Source: Candidatus Paraprochloron terpiosi LD05
GTDB taxonomy: Bacteria > Cyanobacteriota > Cyanobacteriia > Cyanobacteriales > Prochloraceae
DNA length: 64,000 nt
Reading direction: 5' to 3'
Assembly (NCBI GenBank): GCA_018141785.1
Contig: CP073341.1
Coordinates: 1,783,422-1,847,421 of the forward strand
The position numbers and the translations under genes are program-made. Below, one piece after another: positions 1-64,000 of the stretch (its first letter is position 1; each line of letters starts with the position of its first letter). The notes below the pieces were generated by a model. That model had not been told where the DNA came from, ran no database searches, and saw nothing but the letters and a program-made list of their open reading frames with translations.

Positions 1-429
1 GGGGGAAAACCTACTAAACCTTTGTTGTCGGTGAATTGCCATCACAATTACGCTGAAAAGGAAGTCCATTTTGGCGAAGATGTCTATGTGACTCGGAAAG
101 GGGCTGTGAGAGCAAGAAAGGAGGATTATGGCATTATTCCTGGTTCCATGGGAGCGCAATCTTATATTGTGAAAGGGAAGGGAAGTCATGAGAGCTTCTG
201 CTCCTGTTCCCACGGGGCTGGACGTTTGATGTCTCGTAGTAAAGCGAAAAAGAATTTTAGCTTGGACGATTTGGTTCAGCAAACTAAAGGGGTTGAGTGT
301 CGCAAAGATCCAGGGGTTTTGGATGAGATTCCCGGTGCTTATAAATCTATTGAGGAGGTGATGAACCAACAGTCGGATTTGGTGGAAGTTGTTGCTAGAC
401 TTAAACAGGTGGTTTGTGTTAAAGGTTAA
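1..429 (+). CDS. rtcB: RNA-splicing ligase RtcB, C-terminal part
   Basis: This is the 3' end of an RNA ligase that joins 2',3'-cyclic phosphate or 3'-phosphate ends to 5'-OH ends using GTP and Mn2+, in RNA repair. The reading frame is open from base 1, so the gene begins left of the window. Visible family motifs are the metal-binding block NCHHNYAEKE, the loop IIPGSMGAQSYIV and CSCSHGAGRLMSR, whose His is the guanylylated residue in RtcB enzymes. The ending QVVCVKG is the usual RtcB C-terminus, so the 3' end is intact. About 143 residues are present of a family length near 400-480. Confidence 0.96.
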   Translation, partial: GGKPTKPLLSVNCHHNYAEKEVHFGEDVYVTRKGAVRARKEDYGIIPGSMGAQSYIVKGKGSHESFCSCSHGAGRLMSRSKAKKNFSLDDLVQQTKGVECRKDPGVLDEIPGAYKSIEEVMNQQSDLVEVVARLKQVVCVKG

Positions 430-480
430 ATCACCTACCATGATAGAGGTTGGGTGGGCAAATCTGCTCACTCTTCCTCT

Positions 481-511
481 TCTCTCTGCGCCCTCTGCGT
501 CTCTGTGGTTA
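481..511. repeat. Dispersed CAGAG-type repeat (copy 1)
   Basis: Reverse-strand copy of the short repeat whose forward form reads roughly ACCACAGAGACGCAGAGGG. It sits just upstream of the next gene's ATG. Related copies occur near 1411, 3058, 11064, 12877, 29315, 32859, 34437 and 40208. Confidence 0.7.
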
Positions 512-528
512 AATCAAAAAAAATACTT

Positions 529-1356
529 ATGAATTTAACAATTATTGGTTGTGGTTACGTAGGGACTGCTGTGGCTCGTTTTTTGAAGGTCCAGTCCCAT
601 GTTTTAACCGTAACCACCACGACTCCCGACAGAGTGGAGCAGTTATCTCAAATAGCTTCACGGGTGGTAGTTATGAAAGGAGGCGATCGAGAGCAAATGC
701 TAGGGGTGGTCAAAAATGCAGATGTAGTGCTATTGTCTGTTGGGGCGCGAACGCGAAATTTTGATATTTACCGGGAAACCTATTTGGGTACAGCACAAAA
801 TTTGGTAGCTGCTTTACAGGAGACTGGTAGGGTTAGACAGTTAATTTATACTAGTAGTCATGGGGTTTTGGGGGATAAGCAAGGTGCTTGGGTTGACGAA
901 ACTACCCCTGTGGCACCGATTAATGAGAACGGCAGGGTTTTGGTGGAGATGGAGGAGGTTTTGTTGGGGGCTGCAACAGATAAGCTTAAGGTTTGTGTTC
1001 TCCGTTTAGCAGGTATCTACGGTCCAGGACGGGAGTTGATTAATATTTTTCGCTCTTGGTCGGGAACTACTCGACCGGGGACCGGGGAGAATTATACTAA
1101 TTGGGTTCATTTAGATGATATTGTGGCAGGTATTGAGTTGGTACGAAAGCAGGAGTTGGAAGGGATTTATCATTTAAGTTGTGATGTTCCTATGGTGCGT
1201 CGGGAATTTTTTGACTGTTTGTTTCAGGTTCATGGTTTAACCCCATTATTTTGGGATGGTTTGAATGGTACTGTGCCTTCTTATAATGTTCGTTTATCTA
1301 ATACTAGAATTAAGAAGATGGGGTTAAAGTTAATTTGGGATAAAATCAAGTTTTAA
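529..1356 (+). CDS. NAD(P)-binding epimerase/dehydratase-like protein (SDR superfamily)
   Basis: About 275 residues. The N-terminus MNLTIIGCGYVGTAVARFL is a Rossmann nucleotide-binding strand-turn-helix with a GxGxxG-type glycine pattern. Later landmarks are LIYTSSHGVLG (catalytic-Ser region of extended SDRs) and LRLAGIYGPGREL, which is typical of YeeZ/GalE-like NAD-dependent epimerases. The frame is open upstream to 454, but that part is encoded by the CAGAG repeat, and the ATG at 529 starts exactly at the fold's first strand. The substrate cannot be told; the small size suggests a YeeZ-like oxidoreductase. No Shine-Dalgarno sequence is visible. Confidence 0.82.
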   Translation: MNLTIIGCGYVGTAVARFLKVQSHVLTVTTTTPDRVEQLSQIASRVVVMKGGDREQMLGVVKNADVVLLSVGARTRNFDIYRETYLGTAQNLVAALQETGRVRQLIYTSSHGVLGDKQGAWVDETTPVAPINENGRVLVEMEEVLLGAATDKLKVCVLRLAGIYGPGRELINIFRSWSGTTRPGTGENYTNWVHLDDIVAGIELVRKQELEGIYHLSCDVPMVRREFFDCLFQVHGLTPLFWDGLNGTVPSYNVRLSNTRIKKMGLKLIWDKIKF

Positions 1357-1410
1357 GCTAAAGTAAAGCAAGACTAGTCGCAAAGTTGCGAAGGTTTGCG
1401 GAAAATTAGT

Positions 1411-1440
1411 TTCACGCAGAGACACAGAGTCACAGAGAGG
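1411..1440. repeat. Dispersed CAGAG-type repeat (copy 2)
   Basis: TTCACGCAGAGACACAGAGT followed by CACAGAGAGG. Same family as the copies listed at 481 and elsewhere. It lies in the 240-base gap between the epimerase-like gene and the dynamin-like gene. Confidence 0.7.
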
Positions 1441-1449
1441 AGAAAAGGA

Positions 1450-1491
1450 GCGATCTGCTACCGCAGATCCGGTGTTTCACCCCGGATCGCC
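1450..1491. repeat. Double-hairpin repeat element
   Basis: Two adjacent small inverted repeats, GATCTGC-tacc-GCAGATC and CCGG-tgtttca-CCCCGG, are framed by GCGATC and GATCGCC. Elements with the same two-hairpin plan but different stems occur at 5093-5134 and 23795-23828. Confidence 0.55.
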
Positions 1492-1547
1492 CTAGTTTTA
1501 CTATCTTTTCATCCGTCTTGTTCTCCTTTTTCTTAAGTTGACAACTC

Positions 1548-1556
1548 TGGTATAAT
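1548..1556 (+). promoter_or_regulatory. Extended -10 promoter candidate for the dynamin-like gene
   Basis: TGGTATAAT is an extended -10 (TGn plus TATAAT), 40 bases before the ATG at 1597. The nearby TTGACA at 1539 is only 7 bases away and cannot serve as its -35, so any activity would rest on the extended -10. Confidence 0.45.
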
Positions 1557-1596
1557 TTAAATACACTGTGGAAGTTTCTCTATGTAATACAACTGT

Positions 1597-2961
1597 ATGA
1601 TAAGTAACCAGCAACTCATCACTACCCTCCAATCTATCTTAGGTATGCTAGAATTAGATTCAGAAGACTCTCTCAAACAAAATACCCTCTCTGTGTGTGA
1701 TTATTTAGGATCTCCCCAATTTTCTATTGCTGTTTTTGCTCCCTTTAACCATGGTAAGTCCACTTTGCTCAATGCTGTACTGGGAGAAAATATCCTGCCT
1801 ATGGACCTTATTCCCACTACGAGTACAGTTGTATCAATTAACTATAGTGCAACAGTGAAAACAGTTGTTACCTTCACCGACGGGAGGATTATTCAGGAAG
1901 AAGGTACAGGTTTACTCCAATCCTATGGTAAATTAGATGAAATAGGACATATAAAGGAAGAGAGTGTGGCTACTATAAAAATTTATCTTCCCCACCCTTT
2001 TTTGAAAACCGGAGTAGAACTGCTGGATCTACCCGGAACCAACGATCAACAAATTCGAGATAACTTAGTAATTCAGCAACTTTTAACCGCAGACTTAGTA
2101 ATTCAAGTCCTAGACGCACGAAAATTAATGACTTTAGAAGAAAAGAACCACTTACAAGACTGGTTGTGGGGAAGGGGAGTGAAAACCGTTGTTTTTGTTC
2201 TCAACTTTCTCAACTTTTTAGAAGAAGAAGAACAGGAAGAAGTTCAAGAACGTTTAGCAATATTTGCCTCCCTGTTTCGTGGTTACTTACCTCCAGGAGT
2301 GAGTAATGTTTATCCAGTAAATGCTTTACCTGCTTTACGAGGACAACTAAAAGGGGATAGTTCCAGAGTTGAGAGTTCCGGGTTAACTGCTTTTCTTGAA
2401 GCTTTAACCACCATAGTCTCTCAAGGGAAGGGGAAACAGGAAGAACGAGTAACCAAAATTATTTCCCGTCTTCAGGAGGTGGGGTTCAGGAAGGTGAGGG
2501 AACTAGAGGTATTACGAGATAAAGAGTTGGAACTAAAACAGTTACTTAAACGAGGGTTTCGTCAAAGTGTAGCCAACTTTCGTAACTGGTTGTCCTTACC
2601 CCACCTCTTCTGTAACTATGGGGAAGGGTTAACTCTCGCTTTACAACAGAATAAGTTCCAAGAGTGGTATCAGGAAGAGTTGGGACGGGAAGTTTTAAAA
2701 TATAAGCAAGAGTGTGAAGAGTGGGTAGGGAAGAGTTACTCTGGGGAGTTAGGAGTGGAAAACCTTGGTTTAAAAATGCAGGGAAGCAACTATCGAGACA
2801 TAGCAACAGAATACTTGACTCGTTTTCATACTACCACTCTTTCTGCTTTGAGTGAGTATGAAGTAACTGCTCTTAGTGATTCTGAACCAGACTCAACCTA
2901 TCAACTCCAACTCTTGAAGGGTTTGTTGGAAAAAGTGTTATTACAAGGAGCTTCAAACTAG
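1597..2961 (+). CDS. Dynamin-like GTPase (bacterial dynamin-like protein family)
   Basis: A 454-residue protein with a dynamin-type G domain. The P-loop reads APFNHGKSTLLNA (GKS near residues 53-55), followed by PTTSTV as the switch-I Thr region and DLPGTND as G3. A clear G4 TKxD motif is not visible; VFVLNFLNFL occupies that place, as in divergent bacterial members. The C-terminal half is Glu/Lys-rich and helical, as expected of the stalk. Bacterial dynamin-like proteins bind and remodel membranes on GTP turnover. It is shorter than many family members and shows no obvious membrane paddle, so its role is uncertain. The preceding gap carries an extended -10 and the following gap a CAGAG repeat. 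Confidence 0.82.
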   Translation: MISNQQLITTLQSILGMLELDSEDSLKQNTLSVCDYLGSPQFSIAVFAPFNHGKSTLLNAVLGENILPMDLIPTTSTVVSINYSATVKTVVTFTDGRIIQEEGTGLLQSYGKLDEIGHIKEESVATIKIYLPHPFLKTGVELLDLPGTNDQQIRDNLVIQQLLTADLVIQVLDARKLMTLEEKNHLQDWLWGRGVKTVVFVLNFLNFLEEEEQEEVQERLAIFASLFRGYLPPGVSNVYPVNALPALRGQLKGDSSRVESSGLTAFLEALTTIVSQGKGKQEERVTKIISRLQEVGFRKVRELEVLRDKELELKQLLKRGFRQSVANFRNWLSLPHLFCNYGEGLTLALQQNKFQEWYQEELGREVLKYKQECEEWVGKSYSGELGVENLGLKMQGSNYRDIATEYLTRFHTTTLSALSEYEVTALSDSEPDSTYQLQLLKGLLEKVLLQGASN

Positions 2962-3109
2962 AGCTAAAATACTCTACACACAAGGGCGCATGTTTTACCA
3001 TGATTACACTATAACTCCAAAATTTCCCCCTGTCAACCCCTTTTTAGAAAATTAGTTTCACCCAGAGACACAGAGTGCGATTACCCTTATTATAGTATTA
3101 TTTATCCCC

Positions 3110-4279
3110 ATGGTGGCAAAAAAGCTACTTTCCTGGTTACCCAACTTGAATCCTCAAATCTGGATTTTAACAGTAAGTCGATTAATTGCCAATATAGGGT
3201 GGGGCTGCACTATCTTTTACACCCCCATTTTCCTCCAACTAAACCTACCCAACGCCCTGGTAGGTATCATCCTCAGTAGTGCATCAATATCAGGAGTGTT
3301 CGGACGTTTCCAAGGAGGTTCCCTCACGGACCAGTGGGGAAGGAAACCAACTATCTTACTTGCAGCAGCAGTGTCCATTTTGGCTAACCTTATCTTCCCT
3401 CTCACTACCAATTTCCCCTTCTTCCTAGTGGCAAACCTCCTGAAAGGACTGGGAATGGGTATATATTGGCCCCCCATAGACGCAATAATTGCCGACCTCA
3501 CCACCGCAAAACAGCGTAACGAAGCTTTTGCCCTCACCAGACTAGCAGATAACCTGGGTATAGGAGTAGGAACTATCTTAGGAGGAGTGTGGATTGAAAA
3601 ATGGAACGACTATCGTCCCCTATTTATATTTGAATCTTTAACTTGGGGAATCTTTTTCCTCCTAATTTACCTAACTATCCAAGAAACTCAGGTACCCCAA
3701 AAGGAAACCAACCCTTCCGGATATAAAGTTTGGGCAGTTGCCCTGAAAAACCGCCCTCTAATAATTTACATCCTTGCTAACACTCTCCTTACCACCTATA
3801 TTGCCCTCCAACATAGTGCTATCCCCCTATACTTCAAAAATTTCCTCCCCTTTTCCGAACAAACTATGGGCAGTTTATTCAGCTTCAACGTCTTCTTAGG
3901 TGCCATTTTACAACTCCCCATAGCTCGTTGGCTAAATTTTTTCTCCCCCAAAACTGCCTTAAAGCTCTCCTTCCTCTTCTGGGGTTTAGGCTTTGTGTCA
4001 CTCTTCCGAGCTGGAACATCTCCAACCCACAATTTAACCTGGGCAGTCCTTGCCTTAGCAATAATGGCCATAGCTGTAGTAATATATATTCCAGCAGCTT
4101 CTACCCTGATTGTAAACTTATCCCCCCCAAACCTGAGAGGAGTGTACTTCTCCATTAACTCCCAATGTTGGGCTATGGGTTATTTTATTGCTCCTCTCTT
4201 AGGAGGTTGGGCTTTAGATCACCCCTTCTGGTTAGCTAGTGTTGCTAGTGTGGGTTTGGGGATTTTGATTTTGGGGTAA
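3110..4279 (+). CDS. Major facilitator superfamily transporter
   Basis: A 389-residue polytopic inner-membrane protein with about 12 hydrophobic segments. The loop 2-3 motif GGSLTDQWGRKPTILLAA matches the MFS motif A (GxLaDrxGRkxxL), and LADNLGIGVGTILGG resembles the motif C region of drug:H+ antiporters. Substrate is unknown; drug or sugar efflux are the usual guesses. The C-terminus falls just after the last membrane helix. A CAGAG-type repeat lies about 40 bases upstream of the start. Confidence 0.88.
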   Translation: MVAKKLLSWLPNLNPQIWILTVSRLIANIGWGCTIFYTPIFLQLNLPNALVGIILSSASISGVFGRFQGGSLTDQWGRKPTILLAAAVSILANLIFPLTTNFPFFLVANLLKGLGMGIYWPPIDAIIADLTTAKQRNEAFALTRLADNLGIGVGTILGGVWIEKWNDYRPLFIFESLTWGIFFLLIYLTIQETQVPQKETNPSGYKVWAVALKNRPLIIYILANTLLTTYIALQHSAIPLYFKNFLPFSEQTMGSLFSFNVFLGAILQLPIARWLNFFSPKTALKLSFLFWGLGFVSLFRAGTSPTHNLTWAVLALAIMAIAVVIYIPAASTLIVNLSPPNLRGVYFSINSQCWAMGYFIAPLLGGWALDHPFWLASVASVGLGILILG

Positions 4280-4374
4280 AGTTTCGCGCAAAGTAGCCGC
4301 TCGAAAGACTCGCCGAGGCGCAAAGTCACAAAGGGGAAAGGCGACTCCCCCCTTCTTCAATAATTATTTCCCAC

Positions 4375-4560
4375 TCATGGTACTTGCTTACCGAAAGGTG
4401 GTGGGTTTTCTTTGAGAAACTGTTCATGAGAATCTATGACTTCTTGTGGAATAGGTCGTTTTTCCAACTCCAGCAGCACCTCCTCATCAAAATCTTGTTC
4501 CAGATACTCCATCAACTGCTGACGGGTCATTGCTTGGAAGTTAGGTTTGGTTTTTGACAT
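4375..4560 (-). CDS. Small conserved-looking acidic protein (61 aa)
   Basis: MSKTKPNFQAMTRQQLMEYL starts a short helical acidic protein ending in ENPPPFGKQVP. The 'NFQxMTRxxLxxYL' opening resembles small cyanobacterial proteins of the DUF6887 type as I remember them, often found in two-gene units; this is unverified. It starts 10 bases after the stop of the upstream 68-codon gene on the same strand, so the two probably form one transcript. No catalytic residues can be named. Confidence 0.5.
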   Translation of the reverse strand: MSKTKPNFQAMTRQQLMEYLEQDFDEEVLLELEKRPIPQEVIDSHEQFLKENPPPFGKQVP

Positions 4561-4570
4561 TTGTTTAGTC

Positions 4571-4777
4571 CTAAATTATTTTACTGCTTCCGTCTGACAT
4601 GACGTACCAACCTCTACGATCTTCTGAATTGTTTGGGTTAATAGCCTGAATGTAGATGCGCTTATTCATCTTGACATAATTAACAAGGGTAATTCGCAGA
4701 TGTAAACGTATCGTTATCCAGTGACTTGCGAGGTAAAGACTTTCCAGTTGTCTTCGAGGTAATTTTGATAAGTCCAC
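4571..4777 (-). CDS. Small hypothetical protein upstream of the 61-aa gene
   Basis: A 68-codon frame with a GTG start, or a shorter form from the ATG at 4669 (MNKRIYIQAINPNNSEDRRG). The C-terminal half (GWYVMSDGSSKII) looks like a real small beta-rich domain; the N-terminal part is less convincing. It pairs with the 61-aa gene 10 bases downstream in a toxin-antitoxin-like layout, but no toxin family is recognised. Confidence 0.35.
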   Translation of the reverse strand: MDLSKLPRRQLESLYLASHWITIRLHLRITLVNYVKMNKRIYIQAINPNNSEDRRGWYVMSDGSSKII

Positions 4778-4972
4778 AATTAGCTACTGACTATGAGGGG
4801 TTATCCTTATTATAGATGAGAGCGATCGCCCCGGTTTACCAGTTCTACTATCTTTTCATCCGTCTTCATCTGTGTTTATTCTACTTCAACGTTCATCTGC
4901 AGTTACTTCTCCCGGCGTTGGTGAATTAGAAGATGGGTCTAGAATAGATAAATTCAAGATAAAGACAAGCCA

Positions 4973-5396
4973 ATGCTCGAATGCCCAAGATGCCAGTCCA
5001 CTCATATTCATAAAAACGGACACCGAGAAAACAAGCTCTGGATTTGGACTGCAGTGGATCACTTCAAACCCGGACTTTTAGGCTGGGTGGTAGGCGACCC
5101 GGCTTTGCCGGATCCCTTCGGGCGCGCAGATGCCTTGCACCTTCGAGCCGTTATGGAGACTGGTCAGTGTCTGGGAGTGCTTCTTTTACGTCACCGATGG
5201 ATACAAGGTTTATTCTCAATACATCCCAGATGGGGATCAGATTGTCAGCAAGACTTACATGACGAGAGTGGAAGGTGAGAATACGCGCCTCAGACATTAT
5301 CTGGCAAGATTGCACCGCAAGACATTGTGCTATTCCAATCGATTCGTTTGCTAATTCACTACCTCAAGTTTTGGGATGTACCTGTTCCCCCTCGAA
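4973..5396 (+). pseudogene. IS1-family transposase remnant
   Basis: MLECPRCQSTHIHKNGHR is the zinc-finger-like N-terminus of IS1 transposases (CPxCxS..I.KNGH). An internal deletion follows and the frame resumes at LWIWTAVDHFKPGLLGWVVGD, part of the DDE catalytic core. The rest is split between frames: FYVTDGYKVYSQYIPDGDQI, then YMTRVEGENTRLRHYLARL and LIHYLKFWDVPVP. A double-hairpin repeat is inserted after VVGD. The element is clearly dead. Terminal inverted repeats were not found. Confidence 0.8.
5093..5134. repeat. Double-hairpin repeat inserted in the IS1 remnant
   Basis: CCGGC-ttt-GCCGG followed by CCC-tt-CGGG, beginning with GGCGA. It separates the WVVGD block of the transposase from the downstream TFEPLWRLVSVWE block, so it was inserted into an existing transposase gene. 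Confidence 0.55.
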
Positions 5397-5431
5397 TCAT
5401 CTTTTAATTCACCAACGTCCACCAACGCCAA

Positions 5432-5590
5432 AATTATTTCTTAACCATGTTTTTCTTGTAATATATGATAGACATCCCGAAGAGGAACCTTATGGTGAGC
5501 CAAAGCCACCAGAGCGTGATAGAATAAATCAACCACTTCAGCAGCGATCGCCGGAACCAAACCGCGATCGTTGTAGCGAATAGCCTCAAT
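5432..5590 (-). pseudogene. Internally deleted second copy of hisIE
   Basis: Bases 5432-5552 match the 3' end of the intact hisIE (5933-6052) with a few substitutions. Bases 5551-5590 match its 5' part (about 6510-6548, encoding [14 protein letters not shown]). About 457 bases between these are missing. The junction falls at GCGATCGCC, where the intact gene carries GCGATCGCC at 6044 and GCGATGGCC at 6503, so deletion between two near-identical 9-mers is the simplest explanation. Confidence 0.85.
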
Positions 5591-5778
5591 TTACTCAAAT
5601 TTTCAACAACTTCCTCAATCTCATCTCGATTACCTCAAGTAGTCAAACGAAGAAATCCTTCTCCTTGAGAGCCAAAGAAATTACCCAGTATACCTACAAC
5701 ACCAATGGTAGATAATAAATATTTAAATAACTGTTGCGATCGCCATTCTTGCGGTGCTTTTAACCAAATATAAGGATT
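5588..5778 (-). pseudogene. C-terminal remnant of a class I/II aminotransferase
   Basis: The reverse strand reads NPYIWLKAPQEW, then VVGILGNFFGSQGEGFLRLT, then GNRDEIEEVVENLSKL. This is the C-terminal signature of PLP-dependent class I/II aminotransferases such as LL-diaminopimelate aminotransferase (PYIWLK..GPSGEGYFRLT). A TGA interrupts it after RLTT. There is no N-terminal portion and no start codon. It abuts the hisIE remnant directly. Confidence 0.75.
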
Positions 5779-5785
5779 GTCTTAG

Positions 5786-5851
5786 GTTGGTCAGCTACCT
5801 GAAGCTGGAGGCATGAGAGCAACCGTGCTTCAGCCGGGGGTGCTGACCAAC
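5786..5851. repeat. 66-base inverted-repeat hairpin
   Basis: Perfect 10-base arms GTTGGTCAGC and GCTGACCAAC at the ends, with a second nested pair CTGAAGC / GCTTCAG. It lies between the gene remnants and intact hisIE. It may be a small MITE-like or IS-end element; there is no U-tract to support a terminator. Confidence 0.6.
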
Positions 5852-5940
5852 ATTCTCAATTCAGTTGTCTAGGTTTCGATAATTGCATCATGATCCCTAA
5901 TTATACTTTTGTCAACCCTTTCTTCAAAAAAAATTATTTC

Positions 5941-6591
5941 TTAGCCCCGTCGTTCTTGTAAAACACGATAGACATCCCGAAGTGGAACCTTATGGTGAGC
6001 CAAAGCCACCAGAGCATGATAGAATAAATCAGCCACTTCACCAGCGATCGCCTCTGGGTCCTCATCCTTACAAGCCATAACTACTTCCGCCCCTTCTTCC
6101 CCGATCTTCTTAAGAATTTTATTATTCCCCCCAGCCAACAACTTCCTAGTATAAGAGCTTTCCACTGGGTTATCTCGGCGATGGCAGATTACCTCAAATA
6201 CCTGAGATAAAGTATCCCCTGGTGTGGATACTTTTTTCTCCTTAACTTGATGAAAACAACTTCGTTCCCCCTTATGACAGGCAATATCCCCCACCTGTTC
6301 CACCCCAAAGAGGAGAGTATCACTATCGCAGTCATAGCGAACCCATCGCACCTTTTGAATATGACCAGAAGTAGCTCCCTTATGCCATAATTCCTTCCTC
6401 TTGCGACTCCAGTACCAAGTTTCCCCTGTAGCGAGAGTTTTTTCCAGAGACTCAGCATTCATCCAAGCCATCATTAAGACGGTACCATCAAGATAATCCT
6501 GGGCGATGGCCGGAACTAAACCGCGATCGTTGTAACGGATAGCCTCAATAGGGATAGACAGGTGATGGGCTGTGGATTGCTCAGAAGACAT
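5941..6591 (-). CDS. hisIE: Bifunctional phosphoribosyl-AMP cyclohydrolase / phosphoribosyl-ATP pyrophosphatase
   Basis: A 216-residue fused enzyme catalysing the second and third steps of histidine synthesis (PR-ATP to PR-AMP, then ring opening to ProFAR). The N-terminal HisI domain shows [30 protein letters not shown], the metal-binding stretch [10 protein letters not shown], and then [11 protein letters not shown]. The C-terminal HisE domain shows [18 protein letters not shown] and [11 protein letters not shown], the MazG-like EExxE helix. Length and domain order are normal. It is divergent from hemL. A decayed duplicate lies just downstream. Confidence 0.96.
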
Positions 6592-6720
6592 TTTTTCTTT
6601 TCCTTAGGCTTTGAGGTAAATAAATGGTGCTTTTATTATCTCAACAACTTGTAACGGATAACCTCCAAGTTAAGCCTTATTCTGAGAAAGACGCCGAATA
6701 ATTGCCACCAAGGAGAGACT

Positions 6721-8010
6721 ATGGCATTAAAAACAACCAAATCGGAAGAAATCTTCGCCGCCGCCCAGAAACTGATGCCCGGAGGAGTGAGTTCCCCCGT
6801 CCGAGCTTTCAAGTCCGTCGGCGGACAGCCTATTGTTTTCGATAAAGTAGAAGGAGCCTATATTTGGGACGTAGACGGCAATAAATATATTGACTACGTG
6901 GGCACCTGGGGACCAGCCATTTGCGGACATGCCCACCCAAAAGTAATCGCCGCCCTTCAGGAGGTCTTAGTCAAAGGAACCAGTTTTGGTGCTCCCTCCC
7001 TCCAGGAAAATATCCTGGCAGAAATGGTAATCGAGGCAGTTCCCAGTATAGAAATGGTCAGGTTTGTCAATTCTGGTACGGAAGCGTGCATGTCCATCTT
7101 ACGCCTCATGCGTGCTTTCACCAAACGAGATAAGGTAATCAAATTTGAAGGCTGCTATCATGGACACGGCGATATGTTTTTAGTTAAGGCGGGTTCAGGA
7201 GTAGCTACTCTGGGGCTTCCTGACTCCCCTGGGGTACCCAAGTCCACCACCAGCAATACCCTAACAGCTCCCTACAACGACTTAGAAGCAGTCAAAGCCT
7301 TATTCGAGGAAAATCCCGACCAAATTGCTGGGGTAATTCTGGAACCAGTAGTAGGAAATTCCGGCTTTATACCCCCCGATACAGGTTTCTTAGAAGGCTT
7401 GCGCATCTTAACCCAAGAAAACGATGCTTTGCTAGTATTTGACGAAGTAATGACCGGGTTCCGCATTGCCTACGGTGGTGCTCAAGCCAAGTTTGGGGTC
7501 ACCCCAGACCTAACCACCTTGGGGAAAGTAATTGGTGGCGGCTTACCTGTAGGGGCTTACGGTGGGCGGAAAGACATCATGGCTCTCGTCGCCCCAGCAG
7601 GCCCCATGTATCAAGCGGGAACCCTCTCCGGGAACCCCCTAGCCATGACTGCTGGGATTAAAACCTTAGAGTTATTGCAAAAGCCGGGAACTTACGAAAA
7701 ACTGGCTGGTATTACCCAGAAACTGATTAATGGGTTGTTGGCGATCGCCAAAGAAGGGGGTCATAAGGTATACGGCGGCAATATTAGCGCCATGTTCGGC
7801 ATGTTCTTTATGGGGGAACAGGTTCGCAATTACGATGATGCCAAAAAATCAGACAAGGCAAAATTTGCCCGCTTCCACCGTGGTATGTTAGAGCAGGGTA
7901 TTTATCTAGCTCCCTCTCAGTTTGAAGCAGGATTTACTTCTTTAGCTCATACAGAAGAAGACATTGAGGGGACTTTAGCAGCAGCCAAAGAAGTGCTGTC
8001 TAGCCTGTAA
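6721..8010 (+). CDS. hemL: Glutamate-1-semialdehyde 2,1-aminomutase
   Basis: A PLP enzyme making 5-aminolevulinate from glutamate-1-semialdehyde, the C5 entry to chlorophyll, phycobilin and heme synthesis. The 429-residue length is typical. Seen: [17 protein letters not shown] near the N-terminus, [18 protein letters not shown] (PLP phosphate contacts), [22 protein letters not shown] with the PLP Asp, and [18 protein letters not shown] carrying the Schiff-base Lys. A CCACCAAGGAGAGACT ribosome-binding region precedes the ATG. A hairpin follows the stop. Confidence 0.97.
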
Positions 8011-8021
8011 TTTTAATCATT

Positions 8022-8038
8022 GGTGGGCAGTGCCCACC
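8022..8038. terminator. Hairpin after hemL (member of a dispersed palindrome family)
   Basis: GGTGGGCAGTGCCCACC is a perfect palindrome 12 bases after the hemL stop. It could stop transcription but lacks a T-run. Similar GGTGGGCA...TGCCCACC sequences recur near 10301, 29692, 30850 and 61148, so it also belongs to a repeat family. Confidence 0.4.
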
Positions 8039-8136
8039 TAAAAGAGGACTAAATTTGTGGGTAGTGGTATACAATTCGTGATTTTGGCACCTTCAACCCT
8101 GATTGTGCCTTCCGCGAAATCACCACATCTACAGAA

Positions 8137-8370
8137 CTACCAATCTCTTACCATCAAAAACCAATGCTCGTCAAGTTGGTCCGCATCTAGTTCCCCGTCC
8201 TTTACTTCCTGGAGAGAAAGTATATATTCCACAGATTCTTCTGTCTCTGCATACCATATAAACGAATAAAAAGTGTTAGGTAAATCAAACCAAATCACAA
8301 GTGGTTCTGAAGAAGTAATTCCCCAATTTAACTCAGTTGAACTGGTCTCTAATAGGCTGAGCCAAGTCAT
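8137..8370 (-). CDS. Small hypothetical protein downstream of a broken toxin-like gene
   Basis: A 77-residue acidic protein (MTWLSLLETSSTELNWGITS at the start, DADQLDEHWFLMVRDW at the end) with composition expected of a real gene. It overlaps the end of the decayed toxin-like gene and follows it in the same direction, the usual position of an immunity gene. No immunity family is recognised. The overlap also allows that it is the frame-shifted C-terminal end of the broken gene. Confidence 0.4.
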   Translation of the reverse strand: MTWLSLLETSSTELNWGITSSEPLVIWFDLPNTFYSFIWYAETEESVEYILSLQEVKDGELDADQLDEHWFLMVRDW

Positions 8371-8838
8371 CAACAGCTTGCGCTATGGCTGCGCCAACAT
8401 ATAATTCCTGTTCACTAAAGCCCACTACTCTGCCGATGTAGCCGTAGTGCATGGACCGTCATCATCTGTGGCTTCATGGTCTATGGGACCAATTTGCTGG
8501 TCTTTGGGTATGGGAAATGGATTCTTTTCAGTAGAAGGCTGTGCTTGGATCTGGAAGGAGTGTTCAAATGTGACAGGACCATAAGGTTTGGCCGGATCTT
8601 CTTCTTCAACGGTAATTTCGATTTTGCGGTTATAGATCTGACCGGGAACAAAACCCCCTCATGACCTTTGATAGAGGCACTTATTCCTGGTCTTTTCAGT
8701 TCCTCGGACCCCATTTTCAGGCGAAACTCTTAGTGTAAGCCTTATATCGGGACCAATATAGCCCTGCATCTTTGTATCAACCCAACGAATGGTTAGGATC
8801 GGATTATTCTGCATAACTGGTCTGGATAAAGTCATAAT
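8333..8838 (-). pseudogene. Multiply frameshifted toxin-like gene
   Basis: Protein-like sequence runs through all three reverse frames: MTLSRPVMQNNPILTIRWVD and YIGPDIRLTLRVSPENG, then GQIYNRKIEITVEEEDPAKP and IPKDQQIGPIDHE, then MHYGYIGRVVGFSEQELYVG with GAAIAQAVDDLAQPIRDQFN. At least three frame changes and a stop are needed. The last block, with HYGYIGR..GF..GA.IAQ, recalls the polymorphic toxin type 44 family as I remember it; this needs a profile search. ATGs upstream of 8838 are non-coding in appearance. Confidence 0.5.
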
Positions 8839-8925
8839 GTTCTCCTGGAAAGTAATAAGGAGATAGGGAGATAGGGGGAGTTGGTTATATTGTAACCTTC
8901 GAGGAACCCCATCACCCCACAGCAA

Positions 8926-9429
8926 CTAATCGAAATAAAACAGAGTTACCAACTTGTGTTGTTCCTCTGCTTCCCTACAGGTTTGCAGGAGAGTGTGACT
9001 GTCGTGAAAAGCAAAGCAAATGAGCTGCTGACAGCGGGAAACAATCTCTCGGTTGCACAAAGCACTAGCTTCTGCTAAAGATAAATTGTCGTTTTCCGGA
9101 CTTTCCACCAGGTGAATCACCTGTTCTAGCTGATTGCGGGACTCCCGTGGCTGACGAGACAGACTTTGGGGTAAAATAACGGTCACAAGACTGGAATCAG
9201 CCCTCATAGCCCCTTTGATGGCGGCTGAATTCGTCCCCGTGGCACCAGAAGTTATCAGACGATGGCCAACTAAGACAAGAGCGTAACTCATCATCTCGAT
9301 CAAGTGCTGATGAGTAATGGGGACGTGACGGGAACCTAATAAAGCAATCTTTTTAGAACTGGTTTGCTGGATTGCCGCTAGTTCTTGTGCTAAGGTATCC
9401 AGTTTGGGAATCTCTAGGGATTGACTCAA
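8926..9429 (-). CDS. DprA/Smf-like SLOG-fold protein (DNA recombination-mediator protein A family)
   Basis: A 167-residue stand-alone Rossmann-like protein. KKIALLGSRHVPITHQHLIE, LITSGATGTNSAAIKGAM and TVILPQSLSRQP follow the DprA pattern (GSR..., S/TGGA.GID..AH, P). In cyanobacteria this short form is usually annotated as DNA recombination-mediator protein A. DprA loads RecA on incoming DNA, but the short form lacks the C-terminal domain, so a nucleotide-ligand-binding SLOG role is equally possible. It is followed by 108 bases and a tRNA on the opposite strand. Confidence 0.75.
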   Translation of the reverse strand: MSQSLEIPKLDTLAQELAAIQQTSSKKIALLGSRHVPITHQHLIEMMSYALVLVGHRLITSGATGTNSAAIKGAMRADSSLVTVILPQSLSRQPRESRNQLEQVIHLVESPENDNLSLAEASALCNREIVSRCQQLICFAFHDSHTLLQTCREAEEQHKLVTLFYFD

Positions 9430-9537
9430 AGACTCTGACTAAATGGAATGACCAGGCTATTCTAGCAAATATGGAAAAAATTTTTTTCTCCCCCCTTGCA
9501 TTATTTCTCCTATTTGTGTTATATTGATTTTATCCAA

Positions 9538-9611
9538 GGACGCATAGCTCAGTTGGTTAGAGTACCACGTTGACATCGTGGGGGTCACTGGTTCGACTCC
9601 AGTTGCGTCCA
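9538..9611 (+). tRNA. tRNA-Val (anticodon GAC)
   Basis: A 74-base cloverleaf. The acceptor stem GGACGCA pairs with TGCGTCC, the D-arm contains AGCTCAGTTGGTTAGAG, the anticodon arm is CCACG-TTGACAT-CGTGG with anticodon GAC, and the T-arm contains GGTTCGACTCC. The discriminator base is A and CCA is not encoded. TATATTGATTTTAT lies just upstream as an A/T-rich promoter-like region. Confidence 0.95.
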
Positions 9612-9651
9612 TAACGCGGGTGTTGGATCAATCTAATTATGCATAACTAAC

Positions 9652-10290
9652 TTATTTATCAATTTTTGGGCTAGGAACGGGAAGAGTATCATCCTTTTTG
9701 CCTAAGTCCATTAATTGTTCTTCCTGTTTTTCTTGTTCTTGTCCTATCTGAATCAAGACTTGTAAATCTTGCTCGATAATTTTTTCCACTCGACCAGCAA
9801 AAGTTCTAAAGGCCAATTGATGCTTAGGAAATTTCAGATATGGGCCGCTCAACTGTAGGAAATACCAGGCTTCCATCTTCATTAGCTCTGCGGAATTGCG
9901 ATATTGACGATAGAGTTCGCCATAATGAAAAAACTCTTCCAGAGCAGCGCAAATAGCCACAATTTGACTCAAACCAAAAGTGAGCCAACCGAAGATGGCT
10001 GCCATGTGATTGCCGTTAATATTGAGACTGATTAAGGCGGGAACGATTACCCCGCCGACAATAGTAATGATCCGGGTTATATTGTATCGCCAACGATAAC
10101 CCTGCCAGAGCCGTTCTAACTCAATTACTTCCCTCAGCCAGCGGCCTTTTATAAACTGCTTTTGCAAGGGTTGCAAGTCTAATTGGTCAATGATAGTAAT
10201 GGCATTCTGCTGGAAATCAAAATCTTGATCCCTTTTGATGGCTACAGTATTGTTTCTGGTATTTTTATTGAAGTCATTCACAATCCTCAA
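9652..10290 (-). CDS. DUF4231 family two-helix membrane protein
   Basis: 212 residues. Two hydrophobic segments in the middle (ITRIITIVGGVIVPALISL and AIFGWLTFGLSQIVAICAAL) are flanked by helical arms, and EEFFHYGELYRQYRNSAELM follows. This is the DUF4231 layout, which belongs to the SLATT-like set of small 2TM proteins, some proposed as effectors in nucleotide-signalling conflict systems. A DprA-like SLOG protein lies 220 bases downstream on the same strand, with tRNA-Val between. Function unproven. Confidence 0.72.
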   Translation of the reverse strand: MRIVNDFNKNTRNNTVAIKRDQDFDFQQNAITIIDQLDLQPLQKQFIKGRWLREVIELERLWQGYRWRYNITRIITIVGGVIVPALISLNINGNHMAAIFGWLTFGLSQIVAICAALEEFFHYGELYRQYRNSAELMKMEAWYFLQLSGPYLKFPKHQLAFRTFAGRVEKIIEQDLQVLIQIGQEQEKQEEQLMDLGKKDDTLPVPSPKIDK

Positions 10291-10381
10291 AAGTTCTATA
10301 TGTAGTGGGCATTGCCCATCATTCGCCTATATACTATTGGCGAGTTCTTACTTAGAAGGTTAAGTATTGCATCGGCGGGGT

Positions 10382-10690
10382 TTATCCTCCTTCACGAACT
10401 AAAACAGCTACCTCCTTTTTCAATTGATCTCCCACTGCATCCTCAGCCACATCCAAATCATAATCCATTTGCAATCCCAGCCAAAATCGTGGCGACACAT
10501 TAAAATAACGAGCTAAACGAAGGGCTGTATCTGCGGTAATCTGTCGTTTACCATGAATTATTTCCTTAATCTGTCGTGCTGGCACTCGTAAAGCCAAAGC
10601 AATGTCATTTTCACTGAGATCCATTGGCTTTAGAAATTCTTCTGAGAGTATCTCACCCGGATGAACTGGCATTAGCTTATCTTCCTTCAT
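10382..10690 (-). CDS. higA: HigA-type antitoxin (XRE-family HTH)
   Basis: About 102 residues. MPVHPGEILSEEFLKPMDLS is the hallmark start of HigA/VapI antitoxins, then the helix-turn-helix NDIALALRVPARQIKEIIHG and ARYFNVSPRFWLGLQMDYDL. It neutralises the HigB nuclease and autoregulates the operon. The start at 10690 (MKEDKLMPVH) is preferred because GGAGG lies about 8 bases before it; the frame extends to 10717 and would overlap higB. It lies 13 bases after the higB stop. Confidence 0.92.
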   Translation of the reverse strand: MKEDKLMPVHPGEILSEEFLKPMDLSENDIALALRVPARQIKEIIHGKRQITADTALRLARYFNVSPRFWLGLQMDYDLDVAEDAVGDQLKKEVAVLVREGG

Positions 10691-10703
10691 TTTGCCACCT
10701 CCC

Positions 10704-10985
10704 TCAATGATAATCAACTATCTCCACGTCTAAGGCATCACCGTCTTGCCATTCAAAGCAAATCCGCCATTGATCGTTCACTCGAATGCTATATTGACCT
10801 TCTCTGTTGCCAACCAGACGCTCCAAACGATTAGCGGGTGGGACACGAAGGTCTTGAAGAGTTTCTGCACGATTAATCAGCCGCAATTTTCTTAATGCCA
10901 CTTGTTGAATGTCTGATGGCAATTTACGTGAACGCTGGCGCTCAAAAACTTTTTGAGTTTCTTTATCTTTAAAGTTTCGGATCAC
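10704..10985 (-). CDS. higB: HigB-type mRNA interferase toxin (RelE superfamily)
   Basis: 93 residues, the normal HigB length. MIRNFKDKETQKVFERQRSR opens the protein, followed by LRVPPANRLERLVGNREGQY and SIRVNDQWRICFEW, the conserved HigB/RelE core with the terminal Arg-Trp strand; it ends VEIVDYH. HigB cleaves mRNA on the ribosome. It is the first gene of a higBA operon on the minus strand. The toxin-first order is characteristic of higBA. Confidence 0.93.
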   Translation of the reverse strand: MIRNFKDKETQKVFERQRSRKLPSDIQQVALRKLRLINRAETLQDLRVPPANRLERLVGNREGQYSIRVNDQWRICFEWQDGDALDVEIVDYH

Positions 10986-11190
10986 CCCTTGATAGTTTAG
11001 ATCTAGTAACTTCTTTTGGACTATTGTAGCAAATATTTTCAGATTTCATATAATGATTTGTTTAAACCACAGAGGCGCAGAGGGCGCAGAGGAAGTCGAG
11101 AGAAATTGCTCTATCTAGATCCGTCGGCGCTCATCTCTGTTTTTGGTGCGGTTAACCTCTATTACAATGATTTGGTCCCTTGGCGAGTTC
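10986..11190. repeat. Non-coding gap with CAGAG repeat and a copy of a gene end
   Basis: Contains a CAGAG repeat at about 11064-11093. At about 11130-11170 there is a copy of the segment CTCTGTTTTTGGTGCGGTTA through AATGATTTGGT, which also occurs at about 12916-12962 where it covers the last codons of the AGE-family gene. No gene is visible here. Confidence 0.6.
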
Positions 11191-12798
11191 TTACTTGGGT
11201 TGTACCGAGTAAGCGCCTGTTTCCAAATTCACAGTAAAAGTATACCAACCATTCACTTCCGGTGTGAACTTCAATGTGGGAGGATCGCCGTGAGTAGTTA
11301 ACTGTCCGTACAGTTTTAAGTCTTCTATCCTCGAATTTACAACATCTGGGTTCCGTCCTGCGAAATCTGTGCCGTAACCATCTAATTCGTAATCAGCAAA
11401 TACCCACAACCAATCCCAATTATTGGCTGTATATTTGTATTCGTAAGTGTTATTAGCTTGCAATTCTACATCTTTGGTGAAGATACTATTCCCCACTCTT
11501 TCCATATTATTAGCAGCACTAGTTGGATCCCAAGCTTGGAGTGGAGCATCAAAATTGCCAACTAATTGCAGGGTATCAATGGTGGTTAAAGGCTTTAATA
11601 CAACCTTGTTATCGCTCACACACTCAATGGCAAACTCATCTTTATTCCCATCATAGGTAAATTGGTAATCCCCACTGGTTTCTATTTGAAAGAAAACATT
11701 GGATTCATTAGGCTTGCCGTGCCAACCTAAACCCATCAATTTGTTGGATTTATCTGACTCTAGCCAAGCGCCCAGAGCCATTGTATCCAAAAACAGCTCG
11801 TGACTAATAGCAAAATTAGCGCTATAAATTCCTGGCTGTAATTCTAGAGTTCTTTGCCAAATATTGCCCTCACTATTGGCCATATTACGCTTTGGGTTAG
11901 TAGGGTCGAATTTGTCGTCGTCTGTATGAAAAGTTCCGAGCAGTTGGAAAGATGTTATCTCATTTAAAATTGTAACTGATTCCACCCCTTCAGGAGACTT
12001 GACTTCAAATTTATATTTCTTGGGATTCATCCGAATAGTATAATCAGCATTAGCAAATACTTGAATAGTAATGCCCGAATGCTTGCTTTGTCCCCCACTA
12101 CTGCCAAAACCTGTACCTCCAACAAGAGTACCTTTGCCGTCATTATAAGCAGCAAAACCCCAGTCCTCGTTGTGGTTAGCAGAGAAGAGAAACTGATATA
12201 CTCCATCGGCGCGAAAATCGATACCTCCGTCTGTTTTCAGCGGTAAAGTCTTCTCCCACCAATCCCCATTTTTTGTCATTTCATGATTGGGACGAGTTTC
12301 GTCAAATTTCTGGAACATATCTTCCTCGTCCCAGATAAAGCCATTTAGTTGTACCGATTCGATTTCAGTGAGATAAGTTGGTTGGGGCGAAATATTAAAT
12401 CTAAATTCTGTGGGATTGAAAGATATGGTATAAACACCGTCTTCTTCAATTTTAATTATAATATTCTGTGCTTTATTCGCGCGCTCGCCCGTTACTAATT
12501 TTGGTTTTCCTTTCTTATTCGTCTTGTAGTGATTAGCTTTAAAAGACTCAAATAAGCTATGATTAGTAGTAAAACGAAAGGCGTAGATACCGTCCCTGTG
12601 ACGACCACCATTAGCTCTTAATTCTACTTCTTTAGAGTATTGTGCACCATCTTTAGTCATGTCATTTTCCGGCAAAAACGGATTCCAACGACCCCGGTTA
12701 TTGTTGACGGTTCCTAATAACTGGGCACTAGCAGTAAATTCAGAAATTTCTGGATTGGGAAGTACTGGGATTGCGGCTCCGTAAGTTTTGTTGGTCAT
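11191..12798 (-). CDS. Four-module carbohydrate-binding-like protein
   Basis: 535 residues made of four related beta-rich modules, each opening with a hydrophobic 'QLxG' strand: FTASAQLLGTVNNNRGRWNP, IESVQLNGFIWDEEDM, ITSFQLLGTFHTDDDKFDP, IDTLQLVGNFDAPLQAWDP. Each continues with a 'W/FDP...NM' loop, an 'LELQ...YxFxF' strand and Trp/Asn-rich turns. This plan resembles starch- or pullulan-binding (CBM/SusE-type) immunoglobulin-like modules. No catalytic domain and no signal peptide are seen, so a cytoplasmic glycan-binding role is possible. It follows the AGE-family gene by 145 bases on the same strand. Confidence 0.6.
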   Translation of the reverse strand: MTNKTYGAAIPVLPNPEISEFTASAQLLGTVNNNRGRWNPFLPENDMTKDGAQYSKEVELRANGGRHRDGIYAFRFTTNHSLFESFKANHYKTNKKGKPKLVTGERANKAQNIIIKIEEDGVYTISFNPTEFRFNISPQPTYLTEIESVQLNGFIWDEEDMFQKFDETRPNHEMTKNGDWWEKTLPLKTDGGIDFRADGVYQFLFSANHNEDWGFAAYNDGKGTLVGGTGFGSSGGQSKHSGITIQVFANADYTIRMNPKKYKFEVKSPEGVESVTILNEITSFQLLGTFHTDDDKFDPTNPKRNMANSEGNIWQRTLELQPGIYSANFAISHELFLDTMALGAWLESDKSNKLMGLGWHGKPNESNVFFQIETSGDYQFTYDGNKDEFAIECVSDNKVVLKPLTTIDTLQLVGNFDAPLQAWDPTSAANNMERVGNSIFTKDVELQANNTYEYKYTANNWDWLWVFADYELDGYGTDFAGRNPDVVNSRIEDLKLYGQLTTHGDPPTLKFTPEVNGWYTFTVNLETGAYSVQPK

Positions 12799-12876
12799 CT
12801 TTCTATTTTCTAACAGCTGATAAATTATTCATTTTAACCATACCAGAGGTCCTAACAGCCGATAAATTATTTGTTT

Positions 12877-12966
12877 GAACCGCAGAGACGCAGAGGGCGC
12901 AGACTTCCTCTGCGCTTATCTCTGTTTTTGGTGCGGTTAACCTCTATTCTACAATGATTTGGTCAT
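12877..12966. repeat. CAGAG repeat with inverted partner and duplicated gene-end segment
   Basis: CGCAGAGACGCAGAGGGCGC followed by an inverted partner CTTCCTCTGCGC, then the 45-50-base segment shared with about 11130-11170. The segment runs into the stop codon and last codons (DQIIVE) of the AGE-family gene. Confidence 0.6.
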
Positions 12967-15112
12967 CTAATTGACTTTGCTGGAGGGCTTTTTTAACCTT
13001 TGCGTTAGCACCAACAGCTTTGACAGCTTTGAGGGTTTTGTTACCCTCACGTTGCTTGCCTTGAATAAAGAAGGCCAAATAACGTAAAGCCTGGGAGGAA
13101 ATTGATTCCAAGTCATTCATCACAAACACCAGGTTTGTTGCTTGCTGAATTTCCATGCGGTCAAATTCATCATCCAGTTCATTTAAGGCACCTTGACCTT
13201 CTAGCTTGCCACTGAAATCAATCTTAACAGTGCCATTAACAGCTTCCAGCAAAGCAACTTCAAAATCAATGGCAGTGGGATAAATCCGTACTTTCACCTT
13301 CGTACCAGCAGGATAGTTATCTGGTAGTTTGACAGTGAGAGCTTTGGCATCAAAATCCTTATAGTCATGACCATCAATCCAAACTTGCTTAATGCGAATG
13401 CTGTCTGGTGGCAGAATATCCGGTGCTACCCGCAGAATATTACCAGGGAAGCCATCGGGTTGGGGCTTGAAGTAGAAGTCCATGGGCTCCTTAATAACCA
13501 GCAAGTTAGTATAAATTGCTGCTAAGTAGCACAGCTCAAAGGAGTGGTAGCCCGCCATGGAGTGACTGCCTTTATCCCGTTCCGTACCTAGAGCGTAGGG
13601 CAGTCCATTAGCCAAAACATTGAAGTAGACGCCACCAGCGTAGTGGTCGAGGAAATAGGCATTGTAGAAGGAAGTACCTTCCCGAGCATAGCGGAGAAAC
13701 TCATCCTCAAGTTTACCCTCATAGACTCCAGCCATGATGTAGTAAGCGAGAATGCCTTGCTCTTGTTGCCACCAAGCTTTGCGATCGTGCCAAGCATATT
13801 TGTGGAATTTACCGAACTTCTTCACCCGTTCCACTACATCATACCAACCGCCTCGCTGGCGATCGCATCCTGCATCGGCAATAACAGTACCAATTTTTTC
13901 TGCCAGTTCCTTGTATTCCTGCTTGTTTTTCAGTCCAAACATGCGGGTCAAGTTCCAGGCGATTTTCAGGTTGTGTCCTACCACTGCCCGATTTTGCTGC
14001 CAACCCCAAGTTTGGTCTTTGGACCAGTCATCGAAAAACTTCTCTTGGACAAAGGGACTTTCATCGTAGTCGGGAAAATGTTTGACGATGGTATCGAAAG
14101 TATATTCGAGGAAATTGGCGTATTCTTCCTTCCCAGTGGCCAACCAGAGATTGATTAAATAGGCAGGAGCGTGGTCTCCCACGGAGTTCCAATTCTTCTT
14201 CGCCTTATTATCTCCCAAGGACTCGCTGTGGGGGCTGAAGGTAATGGGGTCGATATGGGAATAGTAGCCCCCCTTGTCCGTATCGTCGTGGAAGTAGCGG
14301 TGGAACAGTTCTACCGTTGTTTTGGCATCCTCCAAAATCCGGGGATCTCCCGTAATGCGGTAAGTTTGTACCGGACCTGCCAGAGCGTAAATCTGCTCGT
14401 AGCAAGGGATAGCATTATAGTCATCCCCAAATTCCGAGGCTAAGATTTTCTCCTCCACATCATTCTCGTTAATATCGACGGCGTGATACCAGTAGCTAAT
14501 ACCCTCGCTCTTATCTTTAAAGCGCATGTGCTGCCGCAAGTATTCAGTACCTTTCTCAGCAGCTTCCAGGTAGCTATCTTCTCCCGTGACTAAATAGGCA
14601 GAAGCGAAACCATAGACTAGGCGAGAGATGGTATCGGTTTCTTGCCGACCAGTTTTCTGCTTGTTCCCTTCTATAGTTAGGCTGGTGCGGTATTTGCGGT
14701 AGTTAATCTTACCACCATGATCCACGCCAAACTCCGCGTTGAGGTAGAAATCAGCTAATTCCTTAATCTGTTGTAACCACCAGTCTTGCTTTTCAAAGGA
14801 GTACTTGTCAGGGGTACGTCCGAGGAAAACAATGCTTTTGGCCTCAAAGGGGTTTTCTCCATCTTCGGTTGGGCAGAAAATCCCATAGGCTAACATGAAG
14901 CGTCCGGGAACGAGCATCCCCGGCAGGTCTGATACTCCCTGATAGCCTTCTCCTAGGTTGTGTACTAATTCGGCATTAGTGAGCTCCGTTAGATGGATGG
15001 TGTATTCCCGAGCGTCTGATGTTTTGACCTTGCAGGTATTTTGGTTTTTGTCATAGCTGGTGACATAACCTGCAATGAGGTCTGAGAAAGAAAAATTAAG
15101 AGCGTTTGCCAT
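12944..15112 (-). CDS. AGE-family (N-acylglucosamine 2-epimerase-like) alpha/alpha-barrel protein
   Basis: About 722 residues. The central 400 residues fit the (alpha/alpha)6 barrel of AGE/cellobiose-2-epimerase enzymes: SRLVYGFASAYLVTGEDSYL, NWNSVGDHAPAYLINLWLAT, VGHNLKIAWNLTRMFGLKN, DRQRGGWYDVVERV and KAWWQQEQGILAYYIM, with conserved His, Trp and Glu. Family members epimerise or isomerise free sugars. An N-terminal beta region (about 100 residues) and a C-terminal beta/helical extension are unusual. The start at 15112 (MANALNFSFSDLIAGY) is preferred: GGAG lies about 10 bases upstream. It has its own palindromic promoter region. Substrate unknown. Confidence 0.68.
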   Translation of the reverse strand: MANALNFSFSDLIAGYVTSYDKNQNTCKVKTSDAREYTIHLTELTNAELVHNLGEGYQGVSDLPGMLVPGRFMLAYGIFCPTEDGENPFEAKSIVFLGRTPDKYSFEKQDWWLQQIKELADFYLNAEFGVDHGGKINYRKYRTSLTIEGNKQKTGRQETDTISRLVYGFASAYLVTGEDSYLEAAEKGTEYLRQHMRFKDKSEGISYWYHAVDINENDVEEKILASEFGDDYNAIPCYEQIYALAGPVQTYRITGDPRILEDAKTTVELFHRYFHDDTDKGGYYSHIDPITFSPHSESLGDNKAKKNWNSVGDHAPAYLINLWLATGKEEYANFLEYTFDTIVKHFPDYDESPFVQEKFFDDWSKDQTWGWQQNRAVVGHNLKIAWNLTRMFGLKNKQEYKELAEKIGTVIADAGCDRQRGGWYDVVERVKKFGKFHKYAWHDRKAWWQQEQGILAYYIMAGVYEGKLEDEFLRYAREGTSFYNAYFLDHYAGGVYFNVLANGLPYALGTERDKGSHSMAGYHSFELCYLAAIYTNLLVIKEPMDFYFKPQPDGFPGNILRVAPDILPPDSIRIKQVWIDGHDYKDFDAKALTVKLPDNYPAGTKVKVRIYPTAIDFEVALLEAVNGTVKIDFSGKLEGQGALNELDDEFDRMEIQQATNLVFVMNDLESISSQALRYLAFFIQGKQREGNKTLKAVKAVGANAKVKKALQQSQLDDQIIVE

Positions 15113-15183
15113 GTTAGATTGTCTCCAAAAAAAGGATGGTTGTATTGGTGTTAGAAGCCTCAAGCCTATTCAGACCTGACTCC

Positions 15184-15227
15184 CACTATTATAGCTAACC
15201 AAAATAAATTATACAATTTATTTTTGG
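15184..15227 (-). promoter_or_regulatory. Promoter and palindromic operator candidate for the AGE-family gene
   Basis: On the minus strand two -10-like hexamers occur: TATAAT inside AAATTGTATAATTTA, and GCTATAATAGTGGG. The first lies within a 29-base inverted repeat (15199-15227) with arms CCAAAATAAATT / AATTTATTTTTGG, a plausible repressor or activator site. This gap (15113-15303) is the longest in the minus-strand cluster. Confidence 0.5.
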
Positions 15228-15303
15228 TTAAATTTTTGTTATGCTACTGAAACTTTTACCCAGAGATAACTTTAAGGATTTTTGAGCTTATTACCCAACA
15301 ACT

Positions 15304-15771
15304 CTAATGATTGAGGCCCACTACTACAGCAGCCATTAGGCAGTCAGTAGAACTCCGATTGGACCAGGTATGCCGAGTTCCGTGTTGCACTACACAATCA
15401 CCCTGGTGCAAGTGAATTTCCGTCCCGTCCTCCAACTGCAACCAAACCTCGCCAGAAACAATGACTAGATATTCCATGGTGTCGGAGCTATGCAGTCCTT
15501 TATCCTCAAACTGATGAATATCAGCCGGGGAAATGCGAATGATACGGAAGCGCGTCCCTCCCAAACCGGGCAATAAAGATGACATTCCTACGGTTGGGTC
15601 AGTTTGCTCTTCTGGGAGCGTGGGAATATCATCAGTAGCCCAAAGATCGGTTACTTCTAAATAAGGAAGAGATTCCACTTTCATAACGCGGGGTGGGGAA
15701 CAATCACTCACCACTACGGAGGTTCCATCCCGAGTGCGACGAGTTACTATGCGACGCACGTTTTTTTTCAT
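15304..15771 (-). CDS. Cupin-domain protein
   Basis: 155 residues. The second half is a small cupin barrel: DTMEYLVIVSGEVWLQLEDG and LHQGDCVVQHGTRHTWSNRS, matching cupin motifs 1 and 2 with G(X)5HXH-like and G(X)5-7PxGxxHxxxN patterns. The N-terminal 60 residues are basic and strand-forming. Such cupins often act with aromatic or carboxylic-acid catabolic enzymes, as metal enzymes or sensors. It is the last of eight closely spaced minus-strand genes, 60 bases after the aldo/keto reductase. Confidence 0.82.
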   Translation of the reverse strand: MKKNVRRIVTRRTRDGTSVVVSDCSPPRVMKVESLPYLEVTDLWATDDIPTLPEEQTDPTVGMSSLLPGLGGTRFRIIRISPADIHQFEDKGLHSSDTMEYLVIVSGEVWLQLEDGTEIHLHQGDCVVQHGTRHTWSNRSSTDCLMAAVVVGLNH

Positions 15772-15831
15772 TCTTCGTCTCCTTACTGAAATCTCATATC
15801 TGCATCCAGTGCAGCATTATTGGACTGGAAT

Positions 15832-16857
15832 TTAACCTAAAGCTTCAGTGATTTTGGGGTCATTGCCCATCCCTTGCATCCACCCTGGATAGAGAGAAAC
15901 AGGTGCGGTTATTTCATCAAGACTGGCGATATCTTCTGGAGTGAGATTCACCTCAATAGCCTTCAAATTGTCTTCTAATTGACTCATTTTATTAGCTCCA
16001 ATGATAATAGAGCTGATGAAAGGCTTAGTGAGAATCCAAGAGAGGGCAATTTGGGGGATGGAAACCTGATATTTAGCAGCCATGGCCTTCAATCGCTCCA
16101 CCACAGTGTAACCTTGTTCCAGATCGATTGGTGGAAACTGAAACTTTTTTCGCCGTGCATCTTTCGGTGCAGGATTGTCTTTGGTATACTTCCCAGTCAA
16201 GAAACCACTTGCTAAAGGACTCCAGGTGAGAATTCCCAATCCTTGGTCTTGGGCAAAAGGTACGATTTCATGTTCTAAATCCCTACCCAACAGGGAATAG
16301 TACATTTGGGCGCTAATAAAAGCAGTATACCCTAACTTTTCCTGAATGCCAATGGCTTTAGCCGCTTTCCAAGCAGGCAAATTGCAAAAGCCAACATAGC
16401 GCACGTAACCTAACCGCACCACATCTTCCAATGCTCGCAAGGTTTCTTCGTATGGTGTTAAAGGGTCGGCAATATGAATCTGATAAAGGTCGATGTAATC
16501 CGTACCTAAACGCTTCAGGCTTCCTTGAACCGAGGCAATAATATGTCGATAGGATAAGCCAGTCTGGATTAGGTTGTCACCACTACGAAAACCGCACTTC
16601 GTAGCAATAATAACATCATCTCGCTTTTTTGACAACGCCTTGCCTAAAATAATTTCTGACTGTCCGCCAGTATAAGCATCAGCAGTATCAAATAAGTTCA
16701 CCCCTGCATCCAAAATCTTGGCTACCATTTCATTAGCTTGATTCTGTCCGATGCGATTGGTGACACCAGGAACCAATTGGCCTTCCCCGAATGTCATGGC
16801 TCCAAAAGAGAGTCTCGAAACCACTAAGCCTGAATTTCCTAGTTGGGTATATTTCAT
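15832..16857 (-). CDS. Aldo/keto reductase
   Basis: A 341-residue NADPH-dependent TIM-barrel reductase. MKYTQLGNSGLVVSRLSFGA is the AKR start, and NLFDTADAYTGGQSEIILG carries the catalytic Asp and Tyr. IIATKCGF carries the Lys, and DLYQIHIADP gives the His position. GILTWSPLASGFLTGKY and SSIIIGANKMSQLEDNLKA are the late cofactor-binding segments. It would reduce an aldehyde or ketone intermediate. It is part of the co-directional cluster, 101 bases after the muconolactone isomerase-like gene. Confidence 0.93.
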   Translation of the reverse strand: MKYTQLGNSGLVVSRLSFGAMTFGEGQLVPGVTNRIGQNQANEMVAKILDAGVNLFDTADAYTGGQSEIILGKALSKKRDDVIIATKCGFRSGDNLIQTGLSYRHIIASVQGSLKRLGTDYIDLYQIHIADPLTPYEETLRALEDVVRLGYVRYVGFCNLPAWKAAKAIGIQEKLGYTAFISAQMYYSLLGRDLEHEIVPFAQDQGLGILTWSPLASGFLTGKYTKDNPAPKDARRKKFQFPPIDLEQGYTVVERLKAMAAKYQVSIPQIALSWILTKPFISSIIIGANKMSQLEDNLKAIEVNLTPEDIASLDEITAPVSLYPGWMQGMGNDPKITEALG

Positions 16858-16958
16858 AATTTGCCTTTTCTGATTTAACCACTAACCTAACCTGCTTTCT
16901 ACTCCCCTTATTAAAGCAGTGCCGTTAAAGGGGAGTTGTAGTCAGGTTCAGTAATTGA

Positions 16959-17270
16959 TTACACCTTGAAATGCTTCCTCACGTCTTCACCAAAGCTCTC
17001 ATAGTCCCTTAAAGGCCAAACTACTTCAAACTCCAGATATTCCCGCATTGGTAAGCGTCCCATAGCTGTCCTGTCTAACTCATCGATGGACTCTACATCA
17101 ATAATGCCGATAATTCGCTGTTGGGCAGCAACTTTATATAGTTGAGCTTTTACGGTACCTGATTCATCTAGAGCCTGGGCATTATCCATTTCCTGGGCTT
17201 CTAAGTCCCAAAGCTCGTCAAAAGTCAACCTTCCTTCAATTTTCCAGCGCATTTGAATGTAAAACAGCAT
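16959..17270 (-). CDS. Muconolactone delta-isomerase-like protein
   Basis: A 103-residue protein of the dimeric alpha/beta-barrel type. MLFYIQMRWKIEGRLTFDEL, KVAAQQRIIGIIDVESIDEL and LPMREYLEFEVVWPL match the CatC family pattern. CatC isomerises (+)-muconolactone to 3-oxoadipate enol-lactone in catechol breakdown, but many homologues of this size have other or unknown roles. The neighbouring EthD, SnoaL and cupin genes support work on a small cyclic or phenolic compound. Confidence 0.75.
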   Translation of the reverse strand: MLFYIQMRWKIEGRLTFDELWDLEAQEMDNAQALDESGTVKAQLYKVAAQQRIIGIIDVESIDELDRTAMGRLPMREYLEFEVVWPLRDYESFGEDVRKHFKV

Positions 17271-17345
17271 AATTGCAAATCTCCTTATTCAAGTTTTAAA
17301 CAAAGCGGCGTTGCCACTTTGCCCGTGTACACTTCAGTTCGATAT

Positions 17346-18383
17346 TTAAGCAGTCTCCAGTTTTGACTGGATTAGTTTGACCATGTCATCTTCCGAACCA
17401 AAGACTTCTGTGGCAATATCCAATGGAGTTTTGCCATCATGTCCCTTCAGATCCAGCCTCGCCCCAGCTTCAATCAGAATGCGAGCGCAATCGGCATATC
17501 CATGCCAAAGGGAGTCGTGGAGGGGAGTATAGCCGTTAGTTGCTCCTTGGAAGTTGAGATCGATACCGGGCTGTTCCACCAGCATCTGGGTAATATCAGC
17601 ATGGCCGTTGTAAACAGATTTGTGCAAAGGAACAGCCACGAAAGTTGGTTCTACAGCATTGACATCTGCACCAGCTTTCAGCAGCTCGGTGACGATTTCT
17701 GTATGGCCATCTCGGCAAGCCACCAATAAAGGTGTGTGGTCGTCGTTAAAGCTGTTCACCATGGGATACCGCTCATCCACATTGACACCGGATTGAATCA
17801 GTTGTTGGACTGTTGCGATGTCATTGTCATTGACGGCTGCCATGAGCTTTTGGCTCTCAATTTTTTGTTGATCTGACTCCTGACGACTATGAAGCATTTT
17901 TTCTGCTTCCAGCAACTTTTCCTTGCCGATGGTATTGACATTTAATTCGTATTCAAAATGCTCCATCAAGGAGAAGCCATAATGAGTACTCAGATTCAAG
18001 CCGGCACCATGATCCAGCAAATACTGAACGATATCGGGATACTTAAACCACAAAGCATCCATGAGAGCCGTATGTCCCGTAGTAGGGGCTACCCAGTCAA
18101 CATAGGCTCCTGCTTCCACCAGTAGTTTGACTACTTCTAAGCTGCCTCCTTGGCATGCTTTGTGCAAGGCTGAAGCACCTGCACCACTATCTACAACGAA
18201 TAAGTCAGCACCAGCGTCTAACAAGGTTTTGACCATTTCTGCATTGGCTTGACCAGCAGCAATCATCAGAACAGTTAGACCGCTCTCAGTATCTCTTGCA
18301 TTGGGCTCAGCACCTCTATCAAGAAGACCTTTAACAGCAGTCAGATCGTTATCTTGAACAGCTTTTATCAGTTGTGAATCCAT
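17346..18383 (-). CDS. Ankyrin-repeat protein
   Basis: 345 residues containing about eight ankyrin repeats in two blocks around a helical linker (residues about 140-185). Recognisable units include AVQDNDLTAVKGLLDRGAEP, LHKACQGGSLEVVKLLVEAG, LLVACRDGHTEIVTELLKAG and LHDSLWHGYADCARILIEAG. There is no signal peptide. It is presumably a protein-binding scaffold; its place inside a run of small-molecule enzymes is unusual and suggests it binds or regulates one of them. Confidence 0.93.
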   Translation of the reverse strand: MDSQLIKAVQDNDLTAVKGLLDRGAEPNARDTESGLTVLMIAAGQANAEMVKTLLDAGADLFVVDSGAGASALHKACQGGSLEVVKLLVEAGAYVDWVAPTTGHTALMDALWFKYPDIVQYLLDHGAGLNLSTHYGFSLMEHFEYELNVNTIGKEKLLEAEKMLHSRQESDQQKIESQKLMAAVNDNDIATVQQLIQSGVNVDERYPMVNSFNDDHTPLLVACRDGHTEIVTELLKAGADVNAVEPTFVAVPLHKSVYNGHADITQMLVEQPGIDLNFQGATNGYTPLHDSLWHGYADCARILIEAGARLDLKGHDGKTPLDIATEVFGSEDDMVKLIQSKLETA

Positions 18384-18471
18384 GTTTTTAACTTGCGATC
18401 GCTCTTGAGCTTCTTCAACGTTTTCATTGTTTCCATCGAAGAAACCCTTACTAGGAAAAATTTGGTCTTGC

Positions 18472-18891
18472 CTAATTTCCTTTCAAAGCCACAATTATTG
18501 GGGAAGGATCGGTGTAGGACTTCCACCTGACAATTTTACCGTTCCGAATTGTCAGCCACTGGATGAATTCTATTTCAAATTCAAGACCTGTCTCTTTAAC
18601 TCGAGAACGTTCATGAATGACTCCGGCAGCTTCCTCTCCTTCAACAATCATTTTTACCAGCTCTTCTAATTGTACTTCAACTAGACCAGTAAAAACTTGG
18701 AATGATTTTCTTACTGCTTCAACACCATGATAAGTGCCAATCCAGGGCATGATGTCATTAACACCAGGAACTATGGTGTAATTAATCCATTCTACATTCT
18801 CATCAACACAACTGAATGCAGTTGCAGGATCGCCTCCTGTTAGAGCAGTAAACCATTTGTGCGCTACTTCATACGTTTGTTTTTCGCTCAT
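18472..18891 (-). CDS. SnoaL-like / NTF2-fold protein
   Basis: 139 residues. AHKWFTALTGGDPATAFSCV, VEWINYTIVPGVNDIMPWIG and EFEIEFIQWLTIRNGKIVRW with YTDPSPI at the end follow the SnoaL/NTF2-like pattern: a long first helix, a curved sheet and a final 'DGKI..W..Y.D' strand. Members include polyketide cyclases, ketosteroid isomerase-like enzymes and binding proteins. It lies 88 bases before the ankyrin gene start and 91 bases after the EthD gene. Confidence 0.82.
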   Translation of the reverse strand: MSEKQTYEVAHKWFTALTGGDPATAFSCVDENVEWINYTIVPGVNDIMPWIGTYHGVEAVRKSFQVFTGLVEVQLEELVKMIVEGEEAAGVIHERSRVKETGLEFEIEFIQWLTIRNGKIVRWKSYTDPSPIIVALKGN

Positions 18892-18982
18892 AGTTCAATC
18901 CTAATTTTTTGGTCAATTTTTGATTATCTAATTTAATTTTAGACTACAAACACATTTTTGCCCATATGTTAGTACAAAATTC

Positions 18983-19678
18983 TTAGCGACTTTCTGGTCC
19001 AATAATCCAGGTTTCATCCGTAACCATAGTGTGGATGTATTTAGATTCAAAGAGTTTTTCATAATCTCCTTGTACTCCATCTTTATATTCGGGGGAATTA
19101 CAAGCTTGTTCCAGAGATTCAACATCGTCAAACCAAAGCTGAGAAACGCAATCGAGCACTGATTCTCCCACGGTATAGAAACCATCTATAACGTGACATT
19201 GAAGATAACGACGCAGACCAGGAATCTTGAGTACCTTAGCACTATGACTATCTAACATCTCCTGGCGGAACTCGGCTAATGGCAGGCCACCCTTTCTTTT
19301 GACCATAATTAACAGTTTTACTCTGTTGGAGTCTTTTCTGAGGGGTTCTCCTTCCAGCAACACATGAGCATTGGTATCTAATACAATAGTGCGCCAGTAT
19401 GCTGCCCAGTTCGGTTCATCGCGTTTAGCTCCTTTTACAAATTCTTCACTTTGAAGAGAGGCAATTTTATCTTTTTCCTTCATCCAGATTTCAGCAACAC
19501 CGCTAAAAAGAGGGTCTTCCTGTTCCTCGCCCAAAGGAATTCTCGAATCAATCATATAACGCCTAATTTGGGGAATTTTGCTGGCGTATTTAATAGCATG
19601 AACGTTTTTCCAATAGTCCAGGAAATCTTGTTCGCTCATTCCTGGTTTAGGACTGGCAAATATCAATTGATGGATCAT
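18983..19678 (-). CDS. Tandem EthD-domain protein
   Basis: About 231 residues with two EthD/dimeric alpha-beta-barrel domains. The first opens MIHQLIFASPKPGMSEQDFL and continues DYWKNVHAIKYASKIPQIRR. The second opens VKLLIMVKRKGGLPLAEFRQ, then DSHSAKVLKIPGLRRYLQCH. Both keep the 'H..A..IP.LRRY' core. The start at 19678 is chosen because AGGAG lies 6 bases upstream. EthD was described as an accessory protein in ether degradation, and the fold is common in small aromatic-compound enzymes. Confidence 0.85.
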   Translation of the reverse strand: MIHQLIFASPKPGMSEQDFLDYWKNVHAIKYASKIPQIRRYMIDSRIPLGEEQEDPLFSGVAEIWMKEKDKIASLQSEEFVKGAKRDEPNWAAYWRTIVLDTNAHVLLEGEPLRKDSNRVKLLIMVKRKGGLPLAEFRQEMLDSHSAKVLKIPGLRRYLQCHVIDGFYTVGESVLDCVSQLWFDDVESLEQACNSPEYKDGVQGDYEKLFESKYIHTMVTDETWIIGPESR

Positions 19679-19756
19679 GAACAAGCTCCTATCTATAGCA
19701 ACTTTCAATTGGGCGCACAACTGTGGGGCCCTACGGAGTATATTTAACCTTTCTGC

Positions 19757-21463
19757 CTACTGTCCGCACCTAATCCCAATCATTTCAGGATTAACATTAG
19801 CTTCCAAAACTACATCAATGAGAAATGGTCCGTTGTGAGCTAATGCTTTAGCGATCGCCTCCCCTATTTCCTCTGGTTTCTCAACCCGGACGCTTTCCAC
19901 TCCCATAGATTTAGCAATTTCATCAAAGCGAATTGGTGGCTTGGACAAATCGAAACTGAGGGGATAATCCCGAGCAGGTATGCCTCGTTCCTGCCAGTAA
20001 GCCTCAATATTGATTTGCAGCAGCTTGTAAGAACTGTTATTACAAATGATAAACTTGGCATCTACGTTGTGACGGGCAGCAGACCAGAGAGCTTGGATTG
20101 TATACATACTACCCCCATCTCCCGCAACCCCAATTACTGTCTTATCAGGATTAGCCAATTTAGCGCCAATTGCGCCGGGAAGCCCTACTCCCAGGGAACC
20201 CCCCCTGGTCACGAAATAATGACCTGGTTGGCTTGGCTGTAGGTAGCGAGTCAGGTGGGGAGAACTGGTGAGACCTTCATCGAAGATAACAGCATCTTCT
20301 GGTAATTGAGCCACAAGTTCCTTAGCAAAGCGAGAGAAATGGAGAGGAACTGCATTTTCCACCTTCAAATCTGCTGCCAATTCACTTTCGTGCTGTGCTT
20401 GTTTTGCCTTGCCAATTTCCGCAGTGCGAGCTTTTGCAGCTTCTTTCTGCTGCGGTGTCATCATCCCTTCTAAGATAGTAGCCAATTTCCCCAGAGACAG
20501 TTTGGGATCGCTCACCATACCCAGATCCACGGGATGATTTTTGGCTATCTCATAGGCGTCCAAATCAATGTGAATCACCTTAGCACCGGGTTTAAAGATA
20601 TCCCCCAGTTCCGGGAATACCTCGGGCAACATATAGGTGCCGCAGACTAAGTTGGCATCCCCCTTAGAAGTGATGGGCAAACTGGAATAGCCAAACATAT
20701 GTCCTGTGGAACCCTGATAAAGGGGATGGTTGTAACTCATGTTCAACTCCCCAGAATCCGCTGACCAAACCTCTGCCCCCAATAGTTCCGCAACCTGAGC
20801 CAACTCTTCCTGAGCGCCAGAAAAAGCGATGCCATCTCCGACAAAAATCATGGGCTTTTGGGCAGCTACCAGCATTTGCGCTGCCTCTTGCAGCAATGCT
20901 TCATCGGGCACCACTTTAGTGGATGGGAAAGAGGTGGGCCTTACGGATTCAACTACGGGAGCATCCAAAATATCCACGGGCACACAAACATATACTGGTC
21001 CCATAGGAGGTGTGGTGGCAATTTTGATGGCTCGACGCACAATCCGCAACAGGGAGGATGGCTCCATGACCAAAGTAGACCACTTGGTGACGGGTTCCGC
21101 CATGGCCACCAAATCTCCGGCCATTTGAGCATCCATAGCCTGATATTTAATGCCCGCATCTCCACCAATTACTACTAAGGGGGAATGACCCCGCTTTGCC
21201 TGATAAAGGGCGCCAATAGCATTGCCCAAACCTGGGGTACTGTGAATTTGCACTAAGGCTGGCTTTTGAGTTGCCCGAGCGTAACCATCCGCTGTCATCA
21301 CAGCGATGGATTCTTGCAATGTCAAGATATATTTCAGGTTCGGGTAATCCCAGAGGGCATCCAGAAATCCTTCTTCCGACGTCCCAGGGTTGCCGAACAT
21401 GTGGTCGATTCCATCTGCCAGGAATTGCTCCAGAATGGCAAAGCGCCCAGTATTCTTACTCAT
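19757..21463 (-). CDS. Thiamine-diphosphate enzyme, benzoylformate decarboxylase / acetolactate synthase type
   Basis: 568 residues with the three-domain ThDP architecture. The N-terminal Pyr domain has HMFGNPGTSEEGFLDAL and LQESIAVMTADGYARAT with the activating Glu. The middle domain contains EEAAQMLVAAQKPMIFVGDG-like sequence. The C-terminal PP domain has GDGGSMYTIQALWSAARHN followed by IICNNSSYKLL, the GDG-(X)n-NN Mg/ThDP motif. It resembles benzoylformate decarboxylase more than acetolactate synthase because of the GNPGTSE start. It would decarboxylate a 2-keto acid or ligate an aldehyde. It is the second gene of the cluster, 29 bases after the PfpI-like gene. Confidence 0.9.
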   Translation of the reverse strand: MSKNTGRFAILEQFLADGIDHMFGNPGTSEEGFLDALWDYPNLKYILTLQESIAVMTADGYARATQKPALVQIHSTPGLGNAIGALYQAKRGHSPLVVIGGDAGIKYQAMDAQMAGDLVAMAEPVTKWSTLVMEPSSLLRIVRRAIKIATTPPMGPVYVCVPVDILDAPVVESVRPTSFPSTKVVPDEALLQEAAQMLVAAQKPMIFVGDGIAFSGAQEELAQVAELLGAEVWSADSGELNMSYNHPLYQGSTGHMFGYSSLPITSKGDANLVCGTYMLPEVFPELGDIFKPGAKVIHIDLDAYEIAKNHPVDLGMVSDPKLSLGKLATILEGMMTPQQKEAAKARTAEIGKAKQAQHESELAADLKVENAVPLHFSRFAKELVAQLPEDAVIFDEGLTSSPHLTRYLQPSQPGHYFVTRGGSLGVGLPGAIGAKLANPDKTVIGVAGDGGSMYTIQALWSAARHNVDAKFIICNNSSYKLLQINIEAYWQERGIPARDYPLSFDLSKPPIRFDEIAKSMGVESVRVEKPEEIGEAIAKALAHNGPFLIDVVLEANVNPEMIGIRCGQ

Positions 21464-21492
21464 CTTCTTTATAGATAATATTTTTCCCAGAG

Positions 21493-22356
21493 TTACCAGT
21501 TATAGCGAGTTAGTCCCTTTTCCAGAACTTCGATTAATTTTTGGCCACACTCATAAGAAGAGGCGGTGGAACGACTGGTGATAAAGGGATAATCCACCAA
21601 AACGGAAGTCACGTGACCCACTCTGCCGATGAATTCTCCATCCGGTCCCACAGCATCCCGGAGAATGTGTTCTAGAGGGTAGAAGGGAGGACCGAAGTTG
21701 ATAAAACCATCCCCAAATCCTTTGTTGGAACCATCTAGGGCGTGGTTGCCTTCAAATCCAGTGCCATCTAGGTAGTCATAGTCAGTGGGGTGTCCCGTAA
21801 CATGCTTACCCCAAATAATGCTCTTCTTCTCCCGGAAGTCCCGAGCAAAAGCCAAGCAGGCAACCCCATAGCACTCAGCAGCAATAGGTTTGTCTAGCTT
21901 GTAAAAGCCGAGAATCAAATCGTGCAACCGCTGGTTATTTGCCAGATCCACCATGGCACCACTGCCGCCAACAATGGTAAGGGCATCGTAATTTACCAGT
22001 TCTTCTGATACTAGGCGATCCAGTTCTTTGTAATAGGCTTCCATATCCCTCAGATAGGTGTTAGAACTAGGGTAAGCCCGGACGGGAAACCAGTCAGCAA
22101 GGCTTTTGGGATTATTTAGTCGCCTCGACTTATCTAACTTGCGGGTCTTTTCATCATATTCCTTTGAGGTAACGGAGCGACCCAAGGGGGGATCGGTGAA
22201 ACCAGGCTGCATACTAACTGCCAGCGGTGTGGGCTTCTTGCCTGTGGGAGTTACAAAAGTTATTTCATATCCCGCTTCATCACATGCTTCCAGGGGACCA
22301 ACCAGTTCTTCCCCCCAGTAACCCCACTCAGACACGACAAAAATAATCTTTTTCAC
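21493..22356 (-). CDS. DJ-1/PfpI-family (class I glutamine amidotransferase-like) protein
   Basis: About 287 residues. KKIIFVVSEWGYWGEELVGP begins the flavodoxin-like fold; YDALTIVGGSGAMVDLANNQ and KPIAAECYGVACLAFARDF follow, the latter carrying the nucleophile-elbow Cys with a preceding Glu. Related proteins include glyoxalase III, deglycase-like and chaperone proteins. The GTG at 22356 is chosen as start because AAGG lies upstream and the longer frame to 22428 overlaps the promoter -35. It is the first gene of the cluster. Confidence 0.85.
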   Translation of the reverse strand: MKKIIFVVSEWGYWGEELVGPLEACDEAGYEITFVTPTGKKPTPLAVSMQPGFTDPPLGRSVTSKEYDEKTRKLDKSRRLNNPKSLADWFPVRAYPSSNTYLRDMEAYYKELDRLVSEELVNYDALTIVGGSGAMVDLANNQRLHDLILGFYKLDKPIAAECYGVACLAFARDFREKKSIIWGKHVTGHPTDYDYLDGTGFEGNHALDGSNKGFGDGFINFGPPFYPLEHILRDAVGPDGEFIGRVGHVTSVLVDYPFITSRSTASSYECGQKLIEVLEKGLTRYNW

Positions 22357-22399
22357 TGCACTACCTTTTTTTACGATTTTATTCCTGTACCACTTTTCT

Positions 22400-22428
22400 A
22401 TAATATCAATTTTCCCTGAGGCTGTCAA
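22400..22428 (-). promoter_or_regulatory. Sigma-70-type promoter of the eight-gene cluster
   Basis: On the minus strand TTGACA (22428-22423) and TATTAT (22405-22400) are separated by exactly 17 bases. Transcription would start near 22393, about 37 bases before the GTG at 22356. No comparable promoter is seen in the short gaps until 15.2 kb. Confidence 0.7.
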
Positions 22429-22883
22429 CCCCTAAAACAAATATTTTTTAATATTAAGCAAAATTTAAACAAATGTTAAGAAAATTAGATTATCTCCTTA
22501 AATATGCTATTACCTAAGTAATATAATTGTCTTATCTAAAATCAAAATTCCGACTAAAATATATAGCAATGGGCGCTGGGATATTTACAGATTAAACAAA
22601 GATAACATAAGCTGAAAAATACTTTAAACTCAATAACAGTAAGCATTTTAGTTATAGCGCTACCCAGGGTCTACGTCCGTCGGGAGTTGGGAGTCGGGGA
22701 AGAGAAAAGCTTTAGTAGACAAAGGTTTTAGCAACCACCAGGGCGGTTGAGGCAATATGAGACCCCACACCCCACACCAGAGCGAAGCGCTATATTTTGC
22801 TAAAATAGCTTAAGTCTTATCTGTGTAAAGGTTTCAGCGATTTATAACTGTATTTCCCAACAGCATTAGTACTGGTAACTGCT
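22429..22883. other. Non-coding gap with dispersed repeats
   Basis: 455 bases without a gene. It contains ATAGCAATGGGCGCTGGGAT followed by ATTTACAGATT, a segment related to one at about 57983-58016. Palindromic TATAGCGCTACC and GAGCGAAGCGCTATA motifs also occur, related to ones at 25083 and 47083. The remainder is A/T-rich with no recognised feature. Confidence 0.55.
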
Positions 22884-24304
22884 CTAATTATTACATTGAG
22901 GATGAATTCCGTCGTGGGCACAGATAAAGTCAATTTGGGTGGAGGTTAAATTTCTGACTTGAGCAAAGTCAACACCTTTAATCTTGGCGACTGAATCGGC
23001 AATTGGTCGTGCAGCAAGAAATTGCTCTTCTTTGAGGAACGGTCTGAGAAAAAAGGAGACTCCCTGAAAATTAGCCCCGGCGAGATTGGCTCCCGTTAAA
23101 TCAGCAGCACTGAGATTGGCATTTTCCAAATTTGCATTTGTCAGTATAGCTCCACTCAAATTCGCTCCTTGCAGTTGAGCAGAACTGAGATTGGCCAGTG
23201 TAAGATTGGTATTGCTCAAATTAGCTTCCCTTATGTCTGCTCCATACCAAGTAGATCCGGCAAGGTCGGATCCTTCAAATCTGCACTCACTGCTTTCACC
23301 TGCCCCAAGTTAGCACCGACTAAATTAGACTGGGACAATTGAACCACCCCTAAATTTGCTCCTGTCAGACTAGCACCTGCTAACATTGCTTGCTGCAACT
23401 GGGCGCCAATTAGTCGGGCGCTGCTGAGGTTGCTATTATTTAGTTGAGCGTTGGCTAAATTGGCCCGATCCAGACTAGCACCCATGAGGTTACTACCTTC
23501 CAAGGAGACGTAGCTCATTAGAGCACCAGTCAAGTGAGCATTAGTGAGATTTGCACCCCTCAGATTTGCAATCTCATCGTCTAATGTACCAACACGCCCA
23601 TCTTTCCCGGCACTAGAGAAAATGCTATTCTTCAAATTAGCTCTATCCAGAATCGCCTTGGGCAAATTAATCCCGGACAAGTCAACTCCCTCTAAAACTA
23701 AAGCAAATTGTGCTATCTCATTACCGTCCGTTCCTAAGTCCGCACCTTCCAGATTAGCAGAGTGGAGTTTACCGCTGTAGAAGGTCAGGATTTTGGCGAT
23801 CCCGCAGGGATCCGCTTCGCGGCACGCCTCCTTAGTGAACCGCAGTCGTCTGGCTATTTTTGGTTTTTCTGACAGGTCACCAGACTGCTGCAAAGCCAAA
23901 TAATCGTTAGATAGAGATTTATTGAGAATGGTTAAGGGTTCCAATGCAGTGGTGCCTTTATTAATCAAAGCCCGATGAATCGTACTCATCAAAGAAGGAT
24001 TCGTTTCCTGAGAGAGTAAATCCACTAAGGTCGTTACAGCCCCGGGGTCGTCCAGTCGTGCCATGGCCAAAATTGCTGTCTCACGCTCCCCTTCTGTGGA
24101 ACTTAACTGCTGTACCAGGGTCAAGAATAGTTTATCTTGGCGTTCTTGTAACTGGTGCTGATGTTTGGTTCTTTGAATATAAAGTTGAGTGCCGACAAAT
24201 GTTGCCATCATCAAACTCATACCAGCAAATACAGCTAGAGGGAGAGCTATGACCTTATTTTGCCGCAGCCATTCCCAAAGATTAACTCCCCTTGTTTGGA
24301 CCAT
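22884..24304 (-). pseudogene. Pentapeptide-repeat membrane protein, frameshifted
   Basis: One gene split by a single-base deletion. The first frame (24304 to about 23277) has an N-terminal membrane helix (VIALPLAVFAGMSLMMATFV), a HEAT-like stretch, then A(N/D)LxX pentapeptide repeats such as LSGINLPKAILDRANLKNSI. It should continue as FEGSDLAGSTWYGADIREAN into SNTNLTLANLSSAQLQGANL of the second frame. Instead, loss of one T in GCAGATTTGAAGGA gives KDPTLPDLLGMEQT and a stop. The second part ends ICAHDGIHPQCNN, a normal C-terminus. A double-hairpin repeat lies in frame within the first part. Confidence 0.82.
23795..23828. repeat. Double-hairpin repeat inside the pentapeptide-repeat gene
   Basis: GATCCC-gca-GGGATC followed by CCGC-tt-CGCGG. 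Translated in frame it gives EACREADPCGIAKI, a cysteine-containing insert unlike its surroundings, between the HEAT-like and pentapeptide parts. Confidence 0.55.
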
Positions 24305-24308
24305 ATTC

Positions 24309-24635
24309 TTATTTATTCTCGGGTACATTCGCCACAAAGAACTTGTACAAAAGGTAAATTACCATCCCTAGGGCACCGATAGTCAGCAAGGAAGTAACCA
24401 AATGCAAAACAGTGTTCAACAAAGAAAGTCCCGCGAGTCCTCCTCCTATGACTACTACTGCTTTTCCTGGGGTGGGAAGAGCATTAAACCATTCTCTAGC
24501 AGAGACCAATAATTTTCTGATTCGTTCCGAAAGGGCAATTGGCATTTGGGGAGCTTTTTCTGGTATAGTTTGATTGATTTCTGCTTCCAAATCTTGAAGT
24601 CTTTGTTTCCAGTCTTTCTTTCCTTGATTATCCAT
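24309..24635 (-). CDS. Small membrane protein, function unknown
   Basis: 108 residues. The N-terminal half is charged and helical (KKDWKQRLQDLEAEINQTIP); the C-terminal half has two hydrophobic segments (AVVVIGGGLAGLSLLNTVLH and LVTSLLTIGALGMVIYLLYK). It resembles small cyanobacterial membrane proteins of unknown role. Its start overlaps the upstream zinc-ribbon gene by 8 bases and its stop is 4 bases before the pentapeptide gene's ATG, so the three genes are probably cotranscribed. Confidence 0.7.
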   Translation of the reverse strand: MDNQGKKDWKQRLQDLEAEINQTIPEKAPQMPIALSERIRKLLVSAREWFNALPTPGKAVVVIGGGLAGLSLLNTVLHLVTSLLTIGALGMVIYLLYKFFVANVPENK

Positions 24636-24996
24636 CGTTACATTCCTCTAACTGTTGTACCGAAACTTCTACTGCGTCTACATCGATGGTTCCTGGACTG
24701 GTCTTGGGAGTAAAATGTCCCCCTGAATCAGTCAGCCGTTCACCACAGTTAGGACATTCAAAGTTCGTCCCAGCAAAACCAGTAAATTCGTAGCCGCAGG
24801 CTGGACATTGGTCTTGAACTAGTTTTCTTTGCAACCACCAGCGAAAGACAAAAATGGCGATGACCGGGGTCAGCAGCAGCAAAGCCAGCAAAATAAAGAA
24901 ACCTTTGACCAACCCACCCAGACCTACTGACCCGAGCAATAAACCTATTAGCAAGAGAGTCAGGAAACAACCCAAACCAGAGTTATTATCATTCAC
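24628..24996 (-). CDS. Membrane protein with C-terminal zinc ribbon
   Basis: 122 residues. Two N-terminal transmembrane helices (CFLTLLLIGLLLGSVGLGGL and FILLALLLLTPVIAIFVF) precede a cytoplasmic zinc ribbon with CPACGYEF and ECPNCGERL, a C-x2-C...C-x2-C pattern. The acidic tail contains DVDAVEVSVQQLEE. It is the first gene of a three-gene minus-strand set. Function unknown. Confidence 0.72.
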   Translation of the reverse strand: MNDNNSGLGCFLTLLLIGLLLGSVGLGGLVKGFFILLALLLLTPVIAIFVFRWWLQRKLVQDQCPACGYEFTGFAGTNFECPNCGERLTDSGGHFTPKTSPGTIDVDAVEVSVQQLEECNDG

Positions 24997-25537
24997 AGCC
25001 TTATCCTATGGTTAGCCCCAATTTCTTCCATCATAGTCTAGCAAAAAACTCCCCCGATGGTACTCCGTACAAATTACGTGGTATAGCGCTTTGCGCCGGT
25101 CTGGGGTAGGGGTGCGCCCGTACAGGGGGGGCGAGTTCGACGATTGTGTTAGCCAATCCCTAAGCTCACAAGCTAGCCAATCTACTTCTGCTCAAGTAAG
25201 TGGAGTTATCTTATTCAGCTCATATTTGTGCTTCCCTGCTTGAATTATTAGCCTCCGCTCCTACTGACTATAAGATAGTTTTAACTCGGAAAGATTATTA
25301 TTCAGTGAACGTCCCCATAATTCGTTGGTTAGAGAGATTTTTTCGGCACTAATGCGTATCCTAACTCGCTTTCGTTCAATAAATATCAAATAGAGGGGAG
25401 AAATGGTCACTGTTTCTGCACTAAATCCAGTTCAAATACCTCATCCCGATTATCGGTGACTACAATGTATTTGATAATTTGTAGCATCATTAGTCGGGAG
25501 TAAAATTTTATTTTTCCTTGGCGCGAAACAAAAATTA
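24997..25537. other. Gap with palindromic repeat and a possible small ORF
   Basis: 541 bases. TATAGCGCTTTGCGCC at about 25083 belongs to the GCGCTTTGCGC palindrome group. On the plus strand a 50-codon frame from GTG 25200 to 25352 reads VELSYSAHICASLLELLASA, then PTDYKIVLTRKDYYSVNVPI. It looks protein-like but has no ribosome-binding site and may be a gene fragment. Nothing else is recognised. Confidence 0.35.
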
Positions 25538-26506
25538 TCAATAGAAATTAGATTCTTGCAAGATATCCTGCAAAGTTTCTTCTAGTGAACGGGGTTGCCA
25601 ACCTAGTTCTCGACGGGCTTTACTAGCATTGACGCGAACACAGCGATCGTAAATATAATGCACCCGCTCCCTGCTAATAGGAGGATTCCAAGAGAAGAGT
25701 TTTCCAATTCCCTCCAATATATTTCCTGCAATTCTCACTAAGGGTTGGGGAACTTCCACTGGCTGAGATATATGTATATTTTTACCCAAAATAGCAAACA
25801 TTTCTCTCGTTGTCAAGTCTCCAGCGGAGATAATGTAATGTTCTCCGGGTTTTCCTTTTGTTGCTGCCAAAATCATGGCTTCCACTAAATCTTCTACGTG
25901 AACAATTCCAGTAATGCGATCGCCTCCTACCCAAAACTTCAGTTTATCTTGTCCAAATAGCTGGATAATGGGACCGAAATGAGGGTCGTCGGCTCCGAAA
26001 ATACCGGAAGGCATTATGCTGACTGCGGGTAAACCTTCTTGAGCAAATTTATCTACTAGTTGTTGTGCTTCATATTTAGTGCGGTCATAAGCTGAGGAGA
26101 AGTTTTGTTGCTGACGTTGGAAGGTTTCGTCTATGGTTTTTCCTTTTGTATCTCCATAGACACCAATGGTACTGCAATAGACTAATTTAGATATGTTGGC
26201 TGCTTTTGCTACTTCCAAGACGTTACGGGTTCCTTGGACGTTTACCCGTTCCATTTCCCCTTCGTTTACTAATCCTAATTCTACATAAGCAGCGACGTGA
26301 AAGACAGTATCTACATTGGCGATCGCCTTCTCTAAAGCTTGTGGATCTGTAATATCTCCGTAAACTAATTCTATATTACAGTTAGTAAGACGAGATAAGT
26401 TACTGCTTTTGCGCACCAAACCTTTGACAGTATGACCTTTTTTTTTCAAGGCTTTGACTAAATGAGAACCAGTAAAACCATTGGCTCCTGTAACTAATGT
26501 TTTCAT
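25538..26506 (-). CDS. NAD-dependent epimerase/reductase, CerR-like candidate
   Basis: A 322-residue extended SDR. MKTLVTGANGFTGSHLVKAL holds the TGxxGxxG NAD(P) motif, FHVAAYVELG the next conserved strand, STIGVYGD the Ser region, and SSAYDRTKYEAQQLVDKF the catalytic YxxxK. It resembles dihydroflavonol-4-reductase-like enzymes. Its ATG overlaps the stop of the upstream acyltransferase-like gene (ATGA), and an alpha-oxoamine synthase lies before that. In bacterial ceramide synthesis a reductase of this family (CerR) reduces 3-oxo-ceramide; that role is inferred from the gene set, not proven. Confidence 0.82.
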   Translation of the reverse strand: MKTLVTGANGFTGSHLVKALKKKGHTVKGLVRKSSNLSRLTNCNIELVYGDITDPQALEKAIANVDTVFHVAAYVELGLVNEGEMERVNVQGTRNVLEVAKAANISKLVYCSTIGVYGDTKGKTIDETFQRQQQNFSSAYDRTKYEAQQLVDKFAQEGLPAVSIMPSGIFGADDPHFGPIIQLFGQDKLKFWVGGDRITGIVHVEDLVEAMILAATKGKPGEHYIISAGDLTTREMFAILGKNIHISQPVEVPQPLVRIAGNILEGIGKLFSWNPPISRERVHYIYDRCVRVNASKARRELGWQPRSLEETLQDILQESNFY

Positions 26507-27636
26507 GATAATTCTTTTTCGTAAATGCGGTAAGTTTTACTAATTGTACCACCGGAAGCTTCAATTAATTTCCGAGAGGGTAAATTATCTTCCCAAACCC
26601 AAGAAAGTTCTGCTGTTTGATAGGGTTTCCCCTTTTTTGTTCCTCCCGCCATTCCTAGATAAATTAAAGCGATAGGTACCATTTTGCGACGGTATTCTGG
26701 GAGGGAACAAATAGCTAATACTCGGGAGTGATAGATTTGACGGCGATACCAGAGAAATTTGAGAGTTCCCCATAAATCTAACTTGCCATTGACTTGTTTT
26801 AATGGTATATTATAATCGGGCAATGCCATGAAAAAACCGATGGCTTTGTTTTTATCTTCAGCAATAATCAAAATATCCGGATCTATTAGTTGCTGCAAAT
26901 CTTTGGCTTCGGCGACAAATTCTGCTTCGCTGCGAGGAGTAGAACTCCAATTATTGACAAAAGCGGTAGTAAAGAGATGATAGATAATATCACAATCTTC
27001 TTCAAACCCTTTCCCTTTGAGGCGGATGGAACGGAAAGTAATGCCTGATTTAAGGGCAATGTTATATCCTTTCTTAAATTTAGCAGTGAGTTGATGATTG
27101 TGGACGGGAAAATCGTAGGCGTAGGCGTCTTTGGCTTTCTCCCAGCCAACCTGTTCTATAAATTGAGGATAATAAGGTGGATTATAGGGCATCATGAAGG
27201 CAGGGGGGGTGTGAAAACCATCCACCAGGAAGAGGCAATTATTGTGGGTGGATAAATCAATTGGACCTCTGGCTACCTTCATACCCCGCTCTATCAACCA
27301 ATCACAAGCAGTATTGAGCAATGCTTGGGCTACTTCAAAGTCTTGGACACATTCAAAATAACCAAACAAACCTACTGACTGATTTTCCTTTTCTATGAGT
27401 CGTTTATTCACTGCTGCAACAATTCGTCCCAAGGGTTCTCCTGTACTGCTGACAGCGATAAATGGTTGGGATTCACCGTATTGAGTAAAGGGATTGTCTG
27501 GGGCTAATTGCTTTTTAATACTGCTGCGTAGGGGTGGTACCCAGTTGGGGTCTTTTTGATATACTAAGGCTGGTAAGTTGAGAAAAGTTTCCCTCTCTTC
27601 AGCACTAATGGTGGGTTTAATTTTAAATTTAGTCAT
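26503..27636 (-). CDS. GNAT-like acyltransferase, bacterial ceramide synthase-like candidate
   Basis: 377 residues with a GNAT-type fold. KDPNWVPPLRSSIKKQLAPD and NPFTQYGESQPFIAV precede the acyl-CoA-binding strand EPLGRIVAAVNKRLIEKEN. NQSVGLFGYFECVQDFEVAQ, LSTHNNCLFLVDGFHTPPAF and MMPYNPPYYPQFIEQVGWEK follow. This long variant is usually annotated as an N-acetyltransferase. Proteins with this DPNWVPPL...GFFE...PHNPPYY pattern include, as I recall, the bCerS enzymes that N-acylate 3-ketosphinganine. Its neighbours on both sides fit that pathway. Confidence 0.78.
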   Translation of the reverse strand: MTKFKIKPTISAEERETFLNLPALVYQKDPNWVPPLRSSIKKQLAPDNPFTQYGESQPFIAVSSTGEPLGRIVAAVNKRLIEKENQSVGLFGYFECVQDFEVAQALLNTACDWLIERGMKVARGPIDLSTHNNCLFLVDGFHTPPAFMMPYNPPYYPQFIEQVGWEKAKDAYAYDFPVHNHQLTAKFKKGYNIALKSGITFRSIRLKGKGFEEDCDIIYHLFTTAFVNNWSSTPRSEAEFVAEAKDLQQLIDPDILIIAEDKNKAIGFFMALPDYNIPLKQVNGKLDLWGTLKFLWYRRQIYHSRVLAICSLPEYRRKMVPIALIYLGMAGGTKKGKPYQTAELSWVWEDNLPSRKLIEASGGTISKTYRIYEKELS

Positions 27637-27830
27637 CTTTCCTCGCCAGTACTATACCATTACAATTATAGCACAACGCCGTAATGATATTAACGGCTTC
27701 TTTCTTAACCCGCCCGCTCATAAATTGCGGGCTAATAGGTCAAGTCCACCCTTCGAGGGACTGTTATCTTGTTTTATTAGGGATTTAAAAGTTTCTCATC
27801 TTTTTTTTGCGAGGTCGAAAATTGTTCTTT

Positions 27831-27859
27831 TAACTGGTAACTGGTAACTGGTAACTGTT
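27831..27859. repeat. Short tandem heptamer repeat (AACTGGT)n
   Basis: Four tandem copies of the 7-base unit AACTGGT in the gap between the oxoamine synthase and the acyltransferase gene, ending GGTAACTGTTTCA. The same ending occurs at 36321-36356, and a variant (CTAACTG) at 58152-58172. It is of the cyanobacterial STRR type. Confidence 0.75.
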
Positions 27860-29146
27860 TCAAGCACTAACCATGGTTTTGGGCTGATACAAAGCATCCC
27901 TAGTGGCTACCATTGCCGTTACCAGCCGATCCATCTCCCTTTGGGTGTGGAGGGCATTAGTGACGATCCGGAGGCGGGGTTTGGCAATAAACCAGATGGG
28001 GGAGATCCAAATACCGTGGTTTTCCAACAGGTGACGGGCAAAGTCTTTGGGATTCATCTCTGTCGGTAACATCACCGGAATCACGTTAGTTTCGCCAATA
28101 GGGGCAAATTCGTGTTCGATTAAGAGAGCTCGCAGGTAACGGCTATTTCCCTGAAGTTTTTGGACTAACTGAGGATTGCGCCGCACAATGCGAATGCTTT
28201 CCAAGGCAGCTGCGGTGGTGGGCGGGGGTAGAGAAATGGTGCCGATGGAAGTAGGAGAGGTATCTAACAAGTCAATTAACTCGGCAGAATAGCTACTAAT
28301 TGCAGCCCCGGCGGAAGCGGCAAACTTGGAGAAGGTTGTCATAATTAGGGGGGCGACACCTCGATCCATTACTTCCTGGGGCGTTATGCCGAAGTGTTCG
28401 TAGATACCTCTGCCCGTGGCACCAATTGAGCCGCTGGCATGGGCTTCGTCCATGAGAATAACGCTGCCGGGATAATTGGCCAGCACGTCTACCATTTGGG
28501 GTAAGGGAGCTATATCTCCATCCATGGAGAAGACGGCATCGGATACCACCATAATCCTGTCGTCAGGGCCAGCATAGCGCCGTAGCTTCCTGGCTAAGTC
28601 ATCCACATCGCAGTGACGATAGGGTTTGACTCTAACTTCTGGGCTGTGACTGAATACTTTGCCGGAACGGTTCCCCGCATTAGTCACAGCAGAGAGAATA
28701 CAGCCGTGGTTGAGGATGTCCGTCATAATCAGGGTTTCTCTGGTGTTGCGAAACCCGGGCACTTGGATAGCTAAGTGACAAAAAGCATCCATCAAGCCTT
28801 GCATTGCCATCCAAGCATTTAAAAATAAGTGGGTGTGGGGCAAGTGCTTGAAGGCGGAGATTTCTCTTTCTAACTGGCGATGAAGTTCAATGCGCCCGCT
28901 TAATGTGGGACAGGAACTATTGGAAGTGCCGTACTGGAGAATGGCATCGATAGCCGCTTGTTTGACTGCTTCTGATTGAATTAAACCGAGAACGTCATTG
29001 GTACAGAAGGTGAGAACCCGATGTCTCACCCCGGTTTTTTCTTCTTCGATTTCGACGATATTGCCCTCTTTGCGATGACAGATATACTCGTCTGGATAAA
29101 GGCCGCTTTTGTGAAGCAGCCCAACGTATTCTTGAATAACTTCCAC
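27860..29146 (-). CDS. Alpha-oxoamine synthase-family PLP enzyme, serine palmitoyltransferase-like candidate
   Basis: 428 residues of the KBL/BioF/SPT family. FCTNDVLGLIQSEAVKQAAI and LQYGTSNSSCPTLSGRIELH are the N-terminal landmarks (NxYLG and G..G.G.CPxxxG equivalents). SDAVFSMDGDIAPLPQMVDV and VILMDEAHASGSIGATGRGI contain the PLP-binding Asp and His, and TTFSKFAASAGAAISS holds the Schiff-base Lys. The family condenses an acyl-CoA with an amino acid. Next to the GNAT-like and reductase genes, palmitoyl-CoA plus serine is a reasonable guess. No acyl-carrier-protein gene is seen nearby. Confidence 0.83.
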   Translation of the reverse strand: MEVIQEYVGLLHKSGLYPDEYICHRKEGNIVEIEEEKTGVRHRVLTFCTNDVLGLIQSEAVKQAAIDAILQYGTSNSSCPTLSGRIELHRQLEREISAFKHLPHTHLFLNAWMAMQGLMDAFCHLAIQVPGFRNTRETLIMTDILNHGCILSAVTNAGNRSGKVFSHSPEVRVKPYRHCDVDDLARKLRRYAGPDDRIMVVSDAVFSMDGDIAPLPQMVDVLANYPGSVILMDEAHASGSIGATGRGIYEHFGITPQEVMDRGVAPLIMTTFSKFAASAGAAISSYSAELIDLLDTSPTSIGTISLPPPTTAAALESIRIVRRNPQLVQKLQGNSRYLRALLIEHEFAPIGETNVIPVMLPTEMNPKDFARHLLENHGIWISPIWFIAKPRLRIVTNALHTQREMDRLVTAMVATRDALYQPKTMVSA

Positions 29147-29735
29147 AATCTACTCCTCTCACCTGTTTACTGTTGCCGCTGTCGAGCAGCAATTGCTCGA
29201 AGATACGCTCCTAGGGCGTTTGATACTATTGAGCGGCTGACTAGATTCTGACACAAATTGTTCATCTTGCCGGGGTGGGCAATAATCGCCGGATAAATTT
29301 CCACGGGGAAGGAGGTTTCACGCAGAGGCGCAGAGGCGCAGAGAGGGGGGGAGGAAGAATATTATACTTCTCCGGGTAGTCAGTATCGGTTCTCTCAGCC
29401 TACCTAAGGTTTTGTAGGACGTGATTTAGATATGGTTTTATCTAATCTTGTTCGCTTATATAAAACAACCCAAGACGAGAGTATAATAGTGCAAGCAGCG
29501 TCCATTTGCGGTATAACAGAGGAGGAATTAAAAGCAATGATAAATAACCAGCCGTAGGGTTGTACATTAGTCCACCTTCGTGGACTTTATATATTGCGGG
29601 CTACTTATCAAACCCCTTCAGGGTTTAAAGCGGTATTATTATTTATAATTGTGGGTTGGTGGGCAATGTTTACCCTAATGTTCTGATGCTCTTTTGGTGG
29701 CAATTGCCCACCCTACAAATAAATTATAATAATAA
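29147..29735. other. Gap with repeats
   Basis: 589 bases. A CAGAG repeat lies at 29315-29346 (CGCAGAGGCGCAGAGGCGCA). A possible 41-codon gene lies at 29432-29557, described separately. A palindrome-family member (GGTGGCAATTGCCCACC) is at about 29696-29712. The rest shows nothing recognisable. Confidence 0.5.
29432..29557 (+). CDS. Possible small protein (41 aa)
   Basis: ATG at 29432, then SNLVRLYKTTQDESIIVQAA and SICGITEEELKAMINNQP. The charged, helical, HTH-like composition looks more like a real peptide than random sequence, and the frame is open nine codons further upstream. There is no clear ribosome-binding site, and the downstream stretch is repeat. It may be a fragment of a larger lost gene. 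Confidence 0.3.
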   Translation: MVLSNLVRLYKTTQDESIIVQAASICGITEEELKAMINNQP

Positions 29736-30038
29736 TCAATCCTCTTCTAAACGACGAATTCGTTCTTCATGATCTGCTTGAATGCGATCGCTAATCTCCG
29801 CATTAGTCACCAACCGTTCTGCGATGAGCATTAAACCCTTAATATGTTCTGAGATTCCAGTTATTTGTTCTGACACTCTAGCTAGTTCTGACTGACGACG
29901 CAAATCACTCTCTTGCAACTCTCGCTGACAAGCCATGAACCGCTCCATTTCTTTCTCGAACCACTGCTCTCGCTCACTCAACTGTCGCTGAGACTCCAAA
30001 ATCCCTGCGATAACTGTCTGCATTTCTTCAAAAGTCAT
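29736..30038 (-). CDS. Coiled-coil protein, tandem paralogue 1
   Basis: About 100 residues, MTFEEMQTVIAGILESQRQL onward, with continuous charged helix (SEREQWFEKEMERFMACQRE, then SEQITGISEHIKGLMLIAER). AAGGAGG lies 8 bases before the ATG at 30038, which is why the longer MLIRREWE start is not used. It is nearly identical to the gene at 30103-30426. It has no membrane segment and no known function. Confidence 0.7.
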   Translation of the reverse strand: MTFEEMQTVIAGILESQRQLSEREQWFEKEMERFMACQRELQESDLRRQSELARVSEQITGISEHIKGLMLIAERLVTNAEISDRIQADHEERIRRLEED

Positions 30039-30102
30039 TTCCCACTCCCTCCTTATTAGCACTTAGATTTATTATAGCCTATTTTTCCTCTGTGGTTCAA
30101 AA

Positions 30103-30426
30103 TCAATCCTCTTCTAAACGACGAATCCGTTCTTCATGATCTGCTTGAATGCGATCCCCAATTTCCGCATTAGTCACCAACCGTTCTGCGATGAGCATTA
30201 AACCCTTAATTTGTTCTGAGACTTCAGCCATTCGTTCTGACACTCCAGTTATTTGTTCTGACACTCTAGCTAGTTCTGACTGACGACGCAAATCACTCTC
30301 TTGTAACTCTCGCTGACAAGCCATGAACCGCTCCATTTCTTTCTCGAACCACTGCTCTCGCTCACTCAACTGTCGCTGGGACTCCAAAATCCCTGCAATT
30401 ATTGTCTGCATTTCTTCAAAAGTCAT
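30103..30426 (-). CDS. Coiled-coil protein, tandem paralogue 2
   Basis: About 107 residues, almost identical to the downstream copy except for an extra 7-residue unit near the middle (SERMAEV inserted in the SEQI repeats). The repeated flanks (CTCCTTATTAGCACTTAGAT followed by TTATTAT) show that the duplication unit includes the ribosome-binding region. No known function. Confidence 0.7.
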   Translation of the reverse strand: MTFEEMQTIIAGILESQRQLSEREQWFEKEMERFMACQRELQESDLRRQSELARVSEQITGVSERMAEVSEQIKGLMLIAERLVTNAEIGDRIQADHEERIRRLEED

Positions 30427-30466
30427 TTCCCACTCCCTCCTTATTAGCACTTAGATTTATTATAAC

Positions 30467-30763
30467 CTATTTTTCCTCTGTGGTTAAATTATAAAAATCA
30501 TCAATATTAGTCATCAACCGTTCTGAGACTTTTAATAAACTCTGAATACCTTTTGAGACTTCATCTAATTTGGCTTCAAAAAGCAACTCCATCTCTTTCG
30601 ACTTACGCTGACGAGCCCAGAAGAGTTCATTTTCTTTCTCAAACCATTGTTTGCGTTGCTCGAATTGCTCTTGTTGCTCACTAAATTTGTCTTGTCCCTC
30701 ACTCAACTGTCCCTGAGACTCCAAAATCCCTGCAATTATTGTCTGCATTTCTTCAAAAGTCAT
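30467..30763 (-). CDS. Coiled-coil protein, tandem paralogue 3 (diverged)
   Basis: About 98 residues. It shares MTFEEMQTIIAGILESQ with the other two copies, then differs: a Gln/Glu-rich stretch (QDKFSEQQEQFEQRKQWFEK) and a different tail ending DDFYNLTTEEK. AAGGGAG precedes the ATG. It is probably the oldest of the three tandem copies. Confidence 0.65.
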   Translation of the reverse strand: MTFEEMQTIIAGILESQGQLSEGQDKFSEQQEQFEQRKQWFEKENELFWARQRKSKEMELLFEAKLDEVSKGIQSLLKVSERLMTNIDDFYNLTTEEK

Positions 30764-30863
30764 TTTATACTCCCTTATTAGCACTTAGATTTATTATAGC
30801 CTATTTTTCCTCTGTGGGCGGCGCGGGCGGGCGGTTTATCGCTCAACAATGCCCACCCTACTG

Positions 30864-32828
30864 TTAACTGCGCAATTTATCCAAAACACTGCGGTCTTCT
30901 AAAGTAGAAGTATCTCCTCCTATTTCTTCTCCAGCAGCTAGATTACGCAATAAGCGTCGCATAATCTTCCCAGAACGAGTTTTGGGCATAGCGTCGGTGA
31001 AGCGAATTTCTCCAGGACGGGCGATCGCCCCTATTTCCTGCACCACATGTTGTTTCAGTTCTTGCACCAATGACTCAGAACCAGTATAATTCCCTTCTAA
31101 GGTGACAAAGGCAAAGATATCTTCTCCCTTCACTTCATCTGGTCGCCCCACTACCGCAGCTTCTGCTACTGCCGGATGAGATACTAAGGCAGATTCTACC
31201 TCCATGGTACCCAGACGATGGCCAGAAACGTTAATCACGTCGTCTACTCGACCCATAACCCAGTAATAACCGTCTTCATCTCGCTTGGCTCCGTCTCCAG
31301 CAAAGTAGAAATGTTGGTTGTCTCGGGGAGAAATAGGTTCCCAATAAGTGCGACGGAAGCGGTCAGGATCCTTGTGCACTGTCCGCATCATACTGGGCCA
31401 AGGATGCTTTATTATTAAATAACCCCCTTCATTATCTTCCACCGGGTTCCCATCTAAGTCCACCACATCCACTATAATACCAGGAAAAGGACGTGTAGCG
31501 GAACCTGGTTTGGTGGGGGTGACACCGGGTAAAGGGCTTATCATGATGCCTCCCGTTTCCGTCTGCCACCAGGTATCGACAATAGGACACCGCCCTCCAC
31601 CAATAACTTCATGGTACCACATCCAAGCGGACGGGTTAATAGGCTCCCCTACAGTTCCCAAGAGTCGTAGGGAAGATAAATCTCGTGCTTTGGGGAGGTG
31701 TTCTCCCATTTTAATAAAAGCCCGAATGGCTGTGGGGGCAGTATAGAAGATATTTACCCCATATTTCTCCACTATATCCCAGAAACAGCCGGGGTTAGAA
31801 GGACGAGGTACTCCTTCGTACATTAAACTGGTGGCACCGTTGGAAAGGGGACCATAGACAATATAACTGTGTCCCGTAATCCAACCTACGTCCGCAGTAC
31901 ACCAATAGACGTCAGTCTCCTGAAGGTCGAAGATCCACTTGGTGGTCATGTGGGTGTATAAATTATAGCCTCCCGTAGTGTGAACCACTCCTTTAGGCTT
32001 TCCCGTGGTACCGCTAGTATAGAGGATGAAGAGCATATCCTCACTATCCATGGGTTCAGCAGGACAGTGTCCAGACATTTCTGGTTGCACCTCGTGCCAC
32101 CAATGGTCTCTTCCCGGTTCCATACTCACCTTTTCTTTGGTCCGTTGCACTACCAGCACATTAGTTACACTAGGGACCCCGTTGTCAGCCAGTGCTCTAT
32201 CTACTTGAGCCTTTAAAGGGACAATTTTATCCTTACGATAGCCGGAGTCAGCAGTGACCACTAATTTAGCTTCGGCGTCTAGGAGTCTGTCTTGCAGGGC
32301 TTGGGCACTAAAACCACCAAATACTACCGTATGAGGAGCACCAATCCTTGCACAGGCTAACATGGCGATGGCTGCTTCTGGTATCATGGGCATATAAATA
32401 CCCACCCGATCCCCTTTACACACTCCCAACTGCTTCATAGCGTTAGCCATTTGACAAACTTCCCGATGGAGTTGAGCGTAGGTAAGGGTGCGACTGTCTC
32501 CCGGTTCTCCTTCCCAAATTAAGGCTGCTTTATTCCGTCGCTCGGTGGTAAGATGTCTGTCTAGGCAATTATAGGTAATGTTAATCTTACCGTTGACGAA
32601 CCATTGGGCAAAGGGAGGTTTCCAGTCTAGTATTTTATCCCATGGTTTGAACCAATGTAGTTCCTGTTGGGCTAATTCTGCCCAAAACTGCTCCGGGTTG
32701 GAACTAGCTTTCTGATAGAGTTCCTCATAGTGTTGGCTACTTCCAATGGTAGCTCGTGAGGAAAAGTCTCTGGGGGGGTTAAATAGGCGTTTCTCTTGTA
32801 GTACTGATTCTATGGTTGATTGTGACAT
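30864..32828 (-). CDS. acs: Acetyl-CoA synthetase
   Basis: 654 residues, the standard Acs length. Acetate plus ATP plus CoA gives acetyl-CoA plus AMP. Seen: [20 protein letters not shown], the AMP-binding loop [58 protein letters not shown] and, at the C-terminus, [14 protein letters not shown] with the Lys that is regulated by acetylation in characterised enzymes. Start context and end are normal. Monocistronic by position. Confidence 0.97.
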
Positions 32829-32883
32829 GGGGGTTTGTTTTGTTGTTGGATAATTATAGTTTCACGCAGAGGGCGCCCAGAGG

Positions 32884-33534
32884 TTATATTTCCCTTGGCG
32901 TCTTGGCGTCTTGGCGCGAGATAAAGGGGAAAAGTAATCCTGAGTTAGCTTTATACTCCTCAAAATTGGGATAACGGGAAAGAGATTTATCTTTTTTGAG
33001 CATATTGGGAATAAATATCCCCCCCACAAACCCTGCTAAAATAAGGAAAGGCAACCAGTGTGTGGTTAGGAGCGCAAAGCTGAAATAAATCAATATTTCT
33101 CCCAGGTAGTTTGTATTCCTGACTCGGGCAAAAAATCCCTCAGTAATTAATCCTGGTTGATATTTGAGGGTATAATATTTTTGAGCATCGCTGCTATAAT
33201 GGAAGAAAACACCAAACAGATTCATGACAATGGCAGCAGCAATTAAGGGATAGGGAGGTTCAGTGCCACTGCTAATGAGAATAAAGGGGGCTACCCAGTA
33301 TAAACCTAAGGTGATGAAAAGAACAATGCCCATGGATAGGGGTATTTTTTCTTCCCACTGCTTGTCTGGATAAATGCGGTCTTTCAATAACCACATGATA
33401 CCGTAACTACCGTGGAGAGCTAGATAAACCCAAGGAGCGATGGTATAATTTTTATATCCTACCATGAGGGCGAAGACCAAAATAAACGTCAGCCCTTTGT
33501 GAAGATTGATTCCGTGTTTAAATTTTATCATCAT
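32884..33534 (-). CDS. Isoprenylcysteine methyltransferase-like / DUF1295-type membrane protein
   Basis: 216 residues with about five transmembrane helices. QKYYTLKYQPGLITEGFFAR followed by VRNTNYLGEILIYFSFALL is the conserved ICMT/steroid-reductase-like block (G..R.P.Y.GE.L..), the SAM- or NADPH-binding region. The substrate is unknown. The last residues, RQDAKTPREI, are encoded by the dispersed repeat CGCCAAGACGCCAAG, so the original stop has been replaced by a repeat-derived tail. Confidence 0.72.
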   Translation of the reverse strand: MMIKFKHGINLHKGLTFILVFALMVGYKNYTIAPWVYLALHGSYGIMWLLKDRIYPDKQWEEKIPLSMGIVLFITLGLYWVAPFILISSGTEPPYPLIAAAIVMNLFGVFFHYSSDAQKYYTLKYQPGLITEGFFARVRNTNYLGEILIYFSFALLTTHWLPFLILAGFVGGIFIPNMLKKDKSLSRYPNFEEYKANSGLLFPFISRQDAKTPREI

Positions 33535-33575
33535 GATAGAATCTTAACACTAATCGTGCTATGGGAGAAACAAAT

Positions 33576-34430
33576 ATGAATGGTCCAACTGGAATTCTGC
33601 TCGTATCCTGTCCCGATCGCCAGGGATTAGTTGCCAAAATTGCTAACTTCATCTATGCTAATGGGGGCAATATTATTCACGCCGATCATCATACGGACTT
33701 TACCACCGAATTGTTTCTCACCAGGATAGAATGGCAATTGGCTGGGTTTAATCTTCCGAAAGAAGTAATCTCCCCTGCTTTTGAGGCGTTCGCCAAACCC
33801 CTGGAGGCAAAATGGCAACTCCATTTTTCTGATTCCACTCCCCGCATTGCTATTTAGGCAACAAAACAAGACCATTGTCTACTAGACTTACTGTGGCGAC
33901 AACAAGCTGGGGAAATTAGAGCGCAAATCCCCCTAATTATTAGCAATCACAAGGATTTAAAACCCATAGCAGATCAGTTTGCCATTGATTTTCACCACAT
34001 TCCCATCACCACTGAGAGCAAGAACCAAGGAGAAGAGCAACAGTTAGCCCTCTTAAAGCAATACGAGATCGATTTAGTGGTGTTGGCGAAATATATGCAA
34101 ATTCTCAGTCCAGAATTTATCGCCCAATTTCCCCAAACTCTCAACATTCATCATTCCTTCCTCCCCGCTTTTGCTGGATCTAAACCCTATCACAGAGCTT
34201 ACGAACGGGGAGTGAAAATTATTGGGGCAACTGCCCATTACGTCACCCCAGAACTAGACGCAGGACCAATTGTGGCTCAGGAGGTAGTCCAAGTCAGTCA
34301 TCGGGATACTATTGCCGATTTTATCAGAAAAGAGAAGGATTTAGAAAGATTGGTATTAGCTAGGGCAGTGCGGTTGCATTTGCAAAACCGGGTCTTGGTT
34401 TACGATAATCGTACCGTTGTTTTTGCTTAA
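33576..34430 (+). pseudogene. purU: Formyltetrahydrofolate deformylase with internal amber codon
   Basis: PurU releases formate from 10-formyl-THF. The N-terminal ACT domain (GILLVSCPDRQGLVAKIANF) and the C-terminal formyltransferase-like domain are both intact in one frame. The latter shows LAKYMQILSPEFIAQFPQTL, NIHHSFLPAFAGSKPYHRAY and GVKIIGATAHYVTPELDAGP. They are separated by a TAG at 33855-33857 where homologues have a Trp (RIAI-W-xxKQDHCLLDLLW). A single TGG to TAG change explains it. GGGAG upstream favours the ATG at 33576. Without suppression, only a 93-residue ACT fragment is made. Confidence 0.88.
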
Positions 34431-34498
34431 TATAATAAACCACAGAGACGCAGAGAACGCAGAGATAAGATTATGAGAGAGTCTGAAACTGAGTTGGT

Positions 34499-34951
34499 TT
34501 ATTTGTTAAAGAACAGAAGTTTGACAACACCACTGACAAAACCGATAAATATAGCTGTTACACTAGCTTTACTGACAAACTCTGATGTTTCTATTCGTTT
34601 TTCCCAACCATTGATTTTTTCATCCATTTTTTTGTCTATACCCTTGATTTTTTCTTCCACACCATTGATTTTCTCGTCTATTTTTTTGTCTATACCCTTG
34701 ATTTTTTCTTCCACACCATTGATTTTTTCATCCATTTTTTTGTCTATACCCTTGATTTTTTCATCCATGAGTTTCATCTCTCCTTTAACCTCCGCAAAAC
34801 GAGTATCAACTTTCGCAAAACCTACATCAACTTTCTTATCTAAATCTTTAATGTCATTCTTGATCTCCCCAATTTCATTCTTTATATCCCCAATTTCATT
34901 AGTTAAATTGACAATTAATTGTTCCAATTTGGCAAAATTTGAGTCAGTCAT
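34499..34951 (-). CDS. Coiled-coil protein with C-terminal membrane anchor, copy A
   Basis: About 150 residues. MTDSNFAKLEQLIVNLTNEI begins a long coiled coil containing an 18-residue tandem repeat (DEKINGVEEKIKGIDKKM) in about 2.5 copies. It ends with a hydrophobic anchor ASVTAIFIGFVSGVVKLLFF. AAGGAG lies 7 bases before the ATG at 34951; the frame extends to 35017 but that part is less likely. It is a close paralogue of the next gene. Function unknown. Confidence 0.72.
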   Translation of the reverse strand: MTDSNFAKLEQLIVNLTNEIGDIKNEIGEIKNDIKDLDKKVDVGFAKVDTRFAEVKGEMKLMDEKIKGIDKKMDEKINGVEEKIKGIDKKIDEKINGVEEKIKGIDKKMDEKINGWEKRIETSEFVSKASVTAIFIGFVSGVVKLLFFNK

Positions 34952-35063
34952 GGTTTTCTCCTTCTCTTTTGTTTGGGTTAAGTCAGGGTGAGACTGTGGT
35001 TTTACTGGCGCCGCCATGTTTTTCCTCTTTTATTATACACTATCATATTATAACACAGATGGT

Positions 35064-35516
35064 TTATTTGTTAAAGAACAGAAGTTTGACAACACCGCTG
35101 ACAAAACCGATAAATATAGCTGTCACACTAGCTTTACTGACAAACTCTGATGTTTCTAGTCGTTTTTCCCAACCATTGATTTTTTCATCCATTTTTTTGT
35201 CCATAGCCTTGATTTTTTCTTCCACACCATTGATTTTTTCATCCATTTTTTTGTCCATAGCCTTGATTTTTTCTTCCACACCATTTATTTTCTCGTCTAT
35301 TTTTTTGTCCACACCATTGATTTTTTCATCCATAGCCTTGATTTTTTCTTCCAGGACTTTTATTTCTCCTTTAACCTCCGCAAAACGAGTATCAACCCTG
35401 GCAAAACCTACATCAACTTTCTTATCTAAATCCCCAATGTCATTCTTGACATTCCCAACTTCATTGGTTAAGTTGACAATTAATTGTTCCAATCTGGCAA
35501 AATTTGAGTCAGTCAT
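35064..35516 (-). CDS. Coiled-coil protein with C-terminal membrane anchor, copy B
   Basis: Same architecture as the neighbouring copy: MTDSNFARLEQLIVNLTNEV, then 18-residue units (DEKINGVEEKIKAMDKKM), then the identical anchor ASVTAIFIGFVSGVVKLLFF. The number and spacing of the repeat units differ from copy A. AGGAG precedes the ATG at 35516. The plus strand shows long Ser/Leu-rich open frames here, which are only shadows of the repeats. Confidence 0.72.
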   Translation of the reverse strand: MTDSNFARLEQLIVNLTNEVGNVKNDIGDLDKKVDVGFARVDTRFAEVKGEIKVLEEKIKAMDEKINGVDKKIDEKINGVEEKIKAMDKKMDEKINGVEEKIKAMDKKMDEKINGWEKRLETSEFVSKASVTAIFIGFVSGVVKLLFFNK

Positions 35517-35566
35517 GGTTTTCTCCTGTTCAACTTCTGATATAGCCATGTGTTTCCACTATACAA

Positions 35567-36199
35567 TCATATAACTGTCGGGTGTTGTCCGTAAAATGGC
35601 AGTGCTGAAGACCAGTGGGGGCGCTTTCCTTGTTGCCAATCCAGATATGCTAATTCTAGGATACTACTTACGGTAGCCCCTAAATTAACTGGAGCATGAA
35701 TTAATTGGTACGGCATTTCTAAATTAGCTAAAGTTTGCTCCCAAGTAGGGGGTTTCATGGTAATATCTGGTAAATGCTCTTGCAAACCAACGCCGTCAGA
35801 AGCTACCCTATAGATAGCCCCAAATAATTGACCCCTTCTGGCTTCCATTTGGACAGCCATCGCCCTTTCTTGTTTCTTTTCAGACCAAGCTATAGCTGCT
35901 AGGGTAGAGATAGGAAAGAGAGGAAGATCTAACTGTTGGGCTATAATTCGCGCCGTAACTACACCAATGCGAGTACCAGTAAAGCCCCCCGGACCTTTAG
36001 CAACAGCAATAAAGCCCAAATTAGACCAATTTTTTGCTCCCAGAAACTCCACCAAATATTGATGTAAATGGGTGGATAAGTCTCGTCCTAAATCCCACAC
36101 TTCCGTGGAAGTATCCCCAGCAAAGTTGCTCAGAGCAATACCCAATTGAGGGCTGGTAGTATGGAGAGCAAGACCGTATTTCTTCATGTCGAGAGTCAT
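35567..36199 (-). CDS. tsaB: tRNA threonylcarbamoyladenosine biosynthesis protein TsaB
   Basis: About 210 residues. MKKYGLALHTTSPQLGIAL begins the ASKHA fold, and FIAVAKGPGGFTGTRIGVVT is the TsaB signature (GPGSFTGLRIG). LFPISTLAAIAWSEKK and MEARRGQLFGAIYRV follow, matching the 'D A R' loop region. With TsaD and TsaE it forms t6A37 in ANN-decoding tRNAs. The start at 36199 (MTLDMKKYG) or 36187 is likely; the longer frame is repeat-derived. Confidence 0.9.
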   Translation of the reverse strand: MTLDMKKYGLALHTTSPQLGIALSNFAGDTSTEVWDLGRDLSTHLHQYLVEFLGAKNWSNLGFIAVAKGPGGFTGTRIGVVTARIIAQQLDLPLFPISTLAAIAWSEKKQERAMAVQMEARRGQLFGAIYRVASDGVGLQEHLPDITMKPPTWEQTLANLEMPYQLIHAPVNLGATVSSILELAYLDWQQGKRPHWSSALPFYGQHPTVI

Positions 36200-36238
36200 A
36201 GTAGAATGTTTCGCGCAAAGGTATTTAATGGTAGGTAG

Positions 36239-36356
36239 TAGGTTGGGTAGAGCGTAAGCGTTACCCAACAAAAATCTCCTGGGCTGTTGGGTTTCGTTGT
36301 CTTAACCCAATCTACAATTTTGGTAACTGGTTACTGCTCACTGGTAACTGTTTCAG
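36239..36356. repeat. TAGGTTGGG-family repeat joined to heptamer repeat
   Basis: 36239-36316 holds an inverted-type repeat (GGTTGGGTAGAGCG ... GGGTTTCGTTGTC ... AACCCAATCTACA). It resembles copies at 43199 and 45640. 36321-36356 is (AACTGGT)-type heptamer repeat, which encodes the last residues of the DnaE N-half. Confidence 0.65.
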
Positions 36357-38960
36357 TTCTAGTTGCCGTTGAAATATTTCCTCAATGGGGAGCATTTCAC
36401 CGTCGGTGGTCATGAATTTGTGGTCCATGGTAGCGCGAATCACTGAACCATCTGCTAAAGTATAGGCAAATACTTCCTGTTCTCCTCGATTATGCCATTG
36501 AGCTATGGGCTGAGTATAGACTAACCCATTCTTGTCTACACTATATACGGTACAATCAATTTTTTGCTCCACAATCTTGCCAATGGGAAGGGGACCATAT
36601 TCTACTGTGAGGATTTCCGTATCGTAGCTTAAGCAATATTCGGCAAACTGAATCATCTGTTGGAATAATTCTTGAGCAATTTCTGGTTTGACACCGTTTT
36701 TGGAGGCTCCATCGATAAAAGTCTCTCGCTGCTTTTCCATTTCAGCCACCTTCTTTTTACCCATGGCTCGTCGCAGTAAATCTGCTTGTCCTAAGGAATA
36801 CCCAGCCAAGTCCTGCGCCATCTTCATGATTTGTTCTTGATAACACAGTATGCCATAGGTTTCGTTGAGGATTGGCTCTAATAATTTATCTTGATACTCA
36901 ATTTTATGGCGATCGTGTTTCCGTTCAATAAATTTGGGAATCAAACCTGCATCTAAAGGTCCAGGGCGATAGAGAGCTAAAATGGAGGAGATATCTTCAA
37001 TGCCCGAAGGCTTTAAATCCCGCACAATTTGGCGCATACCTTCAGATTCTAATTGAAAGACACCTTCTAAATCCCCTGCTGCCAAGAGTTTATAGGTTTT
37101 CTTCACATCTTCTGGCAATTTCTTCACTTCCCCTTTGGCCATATTTTTCCATGCTTTGATATCCCCTAAGGGGAAATCGTCTACATCTACTGCTTTCCCT
37201 TTATGGTGTTGAATTAATTCTGCTGTTTTTTGAATGGTGGTGAGGTTCTTCAAACCCAAGAAATCCATTTTCAGCAGTCCCAGGAATTCCAAGTCTTCCA
37301 TGAAATACTGGGTAATGACAGCTCCATCATTATTTTTTTGTAGGGGAACGATTTCATCTAAGGGTTCCGAGGAAATGACCACTCCTGCTGCATGAACACC
37401 GAAGGTTTTATTGGTTCCTTCAATGCGTCGAGCCATATCTACCCAGGATTGCACTTCGGGGTCATGCTCATATCTTTTTTTAAACTCCGGTGCGGGAGTT
37501 TCTTCAGAAATCATCACTTTCAGTTTAGCAGGTTTTCCTCTAGCCACGGGAATCATTTTCGCCATGGTATTTACTTTACTCAGGGGGATATTTAAGACTC
37601 TGCCCACATCTCGCAATACTGCTTTGGAAGTCATGCGGTTAAAGGTAATGATTTGGGCGACATTCTCTTCTCCATATTTCTTCGTTACGTATTGGAGCAT
37701 TTCATCCCTTCTGTCAATGCAGAAATCTGTATCGATATCCGGCATAGATTTCCGTTCTGGATTGAGAAAACGCTCAAATAAAAGACCGTGATGTACTGGA
37801 TCGATGTTGGTAATTCTAAGAGCATAGGCTACCAGAGAACCGGCTGCGGAACCACGACCTGGTCCCACGGGAATATCCTGCTCCCGAGCGTATTTTATAT
37901 AGTCCCACACCACCAAGAAGTAGGTGGAAAAACCCATCTGCTGAAGCATTTTCAGTTCATAGGCTAATCTTTCTTTGTAGGTGAGTTCAATTTCATCATT
38001 ATGACGACATTTAAGCCTATCTATCAATCCTAACCAAGCCCTTTCTTCCAGGTAGGCATCAGGAGTATAACCACTGGGAACGGGATATTGGGGAATGCGA
38101 GGTTCCCCCATGATTTTGTAGGGTTGAACTTTATCAGCCACTTCTTGGGTAGTGGCGATCGCCTCAGCAATAACTTCATCTTCTAAGTGGTCCCGGAAGA
38201 GTTGTTTCATCTCTTCCTCTGATTTCAAATACTCAGTACCACTGTAGCGCAGACGTTTCTCTTCTGTAATTAATTTGTTGGTTTGAATGCACAATAAAGC
38301 GTCATGAGCTTCCACGTCGTTGCAGGAGGTAAAATGGGAGTCGTTGGTAGCGATAATTTTTATTTCTAATTCACGGGCGATATTAACAATTTCTACATTA
38401 ACAACCCTATCTTCTTTAAAACCATGGTCTTGAATTTCTAAATAAAAATCTTCCCCAAATACTTCTTTATACCAGGAGGCAGTTTCCCGGGCCAGCTCTA
38501 AATCTCTCTTCAGAATTGCTTGGGGAATTTCTCCTCCCAAACAAGCACTGGTGACAATTAATCCTTCATGATACTGTTCCAGTAATTCCTTATTAATACA
38601 AGGACGGGCAAAAATCCCTTTTCCTTGCATCCCTTGGAGGTGAGAAAGGGTAGTGAGTTTCACCAAATTTCTATATCCTTGGGTATTCTTGGCCAACACA
38701 ACTTGATGATATTTGCGACAGCGACGGTGTTTGACCTGAATATCCCCGTTAATTACATACATTTCATTGCCAATTATTGGCTTAATATTATTATTTATAC
38801 ATACTTTAGTTAAACTAATTGCCCCGTACATAACACCGTGATCCGTCAGGGCGATGGCGGACATACCTAACTCTACCGCTTTAGCTACCAGTGGGTTTAG
38901 TTGAGAAGCCCCATCTAAGAGGCTATAATCACTGTGAACGTGCAAATTAACGAAGGACAT
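36312..38960 (-). CDS. dnaE: DNA polymerase III alpha subunit, N-terminal half with split-intein N-fragment
   Basis: 882 residues. The PHP domain begins [20 protein letters not shown], and the polymerase core includes [16 protein letters not shown] and [20 protein letters not shown] with the catalytic Asp residues. The extein ends at MIQFAEY (residue 775). The intein N-half starts [20 protein letters not shown] and contains TVYSVDKNG and [20 protein letters not shown]. As in many cyanobacteria, it should splice in trans with a DnaE C-half encoded elsewhere. The last 15 or so residues ([15 protein letters not shown]) come from a heptamer repeat. Confidence 0.97.
36315..36635 (-). other. DnaE split-intein N-fragment coding region
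   Basis: 107 codons from the catalytic Cys1 (TGC at 36635-36633) to the stop. Block A is CLSYDTEI; block B is IRATMDHKF with the TxxH-type Thr-His pair. It is the naturally split cyanobacterial DnaE type: the extein-intein boundary is EY/CLSYDTE. The C-half is not in this window. Confidence 0.95.
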
Positions 38961-38985
38961 AGGGTAAATGATGGGTGTTGGGTGT

Positions 38986-39267
38986 TTATATGATAGACAA
39001 AAATTGAATTTGAGGCAAGAGGGGGTCTTTTACTAAACCGATACCCCCATATTGCCACCGTTGCAGCACCCCTTTCAACTGGTCACCGGACAGGGATTCC
39101 ACCCCAAAACTGTCTGTGACTCCCCCTCCGTGAGTATTGAGATAGGTCAGAGCTTGATACTGCTCCTGAAAAGTCAATAAATACTCCACCTCAGTTGTTT
39201 TCGGACGAGCAACCAAATACTTCCCGTCCAGTTTAGACCGAATTAGATAGTGGACTTGGGCAAACAT
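38986..39267 (-). CDS. Conserved-looking hypothetical protein (93 aa)
   Basis: [20 protein letters not shown] and [20 protein letters not shown] open a small mixed alpha/beta protein ending [12 protein letters not shown]. It has no membrane segment. It ends 25 bases before the dnaE start on the same strand and may share its transcript. It is probably a cyanobacterial family of unknown function; no motif can be named. Confidence 0.6.
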
Positions 39268-39376
39268 CTATAATAATCTTGGATTGACTTGCTACTATGA
39301 TAACAGTATGATAGCCCGTTAGGAAATTTTTCTGTAAAATAATTTCACGAGGTTAGACAACAAAAAAGCAAACGTC

Positions 39377-40201
39377 ATGCATTTTTTAAAGCAAATGATA
39401 CCACATTGGGTAAAAGTACCTTTAAAGAGATTATATTATCAAGCAACTTTTCATGGCGATAATCTACCAGATTTCATTATCATTGGATCACAGAAATCTG
39501 GCACTACAAGCTTATATTACTATTTGATTCAACACTCTCAGCTTTTGCCGTCACGGATTAAAGAAATCCATTTTTTCGATGACTATTTTGAACTAGGAAC
39601 AGCCTGGTATCGTGCTCAGTTTCGGTCGCCAAATCTTTTTTTGAATCTAAAGCTCTTTGAAGCAACACCTCGTTATCTTTTCCATCCTTTGGCTCCAAAA
39701 CGTATTGTTACGGTTCTCCCTAATCTAAAGATGATTGTTCTCTTGAGAAATCCAACAGACAGAGCCATATCTCATTATTTCATGTCAAAAAGATACAATA
39801 ATGAAGAATTATCTCTTAAAGAAGCCCTGCTGGCAGAGGAGAAAAGATTAAAACCAATAATTCAAAAGCAAGACTACAACAACCCCATTTTTAAAATGAA
39901 CTCCTACAAAAGCCGGGGGCTGTACAAAGAGCAATTGGAAAGATATTTCAAATACTTCCCTAGGCAGCATATTTTTGTTATCAACAGTGAGAAGTTTTTT
40001 GCCCAACCGCAAAATACTCTTAGACAGGTGTTTGAATTTGTAGAAGTGAACCAAGAATTTAAGATTCAAGATTTGCAACCCTGTAACAAAGGATACAACA
40101 AGAGTAAGGTACACCCAGATATCTATGAGTATCTAAACAGCTATTTTCGGCCCCATAATGAAGCTCTATACGAGCTGATTGGGACGCGCTATGATTGGTG
40201 A
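39377..40201 (+). CDS. Sulfotransferase-family protein
   Basis: 274 residues. FIIIGSQKSGTTSLYYYLIQ is the 5'-phosphosulfate-binding loop for PAPS, and MIVLLRNPTDRAISHYFMSK is the 3'-phosphate-binding motif, both well formed. RIKEIHFFDDYFELGTAWYR matches heparan-sulfate-type sulfotransferases (KEIHFFD). There is no signal peptide or membrane anchor. It probably transfers sulfate to a glycan or lipid. Notably, sulfatases occur elsewhere in the window, but there is no direct link. Confidence 0.9.
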   Translation: MHFLKQMIPHWVKVPLKRLYYQATFHGDNLPDFIIIGSQKSGTTSLYYYLIQHSQLLPSRIKEIHFFDDYFELGTAWYRAQFRSPNLFLNLKLFEATPRYLFHPLAPKRIVTVLPNLKMIVLLRNPTDRAISHYFMSKRYNNEELSLKEALLAEEKRLKPIIQKQDYNNPIFKMNSYKSRGLYKEQLERYFKYFPRQHIFVINSEKFFAQPQNTLRQVFEFVEVNQEFKIQDLQPCNKGYNKSKVHPDIYEYLNSYFRPHNEALYELIGTRYDW

Positions 40202-40207
40202 TTTTAT

Positions 40208-40272
40208 AAACCACAGAGACGCAGAGTACGCAGAGAATTTCCTCTCTGCGCCTCTGGGCCTCGGCGTGAAAC
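40208..40272. repeat. CAGAG repeat followed by its inverted copy
   Basis: CCACAGAGACGCAGAGTACG and, after AATTT, the inverted partner CCTCTCTGCGCCTCTGGGCC. Together they can form a long imperfect hairpin between two convergent genes, and could terminate both. Confidence 0.65.
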
Positions 40273-40276
40273 TTTC

Positions 40277-41269
40277 TTATTTCAACTCAGCCAATTTAAT
40301 GCGAGGATCCACTGCTTTCAGCAACAAGTCCGCCAGCAAATTCCCCACAATTAACATAGTAGCACCCATCATCAAACTTCCCATGACTAAATAGATATCT
40401 TGCCCTTGCACTGCTTGCAAAATCAAACGCCCTAAACCTGGCCAATTGAAGAAAAACTCCGCAATAAAGGCACCACCCAACAAACTAGCAAATTCAAAAC
40501 CCAAGAGGGTAATTAAGGGGTTAACAGCATTGCGCAAAGCGTGAACGTAAATAACCCTATCTTCTGGTAATCCTTTTGCCCGGGCAGTTTGAATGTAATC
40601 TTGACGCAACACATCTAATAACTGTCCCCTCGTCAACCGTTGCAGCCCAGCAAAACTGGTGATACTTAGAGCTATAGTAGGTAATATCATGTGCCAACCA
40701 ATATCCAACACTTTCCCTAAGGGGGATAAATAGTTATAATTGATACTAGTCATTCCTCCTATGGGAAACAGAGGGGAAAGATTCTGAGCCACAAATAATA
40801 ATAATAGGGCTGTGATAAAACTGGGAAATCCCTGTCCGAAATAACTCAGAACCCGCAATAATTTGTCTAGGGTGCTGTTTTGCTTTACCGCACTGATTAT
40901 CCCTAAAGGAATGGCGATCGCCCATGTTACTATAATGGAAGCAATTGCTAACAACAGGGTAGCTGGTATTCTTTCCAACAGCAAGGAGGAGACGGGACGC
41001 CAATAGAGGAAGCTGGTACCGAAGTCAAAGTGAGTCACTACCCGCCCCAACCAGCGCCCATACTGAACCAAGGGGGATTTGTCTAAACCAAATTGTTTTA
41101 TCAGTTCTTCCAGTCTCTCCGGGGAAATTTGCGGATTAAGGCGCAAAGTATCCAAATAGTCACCAGGTGCTAATTGAATTATGGCAAAACAGAGGGCGGA
41201 TGCTAAAAATAAAGTCAAAATCGCCTGTCCCAGTCGCTTGAGAACATAGAGCAATGTTTCATTCATCAC
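40277..41269 (-). CDS. ABC transporter permease, DppB/oligopeptide type
   Basis: 330 residues with six transmembrane helices. MMNETLLYVLKRLGQAILTL is the typical DppB N-terminus. PGDYLDTLRLNPQISPERLE is the periplasmic loop, and RLTRGQLLDVLRQDYIQTAR-AKGL is the EAA loop that contacts the ATPase. It would import peptides, nickel or similar solutes with partners not found in this window. No binding protein or ATPase gene adjoins it, so it may be an orphan permease. Confidence 0.92.
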   Translation of the reverse strand: MMNETLLYVLKRLGQAILTLFLASALCFAIIQLAPGDYLDTLRLNPQISPERLEELIKQFGLDKSPLVQYGRWLGRVVTHFDFGTSFLYWRPVSSLLLERIPATLLLAIASIIVTWAIAIPLGIISAVKQNSTLDKLLRVLSYFGQGFPSFITALLLLFVAQNLSPLFPIGGMTSINYNYLSPLGKVLDIGWHMILPTIALSITSFAGLQRLTRGQLLDVLRQDYIQTARAKGLPEDRVIYVHALRNAVNPLITLLGFEFASLLGGAFIAEFFFNWPGLGRLILQAVQGQDIYLVMGSLMMGATMLIVGNLLADLLLKAVDPRIKLAELK

Positions 41270-41296
41270 CTAAGTATTTTATTAAGTATAAATTTA

Positions 41297-41815
41297 TTAG
41301 TATTCAACCAGAGTAATAATTGGTACTTCTGGCAGTTTTTGTCGCCCACCCAAATCTTTTAACTCCATGATAAAGGCAAAACACAAGATTTCGCAGTCCA
41401 ATTTCCTCAACAAGTCTGCTGTAGCCTTAGCCGTACCCCCAGTGGCAATCAAATCGTCTACAATCGCTACTTTAGCTCCCCCTGAGACAGCATCTTGATG
41501 AATTTCCAGGCGATCGGTACCATATTCCAAGTCATACTCTACCCTATGAACCGCAGCAGGCAGTTTCCCAGGTTTGCGCACAGGAATAAATCCCGCATTG
41601 AGCTTATAAGCTAGGGTTGGGGCGAAAATAAAGCCTCGGGACTCCATTCCCACAATATAATCGGGAAATAAACCAGCGGTGGTAAACTTAGCAGACAGAC
41701 TGTCCATAGTGTAGCGCAACCCCTCAGCATCCTTGAGCAGAGTGGTAATATCCCGAAAGAGAATAGACGGTTTAGGAAAGTCGGGTATATCGCGAATGAG
41801 AGATTTGAGATCCAT
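41297..41815 (-). CDS. apt: Adenine phosphoribosyltransferase
   Basis: About 172 residues from [20 protein letters not shown], the family's normal length and start; an ATG 18 bases upstream gives 178. [40 protein letters not shown] and the PRPP-binding motif [20 protein letters not shown] are all conserved. It salvages adenine to AMP. It lies 27 bases before the permease start, so the two may be cotranscribed. Confidence 0.96.
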
Positions 41816-41903
41816 CTTTATAACAGTTACCACTTGATTATGGCATTATGGCACCAAAGAGAGATTTTCCGCTATTGCCGGAAAGATTAAGATACAAAAT
41901 AAG

Positions 41904-42506
41904 ATGAGTGATGAACCTACCTTAATGTCCCAACTCCCAATTTTATCCAGTCTCGCGGACATTCCCTCTGTAACCCAATGTTCCGTGCGAACTGCACAAC
42001 GACTGGATCTAATGCTGCTAGCTCTGGAAGCCTTGGCAATAGGAGGAGCAGAACGAATGCTGGCCGCTGCTAAAAGGTTACAATTAGAGAATATAATTAA
42101 AAACAGAGTGGTAGTCTGGCGTTTGCGCTGTACTAATCCCTGGCGTCGTTCTTACCACCGCCAACCCCTTACCCTGGAACAAGCTAAAGTCTTAGTAATT
42201 ATCGCAGGAGATTTAGCCAGACAACGGTCAACTTTAATTCGCCAGCTACTCTTAGCAGAACAGCAAATGCTCCAGAAGGGGTTGCCCCTGGGACACCATT
42301 TTCAGCTCTCGGAGTATCTGGAAAGGTTTCGTTCTCACTATAAAGCCAGGATGAATCCCCGCCGTGCTAAGGTAGAGATGTATCTCTCTTCAGAGGAAAA
42401 ATTGAACGCCCTCGCTCTGGAGCTGTTAAATAAGCTATTGTTTTGTACGGGAATCCAAGGGAAGTCGCGGTTTTGGTTTAGTTTGTTTGATGGGGAGATA
42501 GCATGA
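41904..42506 (+). CDS. DUF3038 family protein
   Basis: 200 residues, mostly helical. ALEALAIGGAERMLAAAKRL, VVVWRLRCTNPWRRSYHRQP and LTLEQAKVLVIIAGDLARQR match the cyanobacterial DUF3038 pattern. The stop overlaps the next gene's ATG by four bases (ATGA), and the partner is DUF4335. This pair recurs in cyanobacteria, as I recall, but its function is unknown. Confidence 0.85.
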   Translation: MSDEPTLMSQLPILSSLADIPSVTQCSVRTAQRLDLMLLALEALAIGGAERMLAAAKRLQLENIIKNRVVVWRLRCTNPWRRSYHRQPLTLEQAKVLVIIAGDLARQRSTLIRQLLLAEQQMLQKGLPLGHHFQLSEYLERFRSHYKARMNPRRAKVEMYLSSEEKLNALALELLNKLLFCTGIQGKSRFWFSLFDGEIA

Positions 42507-43183
42507 CGATTCGACGCCAATACAGTTTACCTAATTGCATGTTGGTTTTAGATGGTTTGAGCGAGGATAGTACCCAGAAGATGTCCATTTTGCTCAATGC
42601 AGAATGCCATTTTCTTGGTGTGAACCAAGTACTCAGCGGTGGTAAGGTGTTTTTAACCAATCTAGTAGAGACGGTGAGTGCTTATGGACAGGGGTGTTTG
42701 AGTGGACTATATTCCCCTCAAAGGGAGCATGGAAAGGAAGAGGAGGAGAAAGTATCTATAGAACCTGTCCCCGGTAAATATTTACATCGCTTAACTTGGG
42801 AATCCCCCTCAGAGGAACAGAAGGTGGAAGTTGAGCTGACAACAGTGCAGTTATTCGACTTGCTGGAAGCAGTGGATCAGTTGTTTGCAGATACCCAAAC
42901 TTTACCAGATTTGACTTTGCAGTTGCAGTCAGTGAGTAAGCGCTATCGTCAGAGAGAAGAACCGCTCCTACAGCGCGCTACTCCACCGATTTTGGGCATT
43001 GGTAGTTTTGTCCTAGCGGCGATCGCCTTCGTCTTCTTCCCTGTTCCCGAAGTACCTCAACCGGAAGAACCCAAACCAGAGGAAAGCACCACTGAGACTG
43101 TGCCCCTAGAAGGTACTCCTACTAATATTCCTGTTACTATTCCTCCCCCGAAACCTACCCCTACTCCTGATAGTTTAGAATAA
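42503..43183 (+). CDS. DUF4335 family membrane-anchored protein
   Basis: 226 residues. MTIRRQYSLPNCMLVLDGLS is the DUF4335 opening. A single transmembrane helix (ILGIGSFVLAAIAFVFFPV, about residues 170-190) is followed by a Pro/Glu/Thr-rich tail (PEEPKPEESTTETVPLEGTP). It is translationally coupled to the DUF3038 gene, suggesting the two proteins work together at the membrane. Confidence 0.85.
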   Translation: MTIRRQYSLPNCMLVLDGLSEDSTQKMSILLNAECHFLGVNQVLSGGKVFLTNLVETVSAYGQGCLSGLYSPQREHGKEEEEKVSIEPVPGKYLHRLTWESPSEEQKVEVELTTVQLFDLLEAVDQLFADTQTLPDLTLQLQSVSKRYRQREEPLLQRATPPILGIGSFVLAAIAFVFFPVPEVPQPEEPKPEESTTETVPLEGTPTNIPVTIPPPKPTPTPDSLE

Positions 43184-43198
43184 ATAAATGTTTTAAGT

Positions 43199-43240
43199 GT
43201 AGGTTGGGTTGAGGCACGAAACCCAACAGCCAGCAACCTA
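43199..43240. repeat. TAGGTTGGGTT-family dispersed repeat
   Basis: AGGTTGGGTTGAGGCACGAA followed by ACCCAACAGCCAGCAACCT. It matches 45640-45710 closely and 36239-36316 in part. It forms a GTTGGGTT/AACCCAAC hairpin. Confidence 0.7.
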
Positions 43241-43322
43241 GAGTAGTAGGATGGACAATTGAGTAGAAAAGTTATAACCAATTGTTGGAATTATAATTCC
43301 CATTGCTTATCAACATTTCTGT

Positions 43323-43631
43323 TCACTGGATATGTTTAATCCAAGCTAAAACCGCTGTTTCAAACTCCTCTAAGGACACCGTATAAACGGGACTATTCTC
43401 ATCAAACTCATCTTCTAACCGCGCAGACGTTGCAGAGAGTGTCAAACAAAATGCATTACCACTGCGCTCCCATTCCCGTAGCTTCCCAGCTCGCACTGCT
43501 GCCACTTTCTCCGCCAATTCCTGGGCCCACACCGGACTGTGCTGGATATCCAGCACCAGAAATGCCAGCAGTCTCTCGTGGGCTGGATCTTCGGGGCGGC
43601 GATTGGGCCAGGAGAATTGATTCTCAGTCAT
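43323..43631 (-). CDS. YacL/UPF0231-like small protein coupled to the EndoU gene
   Basis: 102 residues: MTENQFSWPNRRPEDPAHER, VRAGKLREWERSGNAFCLTL, DENSPVYTVSLEEFETAVLA. The 'W.R.G..F.L' and acidic 'F' strands resemble the UPF0231/YacL family, though that call is tentative. Its ATG overlaps the EndoU gene's stop by one base (TAATG), implying translational coupling. That arrangement suggests a partner or immunity protein for the nuclease. Confidence 0.6.
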   Translation of the reverse strand: MTENQFSWPNRRPEDPAHERLLAFLVLDIQHSPVWAQELAEKVAAVRAGKLREWERSGNAFCLTLSATSARLEDEFDENSPVYTVSLEEFETAVLAWIKHIQ

Positions 43632-44193
43632 TATTGCCTCAAGGGAAATGCCGTGTTGACATTCCCATTATTGAGCAATCCGAGGGCGACGGTAAAAATA
43701 CTATCATCCTTTGCTTGACAATAGTCTACACCGCTCCCTTGGGGATGGTTGGGGCCACAATTTGCCCAATTAGGTGCCTCTTCTGGACAGAAGGTGGGAT
43801 GGTTTGCTGCATAGAGAATCGAGTGTACCACTTGACTATAGGTGCAACCGTCGGGAAAGAAGGTGGAAAACTTATCTTTGTGAGAATACCCCCGATAACT
43901 CCAACGCCCACCATAAATTCCTTGGCTGTTTTTCGGCTGGGTGACAACGACCTGGGCGATAGTTACTGGATTTTGACCATTGGGACGGGAGTGAATCCCT
44001 TTGCCCTCCCATTGCGCCATTCCCCACAGAAAATATGGCGAAGATTTACAGGGGGATTGGAGGAAGACCAGTGACGTAGGGCAGGGCAGTTTACCTGTGC
44101 GTCAGCAGGATGATGAATAACTAGGGTTATAGTGAGTGTTGCCAGCACAGAGATTAAAAAAGTGGCCAAATATTTATTATGCTGCTTAAACAT
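43631..44193 (-). pseudogene. Secreted EndoU-type nuclease, frameshifted
   Basis: An N-terminal signal peptide (YLATFLISVLATLTITLVIH, then HPADAQ/VN) is followed by NLRHIFCGEWRNGRAKGF, the EndoU start with its catalytic His region. The domain should continue HSRPNGQNPVTIAQVVVTQP, then GIYGGRWSYRGYSHKDKFST, but loss of one T near 43994 (GGATTTCAC read as GGATTCAC) shifts the frame and gives a stop after FTPVPMVKIQ. The second frame is otherwise intact to FPLRQ. EndoU proteins are RNases that serve as toxins in several bacterial systems. Confidence 0.75.
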
Positions 44194-44360
44194 GAAATAG
44201 TTAGATTAGTTGAGTTTGTATTTAGTCTACACTAAATTAGAGCAATTGGTAAAATAGTTAATCAACATTGATGCCTTGTTCAACATGGCTTTGACCTATA
44301 CCCACTCACTTTTGCAAAAAGGTGCTATTATGGAAATTAGTTGAATTTAGAGGGACAAAT

Positions 44361-44636
44361 ATGTCAAACGTGATGGCTCAAACTCAAGCGCAAGCGGTTG
44401 AAGAAGGCTCTAAAGTGACCGGCGAGGTGGCTGGGGCGTTTCTGAAAGACTTTGAAGCGACCAACGTAGAAACTGCTCAGACTCCCGAAGAAGCAGAAAT
44501 CGAAGAAATTTTCGTCCAGCTTCGGTGTGCAGATGCTAGAATCGAGAAGGATCAAGCCGAGATCCAAAGACTCAAGAAGGAGAACAACGCTCTTTTAGCT
44601 GATTTACAGGCAATGTTGAGGAACTTATGTGGCTAA
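44361..44636 (+). CDS. Small coiled-coil protein
   Basis: About 91 residues from MSNVMAQTQAQAVEEGSKVT, preceded by GAGGG. The C-terminal half is a coiled coil (ARIEKDQAEIQRLKKENNAL). Its last codons overlap the next gene's ATG by 10 bases, so the two are translationally coupled. It looks like a small phage-tail-like or scaffold coiled coil; no family is recognised. Confidence 0.6.
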   Translation: MSNVMAQTQAQAVEEGSKVTGEVAGAFLKDFEATNVETAQTPEEAEIEEIFVQLRCADARIEKDQAEIQRLKKENNALLADLQAMLRNLCG

Positions 44637-44899
44637 AGCTAGTTGAGTTTGGGAAACAGCTCTTTAATCTTAAGAGTCAAACCGAGCAAAATACATCGGA
44701 TATCAAGGATTTGCAGCAAAAGGTTCACGAGTTAACCGTAGTTGTCACGGATCTAGTACAAGCTGTTCAACGAGATCGGGACAACATGAGCCATGAGGTA
44801 GAAAAACTACAACTTCGCCTGGAAAATGCTCTCCTCAAGGTGGAACGACGTTTTATCCTAGGGAGCAAAAATGCCCAGCAGCAAGATGAGGAAGTTTAG
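44627..44899 (+). CDS. Small coiled-coil protein, coupled partner
   Basis: 90 residues: MWLKLVEFGKQLFNLKSQTE, SDIKDLQQKVHELTVVVTDL and EVEKLQLRLENALLKVERRF form an almost uninterrupted amphipathic helix. It overlaps the upstream coiled-coil gene by 10 bases. The two proteins probably form a hetero-oligomer. The function is unknown. Confidence 0.65.
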   Translation: MWLKLVEFGKQLFNLKSQTEQNTSDIKDLQQKVHELTVVVTDLVQAVQRDRDNMSHEVEKLQLRLENALLKVERRFILGSKNAQQQDEEV

Positions 44900-44910
44900 C
44901 TGTTGCATAT

Positions 44911-45579
44911 CTAACTCATTTTCTCAATTAGTTGAAAATTTCGCTCCACTTCAGCAGCAAGGGAACGGTTGTGAGGATCTGTTGTTATTGCTTTCCTTAA
45001 GTATATTTTAGCCTTGTGGAATTGTTGGGTTTGTATTAGCTCTCTGGAACGCAACTGATAGGCGATCGCCAGCCACTCACGTACCTCTGGATCTTCGGGA
45101 CGTCTTTGGGCTAAACCTTCCAGTAGGGAGATACTACGAGCAAATCTTCGTTCTTTGAGTAACTGCTGTAGTTGCTTATAAGCATCCCACTTCAACTTGT
45201 ACTCGTAGGGGGAGCTTGGGGGAGACTTTACTTCTGGATCTGCCGTAACTTTAGTAACCTTGCGGACATTGGGTATATCTGACAACTGGGTTTTTTCATT
45301 TCGCACTTCTGGATCTGCCGTAACTTTAGTAACCGTAACTTTAGTAACCTTACGGACATTGGGTATATCTGACAACTGGGTTTTTTCATTTCGCTCCAAG
45401 ACACTCAGGAGGAATTTATAAGCATTTGTCACGTGAATGAAGTGAGCTGTTGCTTCCCGGTTTCCCCCATTAGTATCGGGATGATAAAGTCGTGCTAGAC
45501 GGCGATAGGAAGCTTTGACATCCTCTAGTTTAGCTCCAGAATGTAAACCCAACAAGTTATAGCAATTAACCAGATCCAT
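44911..45579 (-). CDS. J-domain (DnaJ-like) protein with tandem duplication
   Basis: 222 residues. The N-terminal J domain reads NCYNLLGLHSGAKLEDVKAS, then RLYHPDTNGG with the HPD motif that stimulates DnaK ATPase. After it comes a duplicated segment (NEKTQLSDIPNVRKVTKVTA, twice). The C-terminal part (LLKERRFARSISLLEGLAQR, LIQTQQFHKAKIYLRKAITT) looks like TPR repeats. It lacks the zinc and C-terminal domains of full DnaJ, so it is a type III co-chaperone. Confidence 0.88.
   Translation of the reverse strand: MDLVNCYNLLGLHSGAKLEDVKASYRRLARLYHPDTNGGNREATAHFIHVTNAYKFLLSVLERNEKTQLSDIPNVRKVTKVTVTKVTADPEVRNEKTQLSDIPNVRKVTKVTADPEVKSPPSSPYEYKLKWDAYKQLQQLLKERRFARSISLLEGLAQRRPEDPEVREWLAIAYQLRSRELIQTQQFHKAKIYLRKAITTDPHNRSLAAEVERNFQLIEKMS
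45230..45394. repeat. 75/90-base tandem repeat inside the J-domain gene
   Basis: Unit 1 (45230-45304, 75 bases) and unit 2 (45305-45394, 90 bases) differ mainly by a 15-base internal duplication (GTAACTTTAGTAACC) in the second. All changes keep the reading frame. Confidence 0.85.
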
Positions 45580-45639
45580 TTATCCTAGGGTGTGGCAGGA
45601 ACTTAATAAATATAGCACCCTTGATTGATGGATGTAGAT

Positions 45640-45710
45640 GTAGGTTGGGTTGAGGGACGAAACCCAACAGCGTCAACTTATTGGGTACCACAGTAAACCC
45701 AACCTACGAT
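45640..45710. repeat. TAGGTTGGGTT-family dispersed repeat
   Basis: TAGGTTGGGTTGAGGGACGA and AACCCAACAGCG, with a terminal inverted partner AAACCCAACCTACG. It can fold into a long hairpin between the clpP and J-domain genes. Confidence 0.7.
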
Positions 45711-45742
45711 TATTTTGGTCTGGTTACCGGATGTGATATTTA

Positions 45743-46342
45743 TTACACGGGGCGCTCATCGATTACTTTGTCGATTAAGCCGTATTCCTTAGCTTCTTCG
45801 GCAGACATAAAATAATCCCGGTCCGTATCTTTTTGAATCTTCTCCAGATTTTGACCTGTTCGTTGGGCGAGGAGATCGTTGAGCAAACTGCGAATGCGCA
45901 GAATTTCCTTGGCTTCTATCTGGATATCGGTAGCTTGTCTGCGCCCCGTTCCTCCCATAGGTTGGTGAATCATGATCCGGGCGTGAGTCAGGGCCAGTCG
46001 TTTACCTGGACTTCCTGCTGCTAACAAGAAAGACCCCATAGAAGCAGCCAAGCCCACACAAATGGTGACCACCTCCGATTTGATATACTGCATGGTGTCA
46101 AAAATAGCCATACCAGCAGTGACGGAACCGCCGGGGGAGTTGATATAAAGATAAATGGGCTTGTTGGGATCGTCGGAATCCAGATATAATAGTTGGGCTA
46201 CAATAGCATTAGCCAGCCCGTCGGTTACTTCTTGACCGAGAAAGAGAATTCTTTCCAGAGCAAGGCGGTTGTAAATAGAGATCCATTGTTCATATTGACT
46301 ACCGGGGAAGCGGTATGGAACTTTCGGGACACCAATAGGCAT
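45743..46342 (-). CDS. clpP: ATP-dependent Clp protease proteolytic subunit (ClpP3 type)
   Basis: 199 residues. The catalytic Ser lies in [14 protein letters not shown], the His in [11 protein letters not shown] and the Asp in [29 protein letters not shown] is the conserved substrate groove. It is 27 bases after clpR on the same strand, matching the known cyanobacterial clpR-clpP3 order, in which the two subunits form a mixed ClpP3/R barrel. Confidence 0.95.
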
Positions 46343-46369
46343 AGCAATCTACTTTTCTTATTGTTGATA

Positions 46370-47056
46370 TTATCCTGGTAAGGGAGTTTGAGGCAGTTCT
46401 TTGGTACTTTCCAAGATGCGATCGATTAAGCCGTATTCTTTGGCTTCCTGGGGGGTGAGATAAAAAGTTCGGTCTGTATCTTTAGCAATTTTCGACCGGG
46501 TTTGACCTGTATTTTGGGCTAAAATCTCCAGCATGGTTTGCTTATTGGTGAGCACCTCTTTAGCGCGGATCTGAATGTCCGTTGCTTGCCCCTGAGCACC
46601 GCTGCGGGCTTGGTTGAGAACGATGGTACCGTGGGGCAAACTGGCGCGACAACCTTTGGTTCCAGCAGAAAGAATCATGGCTGCCGTTCCCATAGCCTGA
46701 CCAATACAAATGGTATGAACTGGAGGTTTGATGTAGCTCAGGGTATCGCAGATAGCAAAAGCTTCCGTTTCAAAGCCAATAGCGTCTCCTGTATACCAAG
46801 ACGTACCTGTGGAGTTGATATAAAAAAAGATGGGCTTTTCGGCGTCGTCAAATTGCAAGTAGAGCAGTTGAGCAATAATTAGCTCTGTTACATCTATACC
46901 TACGTTCCTTTTGACCTCGTCTGATGAAAAGAGGGGCATTCCCAAGTAGACAATGCGCTCTTTGAGCAAGAGGGATTGTAAATCTGGGGGTGGTGTCCGG
47001 TAGTATGCGTCTCCGGCGTAATAGGGAGCTTGTACTGCCTTAATTGGTGTCATCAT
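46370..47056 (-). CDS. clpR: Clp protease inactive subunit ClpR
   Basis: 228 residues, ClpP-like but without the catalytic residues. The Ser region reads ICIGQAMGTAAMILSAG (no active Ser) and the His region reads TIVLNQARSG (Asn in place of His). It also has the expected N-terminal extension before YYRTPPPDLQSLLLKERIVY. ClpR subunits are structural members of the cyanobacterial and plastid Clp core. It lies directly upstream of clpP. Confidence 0.93.
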   Translation of the reverse strand: MMTPIKAVQAPYYAGDAYYRTPPPDLQSLLLKERIVYLGMPLFSSDEVKRNVGIDVTELIIAQLLYLQFDDAEKPIFFYINSTGTSWYTGDAIGFETEAFAICDTLSYIKPPVHTICIGQAMGTAAMILSAGTKGCRASLPHGTIVLNQARSGAQGQATDIQIRAKEVLTNKQTMLEILAQNTGQTRSKIAKDTDRTFYLTPQEAKEYGLIDRILESTKELPQTPLPG

Positions 47057-47057
47057 T

Positions 47058-48629
47058 TCAGTTGGGTAGTCTTGATTGGATTATAGCGCTTTGCGCGGCT
47101 GTGGGGTACCCCATCACCAAAACACGGGATAAATATTGAGATAAGGTATAGGCATCTACTCCCAATTCTGTTCGCTCTTTTGCTGCTATAATTCCAGCAG
47201 TAGCGTGCCACCAAGCAGCAGTAGCTACTATGGCTTCTTCAGGTGGATAAGTACCCCTTATTTGAGCCATTAAGCCACCCATTAAACCAGTCAGTACATC
47301 CCCACTCCCACCCCTAGCGAGGGCTGGTGTACTGGAAGGAACCAGCCATACAGAGCCTTTTGGATGGGCGACCGCCGTCCTCGCTCCTTTGAATAAAACA
47401 ATTGCTCCACTCTGTGCTGCTGCTTCTTGAACTGCCCTAATTCGGTTTTGATGAGGATTGCTTATTTGCGGAAATAACCGTCTAAACTCTCCCAAATGAG
47501 GTGTCAGAACTGTGGTATTTTTTCTTAGGGATAAAGGGGCTATAGTACCCAATTCAGCTAGGATATTTAAACCATCTGCATCTAATATGAGGGGACAAGT
47601 AGCGGTTAAAACTTTTTTGACAACTTCAACAGCATCTAGAGTTAAACCAGGACCGCAGGCAATGATGTTAAATTGAGTCAAGTCTAGATTGGGTAATTGG
47701 GCGATAGCCCCCGTTTCTGTTTCGGAACATTCTATAATTAATGCTTCTGGTAAATGACCAACTAAGAGAGGTTTTAAAGATCCAGGTACAGCAATAGATA
47801 CCATTCCTACCCCAGAAGCTCTCGCTCCCAAACCAGTTAAAATAGCACTGCCAGCATAGGGACGGGAACCGCAAATCACCAGCAAATGTCCTTGCTGATA
47901 TTTATGAGTTGTACTGCTACGGGGTAGGGGCAAATATTCACGAGCAAGAGTTGGAGTTATCTGCTGTATGGTTGGGGTTTGGGGGGAAAGGAAAGAGGGG
48001 GGAATACCAAAATAAATTAATTCTGTCTTCCCCAGATATTCTAAAGCTGAATCTTGAAAGAATGCTAACTTCCACAAACCCAAACAGAGGGTGTGGGTAG
48101 CCCTGATAGCAGTTCCCAAAACTTCTCCCGTATCCGTATGGAGTCCTGAAGGAATATCTATACTGACTATAGGTAGAGATGTTTCGTTTAGTTGATTCAC
48201 AGCTGCGGCAATTTTACCGGATAGGTGACGAGTCAAGCCAAAACCAAATAACCCATCGATAATGACATCACAATTGAGCAATGGTTCTATGTCTTCATAG
48301 AAAGGAATGCCCAAACTAGCAGCATAGTTCCCATGTTGTTCAGTTAATGTCTTCAGCTGCAAAAGAGGACGATAAACTGCTACCTGAAAACCAGCGAGAT
48401 GCAACTCCCTCCCAACTACTAAAGCATCTCCTCCATTATGACCCGGACCTACTAAAATACCCACTTTCCCAAACCGAGAAGGAGGATAGAGTTGTTGTAT
48501 GCGAGCAGCAACCTTACCTGCTGCCTTTTCCATTAAAGCAGCTACAGGCATGCCCGCTGCGAAAATCCGCCCTTCAATTTGGCGCATTTGTTTCGCCGTG
48601 ACTACTATTGACTCTATCTGTTCTCTCAT
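47058..48629 (-). CDS. nnr: Bifunctional NAD(P)H-hydrate epimerase / ADP-dependent dehydratase
   Basis: 523 residues. The N-terminal YjeF_N epimerase domain contains VGILVGPGHNGGDALVVGRE and DVIIDGLFGFGLTRHLSG. The C-terminal carbohydrate-kinase-like dehydratase domain has GHLLVICGSRPYAGSAILTG, NIIACGPGLTLDAVEVVKKV, PLILDADGLNILAEL and ARGGSGDVLTGLMGGLMAQI. Together they repair damaged NAD(P)H hydrates. Its stop is 2 bases after the clpR start, so it may lead a nnr-clpR-clpP transcript. Confidence 0.95.
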   Translation of the reverse strand: MREQIESIVVTAKQMRQIEGRIFAAGMPVAALMEKAAGKVAARIQQLYPPSRFGKVGILVGPGHNGGDALVVGRELHLAGFQVAVYRPLLQLKTLTEQHGNYAASLGIPFYEDIEPLLNCDVIIDGLFGFGLTRHLSGKIAAAVNQLNETSLPIVSIDIPSGLHTDTGEVLGTAIRATHTLCLGLWKLAFFQDSALEYLGKTELIYFGIPPSFLSPQTPTIQQITPTLAREYLPLPRSSTTHKYQQGHLLVICGSRPYAGSAILTGLGARASGVGMVSIAVPGSLKPLLVGHLPEALIIECSETETGAIAQLPNLDLTQFNIIACGPGLTLDAVEVVKKVLTATCPLILDADGLNILAELGTIAPLSLRKNTTVLTPHLGEFRRLFPQISNPHQNRIRAVQEAAAQSGAIVLFKGARTAVAHPKGSVWLVPSSTPALARGGSGDVLTGLMGGLMAQIRGTYPPEEAIVATAAWWHATAGIIAAKERTELGVDAYTLSQYLSRVLVMGYPTAAQSAIIQSRLPN

Positions 48630-48651
48630 AAGTAATAATGGTAGTGCTATC

Positions 48652-49068
48652 CTAGGCTTTTGGTTTAACCCTCACCACTCTAGCTTGTAAGCCGTAGGCT
48701 TCTAATTCTTCCACTAGCTTTCGCGCATTCTTTTTTTCCTGGAATAATCCCGCTTGGATCTTACCCTCTCCCGATCGCACAAAGGCTTGGGGTTCTATTC
48801 TTTGTACCTGTGCTAGGGTGAGGGCGCTATCGCCACGCACTTCCACCCGATAAGTTCTTTTGTTTTTATTTCTCCTATTGGTGACTTGGGGAGTGGGTTG
48901 AGGTGGGGTGGGAGTTTGGCGAGGTAACGCTCTTGGAGAACGGAATTCCAGTACTCTAGAGTTATTGGTAGAACAGGGAATGTTCTCAGCTCTGGTTGCA
49001 GTCCCCCCCAGGAGGAGCAGACTTAACCCAAGGAGGAGTAGAGACTGGCGATTTTTTAACTTGGTCAT
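48652..49068 (-). CDS. Secreted SPOR-like small protein
   Basis: 138 residues. A signal peptide (SLLLLGLSLLLLGGTATRAE) is followed by a Pro/Thr/Gln-rich linker (PRQTPTPPQPTPQVTNRRNK). A C-terminal domain follows (AFVRSGEGKIQAGLFQEKKN, ARKLVEELEAYGLQARVVRV), with the 'Q.G.F....A..L...L...G..A.V' pattern of SPOR peptidoglycan-binding domains. It is probably periplasmic, near the cell wall. Confidence 0.75.
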   Translation of the reverse strand: MTKLKNRQSLLLLGLSLLLLGGTATRAENIPCSTNNSRVLEFRSPRALPRQTPTPPQPTPQVTNRRNKNKRTYRVEVRGDSALTLAQVQRIEPQAFVRSGEGKIQAGLFQEKKNARKLVEELEAYGLQARVVRVKPKA

Positions 49069-49134
49069 TTTGCTACAATGAAAGCATTGGTGAGTATAGT
49101 ATAAGAAATTGAGTCAGAAAATTTAACGAGTTCG

Positions 49135-50184
49135 ATGAACAAAGTTGTTGTGGGTATGTCTGGGGGAGTGGATAGTTCCGTTGCTGCTGCTACTCTCCAT
49201 CATCAAGGATATGAAGTCATTGGTTTAACCCTCTGGTTGATGAAGGGGAAGGGGCAATGCTGTTCTGAGGGTATGGTAGACGCAGCGACAGTCTGCGAAC
49301 AATTGGGTATTCCTCATCATATTGTGGATAGTCGCCAGTTGTTCCAAACTCAAATAGTGGACTACTTGGTTTCCGGTTACGCTCAGGGGGTGACTCCTTT
49401 ACCTTGTTCTCGGTGTAATCGGACGGTGAAATTTGGCCCCATGTTAGAATATGCCCGAGAAAAGTTGGGTATTGACCAGATCGCTACAGGTCATTACGCT
49501 CGGATTAGGTATGATGAGGGACTGGATCGCTATCAGTTATTACGAGCAACAGATAAAAATAAGGACCAGTCTTATTTTTTGTACGACCTGACCCAAGATT
49601 TGCTAGCAGGTTCCCTCTTCCCTTTAGGGGAGCAAACTAAGGCAGATACCCGACGAATTGGGGCTGAATACCATCTCAAGACGGCGGATAAACCAGAAAG
49701 TCAGGATTTGTGTTTGATTGAGGCTCACGGTTCTATGGGAGCATTTTTAGATAAGTATTTGGGCCCAAAGGAAGGGGAAATTGTAGATAGTAAGGAAAAT
49801 ATTTTAGGACATCATCAAGGTATTCATAACTATACTTTTGGTCAGCGGCGAGGACTAGGAATAGCTGCTGCACAACCTTTGTATGTAATTGGTTTGGATG
49901 AGGCAAAGAATCGAGTTGTGGTGGGGGAGCGCTCTAGTGCGGCGGGGTCCGAATGTACTGTGGGGCGGATGAATTGGGTTTCCATCGCCCAACCTACTGC
50001 ACCAATTAAGGTGGAAGTACAAGTGCGGTATCGGAGTAAAGCAGTGGAGGTGAATGTCATTCCTTTAGGGAAGGATAGAGTTAAGTTAATCTTTGCAAAA
50101 CCTCAATTTAGTATTACTCCCGGTCAAGCCGCTGTTTTGTATAATGGGGAAGTATTACTGGGAGGAGGCATTATTGAATCCTAG
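49135..50184 (+). CDS. mnmA: tRNA-specific 2-thiouridylase MnmA
   Basis: 349 residues. The PP-loop [17 protein letters not shown], the Cys motif [18 protein letters not shown] and the second Cys in [11 protein letters not shown] supply the catalytic cysteines for s2U34 formation in tRNA-Lys, -Glu and -Gln. [20 protein letters not shown] and [20 protein letters not shown] are typical. It starts 14 bases before the kinase gene's ATG, so the two may share a transcript. Confidence 0.97.
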
Positions 50185-50198
50185 AAAAGGAGATAACA

Positions 50199-51191
50199 AT
50201 GGTTTGGGAAAAAGGACAGCAATTGCGGGATGGGAAGTATATTATTGAGGGGGAACTAGGACGGGGAGTTCTTGGTATTACTTACCGCGCTCGACGTCGA
50301 GAAGGGAAGATTGTAGCCTTGAAAGCTCTTAATGAGGAGTTGCGACTTCATAAGGATTATGAGAGGTTAGAGACAATGTTTTTCGGAGAAGCTGTTAAAC
50401 TGGCTAAATGCAACCATCCTCATATTGTCAAGGTAGAGACACCATTTAAAGAGGGGGAGATTTGGTGTATGCCCATGGAATATATTGCTGGAGTTGATTT
50501 GGCCAAAAGAGAAAACCCGATTTTGCCAGAAGAAGAAGCTTTAGAATATATTCGCCAGGTTAGGGAAGCTTTGAGTGAAGTTCATCGTTAAGGATTATTG
50601 CATCGAGATATACGTCCAGAAAATATCATGGTGCGATCCGGTAAAGGGGAAGTGGTGTTAATTGATTTCGGTCTCGCTTTGGATTTTGATGAGGAACTAA
50701 CTCAGATTCGCAGGTCGGAGGTTGCTGAGGGTTTTGCTCCCCCGGAGCTATATTCGAGAGAGGGAAAACGAGGTCCATATACAGATATTTATGCTCTCGG
50801 AGCTACTTTATACGCGCTCTTGACCGGGGAAACTCCTGCTTCTGCTATAGAAAGAAGTTTGAATAAAGTTCGTTTAAAATCGCCGCGCAAAGTTAATTGG
50901 GGAATAAGTAAGAAGGTGAATAAGGCTATTCTTTGGGCAATGGAATTGAAAGCAGAAAAACGCCCTCAGTCCATTGAGGAATGGTTGTATTCCCTTCAGT
51001 TTGAGAATAAGATTTCTCAGGGGAAAAAGAAAATTAATTGGGCTTTAGTTTGGGCGGCGATCGCTGCTATAATCGCTTTATTAGCAGGTCTAGGGTTTCC
51101 GAATTTGTGGGACATGGAGCATAATAATTCAGGTACGGACCAAGGAGGTGAGGTTAACCCCAGTTCAACGTCTATAAACCCCGATGAATAA
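50199..51191 (+). pseudogene. Ser/Thr protein kinase (Hanks type) with internal ochre codon
   Basis: One frame of 331 codons interrupted by TAA at 50589-50591. Before it: the Gly loop GELGRGVLGITYRARR, the VALKAL Lys and MEYIAGVDLAKRE. After it: GLLHRDIRPENIMVRSGKGE, the catalytic loop with HRD, then VVLIDFGLALDFDEEL with DFG, FAPPELYSREGKRGPYTDIY, and a transmembrane helix (WALVWAAIAAIIALLAGLGF). Homologues read H-x-Q/K-GLLHRDIKPEN here, so CAA to TAA is likely. Without readthrough, no active kinase is made. GAAAAGGAGATAACA precedes the ATG. Confidence 0.85.
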
Positions 51192-51382
51192 GGATAGGAA
51201 TGATTACCTATGGTTTGGAATTAAGAAAACAAAACTACAGTTGGGAAGATATGAGATAGGAGAAGTCCTGGGAAAGGACGGTTTTGGCATTACTTATAAA
51301 GCCAAAAAGGGGAAATTTATTGCTTGGTCATGGACTTTATTCCGGGGGAAAATCTGTTTCAGCTGGTTAAGCAACAAGGAGC
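51184..51382 (+). pseudogene. Second kinase remnant
   Basis: LQLGRYEIGEVLGKDGFGIT and YKAKKGKF are the glycine loop of another Hanks kinase. After a deletion and frame change, VMDFIPGENLFQLVKQQGAI continues the N-lobe hinge region. The kinase ends where sulfatase-like sequence begins. It probably arose as a tandem copy of the preceding kinase. Confidence 0.65.
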
Positions 51383-51557
51383 AATACTTCCTATACTATT
51401 GATGTTTATTTGGATCGTGATAATTACGATTCTGAGGGCGTACTAGTTGATCTACGAAGACAACTACTTGGGCTTCGATCGCTACACTATCGATACCAAT
51501 GCTACTGTTCCTGTAGGAAAATCTCAGATTACTTACAAGTTCAGCAAATTCACCTTG
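51383..51557 (+). pseudogene. Arylsulfatase C-terminal remnant
   Basis: NTSYTIDVYLDRDNYDSEGV resembles HTIIAEVELDGDDDGMLV near the C-terminus of the intron-split sulfatase downstream. After a deletion the frame changes to IYEDNYLGFDRYTIDTNATV and PVGKSQITYKFSKFT, a sulfatase C-terminal block. Two frames and missing parts show it is dead. It indicates a third sulfatase once stood here. Confidence 0.6.
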
Positions 51558-51738
51558 ACATGGTCAAGAGCATAATGCCAGACATAGATACTGGGGATCT
51601 CGATCACATCAAAGACCTGGTTAAGCTAAGGCTCAAGCGTGTAGGAGCAGGACTTGGACAAGTATTTATTGAATGCAATCGGCGAAGCCGCACTCTTAGT
51701 GATCGCCCTTTCCTACTTTTTGCTAACCATATTTGACT
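51558..51738 (+). pseudogene. Unidentified membrane-protein remnant
   Basis: DIDTGDLDHIKDLVKLRLKR in one frame and QDLDKYLLNAIGEAALLVIA, LSYFLLTIFDLFCQG in another look like the tail of a membrane protein with one helix. A frameshift and a stop separate them. The family is not recognised. Confidence 0.3.
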
Positions 51739-51918
51739 TATTTTGTCAAGGTTAAAATCACTATTTTTCCTAAATTTGCCAGAATATTAAGAAATATAAC
51801 AAAACAAATAATGGTGTCTTTGAGTGCTAAATTAGGTGAAACGATTGACCAAACTTATCCATATTTCGATTAAAGACCTTGTCAGCCTAATTACTCTAGT
51901 CTTGGGACTAAAATTACC

Positions 51919-54900
51919 ATGAATAGAATTGTACGAGGGATAAAGACTTGTGCCTTATATTTCCTCATCACCATATTTATGGCCAGCAGTATCTTGCCTG
52001 CTCCAGCATTGGCGCAGCAAATCATGCCCAATCCCGACCAACCCTTCACCGGCACTATCGATCTCACCTACGAAACCTCCGAGGAAGTAGTGCCCAAACT
52101 GAAGATACCCTCCACCTTCGGCATCGAAAACGCCCCCAACATTTTGTTGGTGATGCTGGACGACGTGGGTTACAGCCAGTTAGGCACTTTTGGTGGTCGG
52201 GTTGAAACCCCTGGCCTGGACTACGTTGTCCAGAACGGTCTCAAGTACACCAAATTCCATACCACCGCCCTCTGCGCCCCCACCCGCGCCGCCCTGCTCA
52301 CCGGGCACAACCACCACTCCGCCGGCACAGGGGTCATTACCAGACTCGGCACCGGCTTCCCCGGCTACAACAGCCTGATCACCTCCAATAAGGCTCCTTT
52401 TGCCAAAACCCTCCAGGATTACGGCTATGGCACCGCCTGGTTTGGCAAAACCCATAACGTGCCCGACTGGGAAACCAGCATCGCAGGTCCCTACGACCAA
52501 TGGCCCACCCATATGGGCTTTGACTACTTCTATGGCTTCGTTGGCAGCGACACAGACCAGTACACCCCAGCTCTGGTGGAAAACACTACTCGGATTGAAG
52601 TTCCCCCCACCAATGCTGATGGCTCTACCTACCACCTGACTACCGCCATGGCAGACCATGCCATTGACTATATCCATCAGGTGAAAGCTGCCCAGCCCGA
52701 TAAGCCCTTCTTCGTCTACTTTGCTCCGGGGGCAACTCACTCCCCTCACCAGGTGCCCTCCGAGTACATCGAGCCCTATCAAGGCATGTTCGATGATGGC
52801 TGGGATAATTACCGGGAAACCACCCTCGAGCAGCAAAAAGAGCTGGGTGTAGTTCCAAAGCTTACCACTCTCACCCCCATGCCGGATAATAGCTATGATG
52901 ATGGTGTGCGGCTCGAAAGTCGCAGTAGTTAGTGGGTGAAAGCCCCATGGGGAGTGTCTTCCCCGGTTCCAGCCCGAAGGAGCTTTGGCAGTAATGCCGG
53001 AGTTTCACAGCTAGAGGGTTAAATGGCCAAGCTACTATCAGTCCGATGGTGGTAGCGGCCTAGGGAAAGTCTGATATGGTGAGCATAAAGCGAAGCTTGC
53101 AGCCTCGTTACGTAGGAAGAGTGAAAGCGGTACTGTTACACTCTAACCAAAACGGTATGCGGCATATGTGAAAGATGGAATGTCATCGTCATCGCGTAGA
53201 CACCACGCCGCCGGGGTATGGAGCAGCCCGCCGTCAGACGTATCTAACTACTGTGGAACGAGTAAACCTCCACTGGGTCTGAGAAATCAGTAGGATAGCT
53301 GTAAAGCGAACCAATTCCCAGGGGAGACAGGACTCTCCTAAGAAGCGAACGCTGCTAGGACGAAAGTTCAGGGGAATCAATAACCCGGCAGATAGGCAAA
53401 TGTCTACCCCCGCCATCCGCGATGCCGGGGGGAGCTGACGTAGGAGAGGGTGAAACGTAACGGTAAAATCCCTTACCACTTGCGATTTTGCCTGTCCATT
53501 AGCTGGAACTTGAAACTCAAAGCTCCTCAGAAGTTAGAGGCGTCGGGCAAACGTCAATGGCGAGGAGATTGGAATTTAAGGACTCAAAGCCCAATCTGAA
53601 TGAGACCTGAAAGCCGATACAAGTAATGAGGAGTAAACGCGCCAGCGAGTAGGATGATACACCAGGAGCCGGGTGCTTGGAAACCTGCACGCCCGGTACT
53701 GCGAGGGGGAAAACCTGTAAGGGTCTACCTATCTCGACACTGGTGGATTGTCTCCTTGGGACGACTTAGACGAAGAACACCAAAAAGTCTATGCCAACAT
53801 GATGGAGGTGTTTGCAGGCTTTACCGCCCATACTGACCAGCAAGTGAAGCGGGTAATCGATGCCATCGCCGATTTGGGAGAAGATGAACTAAAAAATACT
53901 CTGATTATCTACATTGCTGGCGACAACGGCTCTAGCGCTGAAGGTGGTTTGGAAGGTCTATTGAACGAACTCACCTTCTTTAACCAGATCGAGGAACCGT
54001 TTGCAGATAAGGAAGCAGCAGTTGAAAAGGAAGATCTAGGCGGTCCCAACTACTACAACCACTTCCCCGCAGCCTGGGCCTGGGCCATGGACACCCCCTT
54101 CCAGTGGACCAAGCAAATAGCCTCCCACTTTGGCGGCACCCGCAACGGCATGGCCATTTCCTGGCCCGCACAGATCAAAGATACTGGGGATGTGCGCTAT
54201 CAGTTCAGCCACGTCACCGATATTGCTCCCACGCTTTATGAGGCCATCGGCATTCCCGCCCCAACTACGGTGGACGGAGTGACCCAAAAACCTCTTGAAG
54301 GCAAGAGTCTGGTTTATACCTTTGCTGACAAAGATGAGCTCAGTGCGGTGGATGCCAAGAGCCACCATACCACCCAGTATTTTGAAATGTTGGGCAACCA
54401 AGGTCTCTATCACGACGGCTGGATGGCCAGTGCCTTGCGACGGGCTCCCTGGCTCACGGAGCCGGAACCTGGTACTCTGACGGATATGAACTGGGAGCTG
54501 TACGACATTACCACCGACTTCAGTCAGGCCCACGATCTAGCTAAGGAATTTCCAGAAAAACTAGAAGAAATGAAGGAACGCTTCTTCGCCGAAGCGGGTC
54601 GGTATAACGTTCTACCCCTGGACGATCGCCAGACGGAGCGCCAGGATCCTTCCCATCGACCCAGCCTCACGGAAGGAAGGGACACCTTCGTCTATCCTGC
54701 AGGTTTCCAAGCCCCAGAAGGAGCAACCCCCGACCTCAAGAATGTCAATCATACGATTATTGCGTGCGGCTCGTTTCCTGTAAAAGTCGCGGCGTAAGCC
54801 AAACATAAGCAGGAGCAGGGTTCTAGGGACAGCGTCTCCGAACATATAAGCACTGAAAGGGGCTGAAAACGGATACGTTCCCTCGTCATCCGCGATGTCG

Positions 54901-57783
54901 GGGGTTACCGAACCTTGATAACTGAATGAAATATGAGAGTGAGGACACAGCCAGAAATTGTGCAACCAAGCCTCTCCCATGAAGGAATCATGTGAATCCT
55001 TACCTGGCCACAGTGAGATTAATCATCAGGCTGAAGCTGGCAGCAGGGCGGAACCGGAGCTATCGAACGGTTCGATGGTAACGCCGCTAATAGGGAGAAC
55101 ACCGGGATAACTTAGCGTGAATCATCTGAAAAAAGACCTAATCGTAGAAACTGCCAAGCCGTGTATTGCAGAAAAGACACCGAAAGAAACTCGTAAGGCA
55201 AACAATAAGCACTTACATTCCTGAGTTGGTGATAGGTCAAGGGATGAGTCCCAAGGGTTCGTAACAATAGTTCATTCGGAACGAGTAAAAACTCGCTCAA
55301 CTTCCATCAAAACAAGGGGTTCCAAACCCAGACATGTGAGATGGTGGGGTCGCCTGATTAACGACCCAACGGAAGAGCGAGGGTAAGAGAAGGCGTAACT
55401 GCCTGATGGTTTCTACAGAGAAGACACCCAACGTAATTATCAGAGCGACTGACAAGGTCAAAATTGTGAATATCACTAACCAGACTTCAACCGAATACCG
55501 CAGTTTAAAAGCCCTGAGGCTCCACCTAGCAGTTCTGCTAATGGCGGAGAAGATTGGCCGGAGGGCTGACGATGTCTGGAAAGACCTGCCATGGAAGAAA
55601 TTCCGGCAACATGTATTTCGGTTACAGCGGAGTATCTTCAAAGCGCAAAAAGAACAAGCAAAAGCCAAGGTCAAACGTTTACAACGGCTTTTATTACAAA
55701 GTCGTGCAGCCCAAGCTCTGGCCGTCAAACAAGTAACGCAGCTAACACCTTGGGCGTAAGTCCCCCGGAGTTGATGGCAAAACAGCGCTTTCCCCCAAAG
55801 AGCGTCTAGTGTTGTGCCAAAGGCTGAACAAGCACTGGTACCACTGGAAACACCAACAACTGAGAAGGGTAAACATCCCCAAGCCTAACGGTAAGACAAG
55901 GGGATTAGGCATCCCGACAATAGCCGACAGGGCATGGCAAGCACTGCTCAAATTAGCAGCCGAACCAGCCTATGAGGCAACCGCCGGAGAAAGAAGCTAT
56001 GGCTTCAGACCCGGTCGCTGTACTGCGGACGCACAAAAGCTCATCTTTGACCAACTTAAGAAGACGTGTAACGGCAAAGACAAGCTGATACTGGAAACAG
56101 ATATCAGTAAATGCTTTGACGAAATTGACCACAAGGTCATGCTCGATGGAGTAGTCCTACCAATCGAAGCTTTAAAAGGGTTAAAGAAAGCTGTAAAAGC
56201 AGGCGTCCGTGGTGAATACCCCGACCGTATAAAGGGCACACCCCAAGGCGGAGTTATCTCACCTCTATTGGCTAATATCGCCCTAGATGGATTTGAGAAC
56301 CTAGGGTCAGACCAATGGAAGAAAAGGCGCACCAACGCACTCATAAGGGGTATACGTTACGCAGACGACGCGGTCTTTATCTGTAAACCCGGAGCCGACA
56401 CCAAGAAGCTACGGGAAGATATAGACGAATTTCTAAAGACCAGAGGGCTAAGAATTAACGAAACTAAGACTAAGGTGAGTAGAGCTACGGAGGGGTTCGA
56501 CTTCCTGGGATGGCGCTTCCGTGTCAACTCCCGTGGAGTCTTCAAATCCACACCGAGCTGGGAGAATTATGCGGACATCAAGGCCAAGGTAAAGGCCACT
56601 TGGAAGAATGGCGCATCCACGGAGGCTCGCCTGAAAAGGATTGAGTCACAAGTCCGAGGTTGGAGGCAGTACCACAAAAACTGCGATATGAACAAGCACT
56701 CGCTATGGTCACTCAATCACTGGGTCTGGCGTAAGTTGAGGGCTGAAAAACGCAGGATGGCAATTAAGGAAGCCGAGAAAGCAAGACGTCTGGCTATCAA
56801 GGGTAAACCCTTAGGGGCGGCTAAACGCCAGCTTACAACAGAGCAGATTAAGAAAGCTTTTCCAGCAGTTTCCTGGAAAGTCAATGACCACGTGATGGTC
56901 AAAGGTGATGCCTCACCCTACAATGGGAATATTTCCTATTGGGTCGGTCGCAACTCTAAACTATATAGTGGCCCAACCGCTGAAGCCCTCAGGCGACAGA
57001 AGAATATATGTCCGCATTGCAATCGTAAGTTCATGGAGTTGGATGATGCCGTGGAATTGCACCACATTGACGGCAACCATAACAACTGGAAACCTAAGAA
57101 TCTAGTTGCTCTCCACCGAGAATGTCACCAGGCGCAAGCAATACATCGCAAGCGCATAAAAGACGGACTCGCGAAGCGCCGTTAGGAGCACCTGAGCTGT
57201 ATGAGGTGAAAGTCTCACGTGCAGTTCGTAGGAGAGGGGCGAGGCGGCAACGTCTCCCTCGACTCTAATCGAAGTGGAACTGGATGGGGACGATGACGGA
57301 ATGCTGGTGACTGAAGGGGGACGCTTTGGTGGCTTCGGTCTGTTCCTTCAGCAAGACCCCGACAATACCTCTCAACCCCAATTGGTCTACCACTACAATC
57401 GGGTAGGGCTGGACCAGTATTCCATTGCCTCTGAATCCGACCTTTGGCCTTCCCAATCCCCAAAAATTCTCAAGGCAGTCTACCAGAGTTGCGATCCTAG
57501 TACCCCCGGTGCGGCTGCAATAGTGACCCTCTCTGCTGGTGCTGACGAAGATAATCTGGAACAGATTGGAGCGGGAAAAGTGGACGAGAGTATCCCCTAC
57601 CGCATGACTCAGGATGAGAATTTTGTGGTGGGCTTTGACACAGGAACACCAATTGTCCAAGAGGATCCCTACGACATGCCGTTTGAGTTCACCGGTAACC
57701 TGAAGAAGCTCACTATTACTCTGGATGACTCATCGTCTATACCGACGGAATGCCTTGTCTCTATCCTTCTGGAACGACGGTGA
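51919..57783 (+). CDS. Arylsulfatase, gene interrupted by two group II introns (three exons)
   Basis: Exons 51919-52905, 53739-54763 and 57270-57783 join in frame to 841 residues. The N-terminus has a signal peptide ending ALAQQ. NILLVMLDDVGYSQLGTFGG contributes the metal-binding Asp pair. TTALCAPTRAALLTGHNHHS holds C-x-P-x-R, the Cys converted to formylglycine. Exon 2 continues LSPWDDLDEEHQKVYANMME, IIYIAGDNGSSAEGG with metal Asp-Asn, and exon 3 begins EVELDGDDDGMLVTEGGRFG. It hydrolyses sulfate esters in the periplasm or outside. The last 13 residues appear replaced by sequence of a HAD-phosphatase fragment. An FGE gene lies downstream. Confidence 0.85.
52906..53738 (+). mobile_element. Group II intron 1 (ORF-less) in the sulfatase gene
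   Basis: Starts GTGCGGCTCGAAAGTCGCAG (group II GUGYG start). Domain V at 53666-53699 is a 34-base hairpin beginning GAGCCGGGTGC with a GAAA loop, containing the AGC catalytic triad. Domain VI follows, with a likely branch A at 53731, 7 bases before the 3' end. It contains no open reading frame of useful length, so it depends on a maturase made elsewhere. Removing it joins codons ..YDDG and TGGLSPWDDL in frame. The 3' boundary could be off by a few bases (53738 or 53741). Confidence 0.8.
54764..57269 (+). mobile_element. Group II intron 2 with maturase ORF in the sulfatase gene
   Basis: Starts GTGCGGCTCG, the same ten bases as intron 1. Domain V at 57194-57227 is a canonical 34-mer (GAGCTGTATGAGGTGAAAGT and so on). 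Domain VI has a branch A at 57262 and the intron ends CTCTAAT. Removal restores the codon GC|C and the peptide HTIIAEVELDGDD. It encodes a reverse transcriptase-maturase with HNH domain that carries a frameshift. Confidence 0.85.
55406..57185 (+). pseudogene. Group II intron-encoded reverse transcriptase/maturase, frameshifted
   Basis: The N-terminal RT-0 part lies in 55406-55759 (WKDLPWKKFRQHVFRLQRSI, AAQALAVKQVTQL). The rest is in another frame: GVDGKTALSPKERLVLCQRL, VNIPKPNGKTRGLGIPTIAD, IRYADDAVFICKPG (catalytic YADD) and the HNH nuclease CPHCNRKF...VELHHIDGNHNN. One extra C in CTAACACCTTGGG (family sequence would be CTAAACCTTGGG) near 55750 breaks the frame. A -1 shift would restore it. 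If the frameshift is real, splicing of both introns would need another maturase. Confidence 0.82.
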
Positions 57784-57862
57784 CACCAAGGAAGAGATTC
57801 TCGACTTCGTGCAAGACGTTAATGACTTTAAAAAGGTCTTTTCTCTGAGCGCAAAGCGGTAG
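57749..57862 (+). pseudogene. HAD-family phosphatase N-terminal fragment
   Basis: In a frame overlapping the sulfatase's last codons: NALSLSFWNDGDTKEEILDF then VQDVND. It resembles the segment just after the signal peptide of HAD-like acid phosphatases (SWNDGxxKxxIxxFV). It then breaks into unrelated sequence and a stop. Such phosphatases often lie near sulfatase/FGE genes, as I recall. Confidence 0.5.
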
Positions 57863-57892
57863 TTTGAAACACTTACCTTGATACGATTACGG

Positions 57893-57984
57893 GGCGCAAG
57901 GCTTGCGCCCCTACATTTAAATTTAATTATGAATATCCAATGAAAACTTATCTTATCTCTCTCCTTATTCTTCTTTTCGGAATA
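57893..57984. repeat. Duplicated copy of the FGE gene's upstream region and signal peptide
   Basis: Nearly identical to 59698-59794: the GGGCGCAAGGCTTGCGCCCC hairpin, ATGAATATCCAA and then ATGAAAACTTATCTTATCTC through CTTCTTTTCGGAAT. It lacks four bases (CATA) between the two ATGs. The copy encodes MKTYLISLLILLFGI and then a TAG. Confidence 0.85.
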
Positions 57985-58174
57985 TAGCAGTGAGCGCCGG
58001 TATATTTACAAATTTTACGCCAGATATACTCAACAATAAATTGACTCAATTACTGTGGTACAAAGCTTTTGCTATAACTAGTAATTAGTACTGATAACTG
58101 TTATTGCGAAGCTTTGCGTAAGCAACCGCGTAAGCGTCCCGCCCTTGGCGTCCTGCTAACTGCTAACTGCTATA
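57985..58174. repeat. Repeat-rich junction upstream of the truncated sulfatase
   Basis: Starts ATAGCAGTGAGCGCCGGTAT, related to 22563. It then has palindromic GCGAAGCTTTGCGTAAGC-type sequence and ends in the heptamer repeat CTGCTAACTGCTAACTGCT, directly at the point where the second sulfatase's homology begins. No gene. Confidence 0.55.
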
Positions 58175-59653
58175 AATAGCATTGGTAACGAGGGTATTCG
58201 CTTCACGGATCACTACGGGCAGCCCAGCTGCACAGCGGGACGTGCGGCATTTATCACTGGTCAGTACCCCATCCGCTCCGGTATGACCACGGTGGGACAA
58301 CCAGGGGACACTCTGGGTCTGCAAGCTGCCTCCCCATCCCTTGCCGAAGTGCTCAAGGAGCAGGGCTACAGAACTGGTCATTTTGGTAAAAACCACCTGG
58401 GTGACCAAAATGAAAATCTGCCCACCGTCCACGGTTTCGACGAATTTTTCGGCAATCTCTACCACCTCAATACACAAGAAGAAGATCAACAGCGCGACTA
58501 TAAGAACTTCGCTCAGGAGTATTCTGGTAGCCTAGATGAGTACGAAAATAAGTTTGGTACGCGGGGCGTGATCCACTCCTTTGCGACAGATATCTGTGAT
58601 GAGACCAAAGACCCTCGTTTTGGCGTCGTTGGTTGTCAAACCATTGAGGATACCGGTCCTCTTCACCGACAGCGGATGAAGAATTTTGATGCAGGGGAGG
58701 TGATCCCAAGAGCGATTGAGTTCATGGAAAACTCCAAGGATGCTAACCAACCGTTTTTTGTCTGGCTTAACACCAGCCGTATGCACCTTTACACTCGGCT
58801 GAACCGCGATTGGCGTTACGCAGCGGAAGAATATACCAGCGAAGCCGATTACCACGGTAGCGGTATGCTCCAGCACGACCACGACATTGGCCTTGTATTG
58901 GATGCCCTTAAAGACATGGGTTTGGATGAGAACACCATCGTTTGGTATTCCACAGACAATGGTCCTGAACATTCCTCTTGGCCTCACGGTGCAACCACGC
59001 CTTTCCGGGGTGAAAAAATGACCACCTACGAAGGCGGGATTCGCCTCATTTCCATGCTCCGATGGCCTGGGCACATCCAGCCTGGTCAGATACTCAATGG
59101 CATCCAGGCTCACCAAGATATGTTTACTTCCCTTGCTGCTGCTGCTGGTGTACCGGATGTGGTAGAACAGATGAAGACTGAAAAAAATCAGTACATTGAT
59201 GGGATTAACAATCTTGATTACTGGACTGGCAAGACGAAGGAGTCGAACCGCAACTTACTTTTCAACTATTACGAAAGCACCCTGACCGGAGTGCGAATAG
59301 GACCGTGGAAGTTCCACTTTTCCACCAAGGAGGACTACTACGCTAATCTGGTTCCCCGTACTATGCCCCTAGTATTCAACCTGCGGATGGATCCCTTTGA
59401 GAGCTATGACAACAAAGACTCTGAAGGACACCTTGCGCAAAAAGTTTCCTGGCTTTTGGCACCTATCAGCGAACAGTTAGGCGAACACATTCAAAGCTTG
59501 ATTGAATATCCACCTGTACAAAGTGGAAAATCCTTCGATTTGTCAAATTTGATTGAAGATACCGCCGATCAAATCGAGGATCAAAAGATCTGGGACGCCA
59601 TCCACGATATTGCCAATCCTCTCGATTCACTGATTAATCAGGGTTTGCAGTAG
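58175..59653 (+). pseudogene. Second arylsulfatase, N-terminally truncated
   Basis: Homology starts abruptly at [20 protein letters not shown] and continues with the active-site loop [20 protein letters not shown] (Cys in C-x-A-x-R). [40 protein letters not shown] and [20 protein letters not shown] follow, to a complete C-terminus. The first 45-50 residues of the domain, which carry two metal-binding Asp residues, and the signal peptide are missing. An in-frame TAA lies just upstream, in the heptamer repeat. Any product from an internal start would lack the metal site. Confidence 0.85.
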
Positions 59654-59734
59654 AGTCTCAAACTCCATAATGACGGTTCCGGGGCGCACAACCTTCTGGG
59701 CGCAAGCCTTGCGCCCCTATATTTCAATTTAATC

Positions 59735-60742
59735 ATGAATATCCAACATATGAAAACTTATCTTATCTCTCTCCTTATTCTTCTTTTCGGAATAATTATT
59801 GTTTCCCACCCTGCTTCAGCCAAAGCAGCAGTTAATCAATCTTCCTGTTCAAAGGAAATGGTCTTTATTCCTGGAGGTACTTTCACCATAGGTTCCGAGA
59901 ATAAGGAATTTTTTGAAGAACGTTCCGCCAATAACGTTACTGTTGACAGCTTCTGCATGGATCGCCACGAAGTCACCAATGGAGAATTTGCCCAGTTTGT
60001 TCAAGCTACTGGCTATAAAACAGTAGCAGAACAACCCCTATCCCAGGAACAATTTCCCTCTTTATCTGAAGAGGAGAGGGCTGCTGGTTCTCTAGTCTTT
60101 CTACCCCCTTCGGAAGGAATAGAACAAATTGCCTATTTGAGTTGGTGGCATTGGGTTCCAGGGGCAAACTGGCAGCACCCCTACGGAGCAGATAGTAATA
60201 TTGAAGGAAAGGAGAATTATCCTGTGGTTCATATTGCTTATGAGGATGCTTTAGCCTATGGTAACTGGGTGGGAAAAATGCTCCCCACAGAAGCTCAATG
60301 GGAATATGCAGCCCGGGGGGGACTGAAGAACAAAATCTTTAGTTGGGGGAATGAGTATTCTGCCCAGAAAGCAAATACTTGGCAAGGTTTCTTCCCCTTT
60401 TTTAACACCAAAGAAGACGGCTATTTAGACACTGCCTCCGTGGAGTCCTTCCCCCCCAATGGCTACGGACTTTATGACATGACTGGTAATGTTTGGGAAT
60501 GGACATCAGATTGGTTCAGCCCCGGTCACTTGGGTAAAGCTAAAACTGTCAATCCCACAGGACCGAGTCAAGAGAGGAGCTTCGACCCAAAGAAACCTAA
60601 TGAAGGGGCTTTGCACGTTATTAAAGGTGGTTCCTATCTTTGTGCTAAAAATTATTGTAGTCGCTACCGTCCGGGAGCGCGAGAATCTCAAGCCCCTGAT
60701 ACAGGTGCGACTCATATTGGGTTTCGATTAGTTAGTAGTTAA
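59735..60742 (+). CDS. Formylglycine-generating enzyme (FGE/SUMF1-type), exported
   Basis: 335 residues. A signal peptide (YLISLLILLFGIIIVSHPAS-AKA) leads the FGE-sulfatase domain: MVFIPGGTFTIGSENKEFFE, DRHEVTNGEFAQFVQATGY, PTEAQWEYAARGGLKNKIFS and YDMTGNVWEWTSDWFSPG. The near-C-terminal YLCAKNYCSRYRPGARESQ contains the active-site pair C-x4-C, and it ends HIGFRLVSS. It oxidises the sulfatase active-site Cys to formylglycine. The Met at 59750 may be the true start. Its position after two sulfatase genes is the usual partnership. Confidence 0.94.
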   Translation: MNIQHMKTYLISLLILLFGIIIVSHPASAKAAVNQSSCSKEMVFIPGGTFTIGSENKEFFEERSANNVTVDSFCMDRHEVTNGEFAQFVQATGYKTVAEQPLSQEQFPSLSEEERAAGSLVFLPPSEGIEQIAYLSWWHWVPGANWQHPYGADSNIEGKENYPVVHIAYEDALAYGNWVGKMLPTEAQWEYAARGGLKNKIFSWGNEYSAQKANTWQGFFPFFNTKEDGYLDTASVESFPPNGYGLYDMTGNVWEWTSDWFSPGHLGKAKTVNPTGPSQERSFDPKKPNEGALHVIKGGSYLCAKNYCSRYRPGARESQAPDTGATHIGFRLVSS

Positions 60743-60745
60743 TCC

Positions 60746-61027
60746 TTAGGATAAAGTATTGTGTTCGGCTAGAATTTTCTCAACTCTAGCTTCCTCAACC
60801 TTAGAAATGAGTTTTTTTGCTTCATCCAAGTCTCTTTGGGTTTTGGTTAGGCTAATGGTAGAGCCAACAGTGAAGGTTAAACCCATGCCCATAAAAGCTT
60901 TAATCCAAAGACCTACAGGTAGGTAAATAATGCCAATTGAGGTGGCAGAAATGGAAACAATAAAGGAGATCCAGGTTTGAATTACCCAAGCGCTACTGTG
61001 ATTTTGGTGATTTATCTGTTTTGTCAT
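60746..61027 (-). CDS. YiaA/B two-helix domain membrane protein
   Basis: 93 residues. Two transmembrane helices (WISFIVSISATSIGIIYLPV and LWIKAFMGMGLTFTVGSTIS) are followed by SLTKTQRDLDEAKKLISKVE. That matches the YiaA/YiaB two-helix family layout (W.F..S...IGI..LP...W.K...MG......S..L.KT.RD). Function unknown. It converges on the FGE gene with 3 bases between the stops. Confidence 0.82.
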   Translation of the reverse strand: MTKQINHQNHSSAWVIQTWISFIVSISATSIGIIYLPVGLWIKAFMGMGLTFTVGSTISLTKTQRDLDEAKKLISKVEEARVEKILAEHNTLS

Positions 61028-61209
61028 TGTACTTTTACCTCTTTATCTTTCCTTACCGGAGACGAGCATTGAGAGAGTAACACTTTCTGAAGTGTCCACT
61101 CATAAGTGGGCAATTTCTACAATTCACTAAGGGCTCAAGAGCTGGGTGGGTGGGCATTTCCCACCCTACGGACTGATATAGGGCGTAGCGTTATAATACT
61201 CTAGCTTCC
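61028..61209. repeat. Gap with GGTGGGCA palindrome repeat
   Basis: GGGTGGGTGGGCATTTCCCACCCTAC near 61144-61169 is a member of the palindrome family also seen at 8022 and 29692. The rest of the 180 bases shows nothing recognisable. Confidence 0.5.
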
Positions 61210-61833
61210 TCAGTGCTTTTCCCTTCCCTCGACTAATTGTAATTTGCATTGCTCGAAAAAGTAATTAACTGCCCCAAATAACTCGTCTAAATCGTAAATT
61301 CTATAAGGTTTAATATTTTTAGTAAACAAGCGATCCCTCAACTTAGCAAACTCCCACATTTTGCCATTAGAGACGATGCCAAAAATGGTTGCCCCTTCAA
61401 GCTGGTTAATTTTTTGGCAGGCTACCATTTCCGCTCCGCATTGCCCCCAACCAGCAGTAAAATCATCTTTCTTAGCCTCCACCGCTACAAAAAAAGGTTG
61501 CTCAAAAACTATCTTGCCTAAAGGTGACTTTCGGGCTAGCAGATAATCTGGAACTCCCGATAAGTCTTCATTATAAGTCAATGTTTGATGACTCCAAAGC
61601 AAAAAGTTGTTTTTATAGCTATACCAAGTTTCGGTTAAAATTGGTACGATTAAGTTTTCACAAATAGCCGCTTCTGAGTTATCGACTATTCCTTCTAAGA
61701 GAAGGATTTCAAACCGTTGTTTGAAGTAATCGTTTAGGGGCAACTTTGATTCGATAATAAAGTCATTTTCTTGATAAGTTAACTGAAACACCTTCACAAG
61801 CATTTCCAGATTTTTATAAGAAGTGAAAGCCAT
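61210..61833 (-). CDS. PD-(D/E)xK nuclease-like hypothetical protein
   Basis: 207 residues from MAFTSYKNLEMLVKVFQLTY; GGAGG lies 6 bases upstream and decides this start. LSGVPDYLLARKSPLGKIVF, then FFVAVEAKKDDFTAGWGQCG gives PD...EAK, the restriction-endonuclease-like catalytic pattern. QLEGATIFGIVSNGKMWEFA supplies the third beta element. This type is common in cyanobacteria with no known biology. It has no methyltransferase partner and no DNA-binding domain. Confidence 0.65.
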   Translation of the reverse strand: MAFTSYKNLEMLVKVFQLTYQENDFIIESKLPLNDYFKQRFEILLLEGIVDNSEAAICENLIVPILTETWYSYKNNFLLWSHQTLTYNEDLSGVPDYLLARKSPLGKIVFEQPFFVAVEAKKDDFTAGWGQCGAEMVACQKINQLEGATIFGIVSNGKMWEFAKLRDRLFTKNIKPYRIYDLDELFGAVNYFFEQCKLQLVEGREKH

Positions 61834-61879
61834 TTTTACCTCCATCGTTGATTTTTTCTATGCTACCATACTCTTTCAC

Positions 61880-62098
61880 TCAAAAATAGCGCAACTCGTC
61901 GGTTATTTGGTCCATCAATTTCAAACCCCACTGCTTATCTCTTTGGAGGGGAAATTCTTGGTTGTGACGCAGTGATTTCACGTTGGTGGCTAAATCAAAT
62001 GGTTCCCCAAAATCCCAAATCTTGATTTCTAACATTTTGTTGTCTAATTTTACTTCCAAATCAATAGGGGTAGTGGGGGGTAAGTTTTGGTGAGCCTC
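61880..62098 (-). pseudogene. Anti-sigma-factor-like (RsbW/HATPase) C-terminal remnant
   Basis: With no start codon, the frame reads EAHQNLPPTTPIDLEVKLDN, KMLEIKIWDFGEPFDLATNV and KQWGLKLMDQITDELRYF before a TGA. This is the ATP-binding core (D-GEPFD...GLKLM) of RsbW-type serine kinases and anti-sigma factors. The N-terminal half, including the first helix, and the C-terminal tail are absent, so it is a fragment. Confidence 0.65.
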
Positions 62099-62263
62099 GA
62101 AGAAACAGGAAAATCTGTGGTGGTCATGAGTCTAGAAAGTGGTTCAGGAGGTTATCAAGTCAGATTTGATATGATCTAATATTTTCAATATATTTATTAA
62201 AAATTCCACAATCACTACTTAAAATCAAAATGCATCCATTAATAATGATTGTGGAGGGATGTG

Positions 62264-62899
62264 TTATCTTTTTTCCTTTTCCATTTTCGCTTTTGCCTTG
62301 TTAGCGCTGCGTCGGAGGGATTGTAAGCGAGTCTCGTATTTCTTCTTAGCGCGACGGTTAGGGGTTAGGTCTATTAAAGTTTTTAATGCACTACCTAAAC
62401 TTTTGTAAGCATTGGGAACAGAATAGCCGAAACGAGTAGCCAGGGCGATCGCCTTTTCGTCTGCTTCCATAGCTTCTGTCAGAGTGCGATCACTGTTGTT
62501 CTTTTGCCAGAGTCGATAGCCGGAAACGCTGCACAAACCGAGAGCGAGGAGCAGCAGTAAGCCGTCCTGCACCCAGAGTTCCCCCACAGCACCTCCCAAA
62601 CCAATAGCTAGGGCTGCCATTTCCCAGCCTTCTTTGGGTATGGTATCATTTTGAATGCGAGCAACTTCGTGCCAAAATAGCAAATTGCGCTGGTCAATAG
62701 CGAGGTTCTCCCATTTAGCTAGATCAATTTGAATTTCCACCTCGTCTTTACCCAGTTCTTCGCACCGAGTCAGGGGTGGGTTAACTTCCGTGCTTCCTTC
62801 TACTATTACCCAGCTTTGCAACTCTGGGGGGAGCAAACCTTTCAACCGCCGCAGTTCATTCATTTCAGCTTTAGCAGAAGAAGTTGTATAAGTCGTCAT
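62264..62899 (-). CDS. DUF3318 family membrane protein
   Basis: 211 residues. AEMNELRRLKGLLPPELQSW, DLAKWENLAIDQRNLLFWHE and ARIQNDTIPKEGWEMAALAI are the DUF3318 landmarks. Two hydrophobic segments follow (GLGGAVGELWVQDGLLLLLA region), then the Lys/Arg-rich tail. It is a conserved cyanobacterial protein of unknown function, divergent from the next gene with a short shared promoter region. Confidence 0.85.
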   Translation of the reverse strand: MTTYTTSSAKAEMNELRRLKGLLPPELQSWVIVEGSTEVNPPLTRCEELGKDEVEIQIDLAKWENLAIDQRNLLFWHEVARIQNDTIPKEGWEMAALAIGLGGAVGELWVQDGLLLLLALGLCSVSGYRLWQKNNSDRTLTEAMEADEKAIALATRFGYSVPNAYKSLGSALKTLIDLTPNRRAKKKYETRLQSLRRSANKAKAKMEKEKR

Positions 62900-62945
62900 A
62901 AATTTGCCTAGATATAATTACTACACATTCCACTACTATAGTATA

Positions 62946-63317
62946 GTGTTGGATTGGAAAATTGCTCCTGTGGGACTTCTGTGGTTACCCCTTTTATTCG
63001 CCTTTTGCTGGTTAACTTGGGCTGGTTGGAACGAGTATCAAAAAGTTAAGGCCTATCGTCGTTGGGAGAGGCAGTTTGACCGGGGAAAGTACGATATTTA
63101 TGCAGTTTTGTTGCTCAAAGGAGATTTGTTGACTTGGGGGAAACCAACGAAGTCGCAACCTGTCCGGATCCAAACTTTTTCCCTCAAAGAGGTAGAAACT
63201 ATTCGCTTGTTGGTGGACCAGCGCCCGGTGGATCTAGAAGCAGTGAGCGAGTACCATGACAGTGACCAGTTCTTTCACAATGAAGGTCCGTCACCCAAAA
63301 AAGATGATAAACTTTGA
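62946..63317 (+). CDS. Small membrane-anchored hypothetical protein
   Basis: About 123 residues from GTG 62946 (VLDWKIAPVGLLWLPLLFAF); an upstream ATG at 62904 gives a longer but less likely form. One N-terminal membrane helix, then RRWERQFDRGKYDIYAVLLL and TFSKKEVETIRLL-like sequence, with an acidic tail. It is divergent from DUF3318. The family is not recognised. Confidence 0.6.
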   Translation: MLDWKIAPVGLLWLPLLFAFCWLTWAGWNEYQKVKAYRRWERQFDRGKYDIYAVLLLKGDLLTWGKPTKSQPVRIQTFSLKEVETIRLLVDQRPVDLEAVSEYHDSDQFFHNEGPSPKKDDKL

Positions 63318-63333
63318 AAGCGGTTGCTATATA

Positions 63334-63639
63334 TTAGATGTTTTGTTGATATTCTAACAGCAAAGCCAGGAGATTTTGCAAACACTTGTCTGGTATGAGG
63401 TCAAGAACGGGCAGTTCCAGCTTTCCACCACCTAATTTTACGGGAATATCCTGCAAAATTTGCACCAGCTCCCTTTCATTAAGAGCATCATCCGCTAATA
63501 AAGGATAGACTTTTTGTGCTACAGTGAGATGAAGATGAGCATCGGCTAAATAAAGATGCCACTTAGCTACATCAATATAAATTTGCTCACCTATTTCCCC
63601 AGCCAGGGCTTCAATATCTCGGGTAGTGTAATTAGCCAT
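63334..63639 (-). CDS. DUF3181 family protein
   Basis: 101 residues from MANYTTRDIEALAGEIGEQI. YIDVAKWHLYLADAHLHLTV, LQDIPVKLGGGKLELPVLDL and KCLQNLLALLLEYQQN match the small cyanobacterial DUF3181 family. Its ATG lies 8 bases before the stop of the upstream 2TM gene, so the two are coupled. The function is unknown. Confidence 0.85.
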   Translation of the reverse strand: MANYTTRDIEALAGEIGEQIYIDVAKWHLYLADAHLHLTVAQKVYPLLADDALNERELVQILQDIPVKLGGGKLELPVLDLIPDKCLQNLLALLLEYQQNI

Positions 63640-63886
63640 TGATTTTTGGAGTAGAATAATCGGCAATCGCCACAATATAAATTAGATGTAATAATAACAC
63701 TGCTACCCAAACCCCACTCACCCAGATACTCCAAGTCCAGTCAGCAGCTTTAATAGTGCGCACAAACCACAAACCGGAATTAGAAGCAGCAAAAATAGCC
63801 ACATGGAAAGCAAAATTCATCCTGTCGTCTAAGCGACGATATTCAGGATCCAGGCGATCGGGTTTACGGGGCCAACGAGGGGGCAT
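63632..63886 (-). CDS. Two-transmembrane-helix hypothetical protein
   Basis: 84 residues. PRWPRKPDRLDPEYRRLDDR is a cytoplasmic lead, followed by two helices (NFAFHVAIFAASNSGLWFVR and SIWVSGVWVAVLLLHLIYIV). It resembles the 2TM-domain family. It overlaps the DUF3181 gene by 8 bases. Confidence 0.72.
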   Translation of the reverse strand: MPPRWPRKPDRLDPEYRRLDDRMNFAFHVAIFAASNSGLWFVRTIKAADWTWSIWVSGVWVAVLLLHLIYIVAIADYSTPKING

Positions 63887-63929
63887 AAGGAATCTATAAT
63901 GGAGTTTTCATCAATATAATATAGCAAAC

Positions 63930-64000
63930 CTACTCACGAATATAATCCCCGGATTTGCCGCCGGTTTTCCTCAATAGCTGAATAGACTGGATTTCTATAG
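63930..64000 (-). CDS. moaC: Cyclic pyranopterin monophosphate synthase MoaC, C-terminal end
   Basis: Only the last 23 codons are in the window: EIQSIQLLRKTGGKSGDYIR and E before a TAG. The block I.LL.KTGGKSGD is the conserved MoaC C-terminus (molybdenum cofactor synthesis, second step). The rest lies to the right. The frame is open through the edge. Confidence 0.7.
   Translation of the reverse strand, partial: IEIQSIQLLRKTGGKSGDYIRE

Follow-up and report, generated by a model that had tools for sequence, protein, structure and literature searches.

A candidate ceramide-like lipid module with an unusual alpha-oxoamine synthase in Candidatus Paraprochloron terpiosi and other cyanobacteria

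Layout of the locus

The window analysed here is a 64,000-nucleotide stretch of the genome of Candidatus Paraprochloron terpiosi LD05 (contig CP073341.1). It contains three genes coding for an alpha-oxoamine synthase (AOS), a tandem-GNAT N-acyltransferase and an extended SDR. They share one direction, as the original prediction had stated, and all three open reading frames are intact on the minus strand. The features are listed below, with positions counted in the window.

27860-29146, minus strand: AOS gene, intact open reading frame, 428 aa, GTG start
28325-28327, minus strand: PLP lysine of the AOS, K274, in a TTFSK motif
27637-27859, minus strand: gap of 223 bases between the AOS and acyltransferase genes
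27665-27693, minus strand: weak promoter-like match in this gap (consensus match only)
26503-27636, minus strand: tandem-GNAT N-acyltransferase gene, intact open reading frame, 377 aa
26503-26506, minus strand: stop of the acyltransferase gene and start of the SDR gene overlapping as ATGA (translational coupling)
25538-26506, minus strand: extended SDR gene, intact open reading frame, 322 aa

The ATGA coupling of the acyltransferase and SDR genes had also been predicted, and was located at the position given. The motifs named at the same time (the TFSK lysine, here in TTFSK, and DEAH, DPNWVPPL and NPPYYP) are all present. The GTG start of the AOS gene is preceded by an AGGAG-like site, and the promoter-like match in the gap may be the start of a second transcript.

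Family assignment of the three proteins

Pfam assigns the AOS to Aminotran_1_2 (5e-30), and the solved structures closest to it are AOS enzymes, with Z about 31. The PLP lysine, the stacking histidine, the Asp/His pair and the arginine of the carboxylate site are all conserved, which places the protein within the AOS superfamily. Its position inside the superfamily is less simple. It scores 170, 147 and 104 bits against the NCBIfam models for serine palmitoyltransferase (SPT), which have cut-offs of 640, 500 and 670, and 157-189 bits against the KBL models (cut-offs 460-493), and it lies outside the KBL clade. In the AOS tree the cyanobacterial proteins form a distinct, deep clade of their own on a long branch, and are excluded from a single clade (100/95) that holds SPT and the SPT-like, GNAT-linked AOS. 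As sister group of the cyanobacterial AOS, AU tests reject neither the SPT clade (p-AU 0.216) nor the KBL clade (p-AU 0.205). The acyl/substrate loop of the protein is remodelled: a loop of the PPATPAGT type, present in almost every other AOS in the comparison, is missing. The protein also carries two insertions. In sequence terms, the cyanobacterial AOS points to a new AOS subfamily.

It could be argued that the genome has in this AOS an additional BioF or KBL, which lies beside the other genes by accident. The best NCBIfam match is indeed the bioF model TIGR00858 (226 bits), one tree places the protein in a loose group with E. coli BioF, whose branch is very long, and the KBL grouping survives the AU test. 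We nevertheless consider this highly improbable: the score is well below the bioF cut-off of 426, a separate true BioF elsewhere in the host genome scores 457 bits, and the AOS co-occurs perfectly with the GNAT and SDR. Identification as BioF was therefore rejected, and neither the profile scores nor the trees gave a firm grouping with BioF or KBL, the first of the outcomes that were to refute the original prediction. Identification as SPT by sequence is likewise unsupported, given the shortfall against every SPT model and the separate long-branch clade. As the protein falls outside the SPT clade, the predicted label 'Spt' is a functional guess and not a statement of membership. Because the clade is separate, the substrates may differ from serine and a palmitoyl thioester.

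The acyltransferase gives only a sub-threshold Pfam match, to GNAT (0.003). Its predicted model (mean pLDDT 89) has a tandem-GNAT fold, with a best Z of 24.7. It is 28.7% identical to E. coli YghO over 100% of the query (1e-41), and the motifs are conserved through the alignment. In PMC9386255, YghO is listed as corresponding to CC_1154, the ceramide acyltransferase of Caulobacter; it sits in known or likely sphingolipid loci. The stretch examined in E. coli CFT073 has genes for a beta-ketoacyl synthase, ACP and MMPL, and no AOS set. The acyltransferase is also homologous to Sphingomonas proteins located in SPT-ACP-SDR loci. Orthologues from Sphingomonas and E. coli were used as stand-ins for the Caulobacter sequences in these comparisons, and full-length homology to CC_1154/YghO was found by way of YghO. 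Judged by its sequence, the acyltransferase is a YghO/CC_1154 homologue, of the bacterial ceramide synthase family. More distant GNAT homologues, in genomes labelled as the same phylum but outside the class, are not linked to AOS and form a separate clade.

The SDR belongs to the Pfam family Epimerase (7e-44), and has no N-terminal extension ahead of its Rossmann motif. Its role is proposed to be that of a CerR-like 3-keto reductase. It is 22-30% identical to SPT-linked SDRs. CerR is less close to it than the models for HpnA and SdmB are, and this counts against a ceramide-like reading. The predicted match of the three genes to Spt, bCerS and CerR holds for the family composition and for the acyltransferase, with its YghO homology, while the AOS falls outside the SPT clade.

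Distribution of the module and its unlinked partners

Orthologues of the AOS, acyltransferase and SDR occur in identical sets of genomes, namely 22 of the 292 cyanobacterial genomes, from 14 families. The AOS and acyltransferase genes are adjacent in 14 of the 22 carriers, and the co-occurrence holds also where the genes are unlinked. Because the genome sets are identical and adjacency is so frequent, the arrangement is far beyond chance. By phylogenetic profile, the three genes are one functional module, and the three families occur together as a unit, as they do in bacterial ceramide sets. A literature search found no paper describing this module.

In about 55 AOS loci, neither an ACP nor an acyl-ACP synthetase is among the genes that recur nearby, and this counts against a ceramide-like reading. 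In about 45 loci whose AOS is at 30% identity, no acyltransferase of the module family was found within 8 kb.

A wider module lies outside the window, made up of genes that follow the same 22 genomes. The close clade of a DevA/DevC-like ABC permease is found in 22/22 carriers and in 0/20 negative genomes tested, and that of a PF04116 fatty-acid hydroxylase in 20/22 carriers and 0/44 negatives. Across all 292 genomes, the close clades of an MFS transporter (18 genomes), a GH3 amide synthetase (16) and a Rieske oxygenase (15) lie entirely within the carriers. Thus none of the five was found outside the 22 carriers in the genomes searched for each.

These partners resemble several characterised systems without belonging to them. 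The heterocyst glycolipid exporter DevBCA is likewise a cyanobacterial system with ABC proteins of the DevC and DevA types, but the module's permease (145 bits, DevC equivalog cut-off 290) and its DevA-type protein (253 bits, DevA cut-off 296) both fall short, and they form a clade apart, whose distribution follows that of the AOS module. An ABC permease beside the gammaproteobacterial homologue was considered as a member of the same clade and rejected: it is 24% identical to the cyanobacterial permease, and is therefore of a different clade. The sterol C-4 demethylation pair SdmA/SdmB gives the best or second-best NCBIfam matches of the Rieske oxygenase and the extended SDR, but the scores, 230 and 140 bits, are far from the cut-offs of 600, and the module pair is accompanied by an AOS and an acyltransferase. 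We know of no ceramide pathway that includes GH3 or Rieske enzymes, and this counts against a ceramide-like reading. On the other side, genes for a sterol desaturase/hydroxylase and an aspartyl beta-hydroxylase recur in proteobacterial loci of the AOS-GNAT-SDR kind, which supports it. OlsH, a GH3-like N-acyl-ornithine synthetase (PMC12493201), is another bacterial GH3 protein tied to an amino lipid, but the module GH3 scores only 95 bits against its cut-off of 620.

The patchy distribution, the MFS and ABC exporters and the GH3 amide synthetase would also suit a secondary-metabolite pathway, making an aminoketone or amide natural product for export rather than a membrane lipid. This is unlikely, since PKS and NRPS genes are absent from the recurrent neighbours of the AOS (about 55 loci), the components are scattered over the genome in many carriers, and the module includes a bCerS-family acyltransferase as well as a hydroxylase of lipid type.

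A probable ceramide-like lipid pathway

A ceramide-like (sphingolipid-type) membrane lipid is the probable product of the three genes and their unlinked partners, which would also export it. Observed here are the genes and the families they belong to, their shared distribution and the homology of the acyltransferase; each of the reactions, their sequence and the product itself are inferred from these, as follows. The AOS would join a long-chain acyl thioester to a small amino acid, most likely serine but with glycine and alanine also candidates, and so form a 3-keto long-chain base. The amine of this base would receive a second fatty acyl chain from the tandem GNAT, and the SDR would reduce the 3-ketone. 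The PF04116 hydroxylase and Rieske oxygenase would hydroxylate the product, and the GH3 amide synthetase may attach an amino acid, or else activate an acid. The dedicated DevA/DevC-like ABC exporter, with the MFS protein, would then move the product outward.

A close precedent is the Spt-AcpR-AasR-CerR-CerS (YghO) set of Caulobacter and E. coli, which also has an AOS, an extended SDR and a YghO-type tandem GNAT as a unit, with full-length homology of the acyltransferase. It differs in that its AOS is in the SPT clade and the cyanobacterial AOS is not, in having a specialised ACP and acyl-ACP synthetase, which are not found near the cyanobacterial genes, and in having a second LptFG where the cyanobacteria have the DevA/DevC-like exporter. 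The GH3 and Rieske partners are a further difference, found on the cyanobacterial side. A specialised ACP and acyl-ACP synthetase adjoining spt are a feature of Rhodobacteria (PMC9386255), and Bacteroidota likewise do not cluster their ceramide genes (PMC11334938). Plasmid operons of Rubrobacter radiotolerans and Streptomyces sp. NBC_01001 have AOS, GNAT and SDR genes in the same order, overlapping in Streptomyces, which supports the ceramide-like reading; their AOS are inside the SPT clade, whereas the cyanobacterial AOS is outside it and 30% identical to that of Rubrobacter.

Within the ceramide-like reading there are two sub-cases. The AOS may be a diverged true SPT, in canonical serine-derived dihydroceramide synthesis. 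The partner families shared with Caulobacter and E. coli, the gene order shared with the Rubrobacter and Streptomyces operons and the AU test all speak for this, and we regard it as a serious possibility, at somewhat under an even chance; the SPT scores, the long-branch clade, the replaced loop and the insertions speak against it. Alternatively, the AOS may use glycine, alanine or another amino acid, leading to N-acyl amino-alcohol lipids, of the 1-deoxy type or another, for later modification by GH3 and Rieske enzymes. The distinct clade, changed loop and insertions fit this sub-case, as do a module-specific GH3 related to OlsH and a module-specific Rieske enzyme related to the lipid oxygenase SdmA. 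The active-site residues read in the AOS do not discriminate between amino acids, and we hold it as a tentative alternative. There is a parallel in the sulfonolipid pathway, where an amino-alcohol lipid is begun by an AOS that uses an amino acid other than serine (cysteate acyl-ACP transferase, PDB 7u7h), but the cyanobacterial AOS matches this structure somewhat less well (Z 27.9) than it matches SPT (about 31).

It is still debatable whether cyanobacteria produce sphingolipids, from which so far there are reports of two ceramides. The sole genetic and lipidomic test, in Nostoc punctiforme, was negative, and its authors concluded that the protein tested was BioF (PMC8895605). The BioF group is an AOS clade different from that of the module AOS. 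The module singles out carrier strains for study, among them Baaleninema simplex PCC 7105 and Leptolyngbya PCC 7375, together with knock-out targets, and its distribution predicts which cyanobacteria should be without the lipid. It further suggests that GH3 and Rieske enzymes can belong to a lipid pathway. There is a real possibility, at somewhat under an even chance, that this is an undescribed cyanobacterial pathway. In it, a non-standard long-chain base from a new AOS subfamily would undergo N-acylation, reduction, hydroxylation by the Rieske and PF04116 enzymes and conjugation by GH3 before export by the DevA/DevC-like system; the ceramide-like product would then represent a new class of outer-membrane lipid.

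Composition of the gene set in the window

The three co-directional genes of the original prediction, and the ATGA coupling claimed for two of them, were all found on the minus strand, as follows.

Genes of the module core in the window
27860-29146, minus: alpha-oxoamine synthase (AOS), clear Pfam Aminotran_1_2 match
26503-27636, minus: acyltransferase, sub-threshold Pfam GNAT match only
25538-26506, minus: extended SDR, clear Pfam Epimerase match
26503-26506, minus: ATGA overlap of the acyltransferase and SDR genes

Immediately upstream of AOS, three small paralogous coiled-coil ORFs (105-115 aa, 29736-30784, minus) stand in tandem and contain direct repeats (86-255 nt, 91-96% identity); a further tandem pair of coiled-coil ORFs, near duplicates of 161 and 172 aa (34473-35574), has internal repeats. 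An acetyl-CoA synthetase gene is also close to AOS (30864-32828, minus), as it is to the module in another cyanobacterial contig (L134:12254-14221), possibly by chance in both. The latter contig is labelled Tatlockia sp. (Legionellaceae), probably wrongly, and carries the full cyanobacterial version of the module.

Identity of the three enzymes

The acyltransferase matched no NCBIfam model. Its predicted structure (mean pLDDT 89) is a tandem GNAT fold, for which the best structural match is MAB_4324 (Z 24.7, rmsd 3.4 over 305 residues), with N-myristoyltransferases lower (Z 16). Full-length homologues were found in plasmid records by tblastn (best 28-34% identity), and several of those examined sit within ceramide gene set loci: in Sphingomonas parapaucimobilis with AOS, ACP, SDR and LptFG, at the E. 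coli YghO locus with these and a fatty acyl-AMP ligase, and likewise in Pseudomonas veronii and Klebsiella. YghO is listed as corresponding to Caulobacter CC_1154, the acyltransferase needed for dihydroceramide (PMC9386255). The full-length homology upholds the earlier assignment to the bCerS type. Motifs are conserved end to end, and the cyanobacterial proteins branch in the tree as a separate clade beside the proteobacterial one, not inside it. The family alone is no proof of ceramide synthesis, because some members lack linkage to AOS. A distant homologue in a genome of the same phylum immediately precedes an AMP-ligase-like gene, without AOS (L223:5885-8628).

AOS falls below the curated cut-offs for BioF, KBL and SPT. 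A second gene in the genome scores over the BioF cut-off, so biotin synthesis has an enzyme of its own. The cyanobacterial AOS cluster in trees with that of one gammaproteobacterial MAG, as a clade on a long branch (100/100), while known SPTs group with those of Rubrobacter, Streptomyces and Aureispira (100/95). The suggestion of an Spt-type enzyme was not refuted by a firm grouping with BioF or KBL, but AOS stands outside the SPT clade. Placement as sister to SPT or to KBL is in neither case rejected (p-AU 0.216 and 0.205). The catalytic residues are intact in the alignment. Members of the clade carry a pair of insertions around the region of the PLP-stacking histidine and another ahead of the lysine; NHGCI stands where HASI is usual in other AOS, and the PPATPAGT-type loop gives way to a shortened FIAKP. 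With a mean pLDDT of 72, the predicted model matches AOS structures in general, SPT no better than the rest. The MAG contig (L157:1052-8620) encodes AOS (57%), GNAT (53%), then ABC ATPase and permease, and may represent transfer or a binning error.

The SDR has 22-30% identity to SPT-linked SDRs (best Streptomyces, 1e-31), and its best curated models are HpnA and SdmB. Its gene context suggests a keto reductase. The protein begins right at the Rossmann motif and is therefore likely to be cytoplasmic, whereas Caulobacter CerR is periplasmic (PMC11087976).

Distribution and recurrent neighbours

Close orthologues of AOS (69-77% identity), GNAT (58-68%) and SDR (59-69%) occur in an identical set of 22 out of 292 cyanobacterial genomes. 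By raw chance, two sets would coincide exactly with a probability of about 1e-33, a figure weakened by shared ancestry, although the spread over 14 families remains. The trait is patchy, with at least two families of the same order (f11 and f44) mixing carriers and non-carriers. AOS lies next to GNAT in 14 carriers, and GNAT next to SDR in 10; six of the 22 show neither adjacency, so the matching sets are not accounted for by a single physically linked cluster.

Neighbourhoods were examined at about 55 AOS loci, including those of Prochloron didemni (83%), Baaleninema simplex PCC 7105, Leptolyngbya PCC 7375, Leptothoe kymatousa, Nostoc sp. WHI, Calothrix and Symploca. A Rieske oxygenase is directly upstream of AOS in 39; nearby are GNAT (36), SDR (24), a divergent MFS protein (22), a PF04116 hydroxylase (12), a DevA-like ATPase (11), a GH3 protein (10) and a DevC-like permease (8). 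The Rieske protein (at least 54% identity), GH3 and MFS are found in 15, 16 and 18 of the 22 carriers respectively, and in 0/270 other genomes. The hydroxylase clade (at least 65%) is present in 20/22 carriers versus 0/44 non-carriers tested, and that of the permease (at least 50%) in 22/22, split in two pieces in one genome, versus 0/20 tested.

Partner genes elsewhere in the same genome (contig C1)
1538697-1545374: GH3, MFS and Rieske, together
3214986-3216233: permease with its ATPase
3744557-3745042: PF04116 hydroxylase

The nearest model to the Rieske protein is SdmA, a 4beta-methylsterol oxygenase, suggesting oxidation of a lipid. Among curated proteins, GH3 is most closely related to OlsH, an N-acyl-ornithine synthetase that consumes free fatty acids and ATP (PMC12493201). 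Aspartyl/asparaginyl beta-hydroxylase-family genes adjoin the Rieske/AOS cluster of cyanobacteria, the one in this genome being short, and also occur in the P. veronii yghO locus (L214:7049-8384, in this genome near C1:1544000; L131:606-1361; L225:14129-14878).

A proposed ceramide-like pathway

Compact operons in the same order as in the window, AOS-GNAT-SDR, occur on plasmids of Rubrobacter and Streptomyces (L112:6698-10065 and L114:4757-8039); their AOS lies within the SPT clade, which suggests ceramide synthesis in Actinomycetota. Aureispira also has the three genes together, but with the SDR gene in divergent orientation.

A literature search, with most subscription journals beyond its reach, found no published description of this module. 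No sphingolipids were found in Nostoc punctiforme, where the protein studied was concluded to be BioF (PMC8895605); this has no bearing on the present module.

The module has the gene composition of the bacterial ceramide pathway, and would probably work in a like manner. It departs from that pathway in the clade of its AOS, in having no linked ACP, and in its exporter, GH3 and Rieske partners. We infer that AOS would carry out a condensation to a keto base, which the acyltransferase would N-acylate and the SDR reduce, before hydroxylation and export of the product. The GH3 protein might attach an amino acid as head group, or provide an activated acid.
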